A stretch of DNA of 64,000 bases from Psychroflexus torquis ATCC 700755. Lineage in GTDB: Bacteria; Bacteroidota; Bacteroidia; Flavobacteriales; Flavobacteriaceae. The stretch spans positions 620,001-684,000 of the forward strand of contig NC_018721.1 in the NCBI RefSeq assembly GCF_000153485.2. Direction: 5' to 3'. Below, in pieces: positions 1 through 64,000 of the stretch. Made by a program: the position numbers and the translations under genes. Positions within the stretch are counted from its first letter, which is position 1; the number at the start of each line of letters is the position of its first letter. The notes below the pieces were generated by a model. It saw only the letters and a program-made list of their open reading frames with translations, did not search any database and was not told where the DNA came from.

Positions 1-461
1 TTAAAATCAAGAAGGCCCAAAGTTTTAAATGAAGGAGGGTAAACAATAGGCATGTCGTTGGTCGTTTGCATAGTAAGACCAAATATATTACTACCAGCAC
101 TCGTCCCTAAATAGGGAGCCCCAGCATCAATTGCAGTTCTCAAAACGTCCATCAATCCAAGTTCATGTAACTGCTTTACAAGTAAAAATGTATTTCCACC
201 TCCAACAAAAATAGCTTCAGCAGAAGCAATAGCTTTTTTTGGGTCTTTAAATTCATGCAAACCTCTTACATTTTTACCACATGGCTTTAAGCCCTTTTTA
301 GCCTTTTCAGTATAGTCATCGTGAGTAATGCCTCCAGACCTCGCAAAAGGTATAAATAAAATGTCTTCAACATCGGCAAAATGAGTCTCAAGAGTTGGTA
401 GTAAATACTCTAGATAAGAGCTGCCGTGAATAGTGGATGTACTTGCTATGATTGCTTGCAT
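1..461 (-). CDS. pepE: Peptidase E (alpha-aspartyl dipeptidase), 3' end cut by window
   Basis: This is a serine peptidase of family S51 that hydrolyses dipeptides with an N-terminal aspartate, in the cytoplasm. Translating the minus strand from the ATG at 461 gives 153 codons before the window edge. They begin MQAIIASTSTIHGSSYLEYL and contain FVGGGNTF and the nucleophile elbow GTSAGSN, both characteristic of PepE. The E. coli enzyme has about 229 residues, so roughly one third of the C-terminus, including part of the catalytic machinery, lies outside. There is no signal peptide. The family call is confident; only completeness is unknown. Confidence 0.9.
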   Translation of the reverse strand, partial: MQAIIASTSTIHGSSYLEYLLPTLETHFADVEDILFIPFARSGGITHDDYTEKAKKGLKPCGKNVRGLHEFKDPKKAIASAEAIFVGGGNTFLLVKQLHELGLMDVLRTAIDAGAPYLGTSAGSNIFGLTMQTTNDMPIVYPPSFKTLGLLDF

Positions 462-566
462 ATGCTTTCAACGAATAATGTGTGATAAACTGAGTTAACA
501 AAAAAATTAGTGTCAAAATTAAGATTGTGTATCTGATTTTTTAAGTAGATTGTGAAAAAATAACAC

Positions 567-1352
567 ATGAAATTAATCTTTACCAGCCTTTGTCTCGTTT
601 TCATACAAGTATTAACTGCACAAATTAGTGATCGCGTTTATGTTGCAGGAGAAATTATAGTTCCTATTGATGGCGAGGCCTCACAAATTGAAATCATCAA
701 TCAAAATACAGATAAAGGGACGGTTACCAATCAATACGGTCAATTTGGGATTTTGGTGAGACTAGGAGATCGCTTAAGATTTGAAGCCATTCAATACCAA
801 AATTTTACGGTGGTCATAGATAAGAATATCATCCAAAAAAAGAAGTTGACCATCAAAATCAATGATGAAATCAACACCTTGGACGAAGTGATCGTATCTC
901 CTTATGATCTGGAGGGAAATATTGAGGTGGACGCAAGGAAAGTAAATGCAACTTACTTTAAAGCACCTGGTGATGGTTCAGAATCAATTCTGAACGATTA
1001 TGATGGAACACGGCCGAATATAAGAACTCAAACTATAAATGAAAGTCTTAATACCGAACAACAGTTTATAAGAAATGGATTGAATATCGCTAATATTTTT
1101 AGAACAATTTTAGCATCAAAAGAGGTTACTATAGACCATAAGTTGCCAGAAAATGTTGATGTTATGGTGAGGAAGATGTATAAAGATTCCTTTTTTAAAG
1201 AAAATCTTAATATCGATGAAGATAAAATCAATCAGTTTATTTTCTATGTCGAAGATAAAGGCCTCACTAAAAACATGCTTAAAAAAGGGAATGAATTGGA
1301 CTTGATTGAGTTTTTGATTCAAAAGTCTAAAGAATTTAAATCGAAAGACTAA
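567..1352 (+). CDS. Secreted carboxypeptidase-like regulatory domain protein
   Basis: The protein has 261 residues. A Sec signal peptide (about residues 1-18, ending LTAQ) is followed by a beta-sandwich of the CarboxypepD_reg-like type (about 24-110), recognisable by VTNQYGQFGI and the closing LDEVIVSPYDLEGN. This domain usually sits at the N-terminus of TonB-dependent receptors, but no plug or barrel follows here. The remainder is a poorly conserved, charged helical region. The next gene is a diverged paralogue, so the two probably arose by duplication. Location is periplasm or outer-membrane face. The molecular function is unknown. Confidence 0.7.
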   Translation: MKLIFTSLCLVFIQVLTAQISDRVYVAGEIIVPIDGEASQIEIINQNTDKGTVTNQYGQFGILVRLGDRLRFEAIQYQNFTVVIDKNIIQKKKLTIKINDEINTLDEVIVSPYDLEGNIEVDARKVNATYFKAPGDGSESILNDYDGTRPNIRTQTINESLNTEQQFIRNGLNIANIFRTILASKEVTIDHKLPENVDVMVRKMYKDSFFKENLNIDEDKINQFIFYVEDKGLTKNMLKKGNELDLIEFLIQKSKEFKSKD

Positions 1353-1353
1353 T

Positions 1354-2097
1354 TTGAGAATCTACTTCTACCTCCTTTTAATCTTACCCTTAATTAGCTT
1401 TGGGCAGGAAAAATTTATAAAGGGTCAGATTTATGCAGATTCTTTGGACACTTATCAAATCAACATCATCAATATCACTCAAGAAATTGGGCAAGTGTCC
1501 ACTCCAGAGGGGAAATATAACATAAGAGCTAAAGTGGGCGATTCCATATTATTTACTTCTCTTCAACATAAAACCTACACCATAAATGTTGAAGATAGTA
1601 ATTTGAGAACTAACACTTCTATTTTTCTAGAAATGCAAATCAACGAATTAGAAGAAGTCACTATTTTACAATATGATCTTACAGGTAACCTAAGCAAAGA
1701 CATTAAACAAGTAGAGACTGACTTTATTGACCAGCGGCAGTTTGGTTTTAGAGTTCCTCGAAAATTAGCTAAAGTAGAACGAGAATTACGCGCTGCTCAA
1801 AGTAGCTCTTTAGATTTCCTCATTATGTCTCTCAATGGAGAAATGAAGAAAATAAAGCAACGCATAGAAATTGCAAATATTAAAACTGATAAAAATAGAC
1901 TCTTAAGAACTATTCCCTCTAGTCTGATAACTACTGACTTGAATATTCCTGAAATCTATGTAGAAGACTTTGCTTATTATTGTGCGGAGGATAAGCATAC
2001 CGTTTCCATCATGGATAAAGAAGATCCATTAGCCTTAATCGATGAATTGAAGCTAAAAGCAATTGCTTATATCTCTATTAAAAATTTAAAAGAATGA
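1354..2097 (+). CDS. Secreted carboxypeptidase-like regulatory domain protein, paralogue of upstream gene
   Basis: The 247-residue product resembles its neighbour: signal peptide ending SFGQ, one CarboxypepD_reg-like domain (about residues 20-105, with VSTPEGKYNI and ELEEVTILQYDLTGN), then a helical tail. The only start that keeps the signal peptide intact is TTG at 1354, one base after the upstream stop, so TTG initiation with translational coupling is likely. Its stop overlaps the next ATG (ATGA), giving a three-gene operon. No enzymatic motif is visible; an envelope role is inferred from the signal peptide alone. Confidence 0.65.
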   Translation: MRIYFYLLLILPLISFGQEKFIKGQIYADSLDTYQINIINITQEIGQVSTPEGKYNIRAKVGDSILFTSLQHKTYTINVEDSNLRTNTSIFLEMQINELEEVTILQYDLTGNLSKDIKQVETDFIDQRQFGFRVPRKLAKVERELRAAQSSSLDFLIMSLNGEMKKIKQRIEIANIKTDKNRLLRTIPSSLITTDLNIPEIYVEDFAYYCAEDKHTVSIMDKEDPLALIDELKLKAIAYISIKNLKE

Positions 2098-2588
2098 AAG
2101 TTTTATTGACTTTTTTTATTTGGCTTTCTATCTCAACAACTACAGACGTCCATGAATTCTATCTTAGCGTCACCGACATAAATTATGTTGCTGAAAAACA
2201 AAGTCTACAGATTATTTCTAGAGTGTTTACAGATGATTTTGAAGATGTTCTCAATAAACGATATCAAAAAGATTTTAAACTTATTCCCTCTTTAGAAGTC
2301 AAAGAAACTGAAGTCTTTATCGAAAAATATATTAAGGATAAATTTTTTATAGAGTCTGAGGGTAAAATTTTGTCCCTGAAGTATTTAGGAAAGAAATACG
2401 AAGATGACATGGTTTACTTATATATTGAAATTGGAAATATAGATGAGCTTAACTCAATAACTATTGAAAATTTAATTTTGACAGATTTGTTTGAGCAGCA
2501 AAAAAATATGATTCATTTCGAATCTGGAGAGTTTAAAAAAAGTTTTATTTTAGAAAAAAAGCTCTCAAAACGAACGATAACATTTTAA
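2094..2588 (+). CDS. DUF6702 family protein
   Basis: The protein has 164 residues with a weak N-terminal signal segment (MKVLLTFFIWLSIS), followed by HEFYLSVTDINY and a region containing SRVFTDDFEDVL. This pattern matches the Bacteroidota family DUF6702, whose members commonly precede M1 metallopeptidase genes. Its start overlaps the stop of the upstream gene by 4 bp, so it is translationally coupled, and an M1 peptidase follows after 36 bp. Function is unknown; a secreted or periplasmic accessory to the peptidase is an inference from neighbourhood only. Confidence 0.7.
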   Translation: MKVLLTFFIWLSISTTTDVHEFYLSVTDINYVAEKQSLQIISRVFTDDFEDVLNKRYQKDFKLIPSLEVKETEVFIEKYIKDKFFIESEGKILSLKYLGKKYEDDMVYLYIEIGNIDELNSITIENLILTDLFEQQKNMIHFESGEFKKSFILEKKLSKRTITF

Positions 2589-2624
2589 CCCTAATTTAAT
2601 TTAAGTCTAATAACACTGTACATT

Positions 2625-4952
2625 ATGAATAGAATTAAATATGCACCGCTCTTTTTGGCGGTTTTATCAATTACCTTTTCAGGCTTTTCTCAAGAAGAAA
2701 AAGTTGAAGAAAAACAAGAAGGACATACCAACCAGAATAAGTTCAGACAACTCTACGATGAATTTGCAACGCCAAATGTCTACAGAACTGCATCTGGTGC
2801 TCCAGGTCATCAGTATTATCAAAATACTGCAGATTATGAGATGGACATTACCTTAGATGATGAGAATACCATGCTCTACGGAAAGGAAACCATTACTTAT
2901 ACCAACAATTCTCCCGATGCCTTAGGCTATTTATGGGTTATGCTAGACCAAAATATCAGAGCTAAAGATAGTCCAGCCAAAGAGAAAAACAGCAGTGAAT
3001 TTGCTCCAATAACTCCTGCACCAAGCTTTGTAAACTCTCACATGAAAGCAGAATTTGATGGTGGATTTAACATCAAAAGAGTTCATAAGGATGGCCAACC
3101 TCTCCCTCATACCATTAATTACACGATGATGAGAGTAGAAATGCCAGAACCACTTCTACCAGGTAAATCTTTTGAATTTTCAATAGAGTGGGATTATTTA
3201 ATTAATAACCACACGACAAACAGAGGGCGTTCTGGATATGAATATTTTGAAGAAGACGATAACAGAGCTTATGTTATTGCTCAATTTTTTCCAAGAATGG
3301 CCGTTTATAATGACAAAGAAGGATGGCAAAACTACCAATTTTGGGGAAGCGGAGAATTCGCTTTACCATTTGGTAATTATGAAGTGAATATAACTGTTCC
3401 AGAAGATCACATATTGGATGGTACAGGAAAACTTCAGAATAGAAAAGAAGTATTTAGCAAAACAATGCTCGATCGATATGAACAAGCAAAGACCTCTTTC
3501 GACAAACCTGTTGTTATTGTTACAGAAGAAGAAGCCGTTGCTAACGAAAAAATGAATGCCACTGAAACTAAAACTTGGGAGTTTAAAGCTGAAATGGTAA
3601 GAGACTTTGGTTTTGCTACCTCAAGAAAATTTATTTGGGACATGATGGCTGTTAAGGTCGGCGATAGAGATGTTATGGCTGTTTCCCTTTATCCTAAAGA
3701 AGGTAATCCCTTATGGGAAGATTGGTCGACCCTTGCAGTAGCTAGTACTTTAGAAACTTATAGCAGTTATACGTTTAATTATCCTTACCACAAAGCAATT
3801 TCTGTTCATGCAAAAAGCCAAGGGATGGAATATCCAATGATTTGTTGGAATTATGGGAGACCAGATGAAAACGGGTTTATCTCAGATCGTACTAAATTTG
3901 GAATGGTTAGCGTAATTATCCATGAAATTGGACACAACTTTTTTCCTATGATCGTCAACAGTGACGAAAGACAATGGGGATGGATGGATGAAGGTATTAA
4001 CACCTTTATGCAGTATTTATCTGAGCAAGAATTTGCAAAAACTTACCCTGCTATATTATCTGGAAACGAAGAAACCTATGAAAAATACCCCTCTAGACGA
4101 GGTGAGCCTTCTAAAATGGTTAATTACATGAAAGGAAATCAAGAGTATATCTCTCCAATCATGACCAATCCAGAACAAGTGTACCAATTAGGAAATAATG
4201 CTTACGGAAAACCAGCAACAGCGCTTAATATTTTAAGAGAGACCGTTATGGGTCATGAGCTTTTCGATTATTCTTTCAAAACTTTTGCCCAACGTTGGAT
4301 GTTTAAACACCCTACTCCAGAGGATTTTTTCAGGACAATGGAAGATGCCTCTGCCGTTGACTTAGATTGGTATTGGAGAGGATGGTTTTATACTACAGAT
4401 TATGTGGATATTGGCATCAAGGATGTTAAAAACTACTTTATCTCAAGTAATCCTACCACTGAAGGTAAAGCTTTACTTAGTAGATATGGTATAGATGATC
4501 CAGCAAAAGATCCAAGATCTAAAGACGCAGTTTATCTATTGACAGAGGATAGTGAAGATTTTGAAGCAGCTATGAAAAATGGTGATCCTTTAGATCAAGC
4601 TCCAAAATTAAGAGAATACCTTATGGATAACTTCACTCAACAAGAGATTGATGTGATGAAGCAGCCAAAGCATATTTATGAAGTGACTTTCAATAAACCA
4701 GGAGGTTTAGTGATGCCGATTATTGTAGAATTTCAATATGCCGATGGAACTTCAGAGGTTATCGAATATCCAGTACAAGTCTGGAGAAAAAACGATTCTG
4801 AAGTGAAAAAGGCTATCTTTTCTGAAAAGGAAATCGTAAAAATGATTGTTGACCCTAAGGCAGAAACTGCCGATGTAGATACGGCTAATAATGTATGGCC
4901 GAGAGAAAATACAAGTAGCGAATTTGAATCCTTTAAAGAAGGAAAGGAATAA
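2625..4952 (+). CDS. M1 family zinc metallopeptidase (aminopeptidase), secreted
   Basis: The gene encodes a 775-residue gluzincin. A signal peptide (about 1-22, ending GFSQ) is followed by the M1 N-terminal beta domain and the catalytic domain. The zinc site HEIGH at about residues 433-437 is followed by the third ligand E456 in WMDEGIN, exactly the HExxH-x18-E spacing of family M1. The product should remove N-terminal residues from peptides in the periplasm. It differs from cytosolic PepN by the signal peptide and the extended C-terminus. A large bidirectional terminator immediately follows the stop. Confidence 0.88.
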   Translation: MNRIKYAPLFLAVLSITFSGFSQEEKVEEKQEGHTNQNKFRQLYDEFATPNVYRTASGAPGHQYYQNTADYEMDITLDDENTMLYGKETITYTNNSPDALGYLWVMLDQNIRAKDSPAKEKNSSEFAPITPAPSFVNSHMKAEFDGGFNIKRVHKDGQPLPHTINYTMMRVEMPEPLLPGKSFEFSIEWDYLINNHTTNRGRSGYEYFEEDDNRAYVIAQFFPRMAVYNDKEGWQNYQFWGSGEFALPFGNYEVNITVPEDHILDGTGKLQNRKEVFSKTMLDRYEQAKTSFDKPVVIVTEEEAVANEKMNATETKTWEFKAEMVRDFGFATSRKFIWDMMAVKVGDRDVMAVSLYPKEGNPLWEDWSTLAVASTLETYSSYTFNYPYHKAISVHAKSQGMEYPMICWNYGRPDENGFISDRTKFGMVSVIIHEIGHNFFPMIVNSDERQWGWMDEGINTFMQYLSEQEFAKTYPAILSGNEETYEKYPSRRGEPSKMVNYMKGNQEYISPIMTNPEQVYQLGNNAYGKPATALNILRETVMGHELFDYSFKTFAQRWMFKHPTPEDFFRTMEDASAVDLDWYWRGWFYTTDYVDIGIKDVKNYFISSNPTTEGKALLSRYGIDDPAKDPRSKDAVYLLTEDSEDFEAAMKNGDPLDQAPKLREYLMDNFTQQEIDVMKQPKHIYEVTFNKPGGLVMPIIVEFQYADGTSEVIEYPVQVWRKNDSEVKKAIFSEKEIVKMIVDPKAETADVDTANNVWPRENTSSEFESFKEGKE

Positions 4953-4956
4953 AAGA

Positions 4957-5018
4957 GAAATTTATCAAATAAAAAATGTCGATGAAAATTCATCGGCGTT
5001 TTTTATTTGATAAATTTC
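4957..5018. terminator. Bidirectional terminator between convergent genes
   Basis: A long interrupted inverted repeat runs from GAAATTTATCAAAT to its complement at 5005-5018. Its core is a GTCGATGA/TCATCGGC stem around an AAAT loop, flanked by an A-run on one side and a T-run on the other. It serves the M1 peptidase on the plus strand and the lipid kinase on the minus strand, and overlaps the last codons of the latter. Confidence 0.85.
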
Positions 5019-5872
5019 AAAGCTTTTGGTAAAACATCAATTTGAATCTTATCGAATTGATCAATGATTTCACCATCAATTTGAAGCAAATTGGGCTTAT
5101 GAAGTTTTATTTGCGCTGACTTGGCTTGAATGGTTTCAAAATTTTGAATTTCATAGTCCTCATCAAATTTCGAATAAGTGGCTTTAATAAGGTCTGAAAA
5201 GTCAACTGCTTTTACGATCACTAATTCGAACAAACCATCATTCATCTTACCAATAGTATTCAATGGAATGCCAGTCCCGAACTTTCTTCCATTGCAGATG
5301 GCTAGCATGACTCCTTTTCGTTCATAGGTATTTTCTTCAGTTTCAATTTCAAATTCAAAACCCTTAAGGTTTATAAATTCAGACCAAAAATGCTTAGCGT
5401 AGGTTAAGAGACCACGACTTTTATCTTTTTCATAATTCCCAACCAAATTTGCATTTGCACCAAGGTCACCAAGATGAAGCAGCAAATGCTTTTGATTCAA
5501 TAAGAGCAAATCCACTTCAAAATAATTCTCTGAAGCTAGATAGTTTTCGAAGAGCTGCTTAGGAGAGTCGATTAAGTCAAATTCTTCAGCCATTCCATTA
5601 GCTGAGCCCATAGGTATATAGCCAATTAGAGAACCTTCCAGCTTAAAAATATCCAAAAACATATTTAAAGTTCCATCTCCTCCAACGACAATTACTTTAT
5701 GAGGGCTTTTAGTCTTAATTAACTGCTCTACTTCCTTAAAATCATCTTTCCCAGTTGTTTTATAAACATGACTGTCAAGTTTGTGTTCAGACATTATTTG
5801 ACCAGCAAATTTTAAAAAGTTCGACTTATTTTTATCCCCAGAGATAGGGTTAACGATTAATAAAACATCCAT
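5003..5872 (-). CDS. Diacylglycerol kinase-family lipid kinase
   Basis: The 289-residue protein belongs to the DAGK catalytic family (DgkB/YegS-like). The N-terminal nucleotide-binding fold begins MDVLLIVNPISG, and the glycine-rich motif VVGGDGTLN lies at about residues 62-70, followed by GYIPMGSANGMA. The C-terminal beta-sandwich contains DGLFELVIV and an IDGE motif near the end. It should phosphorylate diacylglycerol or a related lipid with ATP at the inner membrane. It lies 2 bp downstream of an App1-like phosphatase gene on the same strand, so the two are probably cotranscribed. Exact substrate cannot be read from the sequence. Confidence 0.85.
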   Translation of the reverse strand: MDVLLIVNPISGDKNKSNFLKFAGQIMSEHKLDSHVYKTTGKDDFKEVEQLIKTKSPHKVIVVGGDGTLNMFLDIFKLEGSLIGYIPMGSANGMAEEFDLIDSPKQLFENYLASENYFEVDLLLLNQKHLLLHLGDLGANANLVGNYEKDKSRGLLTYAKHFWSEFINLKGFEFEIETEENTYERKGVMLAICNGRKFGTGIPLNTIGKMNDGLFELVIVKAVDFSDLIKATYSKFDEDYEIQNFETIQAKSAQIKLHKPNLLQIDGEIIDQFDKIQIDVLPKALKFIK

Positions 5873-5874
5873 GT

Positions 5875-6804
5875 TTACAAATTGAGTAATTGCTTAAGGC
5901 TTTCGATTTCAAGATCTATATCATCCTCATCTTGAAAGTAAGTACAAGGTATTCCTGTTTGCTTTAAAGCTTCCCATTTTTTGGTCTGAATCTCATCTAT
6001 GGAAAAGCCGGTTTGTCTTATATAAACCTTTGAAATCTGAGGCCTAAATGTATGGACAACTTGAGTATAAATATCGATATCCTTTTGGGTATCATCTCCT
6101 ATTAATATAAAGCTCTTATCGGGTAAATTGGTGAGCAACTGATGTAGAAATCGAAGTTTATGATTTCCTTTTTTAGGCTTAAATAAAGATTTAAATTTTA
6201 GATAGGGGGTCAAAAATAAAGCACCATTTGGAATTTCATTGAATCTGAAAATCGAGGTAATCAATCCAAATAAGTTACTCTCACTTTTAGAAAGGTAGAA
6301 TATCCTGAGTTGGTTCTCATCAAGAAAATCTAAAAGAGAATTACTGAATAAGACTTTTTTTCTTCGCTTGGGTCTCTTAAAAAGAAGGGTATAGATTCGT
6401 TTAAGTACAGAGGCAGTGTGAGAATGTATCACGGTATCATCAATATCAGAAACCACCTCGATGGGTGTTTCTAGATTTTTAAAATACACAGGATGAAACT
6501 GATGAATAGCTAGCTCATTATGGGTGTGGTCGTATAGTCTAAAATCTTTCAAATTTTTGACAGGAAGTATTTCAAAAAAATAGCCTCGCTTTGAGGTCAT
6601 AATTTCAAAAGATTTCGACTCCATTTCAAGAGTGATGAGTTTGGTTTTATAAGGCTTTTTTTGATATGATGTTATGACATTCCAAAAATTCCTCAAAATG
6701 GATTTAGGCTGTTTATCAATAGAGGTTTTATGCTTTAAAACAGTACCTGTTACAAGCAAGTTGTCTTTCATTTCAACAATAGTAAGGTGCCAGATAAATG
6801 CCAT
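5875..6804 (-). CDS. App1-family (DUF2183) phosphatidate phosphatase-like protein
   Basis: The 309-residue protein carries the HAD-type catalytic signature DIDDTVIHSH at about residues 120-129, followed by KRPKRRKKVLFSN and a later acidic motif LIGDDTQKDIDIY. This is the arrangement of the DUF2183/App1 domain, whose yeast founder dephosphorylates phosphatidate to diacylglycerol. No signal peptide is evident, so it probably acts at the cytoplasmic face. It lies 1 bp after the transporter gene and 2 bp before the lipid kinase, so an operon with opposing lipid kinase and phosphatase activities is likely. Confidence 0.8.
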   Translation of the reverse strand: MAFIWHLTIVEMKDNLLVTGTVLKHKTSIDKQPKSILRNFWNVITSYQKKPYKTKLITLEMESKSFEIMTSKRGYFFEILPVKNLKDFRLYDHTHNELAIHQFHPVYFKNLETPIEVVSDIDDTVIHSHTASVLKRIYTLLFKRPKRRKKVLFSNSLLDFLDENQLRIFYLSKSESNLFGLITSIFRFNEIPNGALFLTPYLKFKSLFKPKKGNHKLRFLHQLLTNLPDKSFILIGDDTQKDIDIYTQVVHTFRPQISKVYIRQTGFSIDEIQTKKWEALKQTGIPCTYFQDEDDIDLEIESLKQLLNL

Positions 6805-6805
6805 C

Positions 6806-8140
6806 TTATACCTTTTTAGTTTGAACTTTCAATCTAAAGAGAAGAAAAATCCCTCCTATAAAAAACAAAATTAAAAAAAGTATAGCATTTCTTATACTTC
6901 CTGTAATTTGAGCTATAAACCCGTACAAAAACATTCCTATCACTATGCCTACTTTTTCAGTCACTTCATAAAAACTAAAAAAGGAAGCGGTATCTTTTTC
7001 ATCATCTGGGATATACTTCGAGAAAGTAGATCTCGATAAAGATTGAATGGCCCCCATCACCAAGCCAACAAAAAAGGCAGTAATATAAAACTGCATAGGC
7101 TGAGTAATAAAGAACGCATAGACACAAATCCCTATCCAAATGGTATTAATCCAAATCAGTAGGTTGATGTTTCCGTAGGATTCAGCAAGCCGAGAGGCGG
7201 CGTTAGCGCCCACTATAGCCACTAACTGGATTAGGAGTATACTCACAATGAGACCTGTGGTAGATTCTCCTTTTGGCCATTGGATTTCTCCAACGCCAAA
7301 GTAGGTGGCGATCAACATTATAGTTTGCACGGCGGTACTGTAGACAAAGAAGGCCTTCAAGTAAGATCCCATCGCGTAAGAAGTCTTGATTTTAGTGTAC
7401 GTGGTTTTTAATTCTCGGAAGCCATTCAGCAGTAAATCTTTTGTTTTAATCTTCCCCTTACGATTGCCTTTTGGCAAATAAGCATAGGTATATTGACTGA
7501 AAACAATCCACCAAACACCTGTCAAAATAAATGAAATTCGGGTAGGAAGCGATTCGCTAACGAATCCAAAGCTACTATGAAATAAAATTAGAATTAAACA
7601 GCAAACCAGAAGGATAACGCTACCCATATACCCTAAAGTATAGCCTTTTGCTGAAACTCTATCTTGCTGGTCCTTAAGAGCGATATCCGGCAAGTAAGAA
7701 TTGTAAAACACTATGCTTCCCCAAAACCCTATGAGTCCAAAAAAGTAACATAAAAGCCCAAACCATAGGTTTTCTAGAGAAAACCAAAATAATCCTATAC
7801 AAGAAATAGCTCCTAGGTAATTGAAGAATTTCATGAAGTTTTTCTTATTCCCCATATAATCTGAAATCCCCCCCAGGAGTGGGCTTATAATAGAGATCAC
7901 AACAAAAGCTAAAGCCGTTACATAACTTATCAGGGCATCATTATTAAAATCGAAACCAAGAAAGTTGACGGTATCTTTAATCACAAGACCATCATCATCT
8001 TTTAGGATAGTGAGCGCCCCGTAATAAATTGGAAAAATAGCTGAGCTAACCACAAGAGGGTAAACTGAATTTGCCCAATCATAAAACGCCCAGGCGTTAA
8101 TTAGTTTCTTATGGCCTTTAGGAAATGTTTTCTGTTCCAA
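6806..8140 (-). CDS. MFS transporter, UMF1/Atg22 family
   Basis: The 444-residue polytopic membrane protein has about twelve hydrophobic segments. It opens with the UMF1 signature AWAFYDWANSVYPLVVSS and has a loop ISPLLGGISDYMGNKKNFMK, typical of the Atg22-like branch of the major facilitator superfamily. Yeast Atg22 exports amino acids from the vacuole, but bacterial substrates are not established. It heads a minus-strand group with the App1-like phosphatase and the lipid kinase. The M48 gene upstream ends 3 bp before it, so all four may be read together. Confidence 0.85.
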   Translation of the reverse strand: MEQKTFPKGHKKLINAWAFYDWANSVYPLVVSSAIFPIYYGALTILKDDDGLVIKDTVNFLGFDFNNDALISYVTALAFVVISIISPLLGGISDYMGNKKNFMKFFNYLGAISCIGLFWFSLENLWFGLLCYFFGLIGFWGSIVFYNSYLPDIALKDQQDRVSAKGYTLGYMGSVILLVCCLILILFHSSFGFVSESLPTRISFILTGVWWIVFSQYTYAYLPKGNRKGKIKTKDLLLNGFRELKTTYTKIKTSYAMGSYLKAFFVYSTAVQTIMLIATYFGVGEIQWPKGESTTGLIVSILLIQLVAIVGANAASRLAESYGNINLLIWINTIWIGICVYAFFITQPMQFYITAFFVGLVMGAIQSLSRSTFSKYIPDDEKDTASFFSFYEVTEKVGIVIGMFLYGFIAQITGSIRNAILFLILFFIGGIFLLFRLKVQTKKV

Positions 8141-8143
8141 GAT

Positions 8144-8968
8144 TTAGTTTTGAAATGAAGTCACACCAAACTTTGCTGCTTCTGCTTTAGCTTCAGCAGA
8201 CCAATTTTGAAGATTGCTGATTCGTTCATCGTTAGACGGGTGTGTGCTCAAAAATTGAGGTGGACCCGCTCCTCCAGAAGATTCTTTCATTCGTTTCCAT
8301 AATTTTGCTGCTTCATCTGGGTTATAACCAGCAATGGCCATCAATTTTATCCCAATCTTATCGGCTTCGGTTTCGTGATTTCTACTGAAAGGTAGCATGA
8401 TCCCAATTTGAGAGCCAATACCATATGCAGAAGTAAACAACTCCTGGGTTTGCTGATCTTGATTACCTAGAGCGATTGTTCCAACCGCACCTACTGTTTG
8501 TTGAATTTGACCAGCACTCATACGCTGTTGACCATGATTGGCTAAAGCGTGAGCTACTTCATGCCCCATAATAGCCGCAACTCCAGCTTCATTTTCAGCA
8601 ATTGGTAAAATTCCTGTATAAAAAGCGATTTTACCTCCAGGCATAGCCCATGCATTCACTTGATCATCGTCTATAAGGTTAAATTCCCATTTGTAATCAT
8701 CTGTATAGTTTGGATATCCATTTTCTATTAACCAACGCTCAGAGGCATTGGCTATTTTTAATCCTACACGCTGGATCATTTGAGCTTGATCTCCTTCTTT
8801 TATGACTTTACTTTCTTCCAAAACTTGATTGTATTGCTGGAAAGACATTGGTATAATTTGCGAATTAGGAACCAGTGCTAACGTGCTCTTGCCCGTAAAT
8901 GGATTTTGACCACAACCAAAAATAAATAGGATCAATAAAAAGCTGGTACAGAATTTGAACTTAGACAT
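8144..8968 (-). CDS. M48 family metallopeptidase, lipoprotein
   Basis: A 274-residue LoiP/BepA-like peptidase. A lipoprotein signal ends in the lipobox IFGC, so the mature protein is probably anchored in the periplasm. The zinc motif HEVAH is at about residues 136-140 and the third ligand lies in NHETEADKIG. Family members degrade or assist folding of outer-membrane proteins. An in-frame ATG exists six codons upstream (8986), but it falls on a TAnnTTTG promoter element, so MSKFKF at 8968 is preferred. It divides from the msrB gene by a short divergent promoter region. Confidence 0.88.
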   Translation of the reverse strand: MSKFKFCTSFLLILFIFGCGQNPFTGKSTLALVPNSQIIPMSFQQYNQVLEESKVIKEGDQAQMIQRVGLKIANASERWLIENGYPNYTDDYKWEFNLIDDDQVNAWAMPGGKIAFYTGILPIAENEAGVAAIMGHEVAHALANHGQQRMSAGQIQQTVGAVGTIALGNQDQQTQELFTSAYGIGSQIGIMLPFSRNHETEADKIGIKLMAIAGYNPDEAAKLWKRMKESSGGAGPPQFLSTHPSNDERISNLQNWSAEAKAEAAKFGVTSFQN

Positions 8969-8984
8969 AGTATTAATTTTTATC

Positions 8985-8992
8985 AAAACTAA
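8985..8992 (-). promoter_or_regulatory. Probable -7 promoter element of M48 gene
   Basis: The minus strand reads TAGTTTTG, a full match to the Bacteroidota -7 consensus TAnnTTTG, 16 bp upstream of the preferred start at 8968. No TTG is found at the ideal -33 distance, so the assignment is moderate. Confidence 0.45.
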
Positions 8993-9072
8993 TCATAAAA
9001 TTGAATTTCTAATGTGATTGATTTGTGAAAGTTGATGGATGTTGTCTTAGAAGTTTTAATTTTAAAAAAAAT

Positions 9073-9561
9073 ATGATGAAAAATTTATGGATTATAGCAG
9101 TGTTATTTGGTTTGATCTCCTGTAAGTCTGAAGCTCAGCAAGAAGAACAAAAAACCAGGGATTATAAAGTCAAAAAAACGGAAAATGAATGGAAAGCTGA
9201 ACTTACCCAAGAAGAATTTAATATCCTAAGAAAGGCGGGGACAGAAAGACCTTTTTCTAGCCCACTTGATGACGTTAAGGAGTCGGGTACTTTTGTTTGT
9301 GCTGCTTGCGGAAACGAACTTTACGAGACTAAACACAAATTTGACAGTGGAACAGGTTGGCCGAGTTTTGACCGAGCTTTTGATGGAAGTTTGGCGATGA
9401 GCTCAGACAGGAATTTAGGCTATGAACGATCTGAGTTACTCTGCGGAGATTGCGGAGGACACCTTGGACATCTTTTTGATGATGGTCCAAGAGAAACCAC
9501 TGGTAAAAGACACTGTATAAACGGTGTTGCATTAAAATTTATTCCTAAACAAAAAAAATAA
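9073..9561 (+). CDS. msrB: Methionine-R-sulfoxide reductase B, lipoprotein form
   Basis: The protein has 162 residues from the ATG at 9073. A longer reading from 9025 would place a soluble extension before an obvious lipoprotein signal (MKNLWIIAVLFGLISC) and is rejected. The SelR/MsrB domain has two zinc-binding CxxC pairs (CAACGN and CGDCGG), the GTGWPSF substrate pocket and the catalytic cysteine in KRHCING. It reduces the R epimer of methionine sulfoxide in proteins. The lipobox places it on the periplasmic side. A second msrB lacking a signal follows after 1 bp. Confidence 0.88.
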   Translation: MMKNLWIIAVLFGLISCKSEAQQEEQKTRDYKVKKTENEWKAELTQEEFNILRKAGTERPFSSPLDDVKESGTFVCAACGNELYETKHKFDSGTGWPSFDRAFDGSLAMSSDRNLGYERSELLCGDCGGHLGHLFDDGPRETTGKRHCINGVALKFIPKQKK

Positions 9562-9562
9562 T

Positions 9563-9955
9563 ATGGCAGACTCAAATCAGGTATCAGAAGAACAATGGAA
9601 AGAAAAACTCTCTGAAAAAGAATTCCATGTCTTGAGAGAAAAAGGGACGGAACCTCCTCACTCAGGTAAATATAATACTCACTTTGAGGGTGGTAAGTAC
9701 AAGTGCAGAGGTTGTGGTGAGTTACTTTTTGATAGTCAGTCCAAATTCGAGAGTAATTGTGGATGGCCGAGCTTCGACAGTTCTGTAGAAGGGTCTATAG
9801 AATATATAAAGGATAGCAAATTTGGGATGCAACGCATTGAAATTTTATGTTCCAATTGCGGTGGCCACATTGGTCACATTTTTGATGATGGCCCCACAGA
9901 AACCGGAAAACGCTATTGTGTAAATTCACTAAGTATTGACTTTAAAAACAAATAA
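9563..9955 (+). CDS. msrB: Methionine-R-sulfoxide reductase B, cytoplasmic form
   Basis: The 130-residue protein consists only of the MsrB domain: zinc pairs CRGCGE and CSNCGG, the pocket CGWPSF and catalytic cysteine in KRYCVNS. There is no signal peptide, so it should repair cytoplasmic proteins. It starts 1 bp after its lipoprotein paralogue, and the pair is probably one transcript supplying two compartments. Where the paralogue has GTGWPSF this copy has NCGWPSF, an additional cysteine next to the pocket. Confidence 0.9.
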   Translation: MADSNQVSEEQWKEKLSEKEFHVLREKGTEPPHSGKYNTHFEGGKYKCRGCGELLFDSQSKFESNCGWPSFDSSVEGSIEYIKDSKFGMQRIEILCSNCGGHIGHIFDDGPTETGKRYCVNSLSIDFKNK

Positions 9956-9956
9956 G

Positions 9957-10466
9957 ATGAAGAAAATTAGCTATTTATTGATCGTATTATTAAGCCTTAT
10001 CGCCTGTGAAGGGGATAGAGGGCCCCAAGGTCTTGATGGAGGTGTTCTTTTAGGTAACGTTTATGAGATTAACAGAGACCTTCTACCTCAAAATAATTAC
10101 TCTACCCTTTTTGAATTCCCCTTAGATATAGAAGTTTTTGAAAGTGATGTCGTTCTTGTTTATCTTCTCGAGGAGGTTATTAATGATGAAGGAGGTCCTG
10201 CGAATGTATGGACGCCTCTTCCTCAAAGCTTCTTTTTCGATGATGGTAATCAGGTGGTTTATACCTATAATCATACTTACTTTAATGCTAATATATTTTT
10301 AGATGGCAATGTAAATTTAGATACAGTACCAGATGAGTATATTTTCAATAAGACATTTAGGATAGCTATTATCCCTGCAAAATTTGCAGAAAACAATCCT
10401 AATTTAAATAGTTATGAGTCTGTTATGCAAACCATGCCCGATGGTAAAATCATTAAAATAGACTAG
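9957..10466 (+). CDS. Putative lipoprotein with short collagen-like start
   Basis: The protein has 169 residues from ATG 9957, which sits directly after the msrB stop. A lipoprotein signal peptide (MKKISYLLIVLLSLIAC) is followed immediately by EGDRGPQGLDGG, a short Gly-X-Y stretch often seen at the start of small Bacteroidota lipoproteins. The rest is predicted beta-rich with no recognised domain. It is probably surface or periplasmic. Function unknown. A terminator follows. Confidence 0.65.
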   Translation: MKKISYLLIVLLSLIACEGDRGPQGLDGGVLLGNVYEINRDLLPQNNYSTLFEFPLDIEVFESDVVLVYLLEEVINDEGGPANVWTPLPQSFFFDDGNQVVYTYNHTYFNANIFLDGNVNLDTVPDEYIFNKTFRIAIIPAKFAENNPNLNSYESVMQTMPDGKIIKID

Positions 10467-10488
10467 TTTTCAATTCAAAATTTATAGA

Positions 10489-10514
10489 GGCCTTGGTAGC
10501 ACGAGGTCTTTTTT
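10489..10514 (+). terminator. Rho-independent terminator after msrB/lipoprotein genes
   Basis: GGCCTTG at 10489-10495 pairs with CGAGGTC at 10502-10508 (two G-U pairs), loop of six, followed by TTTTTT. It ends the operon beginning at 9073. Confidence 0.75.
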
Positions 10515-10606
10515 GTTTTTGTTGTCACCAACTTACGTTAATACTCTTCAAATAAAGCAGTCCCTTTTAAAATATAATTTTAATTTTACGCCACAAATAA
10601 AAAATT

Positions 10607-11155
10607 ATGAGTGATAAATCAGGAAAAGTTCAAGACCTTATAGATAAAAAGTTTTTAGAAGAACGCAAAGTGTTTTTGAATGGCCAAGTCGATGGCAAAA
10701 GTGCCAAGCATATTATTGATAGATTGATGTATCTTGATATGGAAAGCAATGATGAAATCCAATTTTACATTAACAGCCCAGGTGGATATGTAACTGATGG
10801 ATTTGCTATCTACGATACCATGAAAGGATTAAAAAGTCCAGTTTCTACAATTTGTTGTGGTTTAGCAGCTTCTATGGGTTCTATTTTAATGTCTGGTGGT
10901 GAAAAAGGCAAGCGTTTTATCCAGCCTCATGCCAAAATAATGATTCATCAACCCATGGGTGGTGCTCAAGGCCAGGCTTCCAATATTGAAATCCAAGCCA
11001 AAGAAATTTTAAAAATAAAGGAGCTAAGTGCAAAAATTCTTGCTGACAACTGTGGGCAGGACTTAGACAAAGTAATGAAAGATTTCAAGAGAGACCACTG
11101 GATGGACGCTCAGGAATCTTCAGACTACGGAATTGTTGACGGTATATTGTCGTAA
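10607..11155 (+). CDS. clpP: ClpP-family serine protease subunit (orphan copy)
   Basis: The 182-residue protein keeps the full ClpP triad: Ser89 in LAASMGS, His114 in MIHQPMGG and Asp163 in KRDHWMDA. The oligomerisation region (INSPGGYVTDGFAIYDTM) is also typical. ClpP forms the barrel of the ATP-dependent Clp protease and works with ClpX or ClpA in the cytoplasm. Unlike the housekeeping gene it has no clpX beside it and lacks a long N-terminal propeptide. It is therefore probably a second ClpP of the cell, though that cannot be confirmed from this window. Confidence 0.85.
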   Translation: MSDKSGKVQDLIDKKFLEERKVFLNGQVDGKSAKHIIDRLMYLDMESNDEIQFYINSPGGYVTDGFAIYDTMKGLKSPVSTICCGLAASMGSILMSGGEKGKRFIQPHAKIMIHQPMGGAQGQASNIEIQAKEILKIKELSAKILADNCGQDLDKVMKDFKRDHWMDAQESSDYGIVDGILS

Positions 11156-11170
11156 CTTTTGAAGTTATCT

Positions 11171-11602
11171 ATGCGATATATCTCTGCTGAAGAGACCTTA
11201 GAATTAAGACAAAACGTTTTAAGACTCGGTAAACCTCAAAGCTCTTGTATTTGGAAAGGAGATAATCTAAAAAGCACCAAGCATATTGGTGCTTTTGTAG
11301 ATTCCAAGTGTATAGGAATCCTCAGTCTATTTGAAGCGAATACCGATGAATTGTCCAAGACCAAACACTACCAATTGAGAGGAATGGCAGTCGATTTAGA
11401 GTACAGAGGTAAAGGTATTGGAAAGCAACTAGTAAATTTTTCTGAACACGAACTTAAAGCTCTAGGGATTCCAGTTTTATGGTGTAATGCCAGAATTTCC
11501 GCTGAGGAGTTTTACTCAAAACTCGGCTTTAAAGTTATCTCTAAGGAATTCATTGTTCCAGATGTTGGACTTCATTACAGAATGTCAAAAAGTTTGATCT
11601 AA
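11171..11602 (+). CDS. GNAT family N-acetyltransferase
   Basis: The protein is a GCN5-related acetyltransferase of about 143 residues. The acetyl-CoA site is visible as RGMAVDLEYRGKGIGKQLV, with a GxGIGK loop, followed by VLWCNAR and the C-terminal FYSKLGFKVI element. ATG 11171 is preferred; a TTG four codons upstream (11159) is possible because it lies just after the clpP stop. The substrate cannot be predicted. The next gene starts 1 bp after the stop, so the two are likely cotranscribed. Confidence 0.8.
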   Translation: MRYISAEETLELRQNVLRLGKPQSSCIWKGDNLKSTKHIGAFVDSKCIGILSLFEANTDELSKTKHYQLRGMAVDLEYRGKGIGKQLVNFSEHELKALGIPVLWCNARISAEEFYSKLGFKVISKEFIVPDVGLHYRMSKSLI

Positions 11603-11603
11603 A

Positions 11604-12350
11604 ATGAACCGAAAAAGATTTCTGTATAGTTCTATCTTGGCTGGAATTGGACTTCAATTTCCTTTCCAAACTTTCTTTAAAACGTCTTTTGATTTTCAAA
11701 ACATAAGCATTGAGCAAGTTTTAGGGTTGGATACCTCTCATCTTGAACCCTCGCCCATTTTATTGGAAAAAGAAACCTATAAATCCTTTTCGAAAATGCA
11801 ATCTGCTGCTCTTAAAGATGATATCCATCTTCAGATTGTATCCGGTTATAGAAGTTTTTCACAACAGAAACAAATTTGGGAGAATAAATATAATCAGCTT
11901 AGTAAGACCCTCTCCAGTTCTGAAGCCATTTTAGAAATTATGACCTACTCCTCCATTCCAGGAACTTCTCGACACCATTGGGGTACGGATATAGATATAA
12001 TTGACCAATCTGTTCAGCTACCTAAAGAAGATGTTCTCTTGGAAAAACACTACCACGGAACTGGAGTATTTTCAAATTTAAAAATATGGATGGAGCGCTA
12101 TGGAAGTGATTTTGGATTTGAGCTTGTTTATACGGATGATACTACTAGAAAAGGTTTTTTATATGAACCTTGGCATTACTCCTTCTCCCCGTCATCCAAG
12201 GATTTTCTTAACCTCCAAATGAAAGAGAGTTTTCAGAAATCCTGGGAAAAGTTGAATTTTGATGGAAAATCGAAGATGACTCCAGAATTCATAGCCTCTT
12301 ACTTTAAAAATTATGCTTTAGGAATCAATACTATTTTAATGCCATCTTAA
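11604..12350 (+). CDS. M15 family D,D-carboxypeptidase (VanY-like)
   Basis: The 248-residue protein has an N-terminal basic/hydrophobic signal (MNRKRFLYSSILAGIGLQF) and then the zinc-dependent M15 domain. Its motifs are SGYRSFSQQKQIW, the metal ligands in SRHHWGTDID and the C-terminal EPWHYSF. Such enzymes trim D-Ala or other D-amino acids from peptidoglycan peptides in the periplasm. It follows the GNAT gene by 1 bp. Chemistry is clear, the exact peptide bond is not. Confidence 0.82.
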   Translation: MNRKRFLYSSILAGIGLQFPFQTFFKTSFDFQNISIEQVLGLDTSHLEPSPILLEKETYKSFSKMQSAALKDDIHLQIVSGYRSFSQQKQIWENKYNQLSKTLSSSEAILEIMTYSSIPGTSRHHWGTDIDIIDQSVQLPKEDVLLEKHYHGTGVFSNLKIWMERYGSDFGFELVYTDDTTRKGFLYEPWHYSFSPSSKDFLNLQMKESFQKSWEKLNFDGKSKMTPEFIASYFKNYALGINTILMPS

Positions 12351-12403
12351 ACTCTCCTTACTATCTATCAATAATTACTATTTTAGCAAAAAATAAGATC
12401 AAA

Positions 12404-13924
12404 ATGGGCAAAAAAGTCATATTAACAATATTAGACGGCTGGGGTATTTCTCCATCTAAAGAAATCTCTGCTGTAGATAAAGCTAATACCCCCTTTATGG
12501 ATAGCTTATATAAGAAGTATCCACATGCTACTTTGAGAACAGATGGGCTACACGTAGGTTTACCAGAAGGACAAATGGGGAATTCTGAAGTGGGACATAT
12601 GAATCTTGGAGCTGGACGTGTCGTTTATCAAGATTTGGCAAAAATCAATATGGCTGTAAAAAATGATACACTTAAAAATGAGCCTGCGCTTGAACAAGCT
12701 TTTGATTATGCCAAAAAAAATGATAAAGCCGTTCATTTTCTAGGTCTTGTGAGTGATGGAGGTGTTCATTCACATACCGATCATTTAAAAGGTTTGGTCT
12801 CTGCGGCTGAGGAGTTTGGTATTTCTAAAAAATATGTGCATGCCTTTACAGACGGAAGAGATGTCGATCCACATTCTGGAAAAGGATTTATAGAAAGTTT
12901 GCTTCCACATTTTAAAAAGACAAACACTCAATTAGCCTCTGTCATTGGAAGATACTATGCGATGGATAGGGATAAGCGTTGGGAAAGAGTCGAAAAAGCC
13001 TACGACTTAATTGTCAAAGGGGAGGCTGAAACCTTCACTGAAAATCCTTTAGAAGCACTTCAAAAAAGTTATGATGACGGAGTTTCGGATGAATTCATCA
13101 AACCTATTTCTATTACCAAAAATGATAAACCTGTTGCAAAAATAAAAGAAGGTGATGTTGTGATCTTTTTCAACTTCAGGACAGATCGTGGACGCCAATT
13201 GACTCAAGTCTTAAGTCAGGAGGATTTTAAGCTCTATGACATGAAGTCCATTCCCTTGTATTTCGTCACATTGACAAAATACGACGATACCTTTAAAAAT
13301 ATCAATGTTGTTTTCAAAAAAGACAACATCAAAGCCACTTTAGGAGAAGTTTTGGAGCATACCGGAAAATCTCAAATAAGAGCTGCAGAAACAGAAAAAT
13401 ATCCTCATGTTACCTTTTTCTTTTCCGGAGGCAGAGAAAAACCCTTTAGAGACGAAAAACGCATTATGGTCAATTCTCCGAAAGTAGCTACTTATGACTT
13501 ACAACCCGAGATGAGTGCTTACCTATTAAAAGATAAGATCGTCAAAGAAATATCTGAAAAAAGTGCAGATTTTATATGTTTAAATTTTGCTAATCCAGAC
13601 ATGGTAGGTCACACAGGAGATTTTGATGCTGCTGTAAAAGCCTGTGAAACGGTTGACGAATGCCTGAAAGACGTGGTTACTGCTGCAAAAAAGGAAGGCT
13701 ACTCAGTCATTGTTATCGCCGATCACGGTAATAGCGAAACTATGATAAATCCAGATGGATCACCAAATACAGCACATACCACCAACCCTGTTCCTTTCAT
13801 CTTAGTTGATGATGATATAACCTCCATCAAAGACGGTATATTAGGAGATATTGCTCCTACAATTCTTGACCTTATGGATATTGAAAAACCAGAATTAATG
13901 ACTCAACATTCATTGCTATCATGA
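12404..13924 (+). CDS. gpmI: 2,3-bisphosphoglycerate-independent phosphoglycerate mutase
   Basis: This 506-residue two-domain enzyme interconverts 3- and 2-phosphoglycerate in glycolysis and gluconeogenesis. It starts with the metal-binding ILDGWGIS motif and has the phosphoserine nucleophile Ser61 in GQMGNSEVGHMN. The RxxxxDRDKRWERV element of the phosphotransferase domain and the C-terminal metal site IVIADHGNSE are also present. The length is usual for GpmI. Its stop overlaps the start of the next gene (ATGA), coupling it to a thioredoxin-like protein. Confidence 0.95.
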   Translation: MGKKVILTILDGWGISPSKEISAVDKANTPFMDSLYKKYPHATLRTDGLHVGLPEGQMGNSEVGHMNLGAGRVVYQDLAKINMAVKNDTLKNEPALEQAFDYAKKNDKAVHFLGLVSDGGVHSHTDHLKGLVSAAEEFGISKKYVHAFTDGRDVDPHSGKGFIESLLPHFKKTNTQLASVIGRYYAMDRDKRWERVEKAYDLIVKGEAETFTENPLEALQKSYDDGVSDEFIKPISITKNDKPVAKIKEGDVVIFFNFRTDRGRQLTQVLSQEDFKLYDMKSIPLYFVTLTKYDDTFKNINVVFKKDNIKATLGEVLEHTGKSQIRAAETEKYPHVTFFFSGGREKPFRDEKRIMVNSPKVATYDLQPEMSAYLLKDKIVKEISEKSADFICLNFANPDMVGHTGDFDAAVKACETVDECLKDVVTAAKKEGYSVIVIADHGNSETMINPDGSPNTAHTTNPVPFILVDDDITSIKDGILGDIAPTILDLMDIEKPELMTQHSLLS

Positions 13925-14472
13925 AAAATATCAAATACGTATTAAGTGTCATCGTTTTAGGATTCATTTTCTGTAGTTTTATGTCACCTGAATCGAGACA
14001 AGACCTTCAAAATTATGAACTAATGTTAGGTGAATTTAATTTAGAGGAGTTGAAGGCAACCAAAAATAAAGAATGGTTTAATATATCCTATGAAAAATAT
14101 TCCCCGAATCCTGAGGCTTTAAAAAAACTTACTTCCGAAGTGGAAAAAGAGAACTTTCATATCGAGGTTTATGTGGGAACATGGTGTCCCGACAGCCAAA
14201 GAGAGTTTCCCCAATTAATCAAACTTTTAGATCAGGTTAATTTTGATATGGATAACTTGAAGTTAGTAGGCGTAGATAGAGACAAAGTAGTTCCCAACCT
14301 TTCAGAAGCAGAGCGAAAAAGTTTAAATATCATGAATGTCCCAACAATTATTATTCTTGATGAGAATGGTAAAGAACTAAACAGATATGTAGAATTTGCT
14401 CAAGAATCACTAGAGGAAGACCTGCTGAAAATTTTGTCTAGACAAAGTTACAAACACGTCTATGACTTTTAA
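13921..14472 (+). CDS. Thioredoxin-family protein with single active-site cysteine
   Basis: The 183-residue protein has an N-terminal hydrophobic segment (about 4-21), so it is exported or membrane-anchored. The thioredoxin fold contains GTWCPDS at about residues 86-92 and the cis-proline loop NVPTIII. The usual CxxC is CPDS, with the second cysteine replaced by serine, so classical dithiol exchange is unlikely; a monothiol or structural role is possible. It overlaps gpmI by 4 bp and the HAD gene follows at once. Confidence 0.75.
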   Translation: MKNIKYVLSVIVLGFIFCSFMSPESRQDLQNYELMLGEFNLEELKATKNKEWFNISYEKYSPNPEALKKLTSEVEKENFHIEVYVGTWCPDSQREFPQLIKLLDQVNFDMDNLKLVGVDRDKVVPNLSEAERKSLNIMNVPTIIILDENGKELNRYVEFAQESLEEDLLKILSRQSYKHVYDF

Positions 14473-14481
14473 TTGAGTTTT

Positions 14482-14907
14482 ATGATTTCATCCAAACAAC
14501 CAGTTCTAGCTATCGATTTTGATGGCACTATAGTAGATGATAAATACCCTGCTATAGGTAAGCCTAAGCTCTTCGCTTTTGAAACCCTGAAAAAACTTCA
14601 GGAAAAAGGCTTTCCCCTTATTTTATGGACCTATAGAAGTGGAAGGAGCCTTCAGGAAGCCGTGGAGTTTTGCAGACAAGAGGGCATTGAATTTTATGCC
14701 GTTAATAAAAGTTATACTGAAGAAAATTATTCTGAAAAAATTAGCCGAAAAATAAACGCAGATGTTTTTATAGACGATAGAAATGTTGGTGGATTTATGG
14801 GATGGGGAGCAATATATAGGGAGTTATTAGGCGAAGATGAAGAGTTAAGACAACTAAAATCTAAGAAGAAATATTTTTTTGAATCTATTTTTAAAAGAGA
14901 TAAATGA
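14482..14907 (+). CDS. Small HAD-like hydrolase (BT0820 type)
   Basis: The protein has about 141 residues. Motif I is LAIDFDGTIVDD, motif II lies in ILWTYRSGR and the acidic motif is ADVFIDDRNVGG. No cap domain is present, matching the small Bacteroidota HAD phosphatases. ATG 14482 is used; a TTG three codons earlier (14473) directly after the upstream stop is an alternative. Substrate unknown. The stop overlaps map by 4 bp, so gpmI, thioredoxin, HAD and map form a coupled run. Confidence 0.75.
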   Translation: MISSKQPVLAIDFDGTIVDDKYPAIGKPKLFAFETLKKLQEKGFPLILWTYRSGRSLQEAVEFCRQEGIEFYAVNKSYTEENYSEKISRKINADVFIDDRNVGGFMGWGAIYRELLGEDEELRQLKSKKKYFFESIFKRDK

Positions 14908-15722
14908 TTATAACAAAGACAAAAGAGGAGATAAAGCTTATGCACGAAAGTGCACAAATCGTGTCAAAAACCTTAGGAATGCTTGCTAAAGAGGTGAAAC
15001 CTGGAGTTACAACCCTTCACTTAGATAAGCTTGCAGAAGAATTTATAAGGGATCATGGAGCAATTCCTGGTTTTTTAGGCATGTATGACTTTCCAAATAC
15101 ACTTTGCATGAGCCCAAATGCTCAAGTTGTGCACGGTATCCCTAATACTAAACCTTTAATCGAAGGAGATATTATTTCTATTGATTGCGGTGCTCTGAAA
15201 AATGAATATTATGGTGACCATGCCTATACTTTTGAAGTTGGTAATGTTTCTGAAGACATAAGAAGATTAATCCGAGTTACTAAAGAATCCCTTTATAAAG
15301 GAATAGAACAGTTTGTAAGTGGAAATCGCGTGGGAGATGTAGGCTATGCCATCCAAAAACACACTGAGAAGAATGGCTATGGAGTCGTTAGGGAGTTGGT
15401 TGGTCATGGTTTAGGAAAAACGATGCATGAAGACCCTCAAATGCCTAACTATGGTAAAAGAGGCAGAGGTAAAAAGTTTCTAGAAGGAATGACAGTTGCT
15501 ATTGAACCCATGATCAATATGGGAACCAAAAGTATAAAACAATTACCAGACGGCTGGACAATACTAACCGCAGATGGTTTACCTAGTATTCATTTCGAAC
15601 ATGATGTGGCTTTAGTGGATGGTATACCTAGATTACTTTCTACATTTGATTATGTTCATGAAGCTTTAGGAATAAAAACGAATGAAGAAGATGCTTTCCG
15701 ACTAGACCTAGCTAAACTTTAG
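14904..15722 (+). CDS. map: Type I methionine aminopeptidase
   Basis: The 272-residue cytosolic enzyme removes the initiator methionine from nascent proteins. The type I ligands are all seen: His in VVHGIP, Asp in ISIDCGA and YYGDHAYTF, His in GHGLGKTMHEDP, and Glu in VAIEPMINMG and IHFEHDVALV. The length is typical of type I forms without the zinc-finger extension. It overlaps the HAD gene by 4 bp. The intergenic region after it contains the regulator and promoter sites of the carotenoid locus. Confidence 0.95.
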   Translation: MIITKTKEEIKLMHESAQIVSKTLGMLAKEVKPGVTTLHLDKLAEEFIRDHGAIPGFLGMYDFPNTLCMSPNAQVVHGIPNTKPLIEGDIISIDCGALKNEYYGDHAYTFEVGNVSEDIRRLIRVTKESLYKGIEQFVSGNRVGDVGYAIQKHTEKNGYGVVRELVGHGLGKTMHEDPQMPNYGKRGRGKKFLEGMTVAIEPMINMGTKSIKQLPDGWTILTADGLPSIHFEHDVALVDGIPRLLSTFDYVHEALGIKTNEEDAFRLDLAKL

Positions 15723-15798
15723 GTTTTAAGCCTTAGGCTAGACAAATCATAAATAAATTCGAAGCTCTGAGAGAGCTAAAATTAAGTTTTTTGAAAAA

Positions 15799-15870
15799 TT
15801 GTTTAACTTTTAACTTGAAATTTTAAACAAAGTACATCAATATTTAATATTTTTGGATATTGTTATACAA
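15799..15870 (+). promoter_or_regulatory. Candidate operator/promoter of the carotenoid locus
   Basis: Three elements precede the MerR-type gene. TTGTTTAA (15799-15806) and its exact complement TTAAACAA (15823-15830) form an inverted repeat with a 16-bp spacer. TATTTTTG at 15848-15855 matches the -7 consensus TAnnTTTG. TTGTTATACAA at 15860-15870 is a near palindrome just after the expected transcription start. These would suit autoregulation by the MerR protein. No good -33 TTG is present. Confidence 0.4.
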
Positions 15871-15874
15871 AACC

Positions 15875-16774
15875 ATGGGAAACATTAAACAAAATTTCAG
15901 CATTAAAGATTTAGAATCGTTGAGCGGTATCAAAGCTCACACCATACGGATGTGGGAGAAAAGATACGGAGTTTTAGAGCCTGAGCGCACAGAAACCAAT
16001 ATCAGAAATTATGGAGTCACTGGACTTCAAAAGATTTTGAATATTGCGTTTTTAAATGAAAATGGATATAAAATTTCGAGAATCTCAAAACTTGACGATG
16101 AAGAAATTTCTGATCTTGTTCAAAGTATTACGACCAGTAAAAGTAATTACAGTCGAGCATTGAAATCAATGAAGGTGGCAATGATGAATTTTGATCAGCC
16201 TTTATTCTTAAGAACGTATGAGAATTTACTCATCAATAAAACATTTTCTGAAATTTATGAAGATGTTTTTATCCCTTTAATGATCGAGACCGGAACGCTT
16301 TGGCAGGCGGGTACAATTACCCCTGCTCATGAGCAATTTATATCTAATCTGATAAAACAAAAGCTCTTTATCAATATTGAAAAACTTCAAAAGGAAAATG
16401 CTTCAAAAACAGATAAAGTTTTTGTCCTTTTCTTACCCGATGAAGAAATTCACGATATTGGTTTATACTATACAAACTATGAGATTTTATCACATGGTTA
16501 CAAAGTAATATTTTTAGGTCAGAGCTTACCTATGCAAGATTTAACGTATCTTTCAACTCTGTATCAAAATACTATTTTTGTGAGTTACCTTACTGTAAAA
16601 CCAGATCATATTGAACAATATTTAATAGATTTTAAAGAGCATATCTGTCCTGATGGGCGTTGTGAATACTGGCTATTAGGTCGTAAATCTATTGAACTTA
16701 TAGAAAATAATACTAAACTACCTGAAGGCATTAGAGCCTTTAGAGATATCTCAGAACTGACACTAAACTTATAA
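15875..16774 (+). CDS. MerR-family regulator with B12-binding-like domain (CarA/CarH-like)
   Basis: About 299 residues from ATG 15875; an upstream TTG at 15860 overlaps the promoter and is rejected. The N-terminal winged helix of the MerR type contains IKAHTIRMWEKRYGVL. A helical bundle follows with WQAGTITPAHEQ, then a Rossmann-like domain with EIHDIG, which corresponds to the histidine ligand motif of B12-binding domains. This is the domain order of CarA/CarH/LitR repressors of carotenoid genes. However, the Wx9EH cobalamin motif reads Wx9EQ here. crtI starts 1 bp after its stop, so the regulator is cotranscribed with its likely targets. Confidence 0.82.
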   Translation: MGNIKQNFSIKDLESLSGIKAHTIRMWEKRYGVLEPERTETNIRNYGVTGLQKILNIAFLNENGYKISRISKLDDEEISDLVQSITTSKSNYSRALKSMKVAMMNFDQPLFLRTYENLLINKTFSEIYEDVFIPLMIETGTLWQAGTITPAHEQFISNLIKQKLFINIEKLQKENASKTDKVFVLFLPDEEIHDIGLYYTNYEILSHGYKVIFLGQSLPMQDLTYLSTLYQNTIFVSYLTVKPDHIEQYLIDFKEHICPDGRCEYWLLGRKSIELIENNTKLPEGIRAFRDISELTLNL

Positions 16775-16775
16775 T

Positions 16776-18233
16776 ATGAGTAAATCGATTGCAGTCATTG
16801 GATCTGGCTTCTCGTCATTAGCTGCCGCTTGTTATTTAGCAAAAAACGGACATAAAGTTGATCTTTTTGAAAAAAATGATAGTTTGGGTGGTAGAGCCCG
16901 TCGTCTTAAAGTGGAAGGCTTCACTTTTGACATGGGTCCTTCTTGGTATTGGATGCCTGATGTTTTTGAAAGATTTTTTGCTGACTTTGATAAAAAACCT
17001 TCTGATTATTATACACTTGATAAACTGGACCCAGGTTATCAAGTCATTTTTGAAGGTGGAGAAACTATCGAAATTGGAGATAGCTTAGATAAGATTTATA
17101 AAATCTTTGACCAAGAAGAAGAAAATGGCGCTAAGAAACTCAAAAAATTCATAGACAATGCCCGCAAAAATTATGACATTGCCATAAAAGATTTAGTCTA
17201 TAATCCAGGCGTTTCTCCGCTTGAATTAGTTACTCTAAAAACAGTTACCAAACTTGGAGAATTTTTTAGTACTGTCGATAAGGACGTAGAAAAGGTATTT
17301 AAAAATGAAAAGCTAAAACAGATTTTAAAATTTCCTGTATTATTTTTAGGGGCTAAGCCAAGTGAAACGCCTTCTTTTTATAATTTTATGAATTATGCAG
17401 ATTTTGGTTTAGGAACATGGCATCCTAGAGGAGGATTTCATGAAGTCATCGCTGCTATTGTAGATTTAGCAAAATCACTTGGAGTGGAACTTCATACCAA
17501 TGCTAACATCGAAAAAATTAATGTTGAAAATCACACAGCCAAAAGTCTGAAAGTCAATGGTGAAATTAAAGCCTTCGATGTCATTTTGTCTGGAGCAGAT
17601 TATCATCACACAGAAACATTGTTGGACGAAAAAGATCGTCAATACTCAGAATCTTACTGGGATAAAAAAGTCTTTGCACCTTCTTCTTTGCTATTTTATT
17701 TAGGTTTCGATAAAAAATTAGAAAACGTCAAGCATCATAATTTGTTTTTTGATGTGGATTTTGAAGCTCATGCTCAAGATATTTATACCACGCCCCAATG
17801 GCCTGAAGATCCATTGTTCTACGCCAATTTTACATCCATAATAGATCCTGGAACAGCACCTGAAGGTCATGAAAATGGTTTCTTTTTAATTCCCATTGCT
17901 CCAGGGATTGAAGATACTGAGGAGCTGAGAGAGAACTATTTTGACAAAATTATGACAAGGTTTGAAACACTAACAAACCAAAGTGTTAGAAAAAATATTA
18001 TATTTAAAAAATCCTTTTGTGTAAACGATTTTGTTGAAGATTACAACTCATACAAAGGTAATGCTTATGGAATGGCTAATACTTTATTGCAAACAGCTTT
18101 TTTGAGACCAAAATTGAAAAGCAAGAAAGTAAAAAATTTATTTTTTACAGGACAACTTACTGTCCCTGGACCTGGTGTTCCACCCGCCTTAATTTCGGGT
18201 AAATTGGTGTCCGAATTAATTGAGAAAAATTAA
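16776..18233 (+). CDS. crtI: Phytoene desaturase
   Basis: The 485-residue FAD-dependent enzyme introduces double bonds into phytoene to give lycopene at the membrane. The N-terminal dinucleotide fold is IAVIGSGFSSLAAA with FEKNDSLGGRARR. It continues with FDMGPSWYWMPD, and the C-terminal FAD motif is FTGQLTVPGPGVPPALISGK. It is the first biosynthetic gene of the locus, and the next gene starts 4 bp after its stop. The assignment as CrtI rather than the second desaturase at 19529 rests on position and overall resemblance to flavobacterial CrtI. Confidence 0.9.
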   Translation: MSKSIAVIGSGFSSLAAACYLAKNGHKVDLFEKNDSLGGRARRLKVEGFTFDMGPSWYWMPDVFERFFADFDKKPSDYYTLDKLDPGYQVIFEGGETIEIGDSLDKIYKIFDQEEENGAKKLKKFIDNARKNYDIAIKDLVYNPGVSPLELVTLKTVTKLGEFFSTVDKDVEKVFKNEKLKQILKFPVLFLGAKPSETPSFYNFMNYADFGLGTWHPRGGFHEVIAAIVDLAKSLGVELHTNANIEKINVENHTAKSLKVNGEIKAFDVILSGADYHHTETLLDEKDRQYSESYWDKKVFAPSSLLFYLGFDKKLENVKHHNLFFDVDFEAHAQDIYTTPQWPEDPLFYANFTSIIDPGTAPEGHENGFFLIPIAPGIEDTEELRENYFDKIMTRFETLTNQSVRKNIIFKKSFCVNDFVEDYNSYKGNAYGMANTLLQTAFLRPKLKSKKVKNLFFTGQLTVPGPGVPPALISGKLVSELIEKN

Positions 18234-18237
18234 AGGA

Positions 18238-19077
18238 ATGAAATCATTGTTCGACACTGTATCGAGAGAATGTAGCAAGATGGTCACCCATTCTTATAGC
18301 ACTTCTTTTTCTATTGCCACTAAGCTCCTAGCCCCATCCATTAGGCAAGATATTTACAACATTTATGGGTTTGTAAGATTTGCAGATGAGATAGTAGACA
18401 CTTTTCATGACTACGATAAGGGTATTTTATTTAAAAAGTTTCAGGTAGATATGTACGATGCTGTAGAGCATAAAATAAGTCTAAACCCAATATTAAATAG
18501 CTTTCAAGAAACCGTTCATAAATATAATATAGACGCTCATCTTTACGAATCTTTTATGGATAGTATGGAAAAAGATTTACACAAATCCAATTATCTTACC
18601 CAAGAAGAATATAAAGCCTACATCTATGGAAGTGCCGATGTAGTTGGATTGATGTGTTTAAAAGTATTTGTAAAAGGCGATCTTAAAATGTATGAAAACC
18701 TCAAAGAAGATGCGATGAGATTGGGTTCTGCCTTTCAAAAAGTAAATTTTCTAAGAGATTTAAAAGCAGATTGTGAAGATTTAGAAAGATCTTATTTCCC
18801 TGAGGCGGACTTAAACCGTCTGGATGAAAACACTAAAGCCTCTATCATTTCAGAAATAGATGCAGATTTTGAAGCAGGCTTAAGAGGGATTTCAATGTTA
18901 CCTGTAGAGGCTAAACTTGGGGTTTATACCGCTTATATTTATTATTCAAAATTACTTCAGAAATTAAAAAATACACCTTCGCTTGAAATCAAAAACAGGC
19001 GAATAAGAGTACCTAACTACCAAAAAGCGAGTTTACTAGCAAAATCTTACATTTCATGTAGGTTTAATTTAGTTTGA
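18238..19077 (+). CDS. crtB: Phytoene synthase
   Basis: The enzyme of about 279 residues condenses two geranylgeranyl diphosphates to phytoene. Both aspartate-rich motifs are present: RFADEIVDTFHDYD (first) and NFLRDLKADCEDLERSYFP (second). ATG 18238 is used rather than a TTG at 18220 inside crtI. The gene follows crtI by 4 bp and precedes crtZ by 4 bp. No GGPP synthase (crtE) lies nearby, so its substrate must come from a gene elsewhere. Confidence 0.93.
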   Translation: MKSLFDTVSRECSKMVTHSYSTSFSIATKLLAPSIRQDIYNIYGFVRFADEIVDTFHDYDKGILFKKFQVDMYDAVEHKISLNPILNSFQETVHKYNIDAHLYESFMDSMEKDLHKSNYLTQEEYKAYIYGSADVVGLMCLKVFVKGDLKMYENLKEDAMRLGSAFQKVNFLRDLKADCEDLERSYFPEADLNRLDENTKASIISEIDADFEAGLRGISMLPVEAKLGVYTAYIYYSKLLQKLKNTPSLEIKNRRIRVPNYQKASLLAKSYISCRFNLV

Positions 19078-19081
19078 GATT

Positions 19082-19528
19082 ATGGAGATATTGATTTGGA
19101 TAGTTGTTTTTCTAGCAACATTTTTACTGATGGAATTTATGGCGTGGTTTTCTCACAAATACATCATGCATGGTTTTTTATGGATATTGCATAAGGATCA
19201 TCATCATAAAGACCATAAGAGTTGGTGGGAACGCAATGACTTATTTTTTGTGTTTTACGCTGTTATAAGCATGTACTTTTTTATGGTGGCACAATTTCAA
19301 TTTGCAATTGCCATTGGAGCAGGTATTGCGGGCTACGGTTTAGCTTATTTTGTTGTTCATGATATCTTTATTCACCAACGGTTTAAATTATTCAGAAAAG
19401 CAAACCATTGGTACGCTAAAGGTATACGCCGTGCCCACAAAATTCACCATAAACATTTGGGAAAAGGAGAAAGCGAATGTTTTGGAATGCTTATCCCTCC
19501 TCTAAGGTTCCTCAAAAACAAAAAATAA
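19082..19528 (+). CDS. crtZ: Beta-carotene hydroxylase
   Basis: The 148-residue di-iron membrane hydroxylase of the fatty-acid-hydroxylase superfamily adds 3-hydroxyl groups to beta-ionone rings. The histidine clusters are visible in order: HKYIMHG, HKDHHHKDH, HDIFIHQRF and HKIHHKHLG. Hydrophobic segments at about residues 3-25 and 55-80 anchor it in the membrane. It sits between crtB and the second desaturase, with no gap to the latter. Confidence 0.92.
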   Translation: MEILIWIVVFLATFLLMEFMAWFSHKYIMHGFLWILHKDHHHKDHKSWWERNDLFFVFYAVISMYFFMVAQFQFAIAIGAGIAGYGLAYFVVHDIFIHQRFKLFRKANHWYAKGIRRAHKIHHKHLGKGESECFGMLIPPLRFLKNKK

Positions 19529-21001
19529 ATGAAGTCACAAGCTGCCATTATAGGTTCTGGTATCGCTGGAATCGCTTCTGCTTTGCGCCTAAAAGCTAAA
19601 GGATATGAAGTCGATATATTTGAGCAAAATGACTACACAGGAGGTAAACTTCATAGTATCACCAAAGGAGAATATCGTTTCGATTATGGTCCTTCCTTAT
19701 TTACGATGCCTCACCTTGTGGATGAGTTATTTGGATTATTCGATATCGATCCCAAAGAGTACTTTCAGTACACGAGAAAAGATACCATCTGCAATTATTT
19801 CTGGGAGGATGGAAAACGCTTTCAAGTGAGTGCGAATACCAAAACCTTTATCAAAGAAGCTGCTAAAAGTTTTGACGAATCTGAAGAACATTTAGAAGAC
19901 TATCTGAAAAATACGAAAACCAAATACGATCTCACTTCAAAATTATTTTTGGAGAAATCGCTTCATAAGTTTGACACTTATCTTTCTAAAGATACCTTAA
20001 AGGCGATTTTTAATGTAGGTAAATTACATTTGGACAGCAGTCTAAATGAAGTAAATAAGAAATATTTTGACCATCCTAAGCTTATCCAACTTTTCAATAG
20101 GTTTGCTACCTATAACGGTTCCTCCCCTTATAAAACACCAGGAATCATGTCTATGATTCCACATCTTGAGATGAATTATGGGACATTTATTCCTAAACAT
20201 GGGATGCATGATATTTCACAAAGTCTGACTCAGCTCGCTAAAGATGTTGGAATATCCATTCATCTAAACCAAAAGGTGGATGAAATCGTTTATGAAAAAA
20301 ATACCGCAAAAGCTTTAAAAATAAACGGAGATGACAAAGCTTTCGATCTTATCGTCTGTAATATGGATGTCTATTCCGCTTACAACATCCTCCTAAAAAA
20401 AATAAAAGCTCCAAAAAAGACCTTAAGCCAAGAGCGCTCGAGTTCTGCTTTAATTTTCTACTGGGGAATCAACAAAACATTCCGAGAGCTAGACTTGCAC
20501 AATATTCTATTTACAGAAGACTACGAAAAAGAGTTTGATCACTTATTTAATAAAAAAAACTTTGCAGAAGACCCTACTGTGTATATCAATATCTCTTCTA
20601 AGGAAGTAAAAGAAGATGCACAGGAAGGCCATGAAAACTGGTTTGTAATGGTTAATGCTCCTACCAATTGCGGCCAAGATTGGACTGCTCAAACGAGTTA
20701 CATCAGAGAGAAAGTTATCGCGAAAATCAATAAATGTCTAGGCTCCAAAATAGAAAACCACATTGAAGTTGAACACGTCGTCACTCCAAAAGATATCGAG
20801 TTTGCAACCTCATCGTTTCAAGGGTCTTTGTATGGGACGTCTAGCAATAATAAATTCGCCTCTTTTTTAAGGCATCCAAACTTCAGTTCAAAGCTAAAAA
20901 ACTTATACTTTTGTGGAGGAAGTGTGCATCCTGGGGGAGGAATCCCTTTATGTTTGCTCTCTGCTAAAATTGTTTCAGATTTAGTTCCACAACCACAATA
21001 A
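19529..21001 (+). CDS. crtD: Carotenoid 3,4-desaturase (CrtD-like, second CrtI family member)
   Basis: The 490-residue FAD enzyme is related to CrtI: AAIIGSGIAGIASALRL, FEQNDYTGGKLHS, FDYGPSLFTMP and the C-terminal FCGGSVHPGGGIPLCLLSAK. Having two CrtI-family genes flanking crtB and crtZ, with cruF-like and crtY genes following, matches loci that make 1'-hydroxy monocyclic carotenoids, where the second desaturase acts at C-3',4'. The CrtD role is inferred from this context. It abuts both neighbours with zero spacing. Confidence 0.82.
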   Translation: MKSQAAIIGSGIAGIASALRLKAKGYEVDIFEQNDYTGGKLHSITKGEYRFDYGPSLFTMPHLVDELFGLFDIDPKEYFQYTRKDTICNYFWEDGKRFQVSANTKTFIKEAAKSFDESEEHLEDYLKNTKTKYDLTSKLFLEKSLHKFDTYLSKDTLKAIFNVGKLHLDSSLNEVNKKYFDHPKLIQLFNRFATYNGSSPYKTPGIMSMIPHLEMNYGTFIPKHGMHDISQSLTQLAKDVGISIHLNQKVDEIVYEKNTAKALKINGDDKAFDLIVCNMDVYSAYNILLKKIKAPKKTLSQERSSSALIFYWGINKTFRELDLHNILFTEDYEKEFDHLFNKKNFAEDPTVYINISSKEVKEDAQEGHENWFVMVNAPTNCGQDWTAQTSYIREKVIAKINKCLGSKIENHIEVEHVVTPKDIEFATSSFQGSLYGTSSNNKFASFLRHPNFSSKLKNLYFCGGSVHPGGGIPLCLLSAKIVSDLVPQPQ

Positions 21002-21646
21002 ATGAAGAGTTTAACTCAACAGCAGAATTATTTATTCATAGCCATTGGCGTTCTATGGCTTTTCCACGTTTCAGGAATAATTGGCATTAGCATAGGTTAT
21101 CAGGACTGGTTCGCCAGTAGAACTAGTCTCAATTTGGTAATAATGTTTATAGCCTTAATTGCTTTCTATCCTATGGATTCCATTAAAAAGTGGATTCTGT
21201 TTTTAACGTTTGGTGTGCTTGGAATTTTAGTAGAATACCTAGGAGTGACTTTTGGCCTTTTCTTTGGAGATTATGCCTACGGTAATAATTTTGGTCCTAA
21301 GATTTTGGGAGTACCTTTACTTATTGGAGTCAATTGGGCTATGCTTACTTTTATTTGTGGTTCGATCGCTAATAAATTATCCGAAAATATATTTCTTAAA
21401 TCTCTATTAGGCACTTTTATGATGCTTTTCTTGGATTTATTTATCGAAAAGATAGCTCCCATTTTTGATTTTTGGGAATTTACCGGAGGCTATGCACCCA
21501 TAGATAATTATATTGCTTGGGGAATTATCTCTTTTATCTTTAATCTTATTTTCCATCTGTTCAAAGTCAAAGGCAACTTTTTGATTTCGTTTCACTTATA
21601 TATGGTTCAACTTGTCTTTTTTATCTATTTCTATGTCTACTTTTAA
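21002..21646 (+). CDS. cruF: Carotenoid biosynthesis membrane protein, CruF-like 1',2'-hydratase
   Basis: The 214-residue polytopic membrane protein has about six to seven hydrophobic helices and contains GILVEYLGVTFGLFFGDYAYG and GVPLLIGVNWAML, hallmarks of the DUF422/CruF family. These proteins add water across the terminal 1',2' double bond of the open end of gamma-carotene-type intermediates. The location between the CrtD-like gene and crtY supports that role. Its 3' end overlaps crtY by 14 bp. Confidence 0.85.
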   Translation: MKSLTQQQNYLFIAIGVLWLFHVSGIIGISIGYQDWFASRTSLNLVIMFIALIAFYPMDSIKKWILFLTFGVLGILVEYLGVTFGLFFGDYAYGNNFGPKILGVPLLIGVNWAMLTFICGSIANKLSENIFLKSLLGTFMMLFLDLFIEKIAPIFDFWEFTGGYAPIDNYIAWGIISFIFNLIFHLFKVKGNFLISFHLYMVQLVFFIYFYVYF

Positions 21647-22799
21647 TTATAATTATAATTATATCATCATAGGAGCTGGAGCGGCTGGTTTAAACCTGGC
21701 TTTAGCTATGAATGAAGATGTTTTTTTCAAGGATAAGAAGATTCTGATTTTAGACAAAGACAAAAAAACCGAAAACGACAGAACTTGGTGTTTTTGGGAA
21801 AAAGGAAATGGCAAGTGGGATCACATCGTTTCTAAGACTTGGAAGAAATCTATCGTTACTGCCAAAGGTGAAGACATCAATTTTGATTTAAAAAAGTATA
21901 CCTACAAAATGTTGAGGTCAGCTGATTTTTATCAATTTGCCAAAACGAAACTCGACACGTCCACTATAGAGTGGAAAACAGAAGATGTACAAAAAGTAGT
22001 TCAAAACCAAGATAAAGCTGTCGTAACAACTCCTGAGAATGATTACATGGCCGATTTTGTATTTGATAGTAGAATTCCATCGCTTTATACTTTAGACCAT
22101 TCAGACTCTCTTAGTATCGCTCAGCATTTTAAAGGATGGATTATCGAAACTGAGGAAGAAGTCTTTGATGACACTAAATTTACAATGATGGATTATAGCA
22201 TCAAAGATGGTGAAACCACTAGCTTTACTTATGTTCTTCCTATGTCTCCTACTAAAGCACTAGTCGAATTTACGTATTTCAGTCCAGATGTGGTAAGTGA
22301 AGCCACTTATGACCACTATTTAAAAAGATATATTTCAGAAAAACTTCACCAGCAAAATTATAAAATCTTAGAAACTGAAAAAGGTGTGATCCCAATGACG
22401 AATTTTCCCTTTGAAGATTTTAATCAAAAACACATTATCAAAATTGGAACAGCAGGTGGTTGGGTAAAAGCTTCTTCTGGGTATTCTTTCAAAAATTGCG
22501 AGAAGAAAAGCAAGAAGATCATCAAATTTTTGAAAACAAATCCTGACTATTATCACAACTCCTCCTCTCCTAAATTTAAGCATTACGATAAAATTTTCTT
22601 AGAGGTCCTTAGCAAAGAGAATCATTTTGGCGAAGAGCTCTTCCATCGCATGTATAAAAACAATTCTATAAGAACAATCTTTAGATTTTTGGATGAAAGA
22701 TCGGTTTTTTCTGAAGATTTAAAAATTATTCTGAATTTAAGCTCATTACCGTTTATCAATGCATTTTTGAGACACGTTAAAAGTGGACTTAAAACTTAA
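21633..22799 (+). CDS. crtY: Lycopene beta-cyclase
   Basis: About 388 residues from ATG 21633 (an upstream in-frame start at 21612 lies inside the cruF-like gene). The flavin-binding motif is YIIIGAGAAGLNLALAM, followed by NDRTWCFWEKG, typical of CrtY/CrtL cyclases, and by FPFEDFNQKH and GTAGGWVKASSGYSF. It closes a beta-ionone ring on lycopene. With the hydratase and second desaturase acting on the other end, a monocyclic product is expected. It converges on the crtA-like gene, with the two stops overlapping by 4 bp. Confidence 0.9.
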   Translation: MSTFNYNYNYIIIGAGAAGLNLALAMNEDVFFKDKKILILDKDKKTENDRTWCFWEKGNGKWDHIVSKTWKKSIVTAKGEDINFDLKKYTYKMLRSADFYQFAKTKLDTSTIEWKTEDVQKVVQNQDKAVVTTPENDYMADFVFDSRIPSLYTLDHSDSLSIAQHFKGWIIETEEEVFDDTKFTMMDYSIKDGETTSFTYVLPMSPTKALVEFTYFSPDVVSEATYDHYLKRYISEKLHQQNYKILETEKGVIPMTNFPFEDFNQKHIIKIGTAGGWVKASSGYSFKNCEKKSKKIIKFLKTNPDYYHNSSSPKFKHYDKIFLEVLSKENHFGEELFHRMYKNNSIRTIFRFLDERSVFSEDLKIILNLSSLPFINAFLRHVKSGLKT

Positions 22800-23488
22800 A
22801 ACCCCTTTAAAGTGACTTTTTTCTGAATTCGAAATCTAGAGAATAGCTCCTCACTGTACCAGTCGAATTCTCTTGTTTTTTGAATTGCCTTAATGTGTTC
22901 TTGACTTTGATAAGCATAAGCTTTAAGGCTCGCTAAATCTTTCCAAACGCTAAAAGTTGCCATTTCCATAAAAGGGAGTTCACCAAAACCTTTAGTGTAG
23001 ATCAACCCACTAGTGTTTTCTAGAGGTTTTTGAGATTCCGGAACGTATTTCCAGAATTTCAATAGCATGTTAGTCTTGATACTGGCTCGGGTAATAACCG
23101 CAATTTCAGAATCCGGATCCATCTCCTTTACATTTACAGTAGATTCAAAAGGGTTTTTAGAATTCCATAAGCCTCTGGCTTGAATGCTTTCCATATAATA
23201 AACCTGCATCTTATCTGAGTGGTCTTGATAGGCTTTACTGAGCTTATGAGTTTCAAAAAAAGTTTGAGCAGCATCTTCTGACTCCCACACTTGTAAAACC
23301 GAATACACACTCCAATCTGGAAAAGGATTGAAATTATCTTTTCCGCTACCCATAAGCTTATAAAAACTAAGTCCTTTTACAGATTTCATATAGGTATGCC
23401 CAAACTGCATCATGGACAAGGCCCAGAATTTGTTAGAAAATCTTTTATAGCTTAAAACAGTAAGGGTGGTGATTTGGGACATAGTCAT
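22796..23488 (-). CDS. CrtA-like carotenoid oxygenase (possible 2-hydroxylase)
   Basis: The protein of about 230 residues resembles spheroidene monooxygenase CrtA. Recognisable blocks are FYKLMGSGKDNF with PDWSVYSVLQVW, then IAVITRASIK with KFWKYVP, and GELPFMEMATFSVWKD. The closing DWYSEELFSRFRI is also typical. A crtA-related gene of a myxol-producing flavobacterium encodes a carotenoid 2-hydroxylase, and this gene lies tail-to-tail with crtY. It is therefore likely the 2'-hydroxylase of this pathway. Start could be MTMSQ (23488) or MSQ (23482). It is transcribed separately from the crt operon. Confidence 0.75.
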   Translation of the reverse strand: MTMSQITTLTVLSYKRFSNKFWALSMMQFGHTYMKSVKGLSFYKLMGSGKDNFNPFPDWSVYSVLQVWESEDAAQTFFETHKLSKAYQDHSDKMQVYYMESIQARGLWNSKNPFESTVNVKEMDPDSEIAVITRASIKTNMLLKFWKYVPESQKPLENTSGLIYTKGFGELPFMEMATFSVWKDLASLKAYAYQSQEHIKAIQKTREFDWYSEELFSRFRIQKKVTLKGF

Positions 23489-23501
23489 GTATAAAAACAA
23501 A

Positions 23502-23537
23502 GATGAAAACTATTTTGTACTAAACATAGTTTTCATC
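23502..23537 (-). terminator. Terminator of S9 peptidase gene
   Basis: A perfect 12-bp inverted repeat (GATGAAAACTAT and its complement) with a 12-base loop is followed on the minus strand by TTTGTTTTTA. It separates the S9 peptidase from the crtA-like gene. Confidence 0.75.
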
Positions 23538-23598
23538 TCTATTTTATTAAATCTTAAACATAAGTGGATAACCTGAATCGAAATTTAAAAGTGGATTA

Positions 23599-25644
23599 TT
23601 ATTCTTTATGCTTATCGAACCAACTGGTGATGTACCCCACTTTCCTAAACAAGTTACTAGGTTTCCTTGCAATGCCGTGACCAGAGCCAGCGATACGTAC
23701 CATAACCGCTTCAATCCCTTGTAATTTTAAGGCCGCATAGTACTGTTCGGTTTCACTCATTGGCGTTCTATAGTCTTGTTGGCCTGTTAGTAACATCGTT
23801 GGGGTTTTGACATTTCCAACCAAAGAAATCGGTGAAAATTTCAAATACTCCTCTGGGTTTTCCCAAGGTTTATTTTTGAACCAGTACTTGGCAAAAAATG
23901 GAGAACCATCTGCCGTCAGGACAAAACTGTACCAATTGATGACTGGCTTTGCCACTACAGACGCTTTAAATCTATCAGTTTTACCAATGGACCAAGCGGT
24001 AAGGATTCCTCCTCCACTTCCGCCTGTAATATAAAGTTGGTCGGTATTGATATAACCTTGGTCGACCACATAATCTGTCGCATCCATCAAATCGTTATAA
24101 TCTTCACTTGGATAATTGTGATTGATATAGGCCGCAAAATCTTCCCCATAACTTGTACTTCCTCTAGGGTTTGTATATACCACAACATATCCTCTACTCG
24201 CCATAAATTGTAATTCTGGTGAAAATCGAGAACCATAATTGGTATACGGACCACCGTGGATTTCAAGAATCATAGGATATGTCTTGGAAGGATCAAAACT
24301 GGGAGGCGTGAGAATCCAGCCTTGTACTTTAAAATCATCTACTGAAGACTCTACCCAGAACTCCTCAACCTTTCCTGTTTTTTTAGACTTTAATAGGTTG
24401 GCATTTAAATTTGTGAGACGTTTGGTCTCTCTAGTAGATTTTTGAGAAACAACAGCTAATTCTGCAGGTGTCGAAGTAGTCACATAAGAAAAGGCCAGTT
24501 TTCCTTTGTCGGAGACTGAATATGTTCCGCCACCATACGGGCGACCAATACTTGGAGACCCTAAGTTTTCTGCCACTGTAGAGACCTCACCTTTCAGGTT
24601 GATTTGTCCAACTTTGCTATTGCCTTCTTCATCAAATCGAAAATAAATAGACTTAGCATCTTTAGCCCAAGTGATCGAAGAGATATCTTGTGCAAAGCCT
24701 TTGGAAAGGATTTCTAACTCAGCTCCGTCTCTTGACATCAGATATAGTTTGGTGAGTTGGTAACCCACAAATTTATCGTCGAATCCTGTATAAGCGATAT
24801 GCTTACCATCAGGTGAAACTTTTGGAGAGTAAAACGGCCCTCTTGTGCTAGTCAATTGTTTACTTACTCCTGTTTCAATGTGCTGTTCAAAAATTTGTTC
24901 ATTATTTGGATCCACTTCAGCATCCTCAGATTTATTCACTGTGTATAAGATATGCTTCCCATCTGGAGTCCATGAGGATGAACCAAATTGATGAGAACCA
25001 GACGTTAATTGTCGAGCCGTTCCACCTTCAGCAGAAATTACAAAAATATGACTGTACCCATCTTGAACATAGCCCCCACCATCTCGTCTGTATACTGCTT
25101 TATCTATAACGTCTGCTTCTTTTTCCCACTCAGCACCATTGGGAGGAGAAGGAATTTTGGGCTGGATAGCTTTAGACGACTCAGGAACAAATTTGCTAAA
25201 TAAGAGTTGTGTCCCATCGGGAGACCAACTAATGTTAGATGGACTTTCAGTAAAATTCGTCAATGCAGCTGTGGTCTTAGACTCTACCCAATAGACATAG
25301 AGTTGGTTAGACCCGTCTTGATTGGACGTAAAAGCAAACTTATCGCCTTGCGGAGACCAGTTGACATTCCCATGGTATTTGGTCCCGGAGGTGATAGGAT
25401 AGTGAGTTTCACCATCAAACGATATTTGCCATAAGTTGACCAATCGGCTATCGGTCATCACATCAAATTGATGCCTTTCGTAAATAATTGTTTCACCATC
25501 TGGAGAAATCTCTGGATTACCAACCATTTGCAAATCAAAAAGATCCATATAATCAAAAAAGTCTTCAGGGACTTGAGCTTTCAGTTGGGCGGTAGCCATC
25601 AAAAAGAAAGCAAGAATATAACTGCTTAAACGTAATATAGTCAT
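23599..25644 (-). CDS. S9 family prolyl oligopeptidase / dipeptidyl aminopeptidase, secreted
   Basis: The enzyme has about 681 residues from ATG 25644, chosen because it gives a clean signal peptide (ending LKAQ) and avoids overlap with the amidase gene. A beta-propeller (about 30-400) with repeated SPDG/SPQG and WS motifs precedes an alpha/beta-hydrolase domain with nucleophile GGSGGG, then DYRTP and the histidine in GSGHGIA. The propeller gates access, so short peptides are the expected substrates in the periplasm. It lies 10 bp after the amidase gene, probably in one transcript. Confidence 0.9.
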   Translation of the reverse strand: MTILRLSSYILAFFLMATAQLKAQVPEDFFDYMDLFDLQMVGNPEISPDGETIIYERHQFDVMTDSRLVNLWQISFDGETHYPITSGTKYHGNVNWSPQGDKFAFTSNQDGSNQLYVYWVESKTTAALTNFTESPSNISWSPDGTQLLFSKFVPESSKAIQPKIPSPPNGAEWEKEADVIDKAVYRRDGGGYVQDGYSHIFVISAEGGTARQLTSGSHQFGSSSWTPDGKHILYTVNKSEDAEVDPNNEQIFEQHIETGVSKQLTSTRGPFYSPKVSPDGKHIAYTGFDDKFVGYQLTKLYLMSRDGAELEILSKGFAQDISSITWAKDAKSIYFRFDEEGNSKVGQINLKGEVSTVAENLGSPSIGRPYGGGTYSVSDKGKLAFSYVTTSTPAELAVVSQKSTRETKRLTNLNANLLKSKKTGKVEEFWVESSVDDFKVQGWILTPPSFDPSKTYPMILEIHGGPYTNYGSRFSPELQFMASRGYVVVYTNPRGSTSYGEDFAAYINHNYPSEDYNDLMDATDYVVDQGYINTDQLYITGGSGGGILTAWSIGKTDRFKASVVAKPVINWYSFVLTADGSPFFAKYWFKNKPWENPEEYLKFSPISLVGNVKTPTMLLTGQQDYRTPMSETEQYYAALKLQGIEAVMVRIAGSGHGIARKPSNLFRKVGYITSWFDKHKE

Positions 25645-25654
25645 AGGTATAGAT

Positions 25655-27298
25655 TTAGTTGGAATATTTTTTAGGGGATACCCGATAGTTGGTATTTTGC
25701 TCAAAGAGTTTTGCATAACTAAACAAATCGGACTCTTTATAAGGTTGTGCTATAAAGGTAAGACCTTTAGGCTCTCCTTCAGACGTGTAGCCCATAGGTA
25801 TGGTAAGTCCGGGATATTTTGCTACAGCAGCTTGACCTGCATTATAATTATTGATCGATAGAATCGCATCTAACCTATTCACCAACATTGGGGCCTCAAA
25901 ATAAGCAACACCAGCTTTATAGAGTTGGTCTCTTATGTTTTGAAGCTCCTCATCAGATAAGTTTAAATCTTCGATCCCTTCAAACCTAGCTTGCCCGTAA
26001 GGGATTCTAACTAAATTATCTTCTAGGTTAAATTGAATTACCTCAGCTGTAGATTTTACAGTAACATTTTCAGACGTATAGGCTTTTAAATAGTTGACAA
26101 GATCTATTTTCATATCTCCACTCAATAGTTGAGTAAAGCCTTCAAAATCCATAGGCTTGGGGTCGATTTCAATAAGTTCAGCACCTAATGTCTTGAGATC
26201 TTCAAGGGCTCTGAGGTATAAGGAATCTTCAAGATAACTGGTATACACGCCAAATCTTAAGTTCTTTAAGTCTGCTCTAATATCTATCTCCCAGGGCACA
26301 GAAGCGCCTGATTTTGCGAAGGCCATTGCTGAAAACACAATAGAATTATCCCTTATGGTTTTGGTTATAGGTCCAGGAGTGTCCAATGTACTCGAGATGG
26401 GCACAATCCCTTCCTGACTCAAGACACCAACGGTAGGTTTTAGGCCTACAGACGATTGCTGACTTGAGGGTGAAAGAATGGAACCCGATGTTTCTGTCCC
26501 TATAGCAGCTACTGCATAGTTGGCAGCAACACTCACCGCACTTCCAGAGCTAGATCCTCCGGTATCAAAGATCCTAAGTCCGTATGGATTTAAGGTCTGG
26601 CCACCGACAGCACTATATCCGTTTGGACAGCCATCGCAAAGGAAATTGGCCCACTCACTTAGGTTGGCTTTTCCCAAAATAAGAGCGCCATGAGATTTTA
26701 AATTGGTGACAATCTCTGCATCGGTTTTGGTTTGGTTATTCATTAAGGCCATTGCACCAGCTGTAGTGATCATATTTTTGGTATTGATATTATCCTTCAA
26801 TAAGATGGGCATCCCATAGATAGGATGTTTCTCTTTGGCTTGAAGCGCATCTAGATCTTCCGCTTGAGCCACCACCTTGGGATTGATGGAGATAATCGCA
26901 TTAAGCGCCAAGTCTTTGTTAGTCTCGGTATCTGCAATCCGGAATAGATACCATTGCGTTAAACTCTTATAAGTAAGAGTTCCCTCTTCAATATGATTTT
27001 GAATTGAAGTAATGTCTTGGTCTAAGATGTAAGGCATAAGCTTAACGTACTGATCTTTAGAAAAGCCATTAAGTTGAGAGCTGATGGTTTCTAAAATTGC
27101 ATTCCGATCGGAAACTTTAGACTGTATAAGTTGATAGCGCAAACGCTCCGATGCGCTGTCGGCACTAGAGTCTATTAAACCCGTTTCATCATAAGGTACC
27201 CAAGCCTCAAATTCTGGAGCAGAATTATGTTTACAAGCGCTTAGACTTAAAATAAAAAGGATAATAATAGGAAGTGAATTAAACTTAAACTGGCACAT
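25655..27298 (-). CDS. Amidase-signature enzyme, lipoprotein
   Basis: The 547-residue protein carries a lipoprotein signal with lipobox SLSAC (about residues 17-21). The amidase signature is clear: catalytic lysine in [10 protein letters not shown], the glycine/serine loop [20 protein letters not shown] and the TETSGSI element, giving the Ser-cisSer-Lys triad. It hydrolyses carboxamides; the natural substrate is not predictable. The long N-terminal region before the amidase fold (about 25-125) is usual for the exported Bacteroidota type. It probably heads an operon with the S9 peptidase. Confidence 0.88.
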
Positions 27299-27576
27299 GA
27301 ATAAATTTTAAAAATGATGTTTGGGCCCTAAAAATAGCACAATTTTAGGATTCAATTGGTTTCAATTCAATTATTTAAGTCAAAACCTACTTAATAATAA
27401 GTATTGTATAATCTTAATATTATCCCTATTTTTATGGAATATTTTATAATATACTAATTTTGATTGTTAGAAAACGCTTTTTGTTACTTTTTCATCCCTA
27501 ATCTTGGTAACTCTATATCAGGGTGTTTTTGAATTTAATCAATTTTTTAACCTTAACCTATTTTAAGCTTTTGATT

Positions 27577-27927
27577 ATGAAACGACTGAATCTTCTAGAA
27601 ATATTAAAGAAAAAGTATCCCAACAGCATTAACCCCAAACTCATTTATGTAGGGCTCTTCCAAACGTCTAAAGACGTTTTTCTAGAGAAAATACTCGATA
27701 ACGAACCGGAACGTTTGGTACAGCATAATCTGGAGCAGATTTACGATAAAGAGTTGGTGCACTTTCAACCTATTCTCCAAGGCTGCCTTTTTAACCCACT
27801 TATTCCTATCGATGATAATGCCACTCGGTTTTTATTACATATGGATCCATTGAGTATTATGCTAAACTTTAAAGATGTTTTTACTGAAGACGCTACCGAT
27901 CGTCTATTTAAGTATATTGAAAATTGA
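27577..27927 (+). CDS. Hypothetical protein
   Basis: A 116-residue protein is read from ATG 27577; a longer frame from 27523 adds only a low-complexity hydrophobic stretch and is not preferred. No domain was recognised. It is a soluble, mixed alpha/beta-looking protein with IYVGLFQTSKDVFLEKIL and a C-terminal acidic segment. Codon usage is noticeably richer in G and C than the island downstream. It stands 35 bp before the serine hydrolase and may be cotranscribed with it. Confidence 0.5.
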   Translation: MKRLNLLEILKKKYPNSINPKLIYVGLFQTSKDVFLEKILDNEPERLVQHNLEQIYDKELVHFQPILQGCLFNPLIPIDDNATRFLLHMDPLSIMLNFKDVFTEDATDRLFKYIEN

Positions 27928-27962
27928 GAAAACTGCCGTAAAAACCCATAATCTTTTTTCTA

Positions 27963-29084
27963 TTGAAACTCAACCTATCTTACAAACTCATCATTTATAT
28001 AGTCCTTCTACAAAGTTTATCCTCCTGTAAAGTTGGACGGTTTATCGTTTATAATTTTGCAGATATCAACGACCATAAAAAATTTCCGTCAAGATCTATA
28101 GAAAAAGATTCCATCAGCTTCCAATTTACAGAGGCCAAAGTTTCCAAAATACCAGATTCTGTTACGGTTAGAAAAGAGAAGACCAGTTTTAAAACCTATC
28201 TAGAAGATAACGAAACCGTCGCGTTTTTAGTGATTAGAAACGACACCCTTCTATATGAAAACTATTGGTATGACTATAACCGCTCTTCTATTGTACCATC
28301 ATTTTCTATGGCCAAATCGGTAACCTCTATCCTTATAGGCATTGCGATAGACGAAGGACTTATCACTTCTGTAAACGAACCGGTAACCAACTATATTCCG
28401 GAGCTGAAAGACAATGGATTTAACGAGGTAAGTCTTGAGCATCTGCTCCAAATGACCTCTGGGCTAAAGTTTAACGAAGGCTACTACAATCCCTTTGGGA
28501 CGGTGGCTACCTTTTATTATGGGAGACGCCTTAGGAAAGCTGTGGAAAAGTTAGAACTTGAGAATCCTCCAGGAGTTGGGTTTAGCTATACTAGCGGCGA
28601 AGCACAATTGCTAGGCTTGGTTTTGGAACGAGCTCTCAACGGCCAGACCATCTCTTCGTATCTGGAAGAGAAATTGTGGAAACCTCTCCAAATGGAATAT
28701 GATGCTAGCTGGAGCATAGATAAAAAGAAAAACGGACTGGAGAAAACCTTTTGTTGCCTAAATGCCAGAGCACGTGATTTTGCCAAGCTGGGCCGACTCT
28801 ACCTCAACAAAGGAAACTGGAACGGACAACAGATTGTGTCTAAAGCATGGGTAGAGCGCTCTACAGCGATTGATACGACCAACGGGAGTTCTTGGGAGTA
28901 CCAATACCAGTGGTGGATCCCTACCAAAACCGGTGACTTTATGGCCGAAGGAATTCTAGGCCAGTATATCTACGTAGACCCCAAAACCAACTTGATTATT
29001 GTAAGACTGGGAAAAAGTAATGGTGATACTAATTTTGAAAATCTTTTTATAAATATGAGTTCATATTATAAAACGCAAAATTAA
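27963..29084 (+). CDS. Serine hydrolase (beta-lactamase class C family), lipoprotein
   Basis: The 373-residue protein carries a lipoprotein signal ending LSSC (about residue 22). The serine beta-lactamase/PBP fold is shown by the SxxK motif in FSMAKSVTS and the YxS/N-like motif in YTSGEAQ, so it is an esterase, D,D-peptidase or related hydrolase on the envelope. No ATG fits the signal, so TTG 27963 is the likely start. Base composition is higher in GC than the genes on either side, most strikingly compared with the island that begins 270 bp later. Confidence 0.82.
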   Translation: MKLNLSYKLIIYIVLLQSLSSCKVGRFIVYNFADINDHKKFPSRSIEKDSISFQFTEAKVSKIPDSVTVRKEKTSFKTYLEDNETVAFLVIRNDTLLYENYWYDYNRSSIVPSFSMAKSVTSILIGIAIDEGLITSVNEPVTNYIPELKDNGFNEVSLEHLLQMTSGLKFNEGYYNPFGTVATFYYGRRLRKAVEKLELENPPGVGFSYTSGEAQLLGLVLERALNGQTISSYLEEKLWKPLQMEYDASWSIDKKKNGLEKTFCCLNARARDFAKLGRLYLNKGNWNGQQIVSKAWVERSTAIDTTNGSSWEYQYQWWIPTKTGDFMAEGILGQYIYVDPKTNLIIVRLGKSNGDTNFENLFINMSSYYKTQN

Positions 29085-29352
29085 AAAGAATTCGTTTGTC
29101 TTGTAAGGGTTGCAGTAAATCTGTATTTTCATACTTGTATGTATAGTTGTGTTCCATGAAAAAAAGTCAACGAATATTAAAACATACCTTCTTTTGCGGC
29201 GAGTCATTTTAGTTTCTATCAGCCCACAAAATTAACTCAAAAGAGATAGAAGATCTTTTTTCTAACACTTAAACGAAATTGATGAAAAGCATAAGCCAAT
29301 TAAAAAACTGAATTTTAAGGCAACATAAATAGAGAACCGATATACTGAAAGA
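29085..29352 (+). other. Gene-free 5' flank of the Dnd-like island
   Basis: This 268-bp stretch lacks any convincing gene. A tiny frame starting at 29158 runs for only 18 codons. No consensus TTG/TAnnTTTG promoter was found with normal spacing. No tRNA and no integrase are present. It marks the change from the GC-richer serine hydrolase to the AT-rich island. Confidence 0.5.
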
Positions 29353-31557
29353 ATGACTATTGAAGAAATCTATAAAAAAGGAGAAATAAGTATTCGATCT
29401 TATAATGTTTGTCAGAATAACAAACTTTATTCTATTTCGGATTTAAATAAATATTACTACCAAAATAAATCTTTTCATGATCTACATAATTGTGGGAGAA
29501 GGTCAAATGAGGAATTAGTTGGGATATTTAACAAACATCAAAAAGAAAAACTTGAAGAGCTTGGAATTGAAACCCAAAAAGAAAAACCAATTTTTAAAAT
29601 AATTTTAGGACTGACAAGAGTTCAAAGAGAAGTAATTAATAGCTTAATTCTTGTGAATACTAAAAGCTTATCAGTGAGAAGCAGGAATGCAATATCATCG
29701 TACTTAAAAGGTAAGTTTACGATTAAATATTTTGCTGAGAAAATGTTACTTTCTGATAATTTCAATGTTAGTAAAATAAAGAATGTTGGGGCTAAATGTG
29801 TTCCTGAATTAGACAAATATATTTCTTCAATTAAAGGTTCTTTAGTTGAGGTATCTGAAACAAAAGATGAAAATTTTTTAATTGCATTAAAGAATAGATT
29901 TTTAATACAGCGTACTTATTTAAATTTAGATATACCAACTGAGATCCTTGAGTCAGAATCAATTTTTTTATTTGTAGATTATTTGGTGAGTGTAAATGCT
30001 CTTTTTAATCAAATTCAAACTGAAATATTTAAAAAATCATTTAAAATATACAAAAACCAAAAGGAGCTCACTTTAGATGAAATAGCAAAAGAAGTCGGGC
30101 TTTCAGCGGAAAGAGTGAGGCAAAGAAAAAAAGGGTTATTAGATGAGGTTTTTAATAAGCTATTGTTCACACAAAACTTCAATGATGATTTGTTCCAAAA
30201 ATACAACCTAGATATTACTTCAAACCATTTGGATGTAAATATGGATATAGTTGAAATAATTAACTCAAAAAATAAAACTAATTTATCTAAACAATTTATT
30301 ACTTATATACTATTTGCCTATTTATCTAATAGTTTTGCCTTAGTTGGAAATGTTGAAGATGTATTTCAACCAAAATACTTTAATGCCAGTAACAGGTATA
30401 ATTGGATAAATTTCTACATAATAAAAAAAGAACTGGTTTATGAAATTGATTTTAATGCTTTATTAAATGATATCGAAAGCAGAATAAATAATAAGATTGA
30501 AGAAACATATACTTTTAATTTTAAAAGTTATTTGTCAAAATTTTTAACTGACAACCAGATTAAAAGCCTGAACTTAATATTTCCAATTGCTGAAAAAATA
30601 ATTAATGATGAATTTGAATTATATCTAGATTTATATGAAAATATAATATTTAAAAGAAACACTGCAAGGCAAGTACACGAATACACATATGAGGCTCTTG
30701 AAGAATTAGGAAAGCCATCAAAAGTTAAAGTGATTTTTGAAAAGGTCATAGAACTTCATCCAAATTATGAAACAGAAGAAGCAAAAATCAGATCTTCTTT
30801 GAAACGCAGAAATGGCTTTATCTCTATTGGCAGAAAAAGTGTACACGGATTAAAAAAATGGGAAGATGAATTAGTAAATTTCAAGGGTGGTACAATAAGG
30901 AATATTGTAAAAGAGTATTTATCACTTTCTCCCACGCCAAAACATATTTCAGATATAACGGAATTCGTTTTAAAATATCGACCAAAATCTAATCAAAATA
31001 GTATTTTACAAAATTTAAAGCTTGATGAATCTGGTTTATATGTTTTTTTTAAAGGTTCAAATATTGGATTAAAATCAAAAAAATATCAAGCTGATTTCAT
31101 GAAAATACCAGATGTTAAAAAGCCTGAAAAAAAGACTTGGCAAGAAAGATTTGAAATGCTTGATAATTTTACAGCAATACAAAAAAGGCAACCCTGTTCA
31201 ACTGGAGTTCCTCCAAAAGAAATTAAGTTGTACCGCTGGCTTAATGTTCAAAAAAATAAACTAAATAAAGGTAAACTTGATAAAGATAAAGAAGAAGAAT
31301 TAAATAATTTACTTAAAAAACATCCAAGTATAAATGGTAAGCGTAAAGTGAACTCAAACGAAAAATACGAAGAACTAATTTCATTTGTTTCAACTAACCA
31401 TAGACTACCATCAGTAAGTAAAAATGGGGAAGAAAATTTATATCACTTTCTTTACAAACAACGTAAACTTTTTGATGCAAACGAACTTAATAGTAAAGAA
31501 GAAAATAAATTTATCGAAGTTGCAAAGCTTCATCAAAATATAAAATATGAAAATTAA
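29353..31557 (+). CDS. Multidomain DNA-binding protein: two RpoA-CTD-like domains, sigma region 4-like HTH, winged helices, helicase-associated repeats
   Basis: The 734-residue protein begins with two helix-hairpin-helix domains like the C-terminal domain of RNA polymerase alpha. The first spans about 3-57 and contains ISIRSYNVCQ and LHNCGRRSNEEL; the second spans about 95-155 and contains SVRSRNAISSYL and IKNVGAKCVPEL. Residues 239-262 form a sigma-70 region 4-like HTH (TLDEIAKEVGLSAERVRQRK). Two winged-helix-like units follow (about 446-515 and 516-590). The tail (about 600-734) holds two helicase-associated-type repeats (ERFEMLDNF..., YEELISFVSTNHRLPS). No enzymatic motif was seen. It is the first gene of a five-gene overlapping run with dndD- and dndE-like genes. 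A role in target recognition or regulation is inferred. Confidence 0.75.
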   Translation: MTIEEIYKKGEISIRSYNVCQNNKLYSISDLNKYYYQNKSFHDLHNCGRRSNEELVGIFNKHQKEKLEELGIETQKEKPIFKIILGLTRVQREVINSLILVNTKSLSVRSRNAISSYLKGKFTIKYFAEKMLLSDNFNVSKIKNVGAKCVPELDKYISSIKGSLVEVSETKDENFLIALKNRFLIQRTYLNLDIPTEILESESIFLFVDYLVSVNALFNQIQTEIFKKSFKIYKNQKELTLDEIAKEVGLSAERVRQRKKGLLDEVFNKLLFTQNFNDDLFQKYNLDITSNHLDVNMDIVEIINSKNKTNLSKQFITYILFAYLSNSFALVGNVEDVFQPKYFNASNRYNWINFYIIKKELVYEIDFNALLNDIESRINNKIEETYTFNFKSYLSKFLTDNQIKSLNLIFPIAEKIINDEFELYLDLYENIIFKRNTARQVHEYTYEALEELGKPSKVKVIFEKVIELHPNYETEEAKIRSSLKRRNGFISIGRKSVHGLKKWEDELVNFKGGTIRNIVKEYLSLSPTPKHISDITEFVLKYRPKSNQNSILQNLKLDESGLYVFFKGSNIGLKSKKYQADFMKIPDVKKPEKKTWQERFEMLDNFTAIQKRQPCSTGVPPKEIKLYRWLNVQKNKLNKGKLDKDKEEELNNLLKKHPSINGKRKVNSNEKYEELISFVSTNHRLPSVSKNGEENLYHFLYKQRKLFDANELNSKEENKFIEVAKLHQNIKYEN

Positions 31558-31729
31558 AGAAACTAAATTATCACAACTCCATGAGCTTAATAAAATATGC
31601 GATGATAATGGTGTCGATTTTGACTCACTTAAGGCACTATTAGACTCTCTTAAAACAAAGAAATTACTTTCGAAAAAAAACTATCATCAGCAATCCATAG
31701 ACGACACTATAAATAAAGCAATAAAATGA
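31547..31729 (+). CDS. Small protein of Dnd-like cluster (DNA modification system-associated small protein-like)
   Basis: The 60-residue helical protein begins MKIKETKLSQLHELNKICDD and continues with a leucine-patterned FDSLKALLDSLK, a KK pair and an amphipathic C-terminus (IDDTINKAIK). The pattern resembles short proteins of about 60-70 residues known to sit beside dndD-type genes, but I cannot confirm homology here. It overlaps the upstream gene by 11 bp and the dndD-like gene by 4 bp (ATGA), so it is translated in coupling with both. A cofactor or adaptor role is inferred from context only. Confidence 0.65.
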   Translation: MKIKETKLSQLHELNKICDDNGVDFDSLKALLDSLKTKKLLSKKNYHQQSIDDTINKAIK

Positions 31730-33828
31730 AATTCTCAAACGTTGAAATAAATAATTTCAGGCAATATTATGATAAAGTTAAAATAGACCTGACAACTAGT
31801 ACTGATCAAAACATTATATTAATTGGTGGTAAAAATGGTTATGGTAAAACAAACTTTTTAATTTCAGTAGTTTGGTGCTTGTATGGCAAATTAATAGAAA
31901 AGGTTGATGATAATTTTAAACAAGAAATAAGAAAAGAAAAAAACTATTCATCTTTTATGCAACAGTCCATTAACTGGACTGCAAAAAAAGAAAATAAAGA
32001 TACTTTTTCGGTAAGTCTAATAATTTCAGAAATTGAATTACCTGAATTAAATCAATTCAAATCAAATTCGGGATGCGTTAAAATTACTAGAAATTTTAAC
32101 GTTAGTACTATGGATGAGCAGCTTTCTATTTTAGATCCAATTTCAAATATTGAGGTTTTTGATGATGAAACTGATAAAATCAATTTTATAAATGATTATA
32201 TTATTCCAATAGATGCTGCAAAATTTGTCTTTTTTGATGCGGAAAAAATCTCTGAAATAGCCAATCTATCAATTAAAGAAGAAGGAGGTTTCATTAATGA
32301 TGCTTTAGGTAAAGTTTTAGGATTAGATATTTACGACACAATGATTGAAGATTTCGAGTTTTATATAAATTCTCTTAAAAAAGAAGGAGCTACTAAAAAT
32401 TTACAAGAACAAATTGTAGATAAGGAAAAGGCTATTCAGCTTTCTAACATAGATATAGACGGTCTTGAAGAAGAAAATGCAGAAAAACTTAAAGAAATAG
32501 ATGACTTAAAAAAGACAATAAGGCAATATAACAACCTAATATCTGAACATAGCAAACAGGGAAATTCGACTTTTGACAGAGAATCTATCATAACAGAAAT
32601 GGAAAAATTAAAAGAAAAAGAATTTGGACTTTCTCAAAAATTTACTGAATTAAGTGAGATTATTCCATTAACAATACTGACTGGAAAACTTGAAGAAGTT
32701 AATGAGCATCTTGAAATTCAACAAAAAAATGAATTATCACAAATTTCATCAAGAGAAAATTCTGAAAAAATAGAAAATTTTATTGAACTTCTATTTAACA
32801 AACCGCCTGAACCAGATAATTCTAGTATATCCCTTAGAGATAAACTTTTCTATTACGAGAAAGCTCAGAATTTGGGTTCAGAATTATTTAATAGCACTGA
32901 AGATTATATGCAACTAGAATTTGAACACGATCTTAATAATGCTGAAAAGAATTTAATTTCAGATTCTATAAACCTTGTTAGTTCACAATCAAAAGATTTA
33001 CTTGAGAAAACGATTGAAGAATTTAATGAAGTGAAAAATAAATTTTCTGACCTAAATAAGGCTTTGAGCAAGGTTGATGCTGACTTAGAAGATGAACTTA
33101 TTTTAGATTATTCTTCAAAGAAGGAAACCGCTGAATATAGAAGTGACCAACTCAAAGATGTGATTGGTAGAAATAAGCAAAAAACTGAAAGATTAAAAGA
33201 TAATATTATTCGTTTTAATCAACAGCTTTCTTTATTGGTTAAAAAAGTTGATGTAAACGCTCAAAACAAGCTTAAAATCAAAGAAAGTCAGAAATATATC
33301 AACGTATTAAACTCATTCCTTGAAAAACAGAAAGCTAAACATAAAGATACTTTAGAAAAATTGATTTTAAGTGAGTTGAAAATATTGATGCACAAACTTG
33401 GTAGCGATGAAAACATTAGTAAATTTATTGAGGATGTAAAAGTTACTATTTTAGCCTCAGGACAAGGGATGAAAATCACATTGTTAGATCAAGATGATAG
33501 CGAAATTAGGAAAGAGAGTCTGTCGTCTGGTGAAAAACAGATATATATATCTTGTTTAATAAAAGCAATATTAAACGAGTCAATTAACAGTTTACCTATT
33601 TTTATTGACACACCTCTTGGAAGACTCGACGAAGAGCATAGAGATAATATTACTAAAAAATATTATCCAGCACTTTCACAACAAGTAGTTTTATTTTCTA
33701 CTAATAGTGAAATTACTCCAAAACGCTATAAAGATATATTAAATAATATTTCAAAGTCTTATCTACTAGTTAATGATGGAGCAAACACTAATTTAAAAAC
33801 AGGTTATTATCAAGGCTATGAGAATTAA
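31726..33828 (+). CDS. DndD-like SMC/Rad50-type ATPase
   Basis: The 700-residue protein has ABC-type heads split by coiled coils. Walker A is GGKNGYGKTN (about 34-43). The ABC signature is LSSGEKQ (599-605), Walker B is LPIFIDTP (about 623-630) and the D-loop is GRLDEEH. Coiled coils span roughly 200-290 and 410-560. The closing stretch TPLGRLDEEHRDNI and LFSTNSEITPKRY match DndD of the phosphorothioation system. No CxxC zinc hook is present between the coils. DndD is an ATPase needed for sulfur insertion, but here no dndC or dndA accompanies it, so the activity may differ. It overlaps the next gene by 11 bp. Confidence 0.82.
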   Translation: MKFSNVEINNFRQYYDKVKIDLTTSTDQNIILIGGKNGYGKTNFLISVVWCLYGKLIEKVDDNFKQEIRKEKNYSSFMQQSINWTAKKENKDTFSVSLIISEIELPELNQFKSNSGCVKITRNFNVSTMDEQLSILDPISNIEVFDDETDKINFINDYIIPIDAAKFVFFDAEKISEIANLSIKEEGGFINDALGKVLGLDIYDTMIEDFEFYINSLKKEGATKNLQEQIVDKEKAIQLSNIDIDGLEEENAEKLKEIDDLKKTIRQYNNLISEHSKQGNSTFDRESIITEMEKLKEKEFGLSQKFTELSEIIPLTILTGKLEEVNEHLEIQQKNELSQISSRENSEKIENFIELLFNKPPEPDNSSISLRDKLFYYEKAQNLGSELFNSTEDYMQLEFEHDLNNAEKNLISDSINLVSSQSKDLLEKTIEEFNEVKNKFSDLNKALSKVDADLEDELILDYSSKKETAEYRSDQLKDVIGRNKQKTERLKDNIIRFNQQLSLLVKKVDVNAQNKLKIKESQKYINVLNSFLEKQKAKHKDTLEKLILSELKILMHKLGSDENISKFIEDVKVTILASGQGMKITLLDQDDSEIRKESLSSGEKQIYISCLIKAILNESINSLPIFIDTPLGRLDEEHRDNITKKYYPALSQQVVLFSTNSEITPKRYKDILNNISKSYLLVNDGANTNLKTGYYQGYEN

Positions 33829-35395
33829 AATAAGTAAAGAAAATGACGAGTTGTTATACAAGCTAAAAACATTATACAACTTTAAAAGTGAGGGTATAGT
33901 TCCTAGAATTGCATTTTCAAACAGTTTGTTATTAGGTAAAATATTTGATGCTGAAAAAGATGTTATTCCTAACTCTGACGGCAAAGAATTTCGAGATGAT
34001 AAAGCTATTTTTGGAAATGTTATAGGAAATGTCTCGAATACAATAATTTTTAAATCAGTTCTTGACCAACATTATGGTAGAAATACTTTTGAAGATGAAT
34101 TCATAAAATTATTTAAGCTTCATCTGAACCACGGTTTAGATATTTGGAATACTAAAATTGAAAAAGCTAACATATCCAAAGGTGACCACATTGACATTCT
34201 TTTAAAAGTTGTTAAAAACGGACTTGATTTGAGAAAAAGAATTGTCAAAACAAATGGCTCATCTAGTAACAAAAATATCAAAGAATTCAAAAGTCTATTA
34301 ACCTTTGATTTAGGTAAAACGGAAGAAGGTGAAAATATTAAAATTAGAATTAATGATTTAAGAGAGTTTGATAATAGAAATATTGCAATTGCTGGAATGG
34401 CAGGCTCTGGTAAAACACAATTAATTAAAGATATTTTATATCAAATTTCAAAAAACACAAACAATGAGCTAAAGTTCATTTTTTTTGACTATAAAGGAGA
34501 AGGGAATCCAGAGCAGTTAAAACCTTTTTTGGATGCTACTCAATGTAAATTTGTCGATATTGTGAACGATGGAGGAATTGAGTTTAATCCATTTTTATCT
34601 ATAAACCTTGACGAAAGACAAAAACCCTTTAGTATTCGGGCTTTTGTTGATACTGTATCTACTTTTGTTCCTAAAATGGGTGTTAGCCAAGAAAATATTT
34701 TAATTACTCTCATTAATAATTTGCTTGACAGAAAAAATGGTAGTTATCCAACAATTTTAGAATTGTTTGAGGAATTAGAAAACTACTACGAAGAAAATAA
34801 CATAAAACTAGATACTTTATATTCTATCGTACGTGATTTATCTACGAATGTTTTCAATTGTAATACTAAAAACCCTAATATTCTAGATAAAAGTTTATAC
34901 ATTAATCTTCCTCCAGCTCTATCTGACACATTAAGACAGTTAGTTGTGTTTTTATTATTGAGGTATTATAATTCTTATTTTAGTTCAACGAACGATTGTG
35001 AGCCGAAAGATAATATTTTCCCTTTACGCTATGTAATTGTTATTGATGAAGCTCACATCTATTTAAAAAATAAAAATGCACGTAAAGCGCTTGAAGAACT
35101 ATTGAGACTTTTAAGATCAAAAGGAGTAATTATTGTAATGCTTTCTCAAGGTGTTGAGGATTATAAAACCAAAGACTTTGATTTTGTATCACAAGTGAAA
35201 CTACCAATTTGTTTAAATGTTCAGAATAAAGACTATAAAGCGATTAGTAATTTCGTTGGAACACCAAGTAGTAAATACAAATTAGAGTCGGAAATTAAAA
35301 AATTAGAATCAGGGAAAGGGTTAATAAATATTGGAGAACCGAAAATAATTGAATTAAGACAATGGTGGAAAACTAAATTAGACGAAAATATATGA
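33818..35395 (+). CDS. DndE domain fused to HerA/FtsK-type ATPase
   Basis: The 525-residue protein combines two families. Residues 1 to about 130 match DndE (DUF1832): MRIKISKENDELLYKLK, SDGKEFRDDKAIFGN and KLHLNHGLDIW. DndE alone is usually 110-130 residues and binds DNA. Residues about 170-520 form a HerA/FtsK-like motor with Walker A GMAGSGKTQ (193-201) and Walker B VIVIDEAH (406-413). These are followed by IVMLSQGVEDY and a C-terminal GKGLINIGEPKIIEL strand typical of HerA-like ATPases. Joining a DNA-binding DndE module to a translocase suggests a DNA-tracking machine. It overlaps the dndD-like gene by 11 bp and the next gene by 4 bp. Confidence 0.8.
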   Translation: MRIKISKENDELLYKLKTLYNFKSEGIVPRIAFSNSLLLGKIFDAEKDVIPNSDGKEFRDDKAIFGNVIGNVSNTIIFKSVLDQHYGRNTFEDEFIKLFKLHLNHGLDIWNTKIEKANISKGDHIDILLKVVKNGLDLRKRIVKTNGSSSNKNIKEFKSLLTFDLGKTEEGENIKIRINDLREFDNRNIAIAGMAGSGKTQLIKDILYQISKNTNNELKFIFFDYKGEGNPEQLKPFLDATQCKFVDIVNDGGIEFNPFLSINLDERQKPFSIRAFVDTVSTFVPKMGVSQENILITLINNLLDRKNGSYPTILELFEELENYYEENNIKLDTLYSIVRDLSTNVFNCNTKNPNILDKSLYINLPPALSDTLRQLVVFLLLRYYNSYFSSTNDCEPKDNIFPLRYVIVIDEAHIYLKNKNARKALEELLRLLRSKGVIIVMLSQGVEDYKTKDFDFVSQVKLPICLNVQNKDYKAISNFVGTPSSKYKLESEIKKLESGKGLINIGEPKIIELRQWWKTKLDENI

Positions 35396-35673
35396 CCTGT
35401 GAGACGTGCAACACAAAATTCAGCTACTTTAAGTTATTAAAATCCTTTTGGTTTGCATATCAAGATATAAAATGTAACCACTGCGATTCAACTTTTGAAC
35501 ATAAGTTATCCAACAGAGTTTTAGGAGGACTCCTCGTAATGATACCAATTTTTATTAGTTTTATGGTTTTCGAAGACAAACCTGTGTTAGTTCCTATCAT
35601 TGGATTTATACTGATGTCTATGGTTTTATCGTTATCCCTACCATTTATCATGAAATTCAGTCGGTTCGATTAA
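35392..35673 (+). CDS. CxxC-x21-CxxC zinc-ribbon membrane protein (TIGR04104-like)
   Basis: The 93-residue protein has two zinc-ribbon knuckles, CETC (3-6) and CNHC (28-31), and then two transmembrane helices (about 47-61 and 66-86). This arrangement matches small cxxc_20_cxxc proteins of Bacteroidota and Firmicutes, whose function is unknown. Its ATG overlaps the stop of the DndE-ATPase gene (ATGA), which makes it the fifth coupled gene of the island. It could be an accessory, or it could be a passenger brought along with the cluster. Confidence 0.65.
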   Translation: MTCETCNTKFSYFKLLKSFWFAYQDIKCNHCDSTFEHKLSNRVLGGLLVMIPIFISFMVFEDKPVLVPIIGFILMSMVLSLSLPFIMKFSRFD

Positions 35674-35760
35674 TATACGGAAGTTATTCTGGTCTTAAAA
35701 GTAAATTTAGAAAAGACAAAACTGACACAAACGAATAACTCAAAAACAGGAATCGGAGTC

Positions 35761-35937
35761 ATGATCGTAACCCTTTTCATTTTCAGAACGGGTATTGGTC
35801 TAAAATTAGGCACCTCTGAAATGAAGACCACCCTTTTTAACCTTGTGGGCTTAGCTTTAAGTGTAATTGGTCTTTTGATTTTAGTTAGGGCAAATAAAAA
35901 AACAGATCAAAAAGCGTTCATCGACCTCAACACTTAG
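35761..35937 (+). CDS. Small hypothetical membrane protein (possible remnant)
   Basis: A 58-residue frame from ATG 35761 is read as MIVTLFIFRTGIGLKLGTSE, followed by a transmembrane helix (FNLVGLALSVIGLLILV) and a charged tail. The reading frame stays open upstream of the ATG to about 35676, which suggests either an alternative start or an N-terminally truncated gene. It is too short for a confident call and no family was recognised. Confidence 0.35.
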   Translation: MIVTLFIFRTGIGLKLGTSEMKTTLFNLVGLALSVIGLLILVRANKKTDQKAFIDLNT

Positions 35938-36202
35938 CATTAATAACATGAGAACATTTAGCTGATAAATTTCTTTTTGACCGTCATAGCACTACTCCTT
36001 GAAGCCACATTGTACAATCAATTTAATTTTGGAACTCTAGAGTTTGATGAGCAAATACTTTCTAGAAATAAAAGTTAACAAAGTTTAGAACTTAGGTATA
36101 TAACTATTTTAGTATCAGTCCAACATGCGAATTATTCTCAATTTCAGGGCTGTAAACGGACACCTAATCATTTTTATTTTGAAATACATATTGAAATCAA
36201 AA

Positions 36203-36232
36203 AACCCTCTAATTATGAAAATATAGAGGGTT
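36203..36232. terminator. Bidirectional terminator
   Basis: AACCCTCTA (36203-36211) pairs perfectly with TAGAGGGTT (36224-36232). On the minus strand the stem is followed by TTTTTTGATTTC, so it terminates the DUF5606 gene that ends at 36254; it can also stop readthrough from the island. Confidence 0.7.
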
Positions 36233-36253
36233 GAATTGATATAAGTGTAGAAA

Positions 36254-36700
36254 TTATTTTTCTTTTGTGTCTTCAATCTTTAGTCCATCAGCTGTTTGCC
36301 CTTCATCTTTTGGCTCTGAAAAATCTGTGATTTCTTTAGATATCAAAAGATTATACCACTGCAAAACTTTCTTAATATCTGAAGGATAAACACGTTCCTC
36401 ATCGTATTCTGGAAGAATTTCACTAAAATAATCAGTCAATTCCTTTTTAGAAGATTTATGATCTATAGATTGTTTCCCTTCTTCCTTGTCAAAAATCTTT
36501 TGAAAAACTAACCTTAGGGGTATTTCTTCCGTGTAGGTGTAAATGGCAATTTCACTTAAAATGCTGACATTATTTTTCATGCTCACAGGAATTTTTTTAC
36601 CATCGATAAATGATTCTGCTAAAAAACCACCTCTGGTTTGAGCTTTTAATTCAAAAAGTCCGGGTTTACCGGATATAGATAATACTTTGTCTAATTTCAT
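36254..36700 (-). CDS. DUF5606 family protein
   Basis: The 148-residue protein begins MKLDKVLSISGKPGLFELKA, has GKKIPVSMKNNVSIL, and ends in a helical region with YNLLISKEITDF. This is a conserved small Bacteroidota family (DUF5606) that usually lies directly after peptide deformylase and ruvX, as here. Function is unknown; absence of a signal peptide indicates a cytosolic protein. It probably shares a transcript with def and ruvX. Confidence 0.8.
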   Translation of the reverse strand: MKLDKVLSISGKPGLFELKAQTRGGFLAESFIDGKKIPVSMKNNVSILSEIAIYTYTEEIPLRLVFQKIFDKEEGKQSIDHKSSKKELTDYFSEILPEYDEERVYPSDIKKVLQWYNLLISKEITDFSEPKDEGQTADGLKIEDTKEK

Positions 36701-36752
36701 ACGTTATATTTTGGCTGGCAAATATGCAAATTGTTTAGCTTTATAAGCTGAT

Positions 36753-37343
36753 CTATCTAATTTTTTTAGCTAGTGGATATTTCATCCTATATCCAACCTC
36801 TATTTTACCCTTGGAGATATTGGTCAATTTATTTTTTATGAGTCTTTTCTTCAAGCTAGAAATCCTATCTGTAAATAAAACTCCCTCAATATGATCATAT
36901 TCATGTTGAACCACGCGGGCAGCTAGGCCCGACAGCTTTTCCTTTTGAGGAGTGAAATTTTCATCCAGATACTCGACCGTGATCTCAGGCTTCCTGAATA
37001 TGTCTTCATGTACATCCGGAATACTTAAACAGCCTTCGTTAAAATCCCATTCTATACCGTTTTCTTCGATAATCTGTGGATTGATGAACACGCGCTTAAA
37101 AGCCTCTAACTCATTTTTTTCAAGCTCACTAAGAGACTCATCCTCAGAAAAAGGCTTAGCATCTACAATAAACAAACGAATAGAGAGACCTATTTGTGGG
37201 GCTGCTAGTCCTACTCCACTTGCATTGTACATGGTTTCAAACATATTTTCTAAGAGCTCATCAATTTTTGGATGATCCTTCGAAATGTCTTCTGCTTTTT
37301 TCTTTAGCACAGGAGAGCCATAAGCTGCAATCGGTAATATCAT
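36753..37343 (-). CDS. def: Peptide deformylase
   Basis: The enzyme of about 196 residues, read from ATG 37343 (MILPIAAYGSPVL), removes the formyl group from initiator methionine. All three motifs are complete: GVGLAAPQIG, EGCLSIP with the metal-binding cysteine, and QHEYDHIEG with the two histidines and the catalytic glutamate. An in-frame start ten codons upstream exists but adds a sequence not seen in the family. It belongs to the ruvX-def-DUF5606 run on the minus strand. Confidence 0.95.
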   Translation of the reverse strand: MILPIAAYGSPVLKKKAEDISKDHPKIDELLENMFETMYNASGVGLAAPQIGLSIRLFIVDAKPFSEDESLSELEKNELEAFKRVFINPQIIEENGIEWDFNEGCLSIPDVHEDIFRKPEITVEYLDENFTPQKEKLSGLAARVVQHEYDHIEGVLFTDRISSLKKRLIKNKLTNISKGKIEVGYRMKYPLAKKIR

Positions 37344-37444
37344 AATCTCAATTTTACGTGAGAGGGCGTCCACCCTTTAGTTTAAGATTGCAAAAATACA
37401 GGTTTTATTTCTTTTGGTTTGGATAATCTTTTGTTTTCAACAAA

Positions 37445-37858
37445 TTATATATACTGAAGATAATTTTGAAGTATAATCGTAGCGCTAATTTCGTCGACTA
37501 AGCCTTTATTTTGACGTTGTTTCTTCTTCAAACCAGAATCAATCATAGTTTGAAAAGCCATTTTTGAAGTAAACCGTTCGTCTATCCTTTTAATCACAAG
37601 AGAGGGGAATAATGCCTGCACATCTTCTATAAAATAGAGAATATTTTTTTCCAACTGCATGGGTTTGCCATCAATGTGTTTAGGTTGACCTACAACTAGT
37701 GTATCTACAGACTCTTCTTCGATTATTTTTTTCAACTCTTGCATTAAGTTCCTAGTCTCTACGGTTCTTAGACCAGAGGCTATCATCTTCATTTCATCAG
37801 AAATGGCAATTCCTGTTCTTTTCATACCAAAATCTAAGGCAATAACTTTAGTTTTCAT
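37445..37858 (-). CDS. ruvX: Putative Holliday junction resolvase RuvX (YqgF)
   Basis: About 137 residues from ATG 37858; the ten upstream in-frame codons are not family-like. The RNase H fold shows VIALDFGMKRTGIA with the first catalytic aspartate, VVGQPKHIDG with RIDERFTS, and the last acidic site in LVDEISATIIL. The E. coli homologue YqgF processes the 5' end of pre-16S rRNA, so that role is as likely as junction resolution. It is divergently transcribed from dapD. Confidence 0.9.
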   Translation of the reverse strand: MKTKVIALDFGMKRTGIAISDEMKMIASGLRTVETRNLMQELKKIIEEESVDTLVVGQPKHIDGKPMQLEKNILYFIEDVQALFPSLVIKRIDERFTSKMAFQTMIDSGLKKKQRQNKGLVDEISATIILQNYLQYI

Positions 37859-37874
37859 ATTGTCTATTATGCAA

Positions 37875-37927
37875 CAAAGATAAGGCATCCACTAAGAATC
37901 TGGATTTAATCATAAACCTTATCTTCG
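37875..37927. promoter_or_regulatory. Divergent promoter region ruvX/dapD
   Basis: The minus strand has TATCTTTG at 37882-37875, a full match to TAnnTTTG, 17 bp upstream of the ruvX ATG. The plus strand has TATCTTCG at 37920-37927, one mismatch, 16 bp before dapD. Neither has a TTG at the expected -33 site. Confidence 0.45.
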
Positions 37928-37942
37928 CAAAAAAATTCGATA

Positions 37943-38758
37943 ATGGAAGACTTAAAACAGAAGATACTAGAAGCTTGGGACAATCGAGACTTACTTCAAG
38001 AAAAGGAAACTATTGAGGCCATTCGTACTGTTATCTCTAGACTAGATAGTGGTGAATTACGTTGTGCAGAACCCACTACAGAAGGCTGGCAAGTCAACGA
38101 ATGGGTAAAAAAAGGGGTGGTCTTGTATTTTCCAATTCAAAAAATGGAAACTATGGAGGCCGGGATTTTTGAATATCATGATAAAATACCACTAAAAACA
38201 GGATATAAAGAGAAAGGAATACGCGTAGTACCTAATGCTATTGCAAGGCATGGAGCTTATATTTCTAAAGGTGTCATTATGATGCCAAGTTATGTGAACA
38301 TAGGCGCTTATGTAGATGAAGGGACTATGGTAGATACGTGGGCAACTGTAGGAAGTTGTGCTCAAATAGGTAAAAATGTGCATTTGTCTGGAGGGGTTGG
38401 AATTGGAGGAGTTTTGGAACCACTTCAAGCCTCACCGGTAATAATAGAAGACGGTGCTTTTATAGGGAGCCGCTGTATTGTTGTTGAAGGCGTAAGGGTA
38501 GAAAAAGAGGCCGTTTTAGGTGCCAATGTGGTATTGACCATGAGCACAAAAATTATAGATGTAACTGGAGACAAACCTGTTGAAACGAAGGGAGTTATAC
38601 CAGCACGCTCTGTTGTGATTCCTGGCAGTTATACCAAAATATTTCCAGCAGGTGAATTCAATGTTCCCTGTGCCTTAATCATCGGTAAACGGAAAGAGAG
38701 TACAAACAAAAAGACGTCCCTTAACGATGCTTTGAGAACATATGATGTAGCGGTGTAA
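37943..38758 (+). CDS. dapD: 2,3,4,5-tetrahydropyridine-2,6-dicarboxylate N-succinyltransferase
   Basis: The 271-residue enzyme transfers succinyl from succinyl-CoA to tetrahydrodipicolinate, a step of lysine and meso-diaminopimelate synthesis. The left-handed beta-helix is visible as hexapeptide repeats from about residue 105 to 215, including SYVNIGAYVDEGTMVDTWATVGSCAQIGKNV-type turns split across several coils. The N-terminal helical domain and the C-terminal cap (YTKIFPAGEFNVPCALIIGK) complete a normal-length DapD. It is divergent from ruvX and followed by surface polysaccharide genes. Confidence 0.94.
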   Translation: MEDLKQKILEAWDNRDLLQEKETIEAIRTVISRLDSGELRCAEPTTEGWQVNEWVKKGVVLYFPIQKMETMEAGIFEYHDKIPLKTGYKEKGIRVVPNAIARHGAYISKGVIMMPSYVNIGAYVDEGTMVDTWATVGSCAQIGKNVHLSGGVGIGGVLEPLQASPVIIEDGAFIGSRCIVVEGVRVEKEAVLGANVVLTMSTKIIDVTGDKPVETKGVIPARSVVIPGSYTKIFPAGEFNVPCALIIGKRKESTNKKTSLNDALRTYDVAV

Positions 38759-38789
38759 TTATCATCACTAAAAACAAACTTACAGGTAA

Positions 38790-39818
38790 ATGAAAATTTT
38801 AATAATACAAAATAAAAAAATAGGCGATGTCTTAACCACTTCAGTACTATTTAAGGCAATTAGAGATAATCTGAATTATACTGAAATGCATTATTTTGTT
38901 TATTCTAATGCTCTATCTGTCATAAATAAAAACCCAAATATCGATAAAATTTGGCATTGTAAAGAAGAAGAATTTACAGGAATAAAAGGGGTTCTAAAAT
39001 GGTATACGATTTTTAAAAAAGAAAATTTTGACCTTATAATCGATGCTTACGCGAAGCTATCTACTTTAAGCTTAGTCATGTTCTTAAATCCAAGAAATAG
39101 CATAAGTTTTAAAAAATTTTACTCAAATTTGTTTGTAAAAACGAGTATAAAACGATTGGACGAGCCAAAAACTAATGCAACACTTGGTATTGAGCATAGA
39201 TTACAATTAATTGAACCAATACTAGGAGAAACCAATATTTATAAGCCTAAAATTTACTTAGGCAAAAGTGAATTGAACAATGCAAAGCAGAGATTATTAA
39301 ACCATTCTATAAATTATAAGAAAACACTCATCATGATAAGTATTTTGGGAAGTGAAGATAGTAAAACATACCCTTACGAATACATGGCTAGTTTACTTGA
39401 TTTCTTAGTCAATTTGGATGATGAGTATAGCTTATTATTAAATTACATCCCAAACCAAAAAAATCAAGTGCAAAATATATTAAATCTTTGCAAATCTAAA
39501 ACAAGAAAAAATATACATCAAGATTTCTATTCGAGTGATTTAAGAGAGTTTATATGTGTAACCAAACACTGTAAAGCCTTGATTGGTAACGAGGGTGGTG
39601 CAACCAATATAGCAAAAGCAATAGAAATTCCTACTTTTACAATTTTCTCACCAAACATTAAGAAAAAAGATTGGAATATTTTTGAGGATGGAAGACAAAA
39701 TATTTCTGTTCATGTTGATGATTATTTTGATACTAAAGCTCAAAATTATGATAAATTTGAACCATCATTATTTTATGATAAACTAAAATTTTTCTGCAAA
39801 TTAAACTTACAAAAATGA
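38790..39818 (+). CDS. Glycosyltransferase family 9 (heptosyltransferase-like)
   Basis: The 342-residue protein opens with MKILIIQNKKIGDVLTTSVL, the donor-independent N-terminal signature of GT9 ADP-heptose transferases. Its C-terminal half has KALIGNEGGATNIAKAIEIPTFTIF, the corresponding ligand-binding loop. GT9 enzymes add heptose or related sugars to the lipopolysaccharide inner core at the cytoplasmic face. It begins a glycosyltransferase cluster and overlaps the next gene by 4 bp. Confidence 0.85.
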   Translation: MKILIIQNKKIGDVLTTSVLFKAIRDNLNYTEMHYFVYSNALSVINKNPNIDKIWHCKEEEFTGIKGVLKWYTIFKKENFDLIIDAYAKLSTLSLVMFLNPRNSISFKKFYSNLFVKTSIKRLDEPKTNATLGIEHRLQLIEPILGETNIYKPKIYLGKSELNNAKQRLLNHSINYKKTLIMISILGSEDSKTYPYEYMASLLDFLVNLDDEYSLLLNYIPNQKNQVQNILNLCKSKTRKNIHQDFYSSDLREFICVTKHCKALIGNEGGATNIAKAIEIPTFTIFSPNIKKKDWNIFEDGRQNISVHVDDYFDTKAQNYDKFEPSLFYDKLKFFCKLNLQK

Positions 39819-40930
39819 TCATTGGATACGAAGCTAAACGCTATTTTCACAATTCAACTGGTCTTGGCAACTATGCAAGAAGTTTGGTCAATAATTTAGC
39901 GAAGTATTATCCGCAACATGAATTTATATTATATAATCCTAGACCAAGTAATTCGTTTGAAATCCCTTTAGAGTTTGGTAATGAAATACATGAGATAAGG
40001 CCAGAAGGCTTTATTAACAAAAAGCTACATCCATTGTGGAGATCATACAATGTCTCTAAAAGACTTAAAAATGATCATCTTGACCTATTTCATGGGTTAT
40101 CTGGAGAAATTCCTCGAAATATTCCAGATGGAATTTCAAAAGTCCTTACTATTCATGATTTAATTTTCTTAAGATTTCCTGATTTATATAATCCTATAGA
40201 TAGGACTATTTATTATCATAAGTTTAAAAGATCTGCAAATGAAGCAGATTTGGTAGTGGCCATTAGCGAGCAAACAAAAAAAGATATAATCAAATATTTA
40301 GGAGTTTCAGAATCGAAAATTAAAGTAATTTACCAAGGTTGTAGAGATATTTTTAAGTTAGATTTTGATGAAAATGAAATTCAATCAGTAAAACTGAACT
40401 ATAATCTCCCAAAAGATTTTATTCTTTACGTAGGAACTATTGAAAAAAGAAAAAATTTATTGAGTATCGTACAAGCCATAAAAAATATTGATACGCATTT
40501 GGTTGTAGTAGGTAGAAAAACAAAATATTATAATGAAGTTGAAAGCTACATTCAAAAAAATAATTTGGAAAAAAAAGTCATTTTTTTGAACCATGTCAAC
40601 GACTCATCCTTAGCTATTATTTACAAATTAGCAAAAGTATTTCTCCTACCATCATTTTTTGAAGGCTTCGGAATTCCTATTATCGAAGCATTATACTCTG
40701 GGACTCCAGTAATAACCTCTAAGGGGGGTTGTTTAGAAGAAGCCGGTGGGCCACACTCCGTATATGTAGAGCCTTCTGATGTAAACAGTATAAAAGAAGC
40801 CATTATAAATGTGTTAAGTGACCCAAAACTACGTAGCGATATGATAAGCAAAGGACTGAAATACAGTAAAAATTTTGATGACGACCTTTTGGTAAGACAC
40901 TGGTTTGATTTATATAAATCTCTAATATAG
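39815..40930 (+). CDS. Glycosyltransferase family 4 / group 1
   Basis: The 371-residue protein has the GT-B fold. It contains HDLIFLRFPDLYNP in the N-terminal domain, the hinge LYVGTIEKRKNL at about residues 200-220, and the donor site FFEGFGIPIIEALYSGTPVITSKGG with the E-x7-E pattern typical of retaining group 1 transferases. It probably adds a sugar during lipopolysaccharide or exopolysaccharide assembly. It overlaps the GT9 gene by 4 bp. Confidence 0.87.
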   Translation: MIIGYEAKRYFHNSTGLGNYARSLVNNLAKYYPQHEFILYNPRPSNSFEIPLEFGNEIHEIRPEGFINKKLHPLWRSYNVSKRLKNDHLDLFHGLSGEIPRNIPDGISKVLTIHDLIFLRFPDLYNPIDRTIYYHKFKRSANEADLVVAISEQTKKDIIKYLGVSESKIKVIYQGCRDIFKLDFDENEIQSVKLNYNLPKDFILYVGTIEKRKNLLSIVQAIKNIDTHLVVVGRKTKYYNEVESYIQKNNLEKKVIFLNHVNDSSLAIIYKLAKVFLLPSFFEGFGIPIIEALYSGTPVITSKGGCLEEAGGPHSVYVEPSDVNSIKEAIINVLSDPKLRSDMISKGLKYSKNFDDDLLVRHWFDLYKSLI

Positions 40931-41032
40931 TTCAATATATTCTTAATATATTTTCAATGACTACATCATGATTTATTTTGAAACTTATAAAATCAATCAG
41001 CTATTTATTATACCTAAAATAGAACAATATTT

Positions 41033-41040
41033 TACATTTG
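41033..41040 (+). promoter_or_regulatory. -7 promoter element before the WaaE-like gene
   Basis: TACATTTG fully matches TAnnTTTG, 33 bp before the ATG at 41074. No TTG at the -33 position was found, so confidence is moderate. Confidence 0.45.
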
Positions 41041-41073
41041 CATTTTAACACCTACCTAACCTCTTTTTTATCT

Positions 41074-41832
41074 ATGTCCAAGATTTCGGCACTTATCATT
41101 ACTCTTAATGAAGCAAAAAATATTGCTGACGTTATAGATAATCTAGATTTTGCAGATGAAATTATAGTTGTAGACTCCAATTCTCAGGACTCTACCGTAG
41201 AAATTGCAGAAGCTTATCAAAATGTTATTGTACATAAACATAAGTTTGAGAATTTCACAAAACAAAGAAATTTTGCACTTAGCAAAGCAAATCATGAATG
41301 GATACTATTTTTGGACGCCGACGAAAGAATTCCAGAAGTTTTAAAACATGAAATCTTGGAGACCGTCCAATCTAAGGAAACTGCAGATGCTTATTATTTT
41401 TATAGAAAATTCATGTTCAAAAGTCGACCCCTACACTTCAGTGGTTGGCAAACTGACAAAAATATAAGATTATTTAAAAAAAGTAAATCTATGTATACCG
41501 AGGGGCGCTTGGTACATGAAGTTCTAGAAGTAAATGGTAAAGTGGCAAATTTGCAGCATCATCTTATTCATTATTCATATGAAAACTACGCTTCTTACAA
41601 GAAAAAAATGCTGAGCTATGCAAGTTTAAAAGCTAGAGAACTTTTTCTTAAGGGAGTTGAGCCAAACCCGTATCATTTTATTATTAAACCAGTATACAAG
41701 TTTGTGTTCAGCTATATTATTCGTCTTGGCGTTTTAGATGGAAGAAAAGGTATCATTATCTGTTATTTAAATGCCCTGAGTGTTTACAAACGTTATCCTT
41801 ACTTAAAAGAACTTATAAAAACTTCAGAATAG
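41074..41832 (+). CDS. Glycosyltransferase family 2, WaaE/KdtX-like
   Basis: The protein of about 252 residues starts at ATG 41074 (MSKISALIITLNEAKNI). The GT-A motifs are DEIIVVDSNSQDST and the metal-binding ILFLDADERIP, followed by FKSRPLHFSGWQTDKNIRLF. This is the pattern of lipopolysaccharide core beta-glucosyltransferases such as WaaE/KdtX. The family is inferred from motifs; acceptor is unknown. It converges on an LPS kinase-type gene, with the two ends overlapping by 9 bp. Confidence 0.85.
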   Translation: MSKISALIITLNEAKNIADVIDNLDFADEIIVVDSNSQDSTVEIAEAYQNVIVHKHKFENFTKQRNFALSKANHEWILFLDADERIPEVLKHEILETVQSKETADAYYFYRKFMFKSRPLHFSGWQTDKNIRLFKKSKSMYTEGRLVHEVLEVNGKVANLQHHLIHYSYENYASYKKKMLSYASLKARELFLKGVEPNPYHFIIKPVYKFVFSYIIRLGVLDGRKGIIICYLNALSVYKRYPYLKELIKTSE

Positions 41833-42579
41833 GGATTTAATTTTTTTCTTTCGTTTTTGTTTCAAGTGGAATTTTCTTTGAAACTCAGATGTGAAATTCC
41901 ACATCATTTCAAATACTTCAGTATTGGATTTTTTTATGAGCTTTGCATATTCATCGCTCATTATTTCAATCATTTCTCTTTTGGGAGTCAACCGTCTTAA
42001 GTTATACATGCGCTCCTTAAAACTTAAAGTTTTAAACTGCATTCTGTTAAGATCTACAAGAGAAAAGTCATATCCAGAATCTGTGATGAAAATCAGCGTA
42101 TTCCCCGGTGAATGGTCCTGAAATTCAATTCTTTTTTCGTGTAAATCAAAAGAAAACCTTGTAAATGCTCTAAGAATTTCTTCATGATTTGGAAAATCGG
42201 GTTCATGAACAAGTTCCCGATAGGTAAGATCTGGAGATTGGTGCAAACTGATGTAAAATGACTTTCCAAAACCAAAGCCATTTTTAAATTCAAAAAAAGC
42301 GATAGGCTCTGGAGTACCTATTTCTTTTTCTTTTAAAATGGTTGCATACTCAAAAGAACGTCTAGCTTTAGATTTTCTAAAGTATTGGTATGCAATCTGA
42401 TTGATAAAATTGGGTTCTTTAAAAGATTTAATATTCAATGTTTTACCCTCAAAATTTACGGTTTTTATTATATTTCTATCTCCGTCACCAAAAATAGTAC
42501 CGATACTTTCGAAAGAAGTTACCAAAGCAGTTAAGGCTGTTTTGTGTTGTTCATAATTAGAATTAAAATCTGAGTCCAT
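41824..42579 (-). CDS. Lipopolysaccharide kinase, InaA/WaaP/KdkA-like
   Basis: The 251-residue protein has a protein-kinase-like fold. The catalytic loop FQDHSPGNTLI and the metal-binding FSLVDLNRM correspond to the HxDxxxxN/DFD equivalents of Kdo and heptose kinases. The N-terminal lobe holds NIKSFKEPNFIN with the probable ATP-binding lysine. It should phosphorylate a core sugar of lipopolysaccharide. Its position among glycosyltransferases agrees. It is on the opposite strand and so is regulated separately. Confidence 0.8.
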   Translation of the reverse strand: MDSDFNSNYEQHKTALTALVTSFESIGTIFGDGDRNIIKTVNFEGKTLNIKSFKEPNFINQIAYQYFRKSKARRSFEYATILKEKEIGTPEPIAFFEFKNGFGFGKSFYISLHQSPDLTYRELVHEPDFPNHEEILRAFTRFSFDLHEKRIEFQDHSPGNTLIFITDSGYDFSLVDLNRMQFKTLSFKERMYNLRRLTPKREMIEIMSDEYAKLIKKSNTEVFEMMWNFTSEFQRKFHLKQKRKKKIKSLF

Positions 42580-42667
42580 GAATACTATTTAATTTTCAAA
42601 TTTAAAACTATAGGGGGTCTTATGTAGATTTCTAAAGCAATTTATTTTAACAGATACAAAACTTAAC

Positions 42668-42675
42668 TACATTTG
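42668..42675 (+). promoter_or_regulatory. -7 promoter element before GT2 gene
   Basis: TACATTTG fully matches TAnnTTTG 22 bp before the ATG at 42698. It would drive the two following glycosyltransferase genes. The -33 TTG is not evident. Confidence 0.45.
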
Positions 42676-42697
42676 TAGGTTAATAATTCTAATATTC

Positions 42698-43501
42698 ATG
42701 AAGCCATTTCCTAAATGCAGTCTTATAACTCCCACTTATAATTGGCCAGATGCTCTGGAATTATTATTGAAAAGTCTTACGTATCAGTCTTATTTACCAG
42801 ATGAAGTGATAATTGCTGATGATGGTTCCAATACTGAGACATCATTGCTGATAAAGAATTATCAAGAAAAACTCTCTGTTCCTCTTATTCACATTAGACA
42901 CGAGGACAAAGGAAATAGGAAGCCAAGAATTATGAATAAAGCCATCGCGAAGGCAAAATATCCCTATATTATTGAAATTGATGGTGATATTATAATGCAC
43001 AGACACTTTATAAAAGATCACTTGAAGTTTGCAGAAAAGGGCTTTTATTTATACGGTTCTCGTGCTAACATTCAAGAAAATTACTCAACCGAAATTTTCA
43101 CTAATAAGCGAACACAGTTTAACTATTTTTCAAAAGGCATTAAAAAACGTGGCCGAACGATTCACTTACCATTTTTAGCTCAATTTTTTAGGCCAATTAC
43201 TGAACGCTCTCAAAAATTGAGGGGCTGTAATATGTCGTTTTGGCGAGACGATTTTATAAAGGTAAATGGTTTTAATGAAAATTTGGTTGGATGGGGAATT
43301 GATGACTCCGAGATGATTCAACGCTTACATAATATTGGAATTAAAGGAAAGAGACTTAAATTTGCAGGAATCGCTTATCACATTTATCACAAAGAACAAT
43401 CAAAATCACATATAGACATTAACTTGGCTATTGAACAGGAAACCACTAAAGCTCAAATTAAACGCTGTGAAGTTGGTATAAATCAATTTTTAGAAGTTTA
43501 A
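42698..43501 (+). CDS. Glycosyltransferase family 2 with galactosyltransferase-type C-terminus
   Basis: The 267-residue protein begins CSLITPTYNWPDALELLLKS and has DEVIIADDGSNTET, then the metal-binding site YIIEIDGDIIMHRHFI, and the acceptor-side block RGCNMSFWRDDFIKVNGFNE with GWGIDDSEM. These are typical of inverting GT2 enzymes with the Glyco_transf_7C-type end. It probably elongates the lipopolysaccharide core. The next GT2 gene follows after 2 bp. Confidence 0.85.
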   Translation: MKPFPKCSLITPTYNWPDALELLLKSLTYQSYLPDEVIIADDGSNTETSLLIKNYQEKLSVPLIHIRHEDKGNRKPRIMNKAIAKAKYPYIIEIDGDIIMHRHFIKDHLKFAEKGFYLYGSRANIQENYSTEIFTNKRTQFNYFSKGIKKRGRTIHLPFLAQFFRPITERSQKLRGCNMSFWRDDFIKVNGFNENLVGWGIDDSEMIQRLHNIGIKGKRLKFAGIAYHIYHKEQSKSHIDINLAIEQETTKAQIKRCEVGINQFLEV

Positions 43502-43503
43502 AA

Positions 43504-44409
43504 ATGGTAGAAATCTCAATTATCTTAATCAATTTCAACTCGTCTAATTATACCATTCAATGCATTGATTCTATCTATAAAAAAACAAGCAAAGACATTG
43601 ACTTTGAAATTATAATTGTGGATAATAAATCTGAAACAGACGACTACTTAAACCTAAAAAGCCACTGTGAATCATTAAGCTTAAGCAATTTACATTTATA
43701 TCTAAATTCAGAAAATAGCGGTTTTGGTGGGGGTAATATGTTTGGTTTCAATAAAACTAAAAGTCAATTTGTGGCCTTTGTAAACAATGATGTTCTTTTT
43801 AAAAATGATTGTTTAAGTATTCTTTCAAACACTTTAAAGTCAAATTCTGAAATAGGTGTTTGCGCACCCACAACTTATAAAAATGATGGTAAGATTTTAC
43901 CAACATTAGATTTTTTTGCTTCACCAATCAAGGTTCTGTTTGGAAGAAAGATTTATAAATATTTAAAACCAAAAGAATACAAAGACAGAAACTTAAAATT
44001 AGATAAACCCACCAAAGGTGATTTTGTCTCAGGTAGTTTTATGATGTTAACCAGTAAAAACTTCAAAAAAGTTGGTGGTTTTGATACTAATATATTTTTG
44101 TATCATGAAGAAACCGACTTATGTAAGCGCTTGCAAAAATCTAACTTAGATGCAATTTGCGAACCTAGAGCAGAATGTATACATTATCACGGGGCTAGTA
44201 CTCCAAAATCAATTCAAATTAAAGCTGAATTAAAACGCTCTTTACTATATGTCATAAAAAAACATGATGGAAATTTGCCCTATGCCTTAATCCACTTTTA
44301 CTTGGTGTGTAAATATTCTATTAAAACCAGTGTTAAATCAAAATACATCTATTTACTAAAACAATTACTTCGCCCGATTCATTTAAATAGTTCGACTAAA
44401 ACCAACTAA
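43504..44409 (+). CDS. Glycosyltransferase family 2 (rhamnosyltransferase-like)
   Basis: The 301-residue protein begins SIILINFNSSNYTIQCIDSI and has FEIIIVDNKSETDD, FVAFVNNDVLFKND and FVSGSFMMLTSKNFKKVGGFD with HEETDLCKRL. This matches dTDP-rhamnosyltransferase-type GT2 proteins, though the donor sugar is not proven. It forms a pair with the upstream GT2 gene. About 270 bp without a gene follow, ending the cluster. Confidence 0.84.
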   Translation: MVEISIILINFNSSNYTIQCIDSIYKKTSKDIDFEIIIVDNKSETDDYLNLKSHCESLSLSNLHLYLNSENSGFGGGNMFGFNKTKSQFVAFVNNDVLFKNDCLSILSNTLKSNSEIGVCAPTTYKNDGKILPTLDFFASPIKVLFGRKIYKYLKPKEYKDRNLKLDKPTKGDFVSGSFMMLTSKNFKKVGGFDTNIFLYHEETDLCKRLQKSNLDAICEPRAECIHYHGASTPKSIQIKAELKRSLLYVIKKHDGNLPYALIHFYLVCKYSIKTSVKSKYIYLLKQLLRPIHLNSSTKTN

Positions 44410-44676
44410 AAAAAACAAGCAAAAATTAAAAATAATTAATTAGTTTAAGCCCTAAATAAATTCTTTTCTACCCAATAAATACTAGTTAGGGAATTGCTTA
44501 AAATGTTACCTATCTAGACATAATTCACAAATTTTTTCCTAAAAAAATAAGGCTATGAGTGAAAATAAGGAACTTTGGTTAACCTTTTAGTTTTCGAATT
44601 TGAATAAAATATTAGAGATTTTAAGTAAATAATTGATTCATGACTATCAATTATAATAATCATATAAAATAGATTC

Positions 44677-45318
44677 ATGGATTACCACAATAAAAAAGGA
44701 AAATACTACATCAATAAAAGATCTGAAATGTTGGAGTTCTTTCCAAGTAGTGCGAAAACTGTTTTAGACGTTGGTTGTGGTCAGGGTATATTTGCCCAGC
44801 AAATTAAAGACATTTACAAGACAGAAACTTGGGGAATAGAATACATGCCATCACATGCAGAAGAAGCAAAAAAAATTTTAGATAAAGTTTTCGTTGGCGA
44901 ATGTGAAAAATTTCTTGATGATTTACCAAATGATTATTTTGATGTTATTTATTTCAATGATGTCTTAGAACACTTATTAGATCCCTACATGGTTCTAAAC
45001 AAGATGAAAGAGAAATTAACAGATAAAGGAAGAATTATAAGTTCTATTCCAAACATAAGATATCATAGCGCTTTAAAAATGCTTATCTTAAAAAAAGAGT
45101 GGATGTATCAAGAAAGTGGAGTAATGGATCACACACACTTAAGGTTTTTTACAAAAAAAAGTATAAAAAGAATGTATGAGACTCTTGGGTTTAAAATAAT
45201 CTCACATAAAGGAATCAATAAAACAAAATCTTTAAAGCCTTACCTTTACAATTTACTTTTATGTTTTACAGCTTCAGATATTTTCTTTGTGCAATATGCA
45301 ACAGTAGTAGAAAAATAA
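44677..45318 (+). CDS. Class I SAM-dependent methyltransferase
   Basis: The 213-residue protein has the SAM-binding motif VLDVGCGQGIFAQQI and the acidic motif II WGIEYMPSHAEEA. It also shows FDVIYFNDVLEHLLDP, typical of UbiE/COQ5-like methyltransferases, and HTHLRFFTKKSIKRMYE, often seen in enzymes acting on surface sugars. Its position just after the glycosyltransferases suggests a polysaccharide or lipid substrate, but this is inference. It stands 22 bp before the tsaC/sua5-type gene. Confidence 0.82.
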   Translation: MDYHNKKGKYYINKRSEMLEFFPSSAKTVLDVGCGQGIFAQQIKDIYKTETWGIEYMPSHAEEAKKILDKVFVGECEKFLDDLPNDYFDVIYFNDVLEHLLDPYMVLNKMKEKLTDKGRIISSIPNIRYHSALKMLILKKEWMYQESGVMDHTHLRFFTKKSIKRMYETLGFKIISHKGINKTKSLKPYLYNLLLCFTASDIFFVQYATVVEK

Positions 45319-45340
45319 ATTCCTAAAGGTTATCCATATT

Positions 45341-45910
45341 ATGAAAGATCAAAAAGAATACATACTTGAATGCATACAAATCTTAAAACGCGGAGGACTT
45401 ATCCTTTATCCTACAGATACCGTTTGGGGAATAGGCTGTGATGCTACAAATGCAGAAGCCATCGATAAAATTTATGCTCTAAAAAATCAACCAAATACTA
45501 AATCCTTAATTTGTTTAGTGCCAGACTTTAAAATGCTAAACCAATACGTCGAGGATATTCCAGAAGTCGCTTATGACATCCTAAAATATGCAGATAAGCC
45601 CACGACTATTATTTATCAGAACCCCATACGTATATCCACAAATCTTATTGCAGACGACGATACCTTAGGCATTAGAGTGGTAGATGATATTTTTGCTAAA
45701 GAATTGATTCGCAAATATAAACGGCCTATTGTCTCAACATCAGCCAATATAAGCGGACAACCTACGCCTGCCAACTTTTTTGAAATTTCACCAGAAATTT
45801 TAAATGGTGTGGACTATGTCGTAAATTTGTACCAGTCAACTAAAAATAAAAAACCTTCAACCATCATCAAATTAGACCTTGATGGTAAAGTTGAAGTGAT
45901 TCGTAAATAA
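45341..45910 (+). CDS. L-threonylcarbamoyladenylate synthase (Sua5/YciO/TsaC family)
   Basis: The 189-residue enzyme makes threonylcarbamoyl-AMP for the t6A modification of tRNAs that read ANN codons. Motifs are GGLILYPTDTVWGIGCDATN, the DKPTTIIY strand, RVVDDIFAKEL and the loop PIVSTSANISGQPTP. It lacks the C-terminal Sua5 domain, so it is the short TsaC/YciO type. YciO itself may not have this activity, so a functional assignment is good but not certain. The CCA-adding enzyme gene follows after 1 bp. Confidence 0.85.
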   Translation: MKDQKEYILECIQILKRGGLILYPTDTVWGIGCDATNAEAIDKIYALKNQPNTKSLICLVPDFKMLNQYVEDIPEVAYDILKYADKPTTIIYQNPIRISTNLIADDDTLGIRVVDDIFAKELIRKYKRPIVSTSANISGQPTPANFFEISPEILNGVDYVVNLYQSTKNKKPSTIIKLDLDGKVEVIRK

Positions 45911-45911
45911 T

Positions 45912-47336
45912 ATGCCCGATTCTTATTACCAAGACGCCTTACAACATAAAATATTTAATATTCTTTCAGAAGCGGCAGATGATATCAATGTCGAAGCCTA
46001 TGTTATAGGTGGCTTTGTGAGAGACTTTTTTTTAAAAAGAGGCAAAGCTGAAGATATAGATGTTGTCGCTGTAGGCAGCGGCATAGAATTAGCTAAAAAG
46101 GTTTCAGAAAAATTACCTGGGAAACCTCCTGTTAAAGTCTTTAAAACCTACGGTACCGCGATGCTTAAGATCTTTGACCTTGAAGTTGAATTTGTTGGGG
46201 CTAGAAGAGAATCTTATACTGAAGATAGCCGAAATCCCAAAGTTGAACAAGGTACTTTAGCAGATGATCAAAATCGAAGAGATTTCACAATCAATGCACT
46301 AGCACTTCAACTTAATAAAAAAGATTTCGGAAAACTCCTAGACCCTTTTAAAGGCTTGGAAGATTTGAAGACTCAACTTATCAAAACTCCTTTAGATCCA
46401 GAAGTTACTTTTTCTGACGATCCGCTAAGAATGATACGAGCGATTCGGTTTGCTAGTCAACTTCATTTTAAAATTGATCAAAAATCCATTCAGGCTATTA
46501 AAGATCATTCAGAAAGAATAGATATTGTAAGTAAAGAACGCATTGTCACAGAACTTAACAAAATACTGAAATCAGAAAAACCTTCAGTAGGTTTTAAATT
46601 GCTTCACGATACCAATTTGTTACAACGCATTCTTCCCGAACTTACTCACTTAGAAGGTATTGATGAAATCGATGGTCAAAAACACAAAGACAACTTTTGG
46701 CATACGCTAGAGGTTGTTGATAATATTTCACTCGAAACCAATGATGTATGGTTGAGATGGGCTGCACTTCTTCATGATATTGGAAAAGCACCTACTAAGC
46801 GATTTCATAAGAAAATAGGCTGGACATTTCACGGGCATGAATTCAAAGGATCGAAAATGGTTTATCAGCTCTTTAAAAGGCTTAAACTCCCTCTTAATGA
46901 TAAAATGAAATTAGTTCAAAAATTAGTTTTACTAAGTTCGAGGCCAATTGCTATTGTAGATGATGACGTGACGGACTCTGCCGTAAGACGGCTTATTTTT
47001 GACACAGGAGATCATCTAGACGATTTGATGATGCTATGTGAAGCAGATATCACTACAAAAAATCCAAAACGCTACAAAAAATATCACAATAACTTTAAGG
47101 TCGTTAGACATAGAATACAAGAAGTTGAAGAGCGTGATAAAGTACGTAATTTTCAACCCCCTGTTTCAGGAAAAGAAATCATGGAAACTTTTCAGATAGA
47201 ACCTTGTCGTGAAGTTGGAGAAATTAAAGCTAAAATAAAAGAAGCTATTTTAGATGGCGATATTCCAAACGACTATGAAGCTGCTTTTCAATACATGTTG
47301 AAAGAGGGAGAAGCACGTGGCTTTAAACAGGCCTAA
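45912..47336 (+). CDS. CCA tRNA nucleotidyltransferase / poly(A) polymerase family with HD domain
   Basis: The 474-residue class II nucleotidyltransferase starts with AYVIGGFVRDFFLKRGKAEDIDVVAVG, carrying the DxD catalytic pair, and then RRDFTINALALQL and DPLRMIRAIRFASQL. An HD phosphohydrolase domain follows with LRWAALLHDIGKAPTK and FHGHEFKGS. It adds or repairs the 3' CCA end of tRNAs. This is consistent with the tRNA-Ile gene in this window, which does not encode CCA. The HD domain is usual for the bacterial type. Confidence 0.9.
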   Translation: MPDSYYQDALQHKIFNILSEAADDINVEAYVIGGFVRDFFLKRGKAEDIDVVAVGSGIELAKKVSEKLPGKPPVKVFKTYGTAMLKIFDLEVEFVGARRESYTEDSRNPKVEQGTLADDQNRRDFTINALALQLNKKDFGKLLDPFKGLEDLKTQLIKTPLDPEVTFSDDPLRMIRAIRFASQLHFKIDQKSIQAIKDHSERIDIVSKERIVTELNKILKSEKPSVGFKLLHDTNLLQRILPELTHLEGIDEIDGQKHKDNFWHTLEVVDNISLETNDVWLRWAALLHDIGKAPTKRFHKKIGWTFHGHEFKGSKMVYQLFKRLKLPLNDKMKLVQKLVLLSSRPIAIVDDDVTDSAVRRLIFDTGDHLDDLMMLCEADITTKNPKRYKKYHNNFKVVRHRIQEVEERDKVRNFQPPVSGKEIMETFQIEPCREVGEIKAKIKEAILDGDIPNDYEAAFQYMLKEGEARGFKQA

Positions 47337-47406
47337 GATTTTCTGAAAAACATGCCAAAATAAAAGCTAAAACCCATAATTCATAGTGCACCTTGCGGAT
47401 AAGATT

Positions 47407-47414
47407 TATATTTG
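47407..47414 (+). promoter_or_regulatory. -7 promoter element of heme A synthase gene
   Basis: TATATTTG matches TAnnTTTG and lies 14 bp before the GTG start at 47429, implying a very short leader. A TTG is present upstream but at a non-ideal distance. Confidence 0.45.
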
Positions 47415-47428
47415 TAAAAAATTAAATC

Positions 47429-48457
47429 GTGTTTAGAAAATCAATAAAAGCCTCTATTATTATTGTCTATCTCGTTATTATTGCGGGTGCTGTTGTAAGA
47501 ATGACTGGGAGTGGTATGGGATGCCCAGACTGGCCTAAATGTTTTGGATATTACATTCCACCTACCGAAGAAAGTCAATTAGAGTGGGCGCCAAATCATG
47601 ATTACTTTAAAGGGCAGGTTATCATATTGGATAAGGCTCTAAAAATTTCAAAAGAGGCTTTCACCTCTTCTAAAGCCTTTGAAAATTCACATTGGGTAAC
47701 TTATGAAAAGCATGATTATGCTGAGTTTAATGCCTTACATACCTGGATAGAATACATCAATAGATTACTGGGTGCTGTCGCAGGTTTAGCCATATTAATA
47801 ATGACCGTTAGTTCATTTTGGCTTTGGAAAAGAAACAAAAAACTGACACTGCTTTCTATAGCTTGTTTAATTTTATTATTATTTCAAGCTTGGCTGGGAG
47901 CTACAGTGGTGTATTCAGTGCTGTCACCAGTGAGAATTACCATTCATATGCTTGTAGCTCTCTTGATTGTAGCACTACTTATTTATATATTAAAACTTTC
48001 TTCGAAAGAAAATAGTTCAAGATTAAGCACATCCACATTCAGGAACTTATTGATTTTTGCGGCCATACTTAGCTTAATTCAGATAGCAATGGGAACACAA
48101 GTCAGGCAATTTGTAGATGATCAAATTGGTATTTTAGGTTATGAAGCTAAAACAAAATGGCTAGAAAATCCAGACTTAATTTTTTATATGCATCGTTCGT
48201 TTTCAATTCTACTATTTCTTGTAAATGCAAGCATTTGGTGGTTAAATAAAACAAGGAAATTAGGTTTCAAACTCACTAACTGGATGATGTTTTTTATAGG
48301 TTTAGAAATAATAACAGGAATTGCGATGTATTATCTAGATTTTCCCTTTTTATCACAACCTTTGCACTTAGTAATTGCTTGTATGTTGTTTGGTGTTCAG
48401 TTTTATATTTTAATGCAAAGTTTTGAAGCCAAATTAATACCAAAATCTAAAAATTAG
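47429..48457 (+). CDS. ctaA: Heme A synthase (COX15/CtaA)
   Basis: The 342-residue protein has about eight transmembrane helices. It starts with GTG and shows AGAVVRMTGSGMGCPDWPKC, the N-terminal CtaA/COX15 signature. Conserved histidines lie in HTWIEYINRLLGA, TIHMLVALL, YMHRSFSILLF and QPLHLVIACM. It converts heme O to heme A for cytochrome oxidase in the inner membrane, so this organism should possess an aa3-type oxidase. It is followed after 5 bp by an ORF-3-like gene. Confidence 0.92.
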   Translation: MFRKSIKASIIIVYLVIIAGAVVRMTGSGMGCPDWPKCFGYYIPPTEESQLEWAPNHDYFKGQVIILDKALKISKEAFTSSKAFENSHWVTYEKHDYAEFNALHTWIEYINRLLGAVAGLAILIMTVSSFWLWKRNKKLTLLSIACLILLLFQAWLGATVVYSVLSPVRITIHMLVALLIVALLIYILKLSSKENSSRLSTSTFRNLLIFAAILSLIQIAMGTQVRQFVDDQIGILGYEAKTKWLENPDLIFYMHRSFSILLFLVNASIWWLNKTRKLGFKLTNWMMFFIGLEIITGIAMYYLDFPFLSQPLHLVIACMLFGVQFYILMQSFEAKLIPKSKN

Positions 48458-48462
48458 ATCCT

Positions 48463-48975
48463 ATGATTTATAAATACAGAGTCGTATTAGATACCTTAGA
48501 CGACGTCATTAGGGACATTGAAGTAAGAGATGATTCAACCCTTGAAGATCTACATAATTCTATCTCGCAAGCTTTTGGATTTGACGGTACAGAAATGTCT
48601 TCGTTTTACAAAAGTGATGAAGACTGGAATCAAGGAGAAGAATATTTGCTTTTTGACATGAGTGATGGTCAAAATGCCATCAAAATGATGAATGAGACCA
48701 CGTTAGATAGTGTTTTTTCAAGAGAAAATACGAAGATGATTTACGTTTATGACTTTTTTAGTTTGTGGACCTTTTATGTAGAACTAGCAGATATAGAAGA
48801 ACCTATGGACGGTCAGGATTATCCCAATTTAATGTTTGCTCAAGGACAGCTCCCTGATTCTCCACCAGACAAACAATTCGAAGCTGAAAAATTAGAGGAA
48901 GAGGAAGAAGAAAAAAATGATGATATCGAATTTGAAAATCTTGATGATTTTGATTTTGATGAAAATTGGAATTGA
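48463..48975 (+). CDS. pRiA4b ORF-3-like / IS1096 TnpR-like family protein
   Basis: The 170-residue protein starts YKYRVVLDTLDDVIRDIEVRDD and has LHNSISQAFGFDGTEMSSFY, the pattern of the plasmid pRiA4b ORF-3 family. The name comes from a mobile-element passenger gene, but chromosomal copies such as this are common in flavobacteria and are not evidence of transposition. The C-terminus is strongly acidic (LEEEEEEKNDDIEFENLDD). It is presumably cytosolic with unknown function. Confidence 0.75.
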   Translation: MIYKYRVVLDTLDDVIRDIEVRDDSTLEDLHNSISQAFGFDGTEMSSFYKSDEDWNQGEEYLLFDMSDGQNAIKMMNETTLDSVFSRENTKMIYVYDFFSLWTFYVELADIEEPMDGQDYPNLMFAQGQLPDSPPDKQFEAEKLEEEEEEKNDDIEFENLDDFDFDENWN

Positions 48976-49019
48976 AAACTATTTTAAATTAGTACACCAA
49001 AAGAAACTCAACATAATTT

Positions 49020-50078
49020 ATGATCAATTTATTTAGTGCCCAAATTGAAAGTATGTCTATACATCGAGTGGGGAATAAAAGTAAAAATGAATCCCTATTT
49101 ATTTCTGAAAGAGCTCACGAACTTTCTGACGAATTAAAACCCCTTATTAAAGAATACTTCTTGAAATCCTTTAGGGAAAAAGAAGAAAATTACTATCACT
49201 TTGTTCATGATACAGATTTAGAATTTCATCAACTTAATGGATTAGTCACCGATATTTTTAATAATCCTTCGGAAAGTCATGATGTCTCTAAAAAAATAAC
49301 CAGTTTATTATTTGAAGAGTCAAAGCATCAACACATAAAAGGAGGCGAGGTTTATGTTATTTACTTCGAAAACATGCTCATAGACAATGAGAAGGTGTCC
49401 GCCGTTGGAATTTTTAAATCTGAATTAAAACATGATTTTCTTCAATTTGAAGAGAAACAGAATAATTTAGATGTCATTCTTCAACAAGGAGTTCATTTAA
49501 ATAAACTAGACAAGGGCGCTATAATTTTTAATACTGAAAAAGAAAAAGGCTATAAAATTCTATCAGTAGATTCCAATAAATACGATACAAAATACTGGTT
49601 AGAACAATTCTTGCAAGTCGACTTTTTCGAAGATGAAAATTTCTACACTAAAAAATACTTGAAGTTTTGTGAGAATTTCGCAAAGGATGTAGTCCTCCCA
49701 GCTGAAGATAAGCAACAGGAGGTCCTATTCATGAATAAGGCTATGAATCATTTTGCTTCTAATGATAATTTTAACGAAAAAGATTTTCTTAGTGATGTTC
49801 TTGAAAACCCAGCTTTGGAACCTGAATTTCAAAATTATAAAACTGAAAAGGCACCGAAATATAAAGTCGAAGATTTATCCGACTTTCCTATTTCCAATAC
49901 GGCTGTGACTGCAGCTCGTAAAAAAATTAAAAGTGTTATCAATTTGGATACAAATATTCAAATAAAGATGGATTTTGTTAATGGTGACAGTGCACAAAAG
50001 TTCATAGAAAAAGGTTGGGATGAGGATAGACAGATGTTCTACTATCTAGTGTATTTCAACAAGGAAGAAAAAAGTTAA
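49020..50078 (+). CDS. Nucleoid-associated protein, YejK/NdpA family
   Basis: The 352-residue protein begins IESMSIHRVGNKSKNESLFIS and contains EGGEVYVIYFE-like KGGEVYVIYFENMLI and a GIFKSELKHDFLQ block with FCENFAKDV. These features match the 37-kDa nucleoid-associated family YejK/NdpA. Members bind DNA nonspecifically; the physiological role is little known. It lies 22 bp before the M3 peptidase gene. Confidence 0.78.
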   Translation: MINLFSAQIESMSIHRVGNKSKNESLFISERAHELSDELKPLIKEYFLKSFREKEENYYHFVHDTDLEFHQLNGLVTDIFNNPSESHDVSKKITSLLFEESKHQHIKGGEVYVIYFENMLIDNEKVSAVGIFKSELKHDFLQFEEKQNNLDVILQQGVHLNKLDKGAIIFNTEKEKGYKILSVDSNKYDTKYWLEQFLQVDFFEDENFYTKKYLKFCENFAKDVVLPAEDKQQEVLFMNKAMNHFASNDNFNEKDFLSDVLENPALEPEFQNYKTEKAPKYKVEDLSDFPISNTAVTAARKKIKSVINLDTNIQIKMDFVNGDSAQKFIEKGWDEDRQMFYYLVYFNKEEKS

Positions 50079-50099
50079 ATAGAAAAATAGTAAGTATTT

Positions 50100-52130
50100 A
50101 TGGATCAAAACCCTTTATTACAAACATTCGATCACCCCCCATTTTTTAAAATAGAAAACTCGCATTTCAAACCTGCTTTTGAAAAGAGTTTAAAAGAAGC
50201 TAGAACTGAAATAAATACTATAGTTGACACTATTGAAGCACCAACTTTTTCAAATACAATTGAAGCTTTGGAGTTTTCAGGTCAAAAGCTAGGTAGAATT
50301 TCAAGTATTTTTTTTAATTTAAATTCTGCTGAAACAAATACAGAGATACAAAAACTCGCTCAAGAGATTTCTCCTCTTTTAAGTGAATTCAGTAATGATA
50401 TATTATTGAATGCAGACTTATTTAAAAAGATAAAATCTGTTTTTAAGGATAAATCCAACGAAGATTATTCTCAAGAACAAATTATGCTTCTTGAAAAGAT
50501 CTATAAGAATTTTACCAGAAATGGAGCGAATTTAAATCAAAATGATCAGAATCGCCTAAGAGAGATCGATATGGAGTTATCTAGATCTTCACTAAGTTTT
50601 GGTGAAAATGTTTTAGCAGAAACTAATAATTTCGAACTACAGATTAAAGATAAAAGTGAGCTTGATGGAATTCCCGATGATATAAAGGAATCTGCGAAAA
50701 ATTTGGCTGAAGAAAAACAAAAAGAAGGCTATATTTTTACCTTAGATTTTCCGACTTTCATCCCGGTGATGAAATTTGCAGAAAACAGGGAACTTAGAAA
50801 GAAACTACTACTTGGATTTGGATCTAAAGGTTTTAAGGATAATGACTATAATAACGAGGAAAATGTTCTCAACATAGTTAGACTTAGACTAGATAGAGCA
50901 AACCTTCTTGGTTATAAATCTCATGCTGATTTTGTACTTCAAGAACGCATGGCTAAAACGGTGGATACAGTTCACACTTTTTTAGATAATATTCTAGAAA
51001 AAGCGATGCCTTCCGCCGTAAAAGAGTTGGAAGAATTAAAAGCTTTTGCATTTGAAATTGATAGTATTAAGGATTTTAAAAAATGGGATAAAGCCTATTA
51101 TACCGAAAAACTCAAACAAAAGAAGTTTGACTTAAATGAAGAGGTTCTGAAACCCTATTTTGAATTAAATAGAGTTATAGGAGGAATGTTTGAAGTGGCA
51201 TCTAAATTATATCATTTAACTTTTAAAGAAGTAAGTGACTTAGAGACCTATCATGAAGATGTCATCACTTATAAAGTTTATGATGAAACCAATACATATT
51301 TAGCAACATTATATGCCGATTTTCATCCTAGAGCAGGAAAAAGAGATGGTGCTTGGATGACAATTTATAAAGATCAGTACAAACTTAATAAAAAGGAGGA
51401 AAGACCTCAGGTTTCTATCGTCTGTAATTTCACTAAACCCACTAAAACTAAACCCTCTTTACTAACTTTTAATGAAGTGACAACCCTTTTTCATGAGTTT
51501 GGACATGCTTTACATGCCATGAACGCGAATACAACTTATCCTTCATTATCCGGAGCTTCTGTCTATTGGGATTTCGTAGAACTACCTAGTCAACTCATGG
51601 AAAATTGGTGCTACGAAAGTGAAGCTCTAAAACTCTTTGCGAGACATTACCAAACTGATGAAATTCTACCTACTAAATATATTGAAAAAATAAAGGAATC
51701 CTCTAATTTCATGGAGGGTTTACAAACGACAAGACAAGTTAGTTTTGGCAAATTAGATTTGGCATGGCATGCTCTGGAAAGCATGAATTCCATAGAAAAG
51801 GTAAAAGATACGGAAGATTTGGCTTTTAAAAATATTGAGTTATTGCCAGATATTGAAAGCACATGTATGAGTACAGCTTTTGGCCATATTTTTCAAGGAG
51901 GCTATAGCTCTGGTTATTATTCATATAAATGGGCTGAAGTTTTGGATGCAGATGCTTTCGAATATTTTAAAGAAAAAGGTATATTTAATAATGAAGTTGC
52001 AAAAAAATTCAGGGACAATGTTCTTCAGCTAGGAGGAACGGTTGAACCAATGGCTTTGTATAAGCAGTTCAGAGGTAAAGAACCAAATCCTGATGCCTTG
52101 TTAAAAAGAGCAGGACTCATTAAGAGCTAG
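50100..52130 (+). CDS. M3 family oligopeptidase (oligopeptidase A / Dcp-like)
   Basis: The 676-residue soluble metallopeptidase carries the M3 zinc motif HEFGH at about residues 465-469 (LFHEFGHALHAM). A preceding helical region fits thimet-type peptidases, and the conserved C-terminal block is SSGYYSYKWAEVLDADAF. There is no signal peptide, so it cleaves small peptides in the cytoplasm, as do PrlC and Dcp of E. coli. A hairpin terminator follows. Confidence 0.9.
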   Translation: MDQNPLLQTFDHPPFFKIENSHFKPAFEKSLKEARTEINTIVDTIEAPTFSNTIEALEFSGQKLGRISSIFFNLNSAETNTEIQKLAQEISPLLSEFSNDILLNADLFKKIKSVFKDKSNEDYSQEQIMLLEKIYKNFTRNGANLNQNDQNRLREIDMELSRSSLSFGENVLAETNNFELQIKDKSELDGIPDDIKESAKNLAEEKQKEGYIFTLDFPTFIPVMKFAENRELRKKLLLGFGSKGFKDNDYNNEENVLNIVRLRLDRANLLGYKSHADFVLQERMAKTVDTVHTFLDNILEKAMPSAVKELEELKAFAFEIDSIKDFKKWDKAYYTEKLKQKKFDLNEEVLKPYFELNRVIGGMFEVASKLYHLTFKEVSDLETYHEDVITYKVYDETNTYLATLYADFHPRAGKRDGAWMTIYKDQYKLNKKEERPQVSIVCNFTKPTKTKPSLLTFNEVTTLFHEFGHALHAMNANTTYPSLSGASVYWDFVELPSQLMENWCYESEALKLFARHYQTDEILPTKYIEKIKESSNFMEGLQTTRQVSFGKLDLAWHALESMNSIEKVKDTEDLAFKNIELLPDIESTCMSTAFGHIFQGGYSSGYYSYKWAEVLDADAFEYFKEKGIFNNEVAKKFRDNVLQLGGTVEPMALYKQFRGKEPNPDALLKRAGLIKS

Positions 52131-52152
52131 ACTGATAAATTAGAACAGTAAA

Positions 52153-52190
52153 TACCCTTAAGTAATAAAGTTACTTAAGGGTATTTTTTT
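52153..52190 (+). terminator. Terminator of M3 peptidase gene
   Basis: TACCCTTAAGTAA pairs perfectly with TTACTTAAGGGTA across a 5-base loop and is followed by a run of seven T. Confidence 0.85.
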
Positions 52191-52220
52191 GTTTCAAACA
52201 TAAACTTTAATAAACAAAAA

Positions 52221-52253
52221 AAACCCTTCATTACGTTAAGTAATGAAGGGTTT
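52221..52253 (-). terminator. Terminator of the rRNA operon
   Basis: AAACCCTTCATTA and its exact complement at 52241-52253 form a 13-bp stem. On the minus strand it is followed by a run of T (TTTTTTTTG with stem bases), directly after the 5S gene. Confidence 0.8.
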
Positions 52254-52261
52254 AGTATAAG

Positions 52262-52369
<108 letters not shown>

Positions 52370-52509
52370 AATCATTAAAGTTAATTGAGTACGTCTCAAT
52401 CACCTTTATAAGTAGTCCCAGCTCGTGCGGGAATTCTAATATCGTGACATAGTTAAAGATATATAACAAGATCTTAAGTAAGGATAAAATAAACTAATAA
52501 TCGTCTCAT

Positions 52510-55365
<2,856 letters not shown>

Positions 55366-55450
55366 ATTATTTATTTATTTTACTCTAAAGTACTCTTACT
55401 CCTTAATTAAAAGAAATAATAATTCTCTTACTCTCGTATTCTTATATATC

Positions 55451-55471
55451 TTCAATATGTCAATGAACTTT
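55451..55471 (-). promoter_or_regulatory. 23S leader element shared with the 16S leader
   Basis: These 21 bp (minus strand AAAGTTCATTGACATATTG...) are identical to 57700-57720 in front of the 16S gene. Its position before both large rRNAs suggests a role in antitermination or processing, similar to boxA-type leader elements. That role is inferred. Confidence 0.5.
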
Positions 55472-55677
55472 CAACCCCTTATCAGTCTCCCGAAGGTGAC
55501 AAATAAAAACCATTTACATAAAGTAGATGGTGGAGTATTGTTGTAATATCTAAAACCAATTAGATACTACTTGTTTTATATTATAAGTGGGTGTCTATTG
55601 TCTTCATGACTGTTTACATTACATGCATACTGTCAATATGAATAAATAATAATCTCAGATAAACTCCCTTCGACTTA

Positions 55678-55849
55678 GTAGTCTCAGGCAACTCCCTTCG
55701 ATACGCTCTTTTTATAAAAAAAGTAGCTACTCAGGATAAACTTCTCGTCTTCCCTCGACTTAAGTAGTCTCAGGCAACTCCCTTCGATATGCTCCTTTTA
55801 AAAAAAAAGAGCTACTCAGGATAAACTTCTCGTCTTCCCTCGACTTAAG
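55678..55849. repeat. 86-bp tandem repeat containing the 3' end of tRNA-Ile
   Basis: Two near-identical units of 86 and 85 bp (55679-55764 and 55765-55849) begin TAGTCTCAGGCAACTCCCTTC and end CCCTCGACTTAAG. They differ mainly in the central A/T run and by one C-to-T change. The first 12 bases (TAGTCTCAGGCA) equal the 3' end of the tRNA-Ile gene that follows at 55850, so the true tRNA end is a third, partial copy. A shortened version of the unit's tail occurs at 55653-55677. Each unit also holds a GCTC...GAGC inverted repeat around a poly-A/T core. Confidence 0.8.
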
Positions 55850-55923
55850 TAGTCTCAGGCAGACTCGAACTGCCGACCTCTACATTATCAGTGTAGCGCT
55901 CTAACCAGCTGAGCTATGAGACT
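55850..55923 (-). tRNA. tRNA-Ile (GAT)
   Basis: On the minus strand the acceptor AGTCTCA (55923-55917) pairs with TGAGACT, with discriminator A at 55850. The D-arm is GCTCAGCTGGTTAGAGC. The anticodon loop CTGATAA has anticodon GAT and lies on stem CTACA/TGTAG; the T-arm is GTTCGAGTC. CCA is not encoded. It is the only tRNA in the operon. Confidence 0.95.
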
Positions 55924-56045
55924 GTAGACCTTATAATAATATTAAATTGACAACTAGAAACATCAAAAGCAACTTTACTACTAAAGTCTTAATGATTCCC
56001 TTTAAAAAAGCATCTATTACATTTTATCAAATGCAATACTCTAAA

Positions 56046-57570
<1,525 letters not shown>

Positions 57571-57699
57571 AAATCTTATATATCTTAACGCTTTTCTTAA
57601 ATTCGACTCTTACATCTTATTCTCAGGAATCAACTCTAATATTAGAGTATAATCTTAATGTTTCTAATTCTACAAGTAATCTCTTACCTGTATTGTCAA

Positions 57700-57720
57700 T
57701 TCAATATGTCAATGAACTTT
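57700..57720 (-). promoter_or_regulatory. 16S leader element shared with the 23S leader
   Basis: This is identical over 21 bp to 55451-55471 and lies about 130 bp upstream of the 16S 5' end. It is followed by GAATTGACAATACAGG in this copy only. It probably acts in rRNA antitermination or processing. Confidence 0.5.
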
Positions 57721-57783
57721 TAATTCTTGTTGTTTAAATCATATCCAAATGATTTTAAACTCGTATGCTTCTCTAAGCGGTTG

Positions 57784-57813
57784 CAAAACTAATACTTATT
57801 TTTAAACTGGCAA
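57784..57813 (-). promoter_or_regulatory. rRNA operon promoter
   Basis: On the minus strand TTG (57813-57811) is followed by a 19-bp AT-rich spacer and TAGTTTTG (57791-57784). This is a perfect TTG-N19-TAnnTTTG promoter of the Bacteroidota primary sigma factor, preceded by a poly-T/A-rich upstream region. Transcription should begin near 57777, about 205 bp ahead of 16S. Confidence 0.8.
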
Positions 57814-58137
57814 GGCGTTTTGAAGAAAAAAATTAAACTTTATTTTAAAGAACTTTATAAACTAAATCAAAATCAATTCTACAAACCCTATAACCCAATT
57901 TGTATTACCCTGCCCCTCTGTGTGTCTCTTACACCTCGATTAGCGGAGTGCAAAACTACAACCTTTTTTCCCTTCTAACCTAATCAATAATGCGATTTCT
58001 TTTCATTAAAATTCTATGCGGTGGTAAAGGACTGGTAATCAAAAGTATTAGCCGAAAATAAATTATCAAAATGTGAAAGAACACCTAAATAATTTAAAGA
58101 CTCATGTAAAACTCAATAATATTTATACTTTGCTACT

Positions 58138-58485
58138 ATGAATTGGGATTTAATTTTGATGGGCGTTATGTATAGTTTTGCAGGGACTATGCATTTTATA
58201 AAGCCAAAGACTTATTTAAAAGTCATGCCTAGATTTTTTAAAGCAAAAACGTTTCTTGTATATCTTTCAGGCGCCATTGAAATCATATTGGGTATTGGAC
58301 TATTTTTTCAAAATACAAGGAGCTTGGCTGCTACAGGAATCATTCTAATACTCATAGCGTTTTTAAGCGTTCACTTTAATATGCTTAGAGGTGAAAAATA
58401 TGCTATGGGAATCCCAAAATGGATACTATTACTTAGAATACCACTTCAATTTGTATTAATTTGGTGGGCTTACCTATATATATAA
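58138..58485 (+). CDS. DoxX-like family membrane protein
   Basis: The 115-residue protein has four predicted transmembrane helices and YSFAGTMHFIKPKTYLKVMP, AIEIILGIGLF and the closing RIPLQFVLIWWAYLYI. It fits the DoxX/MauE-like small membrane family. The function of such proteins is not well defined; some are linked with redox processes. A TIGR03643-like gene follows after 2 bp. Confidence 0.78.
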   Translation: MNWDLILMGVMYSFAGTMHFIKPKTYLKVMPRFFKAKTFLVYLSGAIEIILGIGLFFQNTRSLAATGIILILIAFLSVHFNMLRGEKYAMGIPKWILLLRIPLQFVLIWWAYLYI

Positions 58486-58487
58486 TT

Positions 58488-58766
58488 ATGGATAAAGAAT
58501 TTACAGAAATAGAACTTGACAGAATTATAGAAATGGCTTGGGAGGATAGGACTCCTTTTGAAGCTATAGAATTTCAGTTCGGGGTTACAGAAGCTCAAGT
58601 CATTAAAATCATGCAAAAAGAAATGAAACCCTCAAGCTTTAAAATGTGGAGAAAAAGGGTTCAAGGAAGATCTACAAAACATAGAAAACTCAGTGATAAT
58701 TCTATGAAAAAATTTAAATCTTCAAGACAAAAGCAAATTACTCACAACAAAATCTCAAAACGTTAA
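58488..58766 (+). CDS. TIGR03643 family protein
   Basis: The 92-residue protein, read from ATG 58488 (MDKEFTEIELDRIIEMAWED), has RTPFEAIEFQFGVTEAQVIKIM and MKPSSFKMWRKRVQGRSTKH, the characteristic TIGR03643 pattern. The C-terminus is rich in lysine and arginine. A helix-turn-helix-like segment suggests nucleic-acid binding, but function is unknown. It converges on the S1/P1 nuclease gene, with stops overlapping. Confidence 0.82.
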   Translation: MDKEFTEIELDRIIEMAWEDRTPFEAIEFQFGVTEAQVIKIMQKEMKPSSFKMWRKRVQGRSTKHRKLSDNSMKKFKSSRQKQITHNKISKR

Positions 58767-59530
58767 GCATAGATGTCATTCAGTATCACTGCCAATCTTA
58801 TTCCCGCTTTATTAATCTGCATCTTAAGTACATCAAACCATTCATACATATATCTATAACTTAGATTTTCGTTAGCTGACGCAGAGCTATAAACCTCTCT
58901 TGTCAATTCCCTGTTTTCTTCAACCCAATCTAACAAAGATCCAGATTTAATGCTTTTTACTTCTTCCCTATTAAGTTTAGGCAAATTATCAGCTAATTCG
59001 CTGTAACTCATAGTATAACTTTCAATCATTTGCGTATCCCAAACCCTATGCATATTAGTAGGTTGGTTAAACCATTTTACTTTAAAATCATTAGCCCCCC
59101 TATCTTCTTTAAGACCGAAATGCAAGGGTTGGTGCATATCACCAACTAAGTGAATGAGCATTTTCAAGTAAAACTGCTCTTCTTTTTCATTTAGAACACC
59201 TGCTTTAAGTTTTTCTATACACTCTTGAATACCAAAAACAATATCCCCTTCAGGATTCTTTTCAGTTTCAGCATACGTTTTATCAAAAGGAATGTTGGCG
59301 TAGTGCCAAGGTTTATACTTGTCGTATTCATCGTCACTTTTAATTTCATCCGCGTAAGTCGAAGCATCTGCTAGCGACTGGCCGTTTAAAATTCGATCGA
59401 TTTTATTTTTAACTTTGGATTTAAGATAACGTTCTGCAGTTTCTCCAACGGATCGGTGACCATTTTGTCCCCAATCATTAGAAGCTAATACCGATTGTGA
59501 TAAAATTAAAAAAACGAGTATAATTTTCAT
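58763..59530 (-). CDS. S1/P1 nuclease, secreted
   Basis: The 255-residue zinc-dependent nuclease has a signal peptide (about 1-16, ending SVLA) and then SNDWGQNGHRSVGE, where the tryptophan and histidine correspond to the N-terminal zinc ligands of the class. Further ligands are in IHLVGDMHQPLHFG and NMHRVWDTQMIE. Such enzymes cleave single-stranded DNA and RNA to 5'-nucleotides. In fungal P1 the ligand tryptophan is the first mature residue; here it is three residues after the predicted cleavage site. Confidence 0.86.
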   Translation of the reverse strand: MKIILVFLILSQSVLASNDWGQNGHRSVGETAERYLKSKVKNKIDRILNGQSLADASTYADEIKSDDEYDKYKPWHYANIPFDKTYAETEKNPEGDIVFGIQECIEKLKAGVLNEKEEQFYLKMLIHLVGDMHQPLHFGLKEDRGANDFKVKWFNQPTNMHRVWDTQMIESYTMSYSELADNLPKLNREEVKSIKSGSLLDWVEENRELTREVYSSASANENLSYRYMYEWFDVLKMQINKAGIRLAVILNDIYA

Positions 59531-59691
59531 TTTGACTTTTTATTTCAAATATATATGTAATAGTTTTAAGTGAGTATTAAATTTTCAGATAAATCCTCCA
59601 TTAAAGGTGAAACATAATTAATAGGTAAATAGTAGAGATTTACATTATAAACTCTTTAATTTGGGGAGTAATAAATTCAACCTAAAAGACC

Positions 59692-60498
59692 ATGATAAAA
59701 CTTATATGTAGCGACATCGATGGCACCTTGTTGAATACTGAACGAGAGATTTCCAGAAAAACTAAGATTGAATTTCATAAATTAAAGCACAAACTACCTA
59801 TCATTCTTATATCCTCCAGAATGCCCTCTGCGATGAAACATTTACAAAGAGAGCTAGGCATTGAGAAGTTGCCTTTAGTGGCCTATAATGGTGGATTAAT
59901 ACTGGTTGATAACGAAGTAAAACAAAGCACAACCCTATCTTTTGAACTGGTTAAAGAGATCATTGGGCTAAATAAAGATAGCTTACATTTAAGTTTATTT
60001 CAAAAAGACAAATGGTACGCGCCTGAGCAAGACCAATGGACACAAAGGGAAATCAATAATACTAAAGTCAATCCTGAAATAAAGAACAATACTGAAGTGC
60101 TCGATCTCTGGGAACCCCTGCAAACTGGTGCTCACAAAATCATGTGTATGGGAGACCCTTCGTTAATTAATGATTTCTATACAGTATTATCCAATAAATT
60201 TCCAAATGACTTACACCTTTACCGGTCTAAGGATACCTATATAGAAATAGCTCCTAAGCAAATCTCAAAACGCTCTGCTATTGAATTTTTAATTTCCTCT
60301 GAATACAAATTTGAGTTCTCTCAAGTCATGAGTTTTGGTGATAATTACAATGACATTGAGATGCTACAAGCTTCTGGTCTTGGCCTTGCTGTTGGAAATG
60401 CTAAAGAAGAAGTTAAAGCAATAGCCGATAAGATCATAGGTAATGCTAAGAAAAATGGAGTTGCAGAGTTTTTATCTCATTATTTTAAAACGCAATAA
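59692..60498 (+). CDS. Cof-type HAD-IIB phosphatase
   Basis: The 268-residue cytosolic protein has motif I ICSDIDGTLLNTE, motif II ILISSRMPS and motif IV MSFGDNYNDIEML with GLGLAVGNA, the Cof/YbiV subgroup with a C2B cap. Members dephosphorylate sugar phosphates, flavin or pyridoxal phosphates. The specific substrate is not evident. It is preceded by about 160 bp with promoter-like AT-rich sequence and followed by a DUF819 gene. Confidence 0.87.
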   Translation: MIKLICSDIDGTLLNTEREISRKTKIEFHKLKHKLPIILISSRMPSAMKHLQRELGIEKLPLVAYNGGLILVDNEVKQSTTLSFELVKEIIGLNKDSLHLSLFQKDKWYAPEQDQWTQREINNTKVNPEIKNNTEVLDLWEPLQTGAHKIMCMGDPSLINDFYTVLSNKFPNDLHLYRSKDTYIEIAPKQISKRSAIEFLISSEYKFEFSQVMSFGDNYNDIEMLQASGLGLAVGNAKEEVKAIADKIIGNAKKNGVAEFLSHYFKTQ

Positions 60499-60547
60499 AG
60501 TCATACAATTGCTAATAATTTTTACTTTTACCCCTTAAAATTTTAAG

Positions 60548-61813
60548 ATGGATAAAACACCACTATTTACTAACGACGCTGTTGTTCTTGGAGTACTCAT
60601 GCTCTCCCTCGGTTTTATATTCTACAGTTCAAATTTAAAAAGTGGATTTTGGAGTCAGTTTTATAAAGTGGTTCCAGCAGTGTTAATGTGTTATCTTATT
60701 CCAGCTATTTTTAATTCTCTAGGAATTATAAGTGATTCGTCGTCTAATTTATATTTCGTAGCCAGCCGCTATTTTCTTCCAGCCTCCTTAGTATTAATGA
60801 CCTTAAGCATAGACTTAAAAGCCATTAAAAATCTAGGATATAAAGCATTGGTTATGTTTGCTACTGGCACGGTTGGGATTGTTATTGGAGGACCCATTGC
60901 GATTTTGTTGATTTCTCTATTTTCTCCAGAAACTGTTGGTGGAGCTGGTCCAGATGCGGTTTGGAGAGGCTTATCTACTCTTGCTGGAAGCTGGATTGGA
61001 GGTGGAGCCAACCAAGCGGCAATGCTAGAAATTTTCAAATATAATCCTGAAAAGTATGGAGGTATGGTTTTGGTAGATATTGTTGTCGCAAATCTATGGC
61101 TCGCTATCATACTATTAGGAATAGGAAAGTCTGATAAAATCGATAAATGGCTCAATGCTGATAATACAGCCATTGAAGACTTAAAAGAAAAAATGTCTTC
61201 TTATACAAAAAGTGTCTCTAGAAAACCAGAGCTTAAGGATTATATGATAATGCTAGGTATTGCATTTACCGCTGTAGGATTTTCACATTGGGCATCTGAT
61301 TATATCTCAGATTTTCTAATTTCTAATTTTGAAATATTTAATGATAAAACCTCTTCCCTAGCTTCCTTTACCTCTACATTTTTCTGGATGATTACCATTG
61401 CCACGGCTTTTGGAGTTGGCTTATCCTTTACAAAAGCCAAATCATACGAAGGAACCGGCGCAAGTCAACTAGGCAGTGTTTTTATTTATTTCTTAGTCGC
61501 AACCATAGGTATGAAAATGGACTTAACTACTATTTTTGAAAATCCAGGCCTTATTTTGATAGGTATTGTGTGGATGTCTATTCACGCAGGCTTACTCATC
61601 TTAGTTGCCAAACTCATCAAAGCGCCCTACTTTTTCTTAGCTGTTGGAAGTCAAGCTAATGTTGGAGGTGCAGCAACTGCACCCATAGTTGCCTCTGCAT
61701 TTCATCCTTCATTAACCAGTGTTGGAGTTCTTCTCGCCGTATTTGGATATATTGTAGGAACTTACGCAGCTATAGGCTGTACGATCTTAATGGAAATTTC
61801 ATCTAATCTTTAA
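60548..61813 (+). CDS. DUF819 family membrane protein
   Basis: The 421-residue polytopic membrane protein has about twelve hydrophobic segments and the family motif GLSTLAGSWIGGGANQAAML, with GSQANVGGAATAPIVASAF in the C-terminal repeat. The two glycine-rich loops point to an internal duplication and a carrier-like architecture. The transported substrate is unknown. It precedes the DUF4369 lipoprotein by 12 bp, and the two may be cotranscribed. Confidence 0.88.
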   Translation: MDKTPLFTNDAVVLGVLMLSLGFIFYSSNLKSGFWSQFYKVVPAVLMCYLIPAIFNSLGIISDSSSNLYFVASRYFLPASLVLMTLSIDLKAIKNLGYKALVMFATGTVGIVIGGPIAILLISLFSPETVGGAGPDAVWRGLSTLAGSWIGGGANQAAMLEIFKYNPEKYGGMVLVDIVVANLWLAIILLGIGKSDKIDKWLNADNTAIEDLKEKMSSYTKSVSRKPELKDYMIMLGIAFTAVGFSHWASDYISDFLISNFEIFNDKTSSLASFTSTFFWMITIATAFGVGLSFTKAKSYEGTGASQLGSVFIYFLVATIGMKMDLTTIFENPGLILIGIVWMSIHAGLLILVAKLIKAPYFFLAVGSQANVGGAATAPIVASAFHPSLTSVGVLLAVFGYIVGTYAAIGCTILMEISSNL

Positions 61814-61825
61814 ATATAAGTACCA

Positions 61826-62578
61826 ATGAAACATTTTTTACCAATTTTACTCATCGCCTTTTTAGTTAGCTCCTGTGAGAATGAAAAAAGCAACTTGATA
61901 ATTACTGGCCAAATAGCTGGTCTAAAAAAAGGAACCCTATACTTACAGAAATTTGGAGATACTAGTTTAGTCAATATAGATTCTGTTCAAGTTGAAGGCT
62001 CATCAGATTTTAGTTTCACAACTTATATCGATGAACCGCAAATTATGTTTATTGAGCTAGACAGAAATGATGGAGATGACTATGCAGATCTCATCAATTT
62101 TTTCGCTGAGCCAGGAGAATTGAGGTTGATGACTTCTTTAAAAAATTATGGAATTGATTTAGAAATCACATCTAATTTTGAGAATCAGAAAAAGCTTGAA
62201 GAATATAATGAAGTGATTAAACAGTTTAACAACCAAAGGCTAGACCTTATAGAAGCTAACTTTGAAGCTAGCAAGTCTCAAAATGAAGAAAAACTAGACA
62301 GTTTGAACAAGAGATTCAATTCTATACTGAAAAGAAAATATTTATATACCGTCAATTTTGCGCTAAATAATAAGAACTTGGAAGTTTCTCCTTATGTTTT
62401 ACTATCAGAAGCTTTTGATGCTAACATAAAATATTTGGATACTGTCTACACTGCTTTAGACAAACCTATAAGAAAGTCACTCTATGGTAAAAAACTAGAC
62501 GAGTTGATTAAAGAAAGGAAGAAAAATGATAAAGAAAGTGTAGAAACTGAAGTTATTGAAGAAGTCTACGAAGAGTAA
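61826..62578 (+). CDS. DUF4369 domain lipoprotein
   Basis: The 250-residue protein has a lipobox in AFLVSSCENEKS and a beta-rich N-terminal DUF4369-like domain with TGQIAGLKKGTLYLQKFGD and VDS/DSVQVEGSSDFSF. A helical charged region follows up to an acidic tail (VETEVIEEVYEE). In many Bacteroidota proteins DUF4369 is followed by a thioredoxin domain, but none is present here. Expected at the periplasmic side; function unknown. Confidence 0.78.
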   Translation: MKHFLPILLIAFLVSSCENEKSNLIITGQIAGLKKGTLYLQKFGDTSLVNIDSVQVEGSSDFSFTTYIDEPQIMFIELDRNDGDDYADLINFFAEPGELRLMTSLKNYGIDLEITSNFENQKKLEEYNEVIKQFNNQRLDLIEANFEASKSQNEEKLDSLNKRFNSILKRKYLYTVNFALNNKNLEVSPYVLLSEAFDANIKYLDTVYTALDKPIRKSLYGKKLDELIKERKKNDKESVETEVIEEVYEE

Positions 62579-62604
62579 TTCAATAACCTCAGTGATAAAA
62601 ACAA

Positions 62605-62871
62605 TTAAAGGTTGTTGAGTCTTTCTATAAACTCATCAGCCTTTTTATTTATATTTCCTTTGACAGACTTCAAATGCTTGGCTCTATCTTCAGAATCTCT
62701 TTTGTTAATTTGTTCGATAATATTATCAAATTCTGAAATAATATCGTCAACAAGCTCTTCAGTTTTGATACTAGAATCTTTTGAGTCCGCTTCTTGATTG
62801 ATAAGTGCTCCGTCGATAATTTCACCGAAGCGATTGTTTAAGTCTTTTTTAAGTTCCTTTTTACTAGCCAT
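62605..62871 (-). CDS. Small conserved hypothetical protein
   Basis: The 88-residue acidic helical protein (MASKKELKKDLNNRFGEIID at the N-terminus, coiled-coil-like DDIISEFDNIIEQINKRD in the middle) has no recognised domain. The high charge and length suggest a small cytosolic protein. It converges with the DUF4369 gene. It is separated from manA by 44 bp of AT-rich sequence. Confidence 0.6.
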   Translation of the reverse strand: MASKKELKKDLNNRFGEIIDGALINQEADSKDSSIKTEELVDDIISEFDNIIEQINKRDSEDRAKHLKSVKGNINKKADEFIERLNNL

Positions 62872-62915
62872 TTTTATAAAAATTTAATTTCGGCAAAAGT
62901 AAACTAATTTTAATA

Positions 62916-63884
62916 TTAAATACTGATTTCTAAAAGTTTGGTTCCTGAAGATTTAAATTCGATTTTTTTAATACACGCAGGAAGCAAAATGGTCTCCATT
63001 GGAAATAACACAAATAAGTTTTTATCATGAGTCAGCTCGGCGATTTGAGTCCCTACATTCATATAGATAACAAAGGAATCTACTGAGGAATAATCTAAAG
63101 TGATTCGCTGATTGATTTCTAAAAAATTAGTTTTGAAGTAAGGAGAATCAACGAGAGAAACTTTAGAGTTGAATATAGAATCGTACTCAATTTTATAATC
63201 TGAATTAACTTGAAAATCAATAGCGTCTAAAGCGAGGTCTGTATGTAATTCTCTAGAACGGCCTTGTTTATCCACTCTGAGCCAATCATAGAGCCTGTAG
63301 GTGACATCAGAGGTTTGTTGAATCTCAGCCAGTGTAACTCCGGCTCCTATAGCGTGAACTAAACCAGGTTTTATAAAAAAAACCTCTCCTTCCTCAACTT
63401 TTATTTTATTCAAAACATCTTCTAATTGTCCTTTAGCCAAGATATCCTTGTATCTATCAATTGTGATAGATTCTTTAAAACCGACAATAAGCTCAGCATT
63501 TGACTCAGCTTCTGTGATATACCACATTTCTGTTTTCCCAAAACTATTATGTCGCTTTTTAGCTAAAGTGTCACTTGGATGAAGTTGAACCGATAAGTTT
63601 TCTTGGGCTTCTATGAATTTTATAAGAATAGGAAACTCGCCATTGAATTTTTCAAAAACAGTTTCTCCCACCAATTCAGTTTTAAATTCAGAAATTAATT
63701 GATTTAAAGTCTTACCTGCTAAGGCTCCATTTTGGACAATCGATATATCACCTTCAACACCGCTTATTTCCCAACTTTCACCAATTTGCTTTTGAGAAAG
63801 ATCACCCTTATATTTACACTTTAATTTATTACCTCCCCAAATTTTCTCTTTAAGAATTGGTTTAAATTTAAGAGGGTAGAGCAT
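62916..63884 (-). CDS. manA: Mannose-6-phosphate isomerase, type I
   Basis: The 322-residue zinc enzyme interconverts mannose-6-phosphate and fructose-6-phosphate, feeding GDP-mannose synthesis. It begins LKFKPILKEKIWGG and has LIKFIEAQENLSVQLHPSD with the zinc ligands and KTEMWYI. The next block, FFIKPGLVHAIGAGVTLAEIQ, includes HAIG. ATG 63884 is the start; a TTG one codon upstream is also possible. It overlaps the peroxiredoxin stop by one base. Confidence 0.9.
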   Translation of the reverse strand: MLYPLKFKPILKEKIWGGNKLKCKYKGDLSQKQIGESWEISGVEGDISIVQNGALAGKTLNQLISEFKTELVGETVFEKFNGEFPILIKFIEAQENLSVQLHPSDTLAKKRHNSFGKTEMWYITEAESNAELIVGFKESITIDRYKDILAKGQLEDVLNKIKVEEGEVFFIKPGLVHAIGAGVTLAEIQQTSDVTYRLYDWLRVDKQGRSRELHTDLALDAIDFQVNSDYKIEYDSIFNSKVSLVDSPYFKTNFLEINQRITLDYSSVDSFVIYMNVGTQIAELTHDKNLFVLFPMETILLPACIKKIEFKSSGTKLLEISI

Positions 63885-64000
63885 CAATTGATTTTTTTAA
63901 TGGCCTTAAGCGCTTTTTTCATGTGCTGGGAAGCATCGAGGCTGTTGAATTTAAAAATCAATTTTCCTTGAGCGTCAATTACAAAGGTTTCTCGACCTGG
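63884..64000 (-). CDS. Peroxiredoxin (Bcp/PrxQ-like), 5' part cut by window
   Basis: Only the last 38 codons are present. The translation reads PGRETFVIDAQGKLIFKFNS then ASQHMKKALKAIKK, which matches the C-terminal strand and helix of AhpC/TSA thioredoxin-dependent peroxiredoxins (the RxTFVIDxxG block). The peroxidatic cysteine lies outside the window. Its stop (TGA) overlaps the manA start by one base, suggesting cotranscription. Confidence 0.7.
   Translation of the reverse strand, partial: PGRETFVIDAQGKLIFKFNSLDASQHMKKALKAIKKIN

Follow-up and report, generated by a model that had tools for sequence, protein, structure and literature searches.

Gene content and extent of the locus

In a 64,000-nucleotide stretch of the Psychroflexus torquis ATCC 700755 genome (the window), a preliminary description placed five intact overlapping reading frames at 29353..35673, taken together as a five-gene island, and the frames are indeed found there. 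The genes and the features recognised in them are as follows.

29353..31557, + strand: g1, DNA-binding multidomain protein, 734 aa (Pfam matches)
29383..29520, + strand: first RpoA-CTD-like (helix-hairpin-helix) repeat of g1, aa 11-56 (PF03118, E 0.0014, below cut-off)
29650..29847, + strand: second RpoA-CTD-like repeat of g1, aa 100-165 (hhalign against the first repeat, P 95.5%, E 1.5e-8)
30013..30132, + strand: sigma-70 region 4-like HTH of g1, aa 221-260 (PF04545, 28.3 bits, cut-off 24.1)
30673..31092, + strand: two probable winged-helix (HARE-like) domains of g1, aa 441-580 (homologue L030 and alignment)
31129..31311, + strand: Helicase-associated (HA) repeat of g1, aa 593-653 (PF03457, 2.2e-10, 2 stretches)
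31547..31729, + strand: g2, free-standing C-terminal DndD-docking domain of DndC (Sp-DndD), 60 aa (PF20306)
31726..33828, + strand: g3, DndD ABC/Rad50-like ATPase, 700 aa (TIGR03185, 270 bits, cut-off 245.85)
33818..35395, + strand: g4, DndE:HerA fusion, 525 aa (PF08870 and HerA/VirB4-type ATPase)
33821..34153, + strand: DndE domain of g4, aa 2-112 (PF08870, 43.3 bits, cut-off 25, E 5.3e-11)
34310..35359, + strand: HerA/FtsK-type ATPase domain of g4, aa 165-514 (PADLOC DndH C-terminus, 90 bits)
35392..35673, + strand: g5, CxxC zinc-finger membrane protein (TIGR04104, 60.8 bits, cut-off 45)

Though g5 is a CxxC protein as described, its place in the island has not stood: since no homologue of it was found in the 35 related loci compared for gene content (L005-L039), it is judged to be probably a local passenger outside the cassette. 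By recurrence, the genuine conserved mobile cassette is the four genes g1-g2-g3-g4, 29353-35395, an order found in 30 loci (the window and 29 others), with the overlaps kept for g1/g2 and g2/g3 in 28/28 loci and for g3/g4 in 27/28. No recurrent partner gene beyond these four was found around the cassettes and no neighbour is widely common, the neighbour families (ORFs of at least 80 aa) around the tail-only cassettes, i.e. those with g2 in place of a full DndC, each being present in at most ~4-5 loci. Together with the recurrent order and the purifying selection dealt with below, this supports the earlier suggestion of a stand-alone DndDE-type module.

The flanks had both been taken for ordinary chromosome, which is right for one of them, dapD-ruvX-def-hypothetical on the right being syntenic in 8/8 congeners fetched (26 congeners searched). 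The gene that comes next in the nearest congener maps to 3.42 Mb in the P. torquis genome, and the cassette therefore occupies a synteny break. The island has a GC content of 27-29%, the nearest flanks 32-42%. Mobility is apparent from loci L005 and L006, which match at 95.5% over 6.2 kb with no match between their flanks; carriage by plasmids or phages was considered and rejected, the searches of these having given no g4 match. When 143 ORFs flanking the cassettes of 26 loci were scanned with PADLOC, the matches listed (25 of 92 families) included pAgo, methylases, DRT reverse transcriptases and MkoA; the scan had no control, and no claim of defence-island enrichment is based on it. Loci L040-L057 were rejected as instances of the same system and are excluded from all counts: a methylase, a ResIII helicase and an SMC-like ATPase are encoded in L040, and neither of the HerA proteins scanned, those of L040 and L047, has a DndE match.

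The DNA-binding protein g1

A homologue of g1, a probable target-recognition subunit, opens the operon in 32/35 of loci L005-L039, being absent from L032, with L017 and L037 not covered. Its RpoA-CTD/sigma4-like character, as first described, is upheld, with the RpoA-CTD match below cut-off in the window protein (PF03118 is over it in the homologues of L020, L027 and L030), that to sigma-70 region 4 over it, and the HA domain to be added. Winged-helix (HARE-like) domains in the window protein may be inferred by alignment with the L030 homologue, where PF05066 HARE-HTH is over cut-off. Among some close cassettes the DNA-contacting parts, namely the C-terminal half of g1 and the DndE domain of g4, are swapped, and the motors and the docking domain stay. 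If g1 acted on transcription through its alpha-CTD-like and sigma-4-like domains, the cassette would regulate transcription or chromatin, or silence foreign genes, a reading in keeping with the RpoA-CTD-like repeats and with the ER.RQ of the sigma region 4, which forms invariant columns (E253, R254, R256 and Q257) in the homologue alignment. It is nonetheless unlikely, given that sigma region 2 is missing from the g1 Pfam matches and that the DNA-binding modules of g1 and DndE are exchanged in the manner of specificity subunits.

The motor proteins g3 and g4

The family matches listed above bear out the description of g3 as a DndD-like ATPase and of g4 as a DndE-HerA/FtsK fusion. Walker A, signature and Walker B are all present in the window g3, and Walker A is intact in 30/30 g3 and in 27/27 full-length g4; the motif patterns as written fail for the g3 signature in 1/30, g3 Walker B in 1/30, g4 Walker B in 2/27 and the g4 Q sensor in 7/27. 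DndE is, according to PMC10853773, a double ribbon-helix-helix, and g4 stays below the cut-off for stand-alone DndE (TIGR03184, 23.9 against 71.85 bits). The only PDB chain found by the g4 sequence is 7es4 DptH (E 4.7e-13). The cassette has no recognised nuclease or other effector.

DndD-DndE:HerA might instead recruit another modification, e.g. by a methylase in trans, in replacement of sulfur, for which there is a parallel proposal concerning CxC systems in Rakesh et al. (PMC10853773). Against this, no neighbour family recurs beyond the few loci mentioned above and a CxxC hook (Zn-hook) is found in 0/30 g3, making such recruitment decidedly unlikely.

g2 is the C-terminal domain of DndC

Profile comparison identifies g2 as the C-terminal domain of DndC, encoded alone where relatives have the full protein. 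When an HMM of the 30 g2 proteins was run against 6172 ORFs (E <= 10), DndCs were the only matches above 150 aa, 8/15 distinct DndC ORFs being matched and always in their C-terminal ~57 aa; in hhalign, g2 and DndC align end to end (P 96.8%, E 2.4e-10). An independent DndC model, TIGR03183, is matched by 16/30 g2 at E <= 0.05, with the window g2 mapping to positions 397-446 of 447, and NF005316 by 24/30 (E <= 0.05), while 11 other families each match 1-3 members. PF20306 (Sp-DndD) is found in 30/30 g2, that of the window included (29.1 against 27.2 bits), in 2/14 DndCs, weakly (best 0.0015), and is precomputed on 10/120 DndCs listed. The sister loci L031, L033 and L034 have a full DndC in the g2 slot, and L032 also has DndC, in its case without g1. 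That g2 is an unrelated or disordered small protein was ruled out, its whole length matching DndC. The preliminary description had missed both this docking domain and the probable passenger status of g5.

In alignment g2 covers residues 426-487 of L169, an E. coli DndC in which C146, C262, C273, C280, C283, L458, E462 and R471 agree with the residue numbering of PMC12193691. There, DndC segment 433-482 binds the DndD head, and an L458D/E462A/R471A mutant has its DndD binding abolished. Of the three mutated residues L458, which corresponds to Leu31 of g2, alone is kept, its column being L in 30/30 g2 and 20/21 DndCs; in most g2 other residues take the places of E462 and R471. DndDE without DndC precipitates (PMC4611135).

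Absence of DndC from the host and nearly all carrier genomes

The P. torquis ATCC 700755 genome, complete in one contig of 4.32 Mb, encodes no recognisable DndC (0 at E <= 0.001) and has 0 matches to DndB (PF14072). The earlier statement that dndC and dndB are lacking thus stands for DndB and for catalytic DndC; with g2 being its C-terminal domain, DndC is therefore not wholly absent. There is one DndE, the g4 of the window, one DndD-type ATPase, besides two weak matches of 21-24 bits, and no second g4 match (3/10 first-look candidates scored). Housekeeping cysteine desulfurases that could act as DndA/IscS would be expected. Of the 30 carrier genomes searched, 29 show no DndC above the family cut-off, i.e. 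the window genome and 28/29 others, many of the latter being drafts or bins of unstated completeness. The genome of L038 has a 19.7-bit partial DndC match, below cut-off.

One option had been a split system, with the cassette as its restriction or accessory part, DndC and the other modification components encoded elsewhere, and the DNA still phosphorothioated. The genome of L030, with DndC on another contig, would fit, but the 0 DndC, 0 DndB and single DndE of the complete window genome refute dependence on a modification locus elsewhere here, barring a sulfurtransferase too divergent to be recognised, it is unsupported in the 28/29 other tail-only genomes, and overall the option has next to no probability.

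Selection and the history of DndC loss

As g2 is the DndC tail in the slot of a full DndC, the catalytic body has been deleted and the docking domain retained in 30 loci. By the trees, the body has been lost once or twice. A single loss was not retained as a firm result, the one change in the first tree having a branch support of 17 and long branches; a better-rooted tree has two losses, with L030 grouping with the DndC-bearing L031/L033/L034 (96/87), and a topology with one loss passes the AU test (p 0.121). Tail-only loci nest within DndC-bearing ones when loci with separate DndE serve as the root. This nesting speaks against the reverse direction, in which the small protein came first and was later fused to a sulfurtransferase to make DndC, as does the presence of the domain both within the general DndC model (TIGR03183) and in the DndCs of less closely related loci (L122-L127, L169); even with the Met described below in its favor, the reverse direction is very improbable.

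Median pN/pS over 17 chosen pairs is 0.35 for g1, 0.24 for g2, 0.09 for g3 and 0.12 for g4, by which measure all four genes, g2 included, are under purifying selection. The cassette as the decaying remnant of a Dnd operon, a reading that the loss of the DndC body and the broken loci (L022, L030, L032, L038, L103) could be taken to favor, is barely credible in the face of this selection, of a four-gene order kept in 30 loci and of uniformly intact Walker A motifs in g3 and full-length g4.

A conserved methionine in DndC

The DndC residue aligned to the g2 start is Met in 63/65 close DndCs, the column being the second most conserved of 69 in the DndC tail, and in 25/53 other DndCs, with 9 more having Met one column off. 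By context, it is present in 10/10 DndE:HerA-linked DndCs (L031-034, L097-102) against 0/9 others (L092, L108, L109, L122-127), rows that are not phylogenetically independent and of which L122, where a contig end cuts the locus, and L125, with a HerA-like gene 1.8 kb from DndD and Met one residue off, are ambiguous. Dropped from that count were L103 (broken), L107 (no tail; a HerA neighbour, with DndE unproven) and L128-L131 (short, tail-less). Upstream of the conserved Met, the proportion of A is 0.485, compared with a value of 0.378 for the other internal ATGs, 228 in number (p 0.003; GC p 1.7e-4), and a Shine-Dalgarno is found in none of 10. An A-rich start context was discarded, as a codon-redraw control with the same amino acids explains the signal (expected A 0.472, p 0.21; GC p 0.42); with the DNA context so accounted for, Met conservation alone remains.

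Proposed mechanism

Our preferred reading, given a probability of about 0.6, is that the cassette serves defence by scanning DNA with a Rad50-like motor plus HerA, does so without phosphorothioate, and descends from a DndC-DndD-DndE:HerA operon, a phosphorothioation operon having become a four-gene mobile cassette. DndE:HerA would supply the duplex-DNA translocase, such translocation being a property of the HerA family, and the choice of DNA would lie with the exchangeable DNA-binding modules of g1 and the exchangeable DndE domain. g2 presumably binds the DndD head like the same segment of DndC, and so may stabilise or regulate the DndD dimer, with DndE:HerA probably docking where DndE itself docks, at the coiled coil of DndD (PMC12193691). 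Having recognised DNA, the machine would loop, pump or block it, with no phosphorothioate and no recognised nuclease of its own, the outcome most likely being defence against phages or plasmids.

The loss of the sulfur chemistry, with the DndD-docking domain yet kept as a gene, argues for a phosphorothioate-independent job for the DndD-DndE machine, and suggests that the DndD motor has a task independent of the sulfur tag, probably defence against invading DNA. The role of DndDE without DndC is left open in Rakesh et al. (PMC10853773), and the cassette, compact at four genes and with matched sisters that carry DndC, offers a means to test for such a job.

A possible, though doubtful, elaboration is that in DndE:HerA systems the docking domain was already a separate, Cas11-like subunit started internally in dndC, and that body deletion, perhaps twice, gave a defence machine free of both phosphorothioate and nuclease. 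In it the docking subunit would hold a Rad50-like DndD clamp, which would work with the HerA translocase and with HsdS-like exchangeable DNA readers (the g1 C-terminal half and DndE), invading DNA being halted via looping, pumping or a roadblock, not by cutting.

Comparison with known systems

DndE:HerA/FtsK fusions beside a DndD-related ATPase were known before, as 'clade-3' of Rakesh, Aravind and Krishnan 2024 (PMC10853773); the identity of g2 as a DndC stub was not found in the literature searched. Like the cassette, clade-3 has DndE fused to HerA, an adjoining DndD and a HerA related to that of DndH. It is, however, assigned to a subset of phosphorothioate-modification systems, whereas the cassette lacks DndC catalysis, and the accessible part of that account mentions no g1-like gene and does not call the small protein a DndC domain. 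As described in the same source, PbeABCD/CxC-DndE shares a coiled-coil ABC ATPase, a DndE partner and a small protein, but g3 of the cassette is a DndD without CxxC hook, and no HKD nuclease-SF2 helicase (PbeA) gene recurs beside the cassettes.

With canonical DndABCDE the cassette has DndD, the DndE domain and the DndC docking domain in common; it differs in having no DndC catalytic body (PP-loop, cluster cysteines) and no DndB, in a DndE that is fused to HerA instead of standing alone, and in the addition of g1. The resemblance to DndFGH is confined to the HerA domain of g4, which is similar to the DndH C-terminus: the 525 aa of g4 match DndH 1325-1708 of 1715 only, well short of a full-length DndH with REase. 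Cas11 small subunits, translated inside cas8 (PMC11899642), are like g2 in that the C-terminal part of a larger subunit acts as a small subunit by itself, and DndC has its conserved Met at the matching point; the parallel is one of analogy only, the dndC DNA context having given no support to an internal start. Sp-DndD (PF20306), finally, matches the window g2 over cut-off and 30/30 g2 in all, and the Pfam description, merely of a small protein in certain Dnd systems, is explained by its identity here as the C-terminal domain of DndC.

Gene content and the identity of the small protein

Five overlapping frames were found again in the island, and the domains that the preliminary description had assigned to its first, third, fourth and fifth genes are borne out, with a Helicase-associated domain to be added to the first. 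The features concerned are:

29353-35395, cassette of four genes, g1 to g4
g1, 734 aa, with RpoA-CTD-like, sigma-70 region 4 and Helicase-associated domains
g2, 60 aa
g3, DndD
g4, fusion of DndE with a HerA/VirB4-type ATPase (DndE:HerA)
g5, downstream of the cassette, TIGR04104 CxxC protein
52260-57569 (-), complete rRNA operon (16S, tRNA-Ile GAT, 23S, 5S), to which the GC rise at 52-58 kb is due

Compared by sequence with solved structures, g4 found a single chain, DptH (7es4, E 4.7e-13), which is the DndH of the restriction side. No homologue of g5 is present in the 35 closely related loci (L005-L039).

The g2 product passes the Pfam Sp-DndD (PF20306) cut-off (29.1 against 27.2 bits) and weakly matches the end of the DndC model (positions 397-446 of 447, E 0.016). 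An HMM built from 30 g2 proteins and run against 6172 ORFs (E <= 10) matched, among proteins longer than 150 aa, DndC proteins exclusively and each in its last ~57 aa (E 8e-12 in L031, 4e-7 in L032, 1e-6 in L033, 4e-6 in L034, 2e-4 in L098 and 1e-3 to 3e-3 in L099-L101), 8 DndC ORFs being found out of 15 distinct ones in the searched set. In profile-profile comparison of the 30 g2 with 14 DndCs (probability 96.8%, E 2.4e-10) the whole of g2 spans the DndC tail. At E <= 0.05 an independent NCBI DndC model is matched by 16 of 30 g2 (best 3.4e-4) and NF005316 by 24 (best 2.1e-4), while 11 further families have 1-3 g2 members each, indicative of chance level. Sp-DndD itself, matched by 30/30 g2, gives weak matches to 2 of 14 DndCs and is precomputed on 10 of 120 listed. 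Pertinent too is the order g1-DndC-DndD-DndE:HerA in L031, L033 and L034, where a DndC with PP-loop and cysteines retained fills the exact g2 slot; in L032 DndC is present, g1 missing and DndD broken. From these comparisons g2 is close to certain to be the C-terminal domain of DndC (probability about 0.95).

The earlier report of missing DndC and DndB thus stands in part: neither was found in the host genome (a single contig of 4,321,832 bp; DndC at E <= 0.001), but the 60-aa gene corresponds to a DndC domain. That genome has one DndE and one DndD-type ATPase, plus 2 weak matches to the latter. Absence of phosphorothioate is highly probable. Rakesh et al. 2024 (PMC10853773) report small proteins, dyads of DndD and DndE lacking DndC, and DndE:HerA beside an ATPase resembling DndD; that a small protein is a DndC domain is not stated in the text portions covered. 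Nor was this identity found in the literature searched, ref. 24 of that paper, which may bear on the point, lying outside its scope.

Probable docking on DndD and a possible internal start

In the portions covered of Fu et al. 2025 (PMC12193691), DndC 433-482 is predicted to be held by the DndD head and the last DndC helix by DndD coiled coil 1, DndE binds coiled coil 2, and DndC L458D/E462A/R471A loses DndD binding in pull-downs. Their DndC has 540 aa and the E. coli DndC used here for numbering (L169) 544 aa, with C146, C262, C273, C280, C283, L458, E462 and R471 agreeing. The window's g2 aligns with residues 426-487. Leu occupies the L458 column (g2 Leu31) in 30/30 g2 and 20/21 DndCs, and columns 462 and 471 are other than E and R in most g2. 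From this alignment we infer that g2 binds DndD. According to the sections covered of a 2015 co-purification study (PMC4611135), DndC-DndD binding is direct, DndD by itself is insoluble, and DndDE without DndC precipitates within an hour. Retention of the docking domain after loss of the enzyme would therefore be understandable if the DndD machine is still at work.

At the g2 start codon position, within a variable linker, 63 of 65 close DndCs have Met, as do 10/10 DndE:HerA-linked DndCs against 0/9 others (2 of the 9 ambiguous), a hint that dndC may already give rise to the tail as a separate translation product. The DNA context of this Met gives no support for an internal start once amino acids are controlled for. 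The hypothetical likeness is to Cas11b, a small subunit translated from within the large gene cas8b (PMC11899642).

Distribution and loss of the DndC body

Two DndE:HerA peptide patterns, run over a genome collection with one entry per species, yielded 53 loci, the 35 close relatives and L040-L057, a different HerA system; relatives lacking those peptides escape such a scan. The order g1-g2-g3-g4, with g2 in place of full DndC (tail-only), is found in 29 of the 35 (L005-L016, L018-L030, L035, L036, L038 and L039; genes are broken in L022, L030 and L038), full DndC in 4 (L031-L034), and 2 (L017, L037) are truncated by contig ends. Hosts are Bacteroidota, the exceptions being a single Desulfococcaceae genome and a single bin that carries the label Patescibacteria. 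Among 395 genomes of the window's class, DndE:HerA is full-length in 9 and broken in 1; tail-only cassettes account for 3 of these 9, two of them matching the genomes of L016 and L025. No additional gene family recurs near more than ~4-5 tail-only loci.

L040-L057 and L104-L106 form a recurrent unit of their own, in which a DNA methylase, a ResIII-type helicase and an SMC-like ATPase accompany HerA (no DndE match in the two HerA scanned). It occurs in Bacteroidota and one Opitutales bin; 6 loci add a gene from one further family, of which the L042 member, when scanned, proved to be RhuM.

In a DndD tree of 44 rows, rooted on 5 loci with separate DndE, DndC-DndD-DndE:HerA loci without g1 (L097-L102) branch first, followed by a strongly supported g1-bearing clade (100/100) that divides in two, with 29 tail-only rows (100/99) on one side and L030 with L031, L033 and L034 (96/87) on the other. 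This topology points to loss of the DndC body once or twice, a single loss not being rejected (AU p 0.121). DndC exceeds the cut-off in 5 of 35 genomes searched, those of the four DndC loci and of L030, there on another contig than the cassette; the L017 and L038 genomes have weak partial matches under it.

L037 and L097-L103 are eight DndC-DndD-DndE:HerA operons, with an unknown gene of ~150-200 aa behind most; by clustering, 5 of the 8 share a downstream family; its L100 member, the one scanned, is DndB. In L103 (6590-11557) all three genes are in pieces through decay or assembly error, the dndC break falling just ahead of the tail. L107 (6580-7761) has a 393-aa DndC without docking tail adjoining a DndD-like ATPase and a HerA-like protein. 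A genome of the window's own genus (G731, L126) has a DndC-DndD-DndE operon with DndE separate, which makes it probable that the genus has phosphorothioation systems of the ordinary kind.

Constraint and mobility

The preliminary argument against decay is strengthened by low median pN/pS (g1 0.35, g2 0.24, g3 0.09, g4 0.12; 17 hand-chosen pairs), by overlaps kept at g1/g2 and g2/g3 in 28/28 loci and at g3/g4 in 27/28, and by intact Walker A in 30/30 g3 and 27/27 full-length g4. Between Ichthyenterobacterium and Flavobacterium a 6.2-kb unit is 95.5% identical with flanks unmatched, stopping at the g4 stop codon, and in the window genome the cassette lies at a break in congener synteny. To judge from its sequence, the cassette is a mobile unit and not a product of decay. 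g4 was not found in plasmid and phage collections.

The flanks, previously described as ordinary, are so on the right, where the genes are common to 8/8 congeners fetched, but the synteny break (window 36254; G000:C1:3416917) directly adjoins the cassette. The nearest congener's next gene lies ~2.8 Mb away along the window contig, which points to rearrangement.

Exchange of DNA-reading modules

Among 13 g1 pairs inspected, L007-L018 is clearest: identity is 65-85% in sigma region 4 and the two alpha-CTD-like repeats and 71% in the middle, then drops to 38%, 45% and 26% (63% gaps) over the stretch that begins with the winged helices. L018-L014 and L019-L020 have the same pattern, L005-L027 diverges at the extreme C-terminus only, and C-terminal exchange is absent from window-L005 and L016-L005. 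Some loci have HA repeats at the C-terminus of g1; in L030 a homing-endonuclease-associated repeat is found there. In g4 the first 150 residues (DndE) are 38-58% identical between L005 and L016 and between L018 and L014, against 66-100% for the remainder; in six pairs compared, one DndE allele (94-98%) is common to L016 and L014, and another to L005, L018 and the window.

DNA-reading modules, by these alignments, are swapped between some close cassettes and motors are not. It is chiefly this exchange that speaks for a role in choosing targets, probably a defensive one, defence as such being plausible and somewhat favoured. Exchange of specificity subunits is known in restriction systems, and swapping of the g1 and DndE modules would, by analogy, resemble it.
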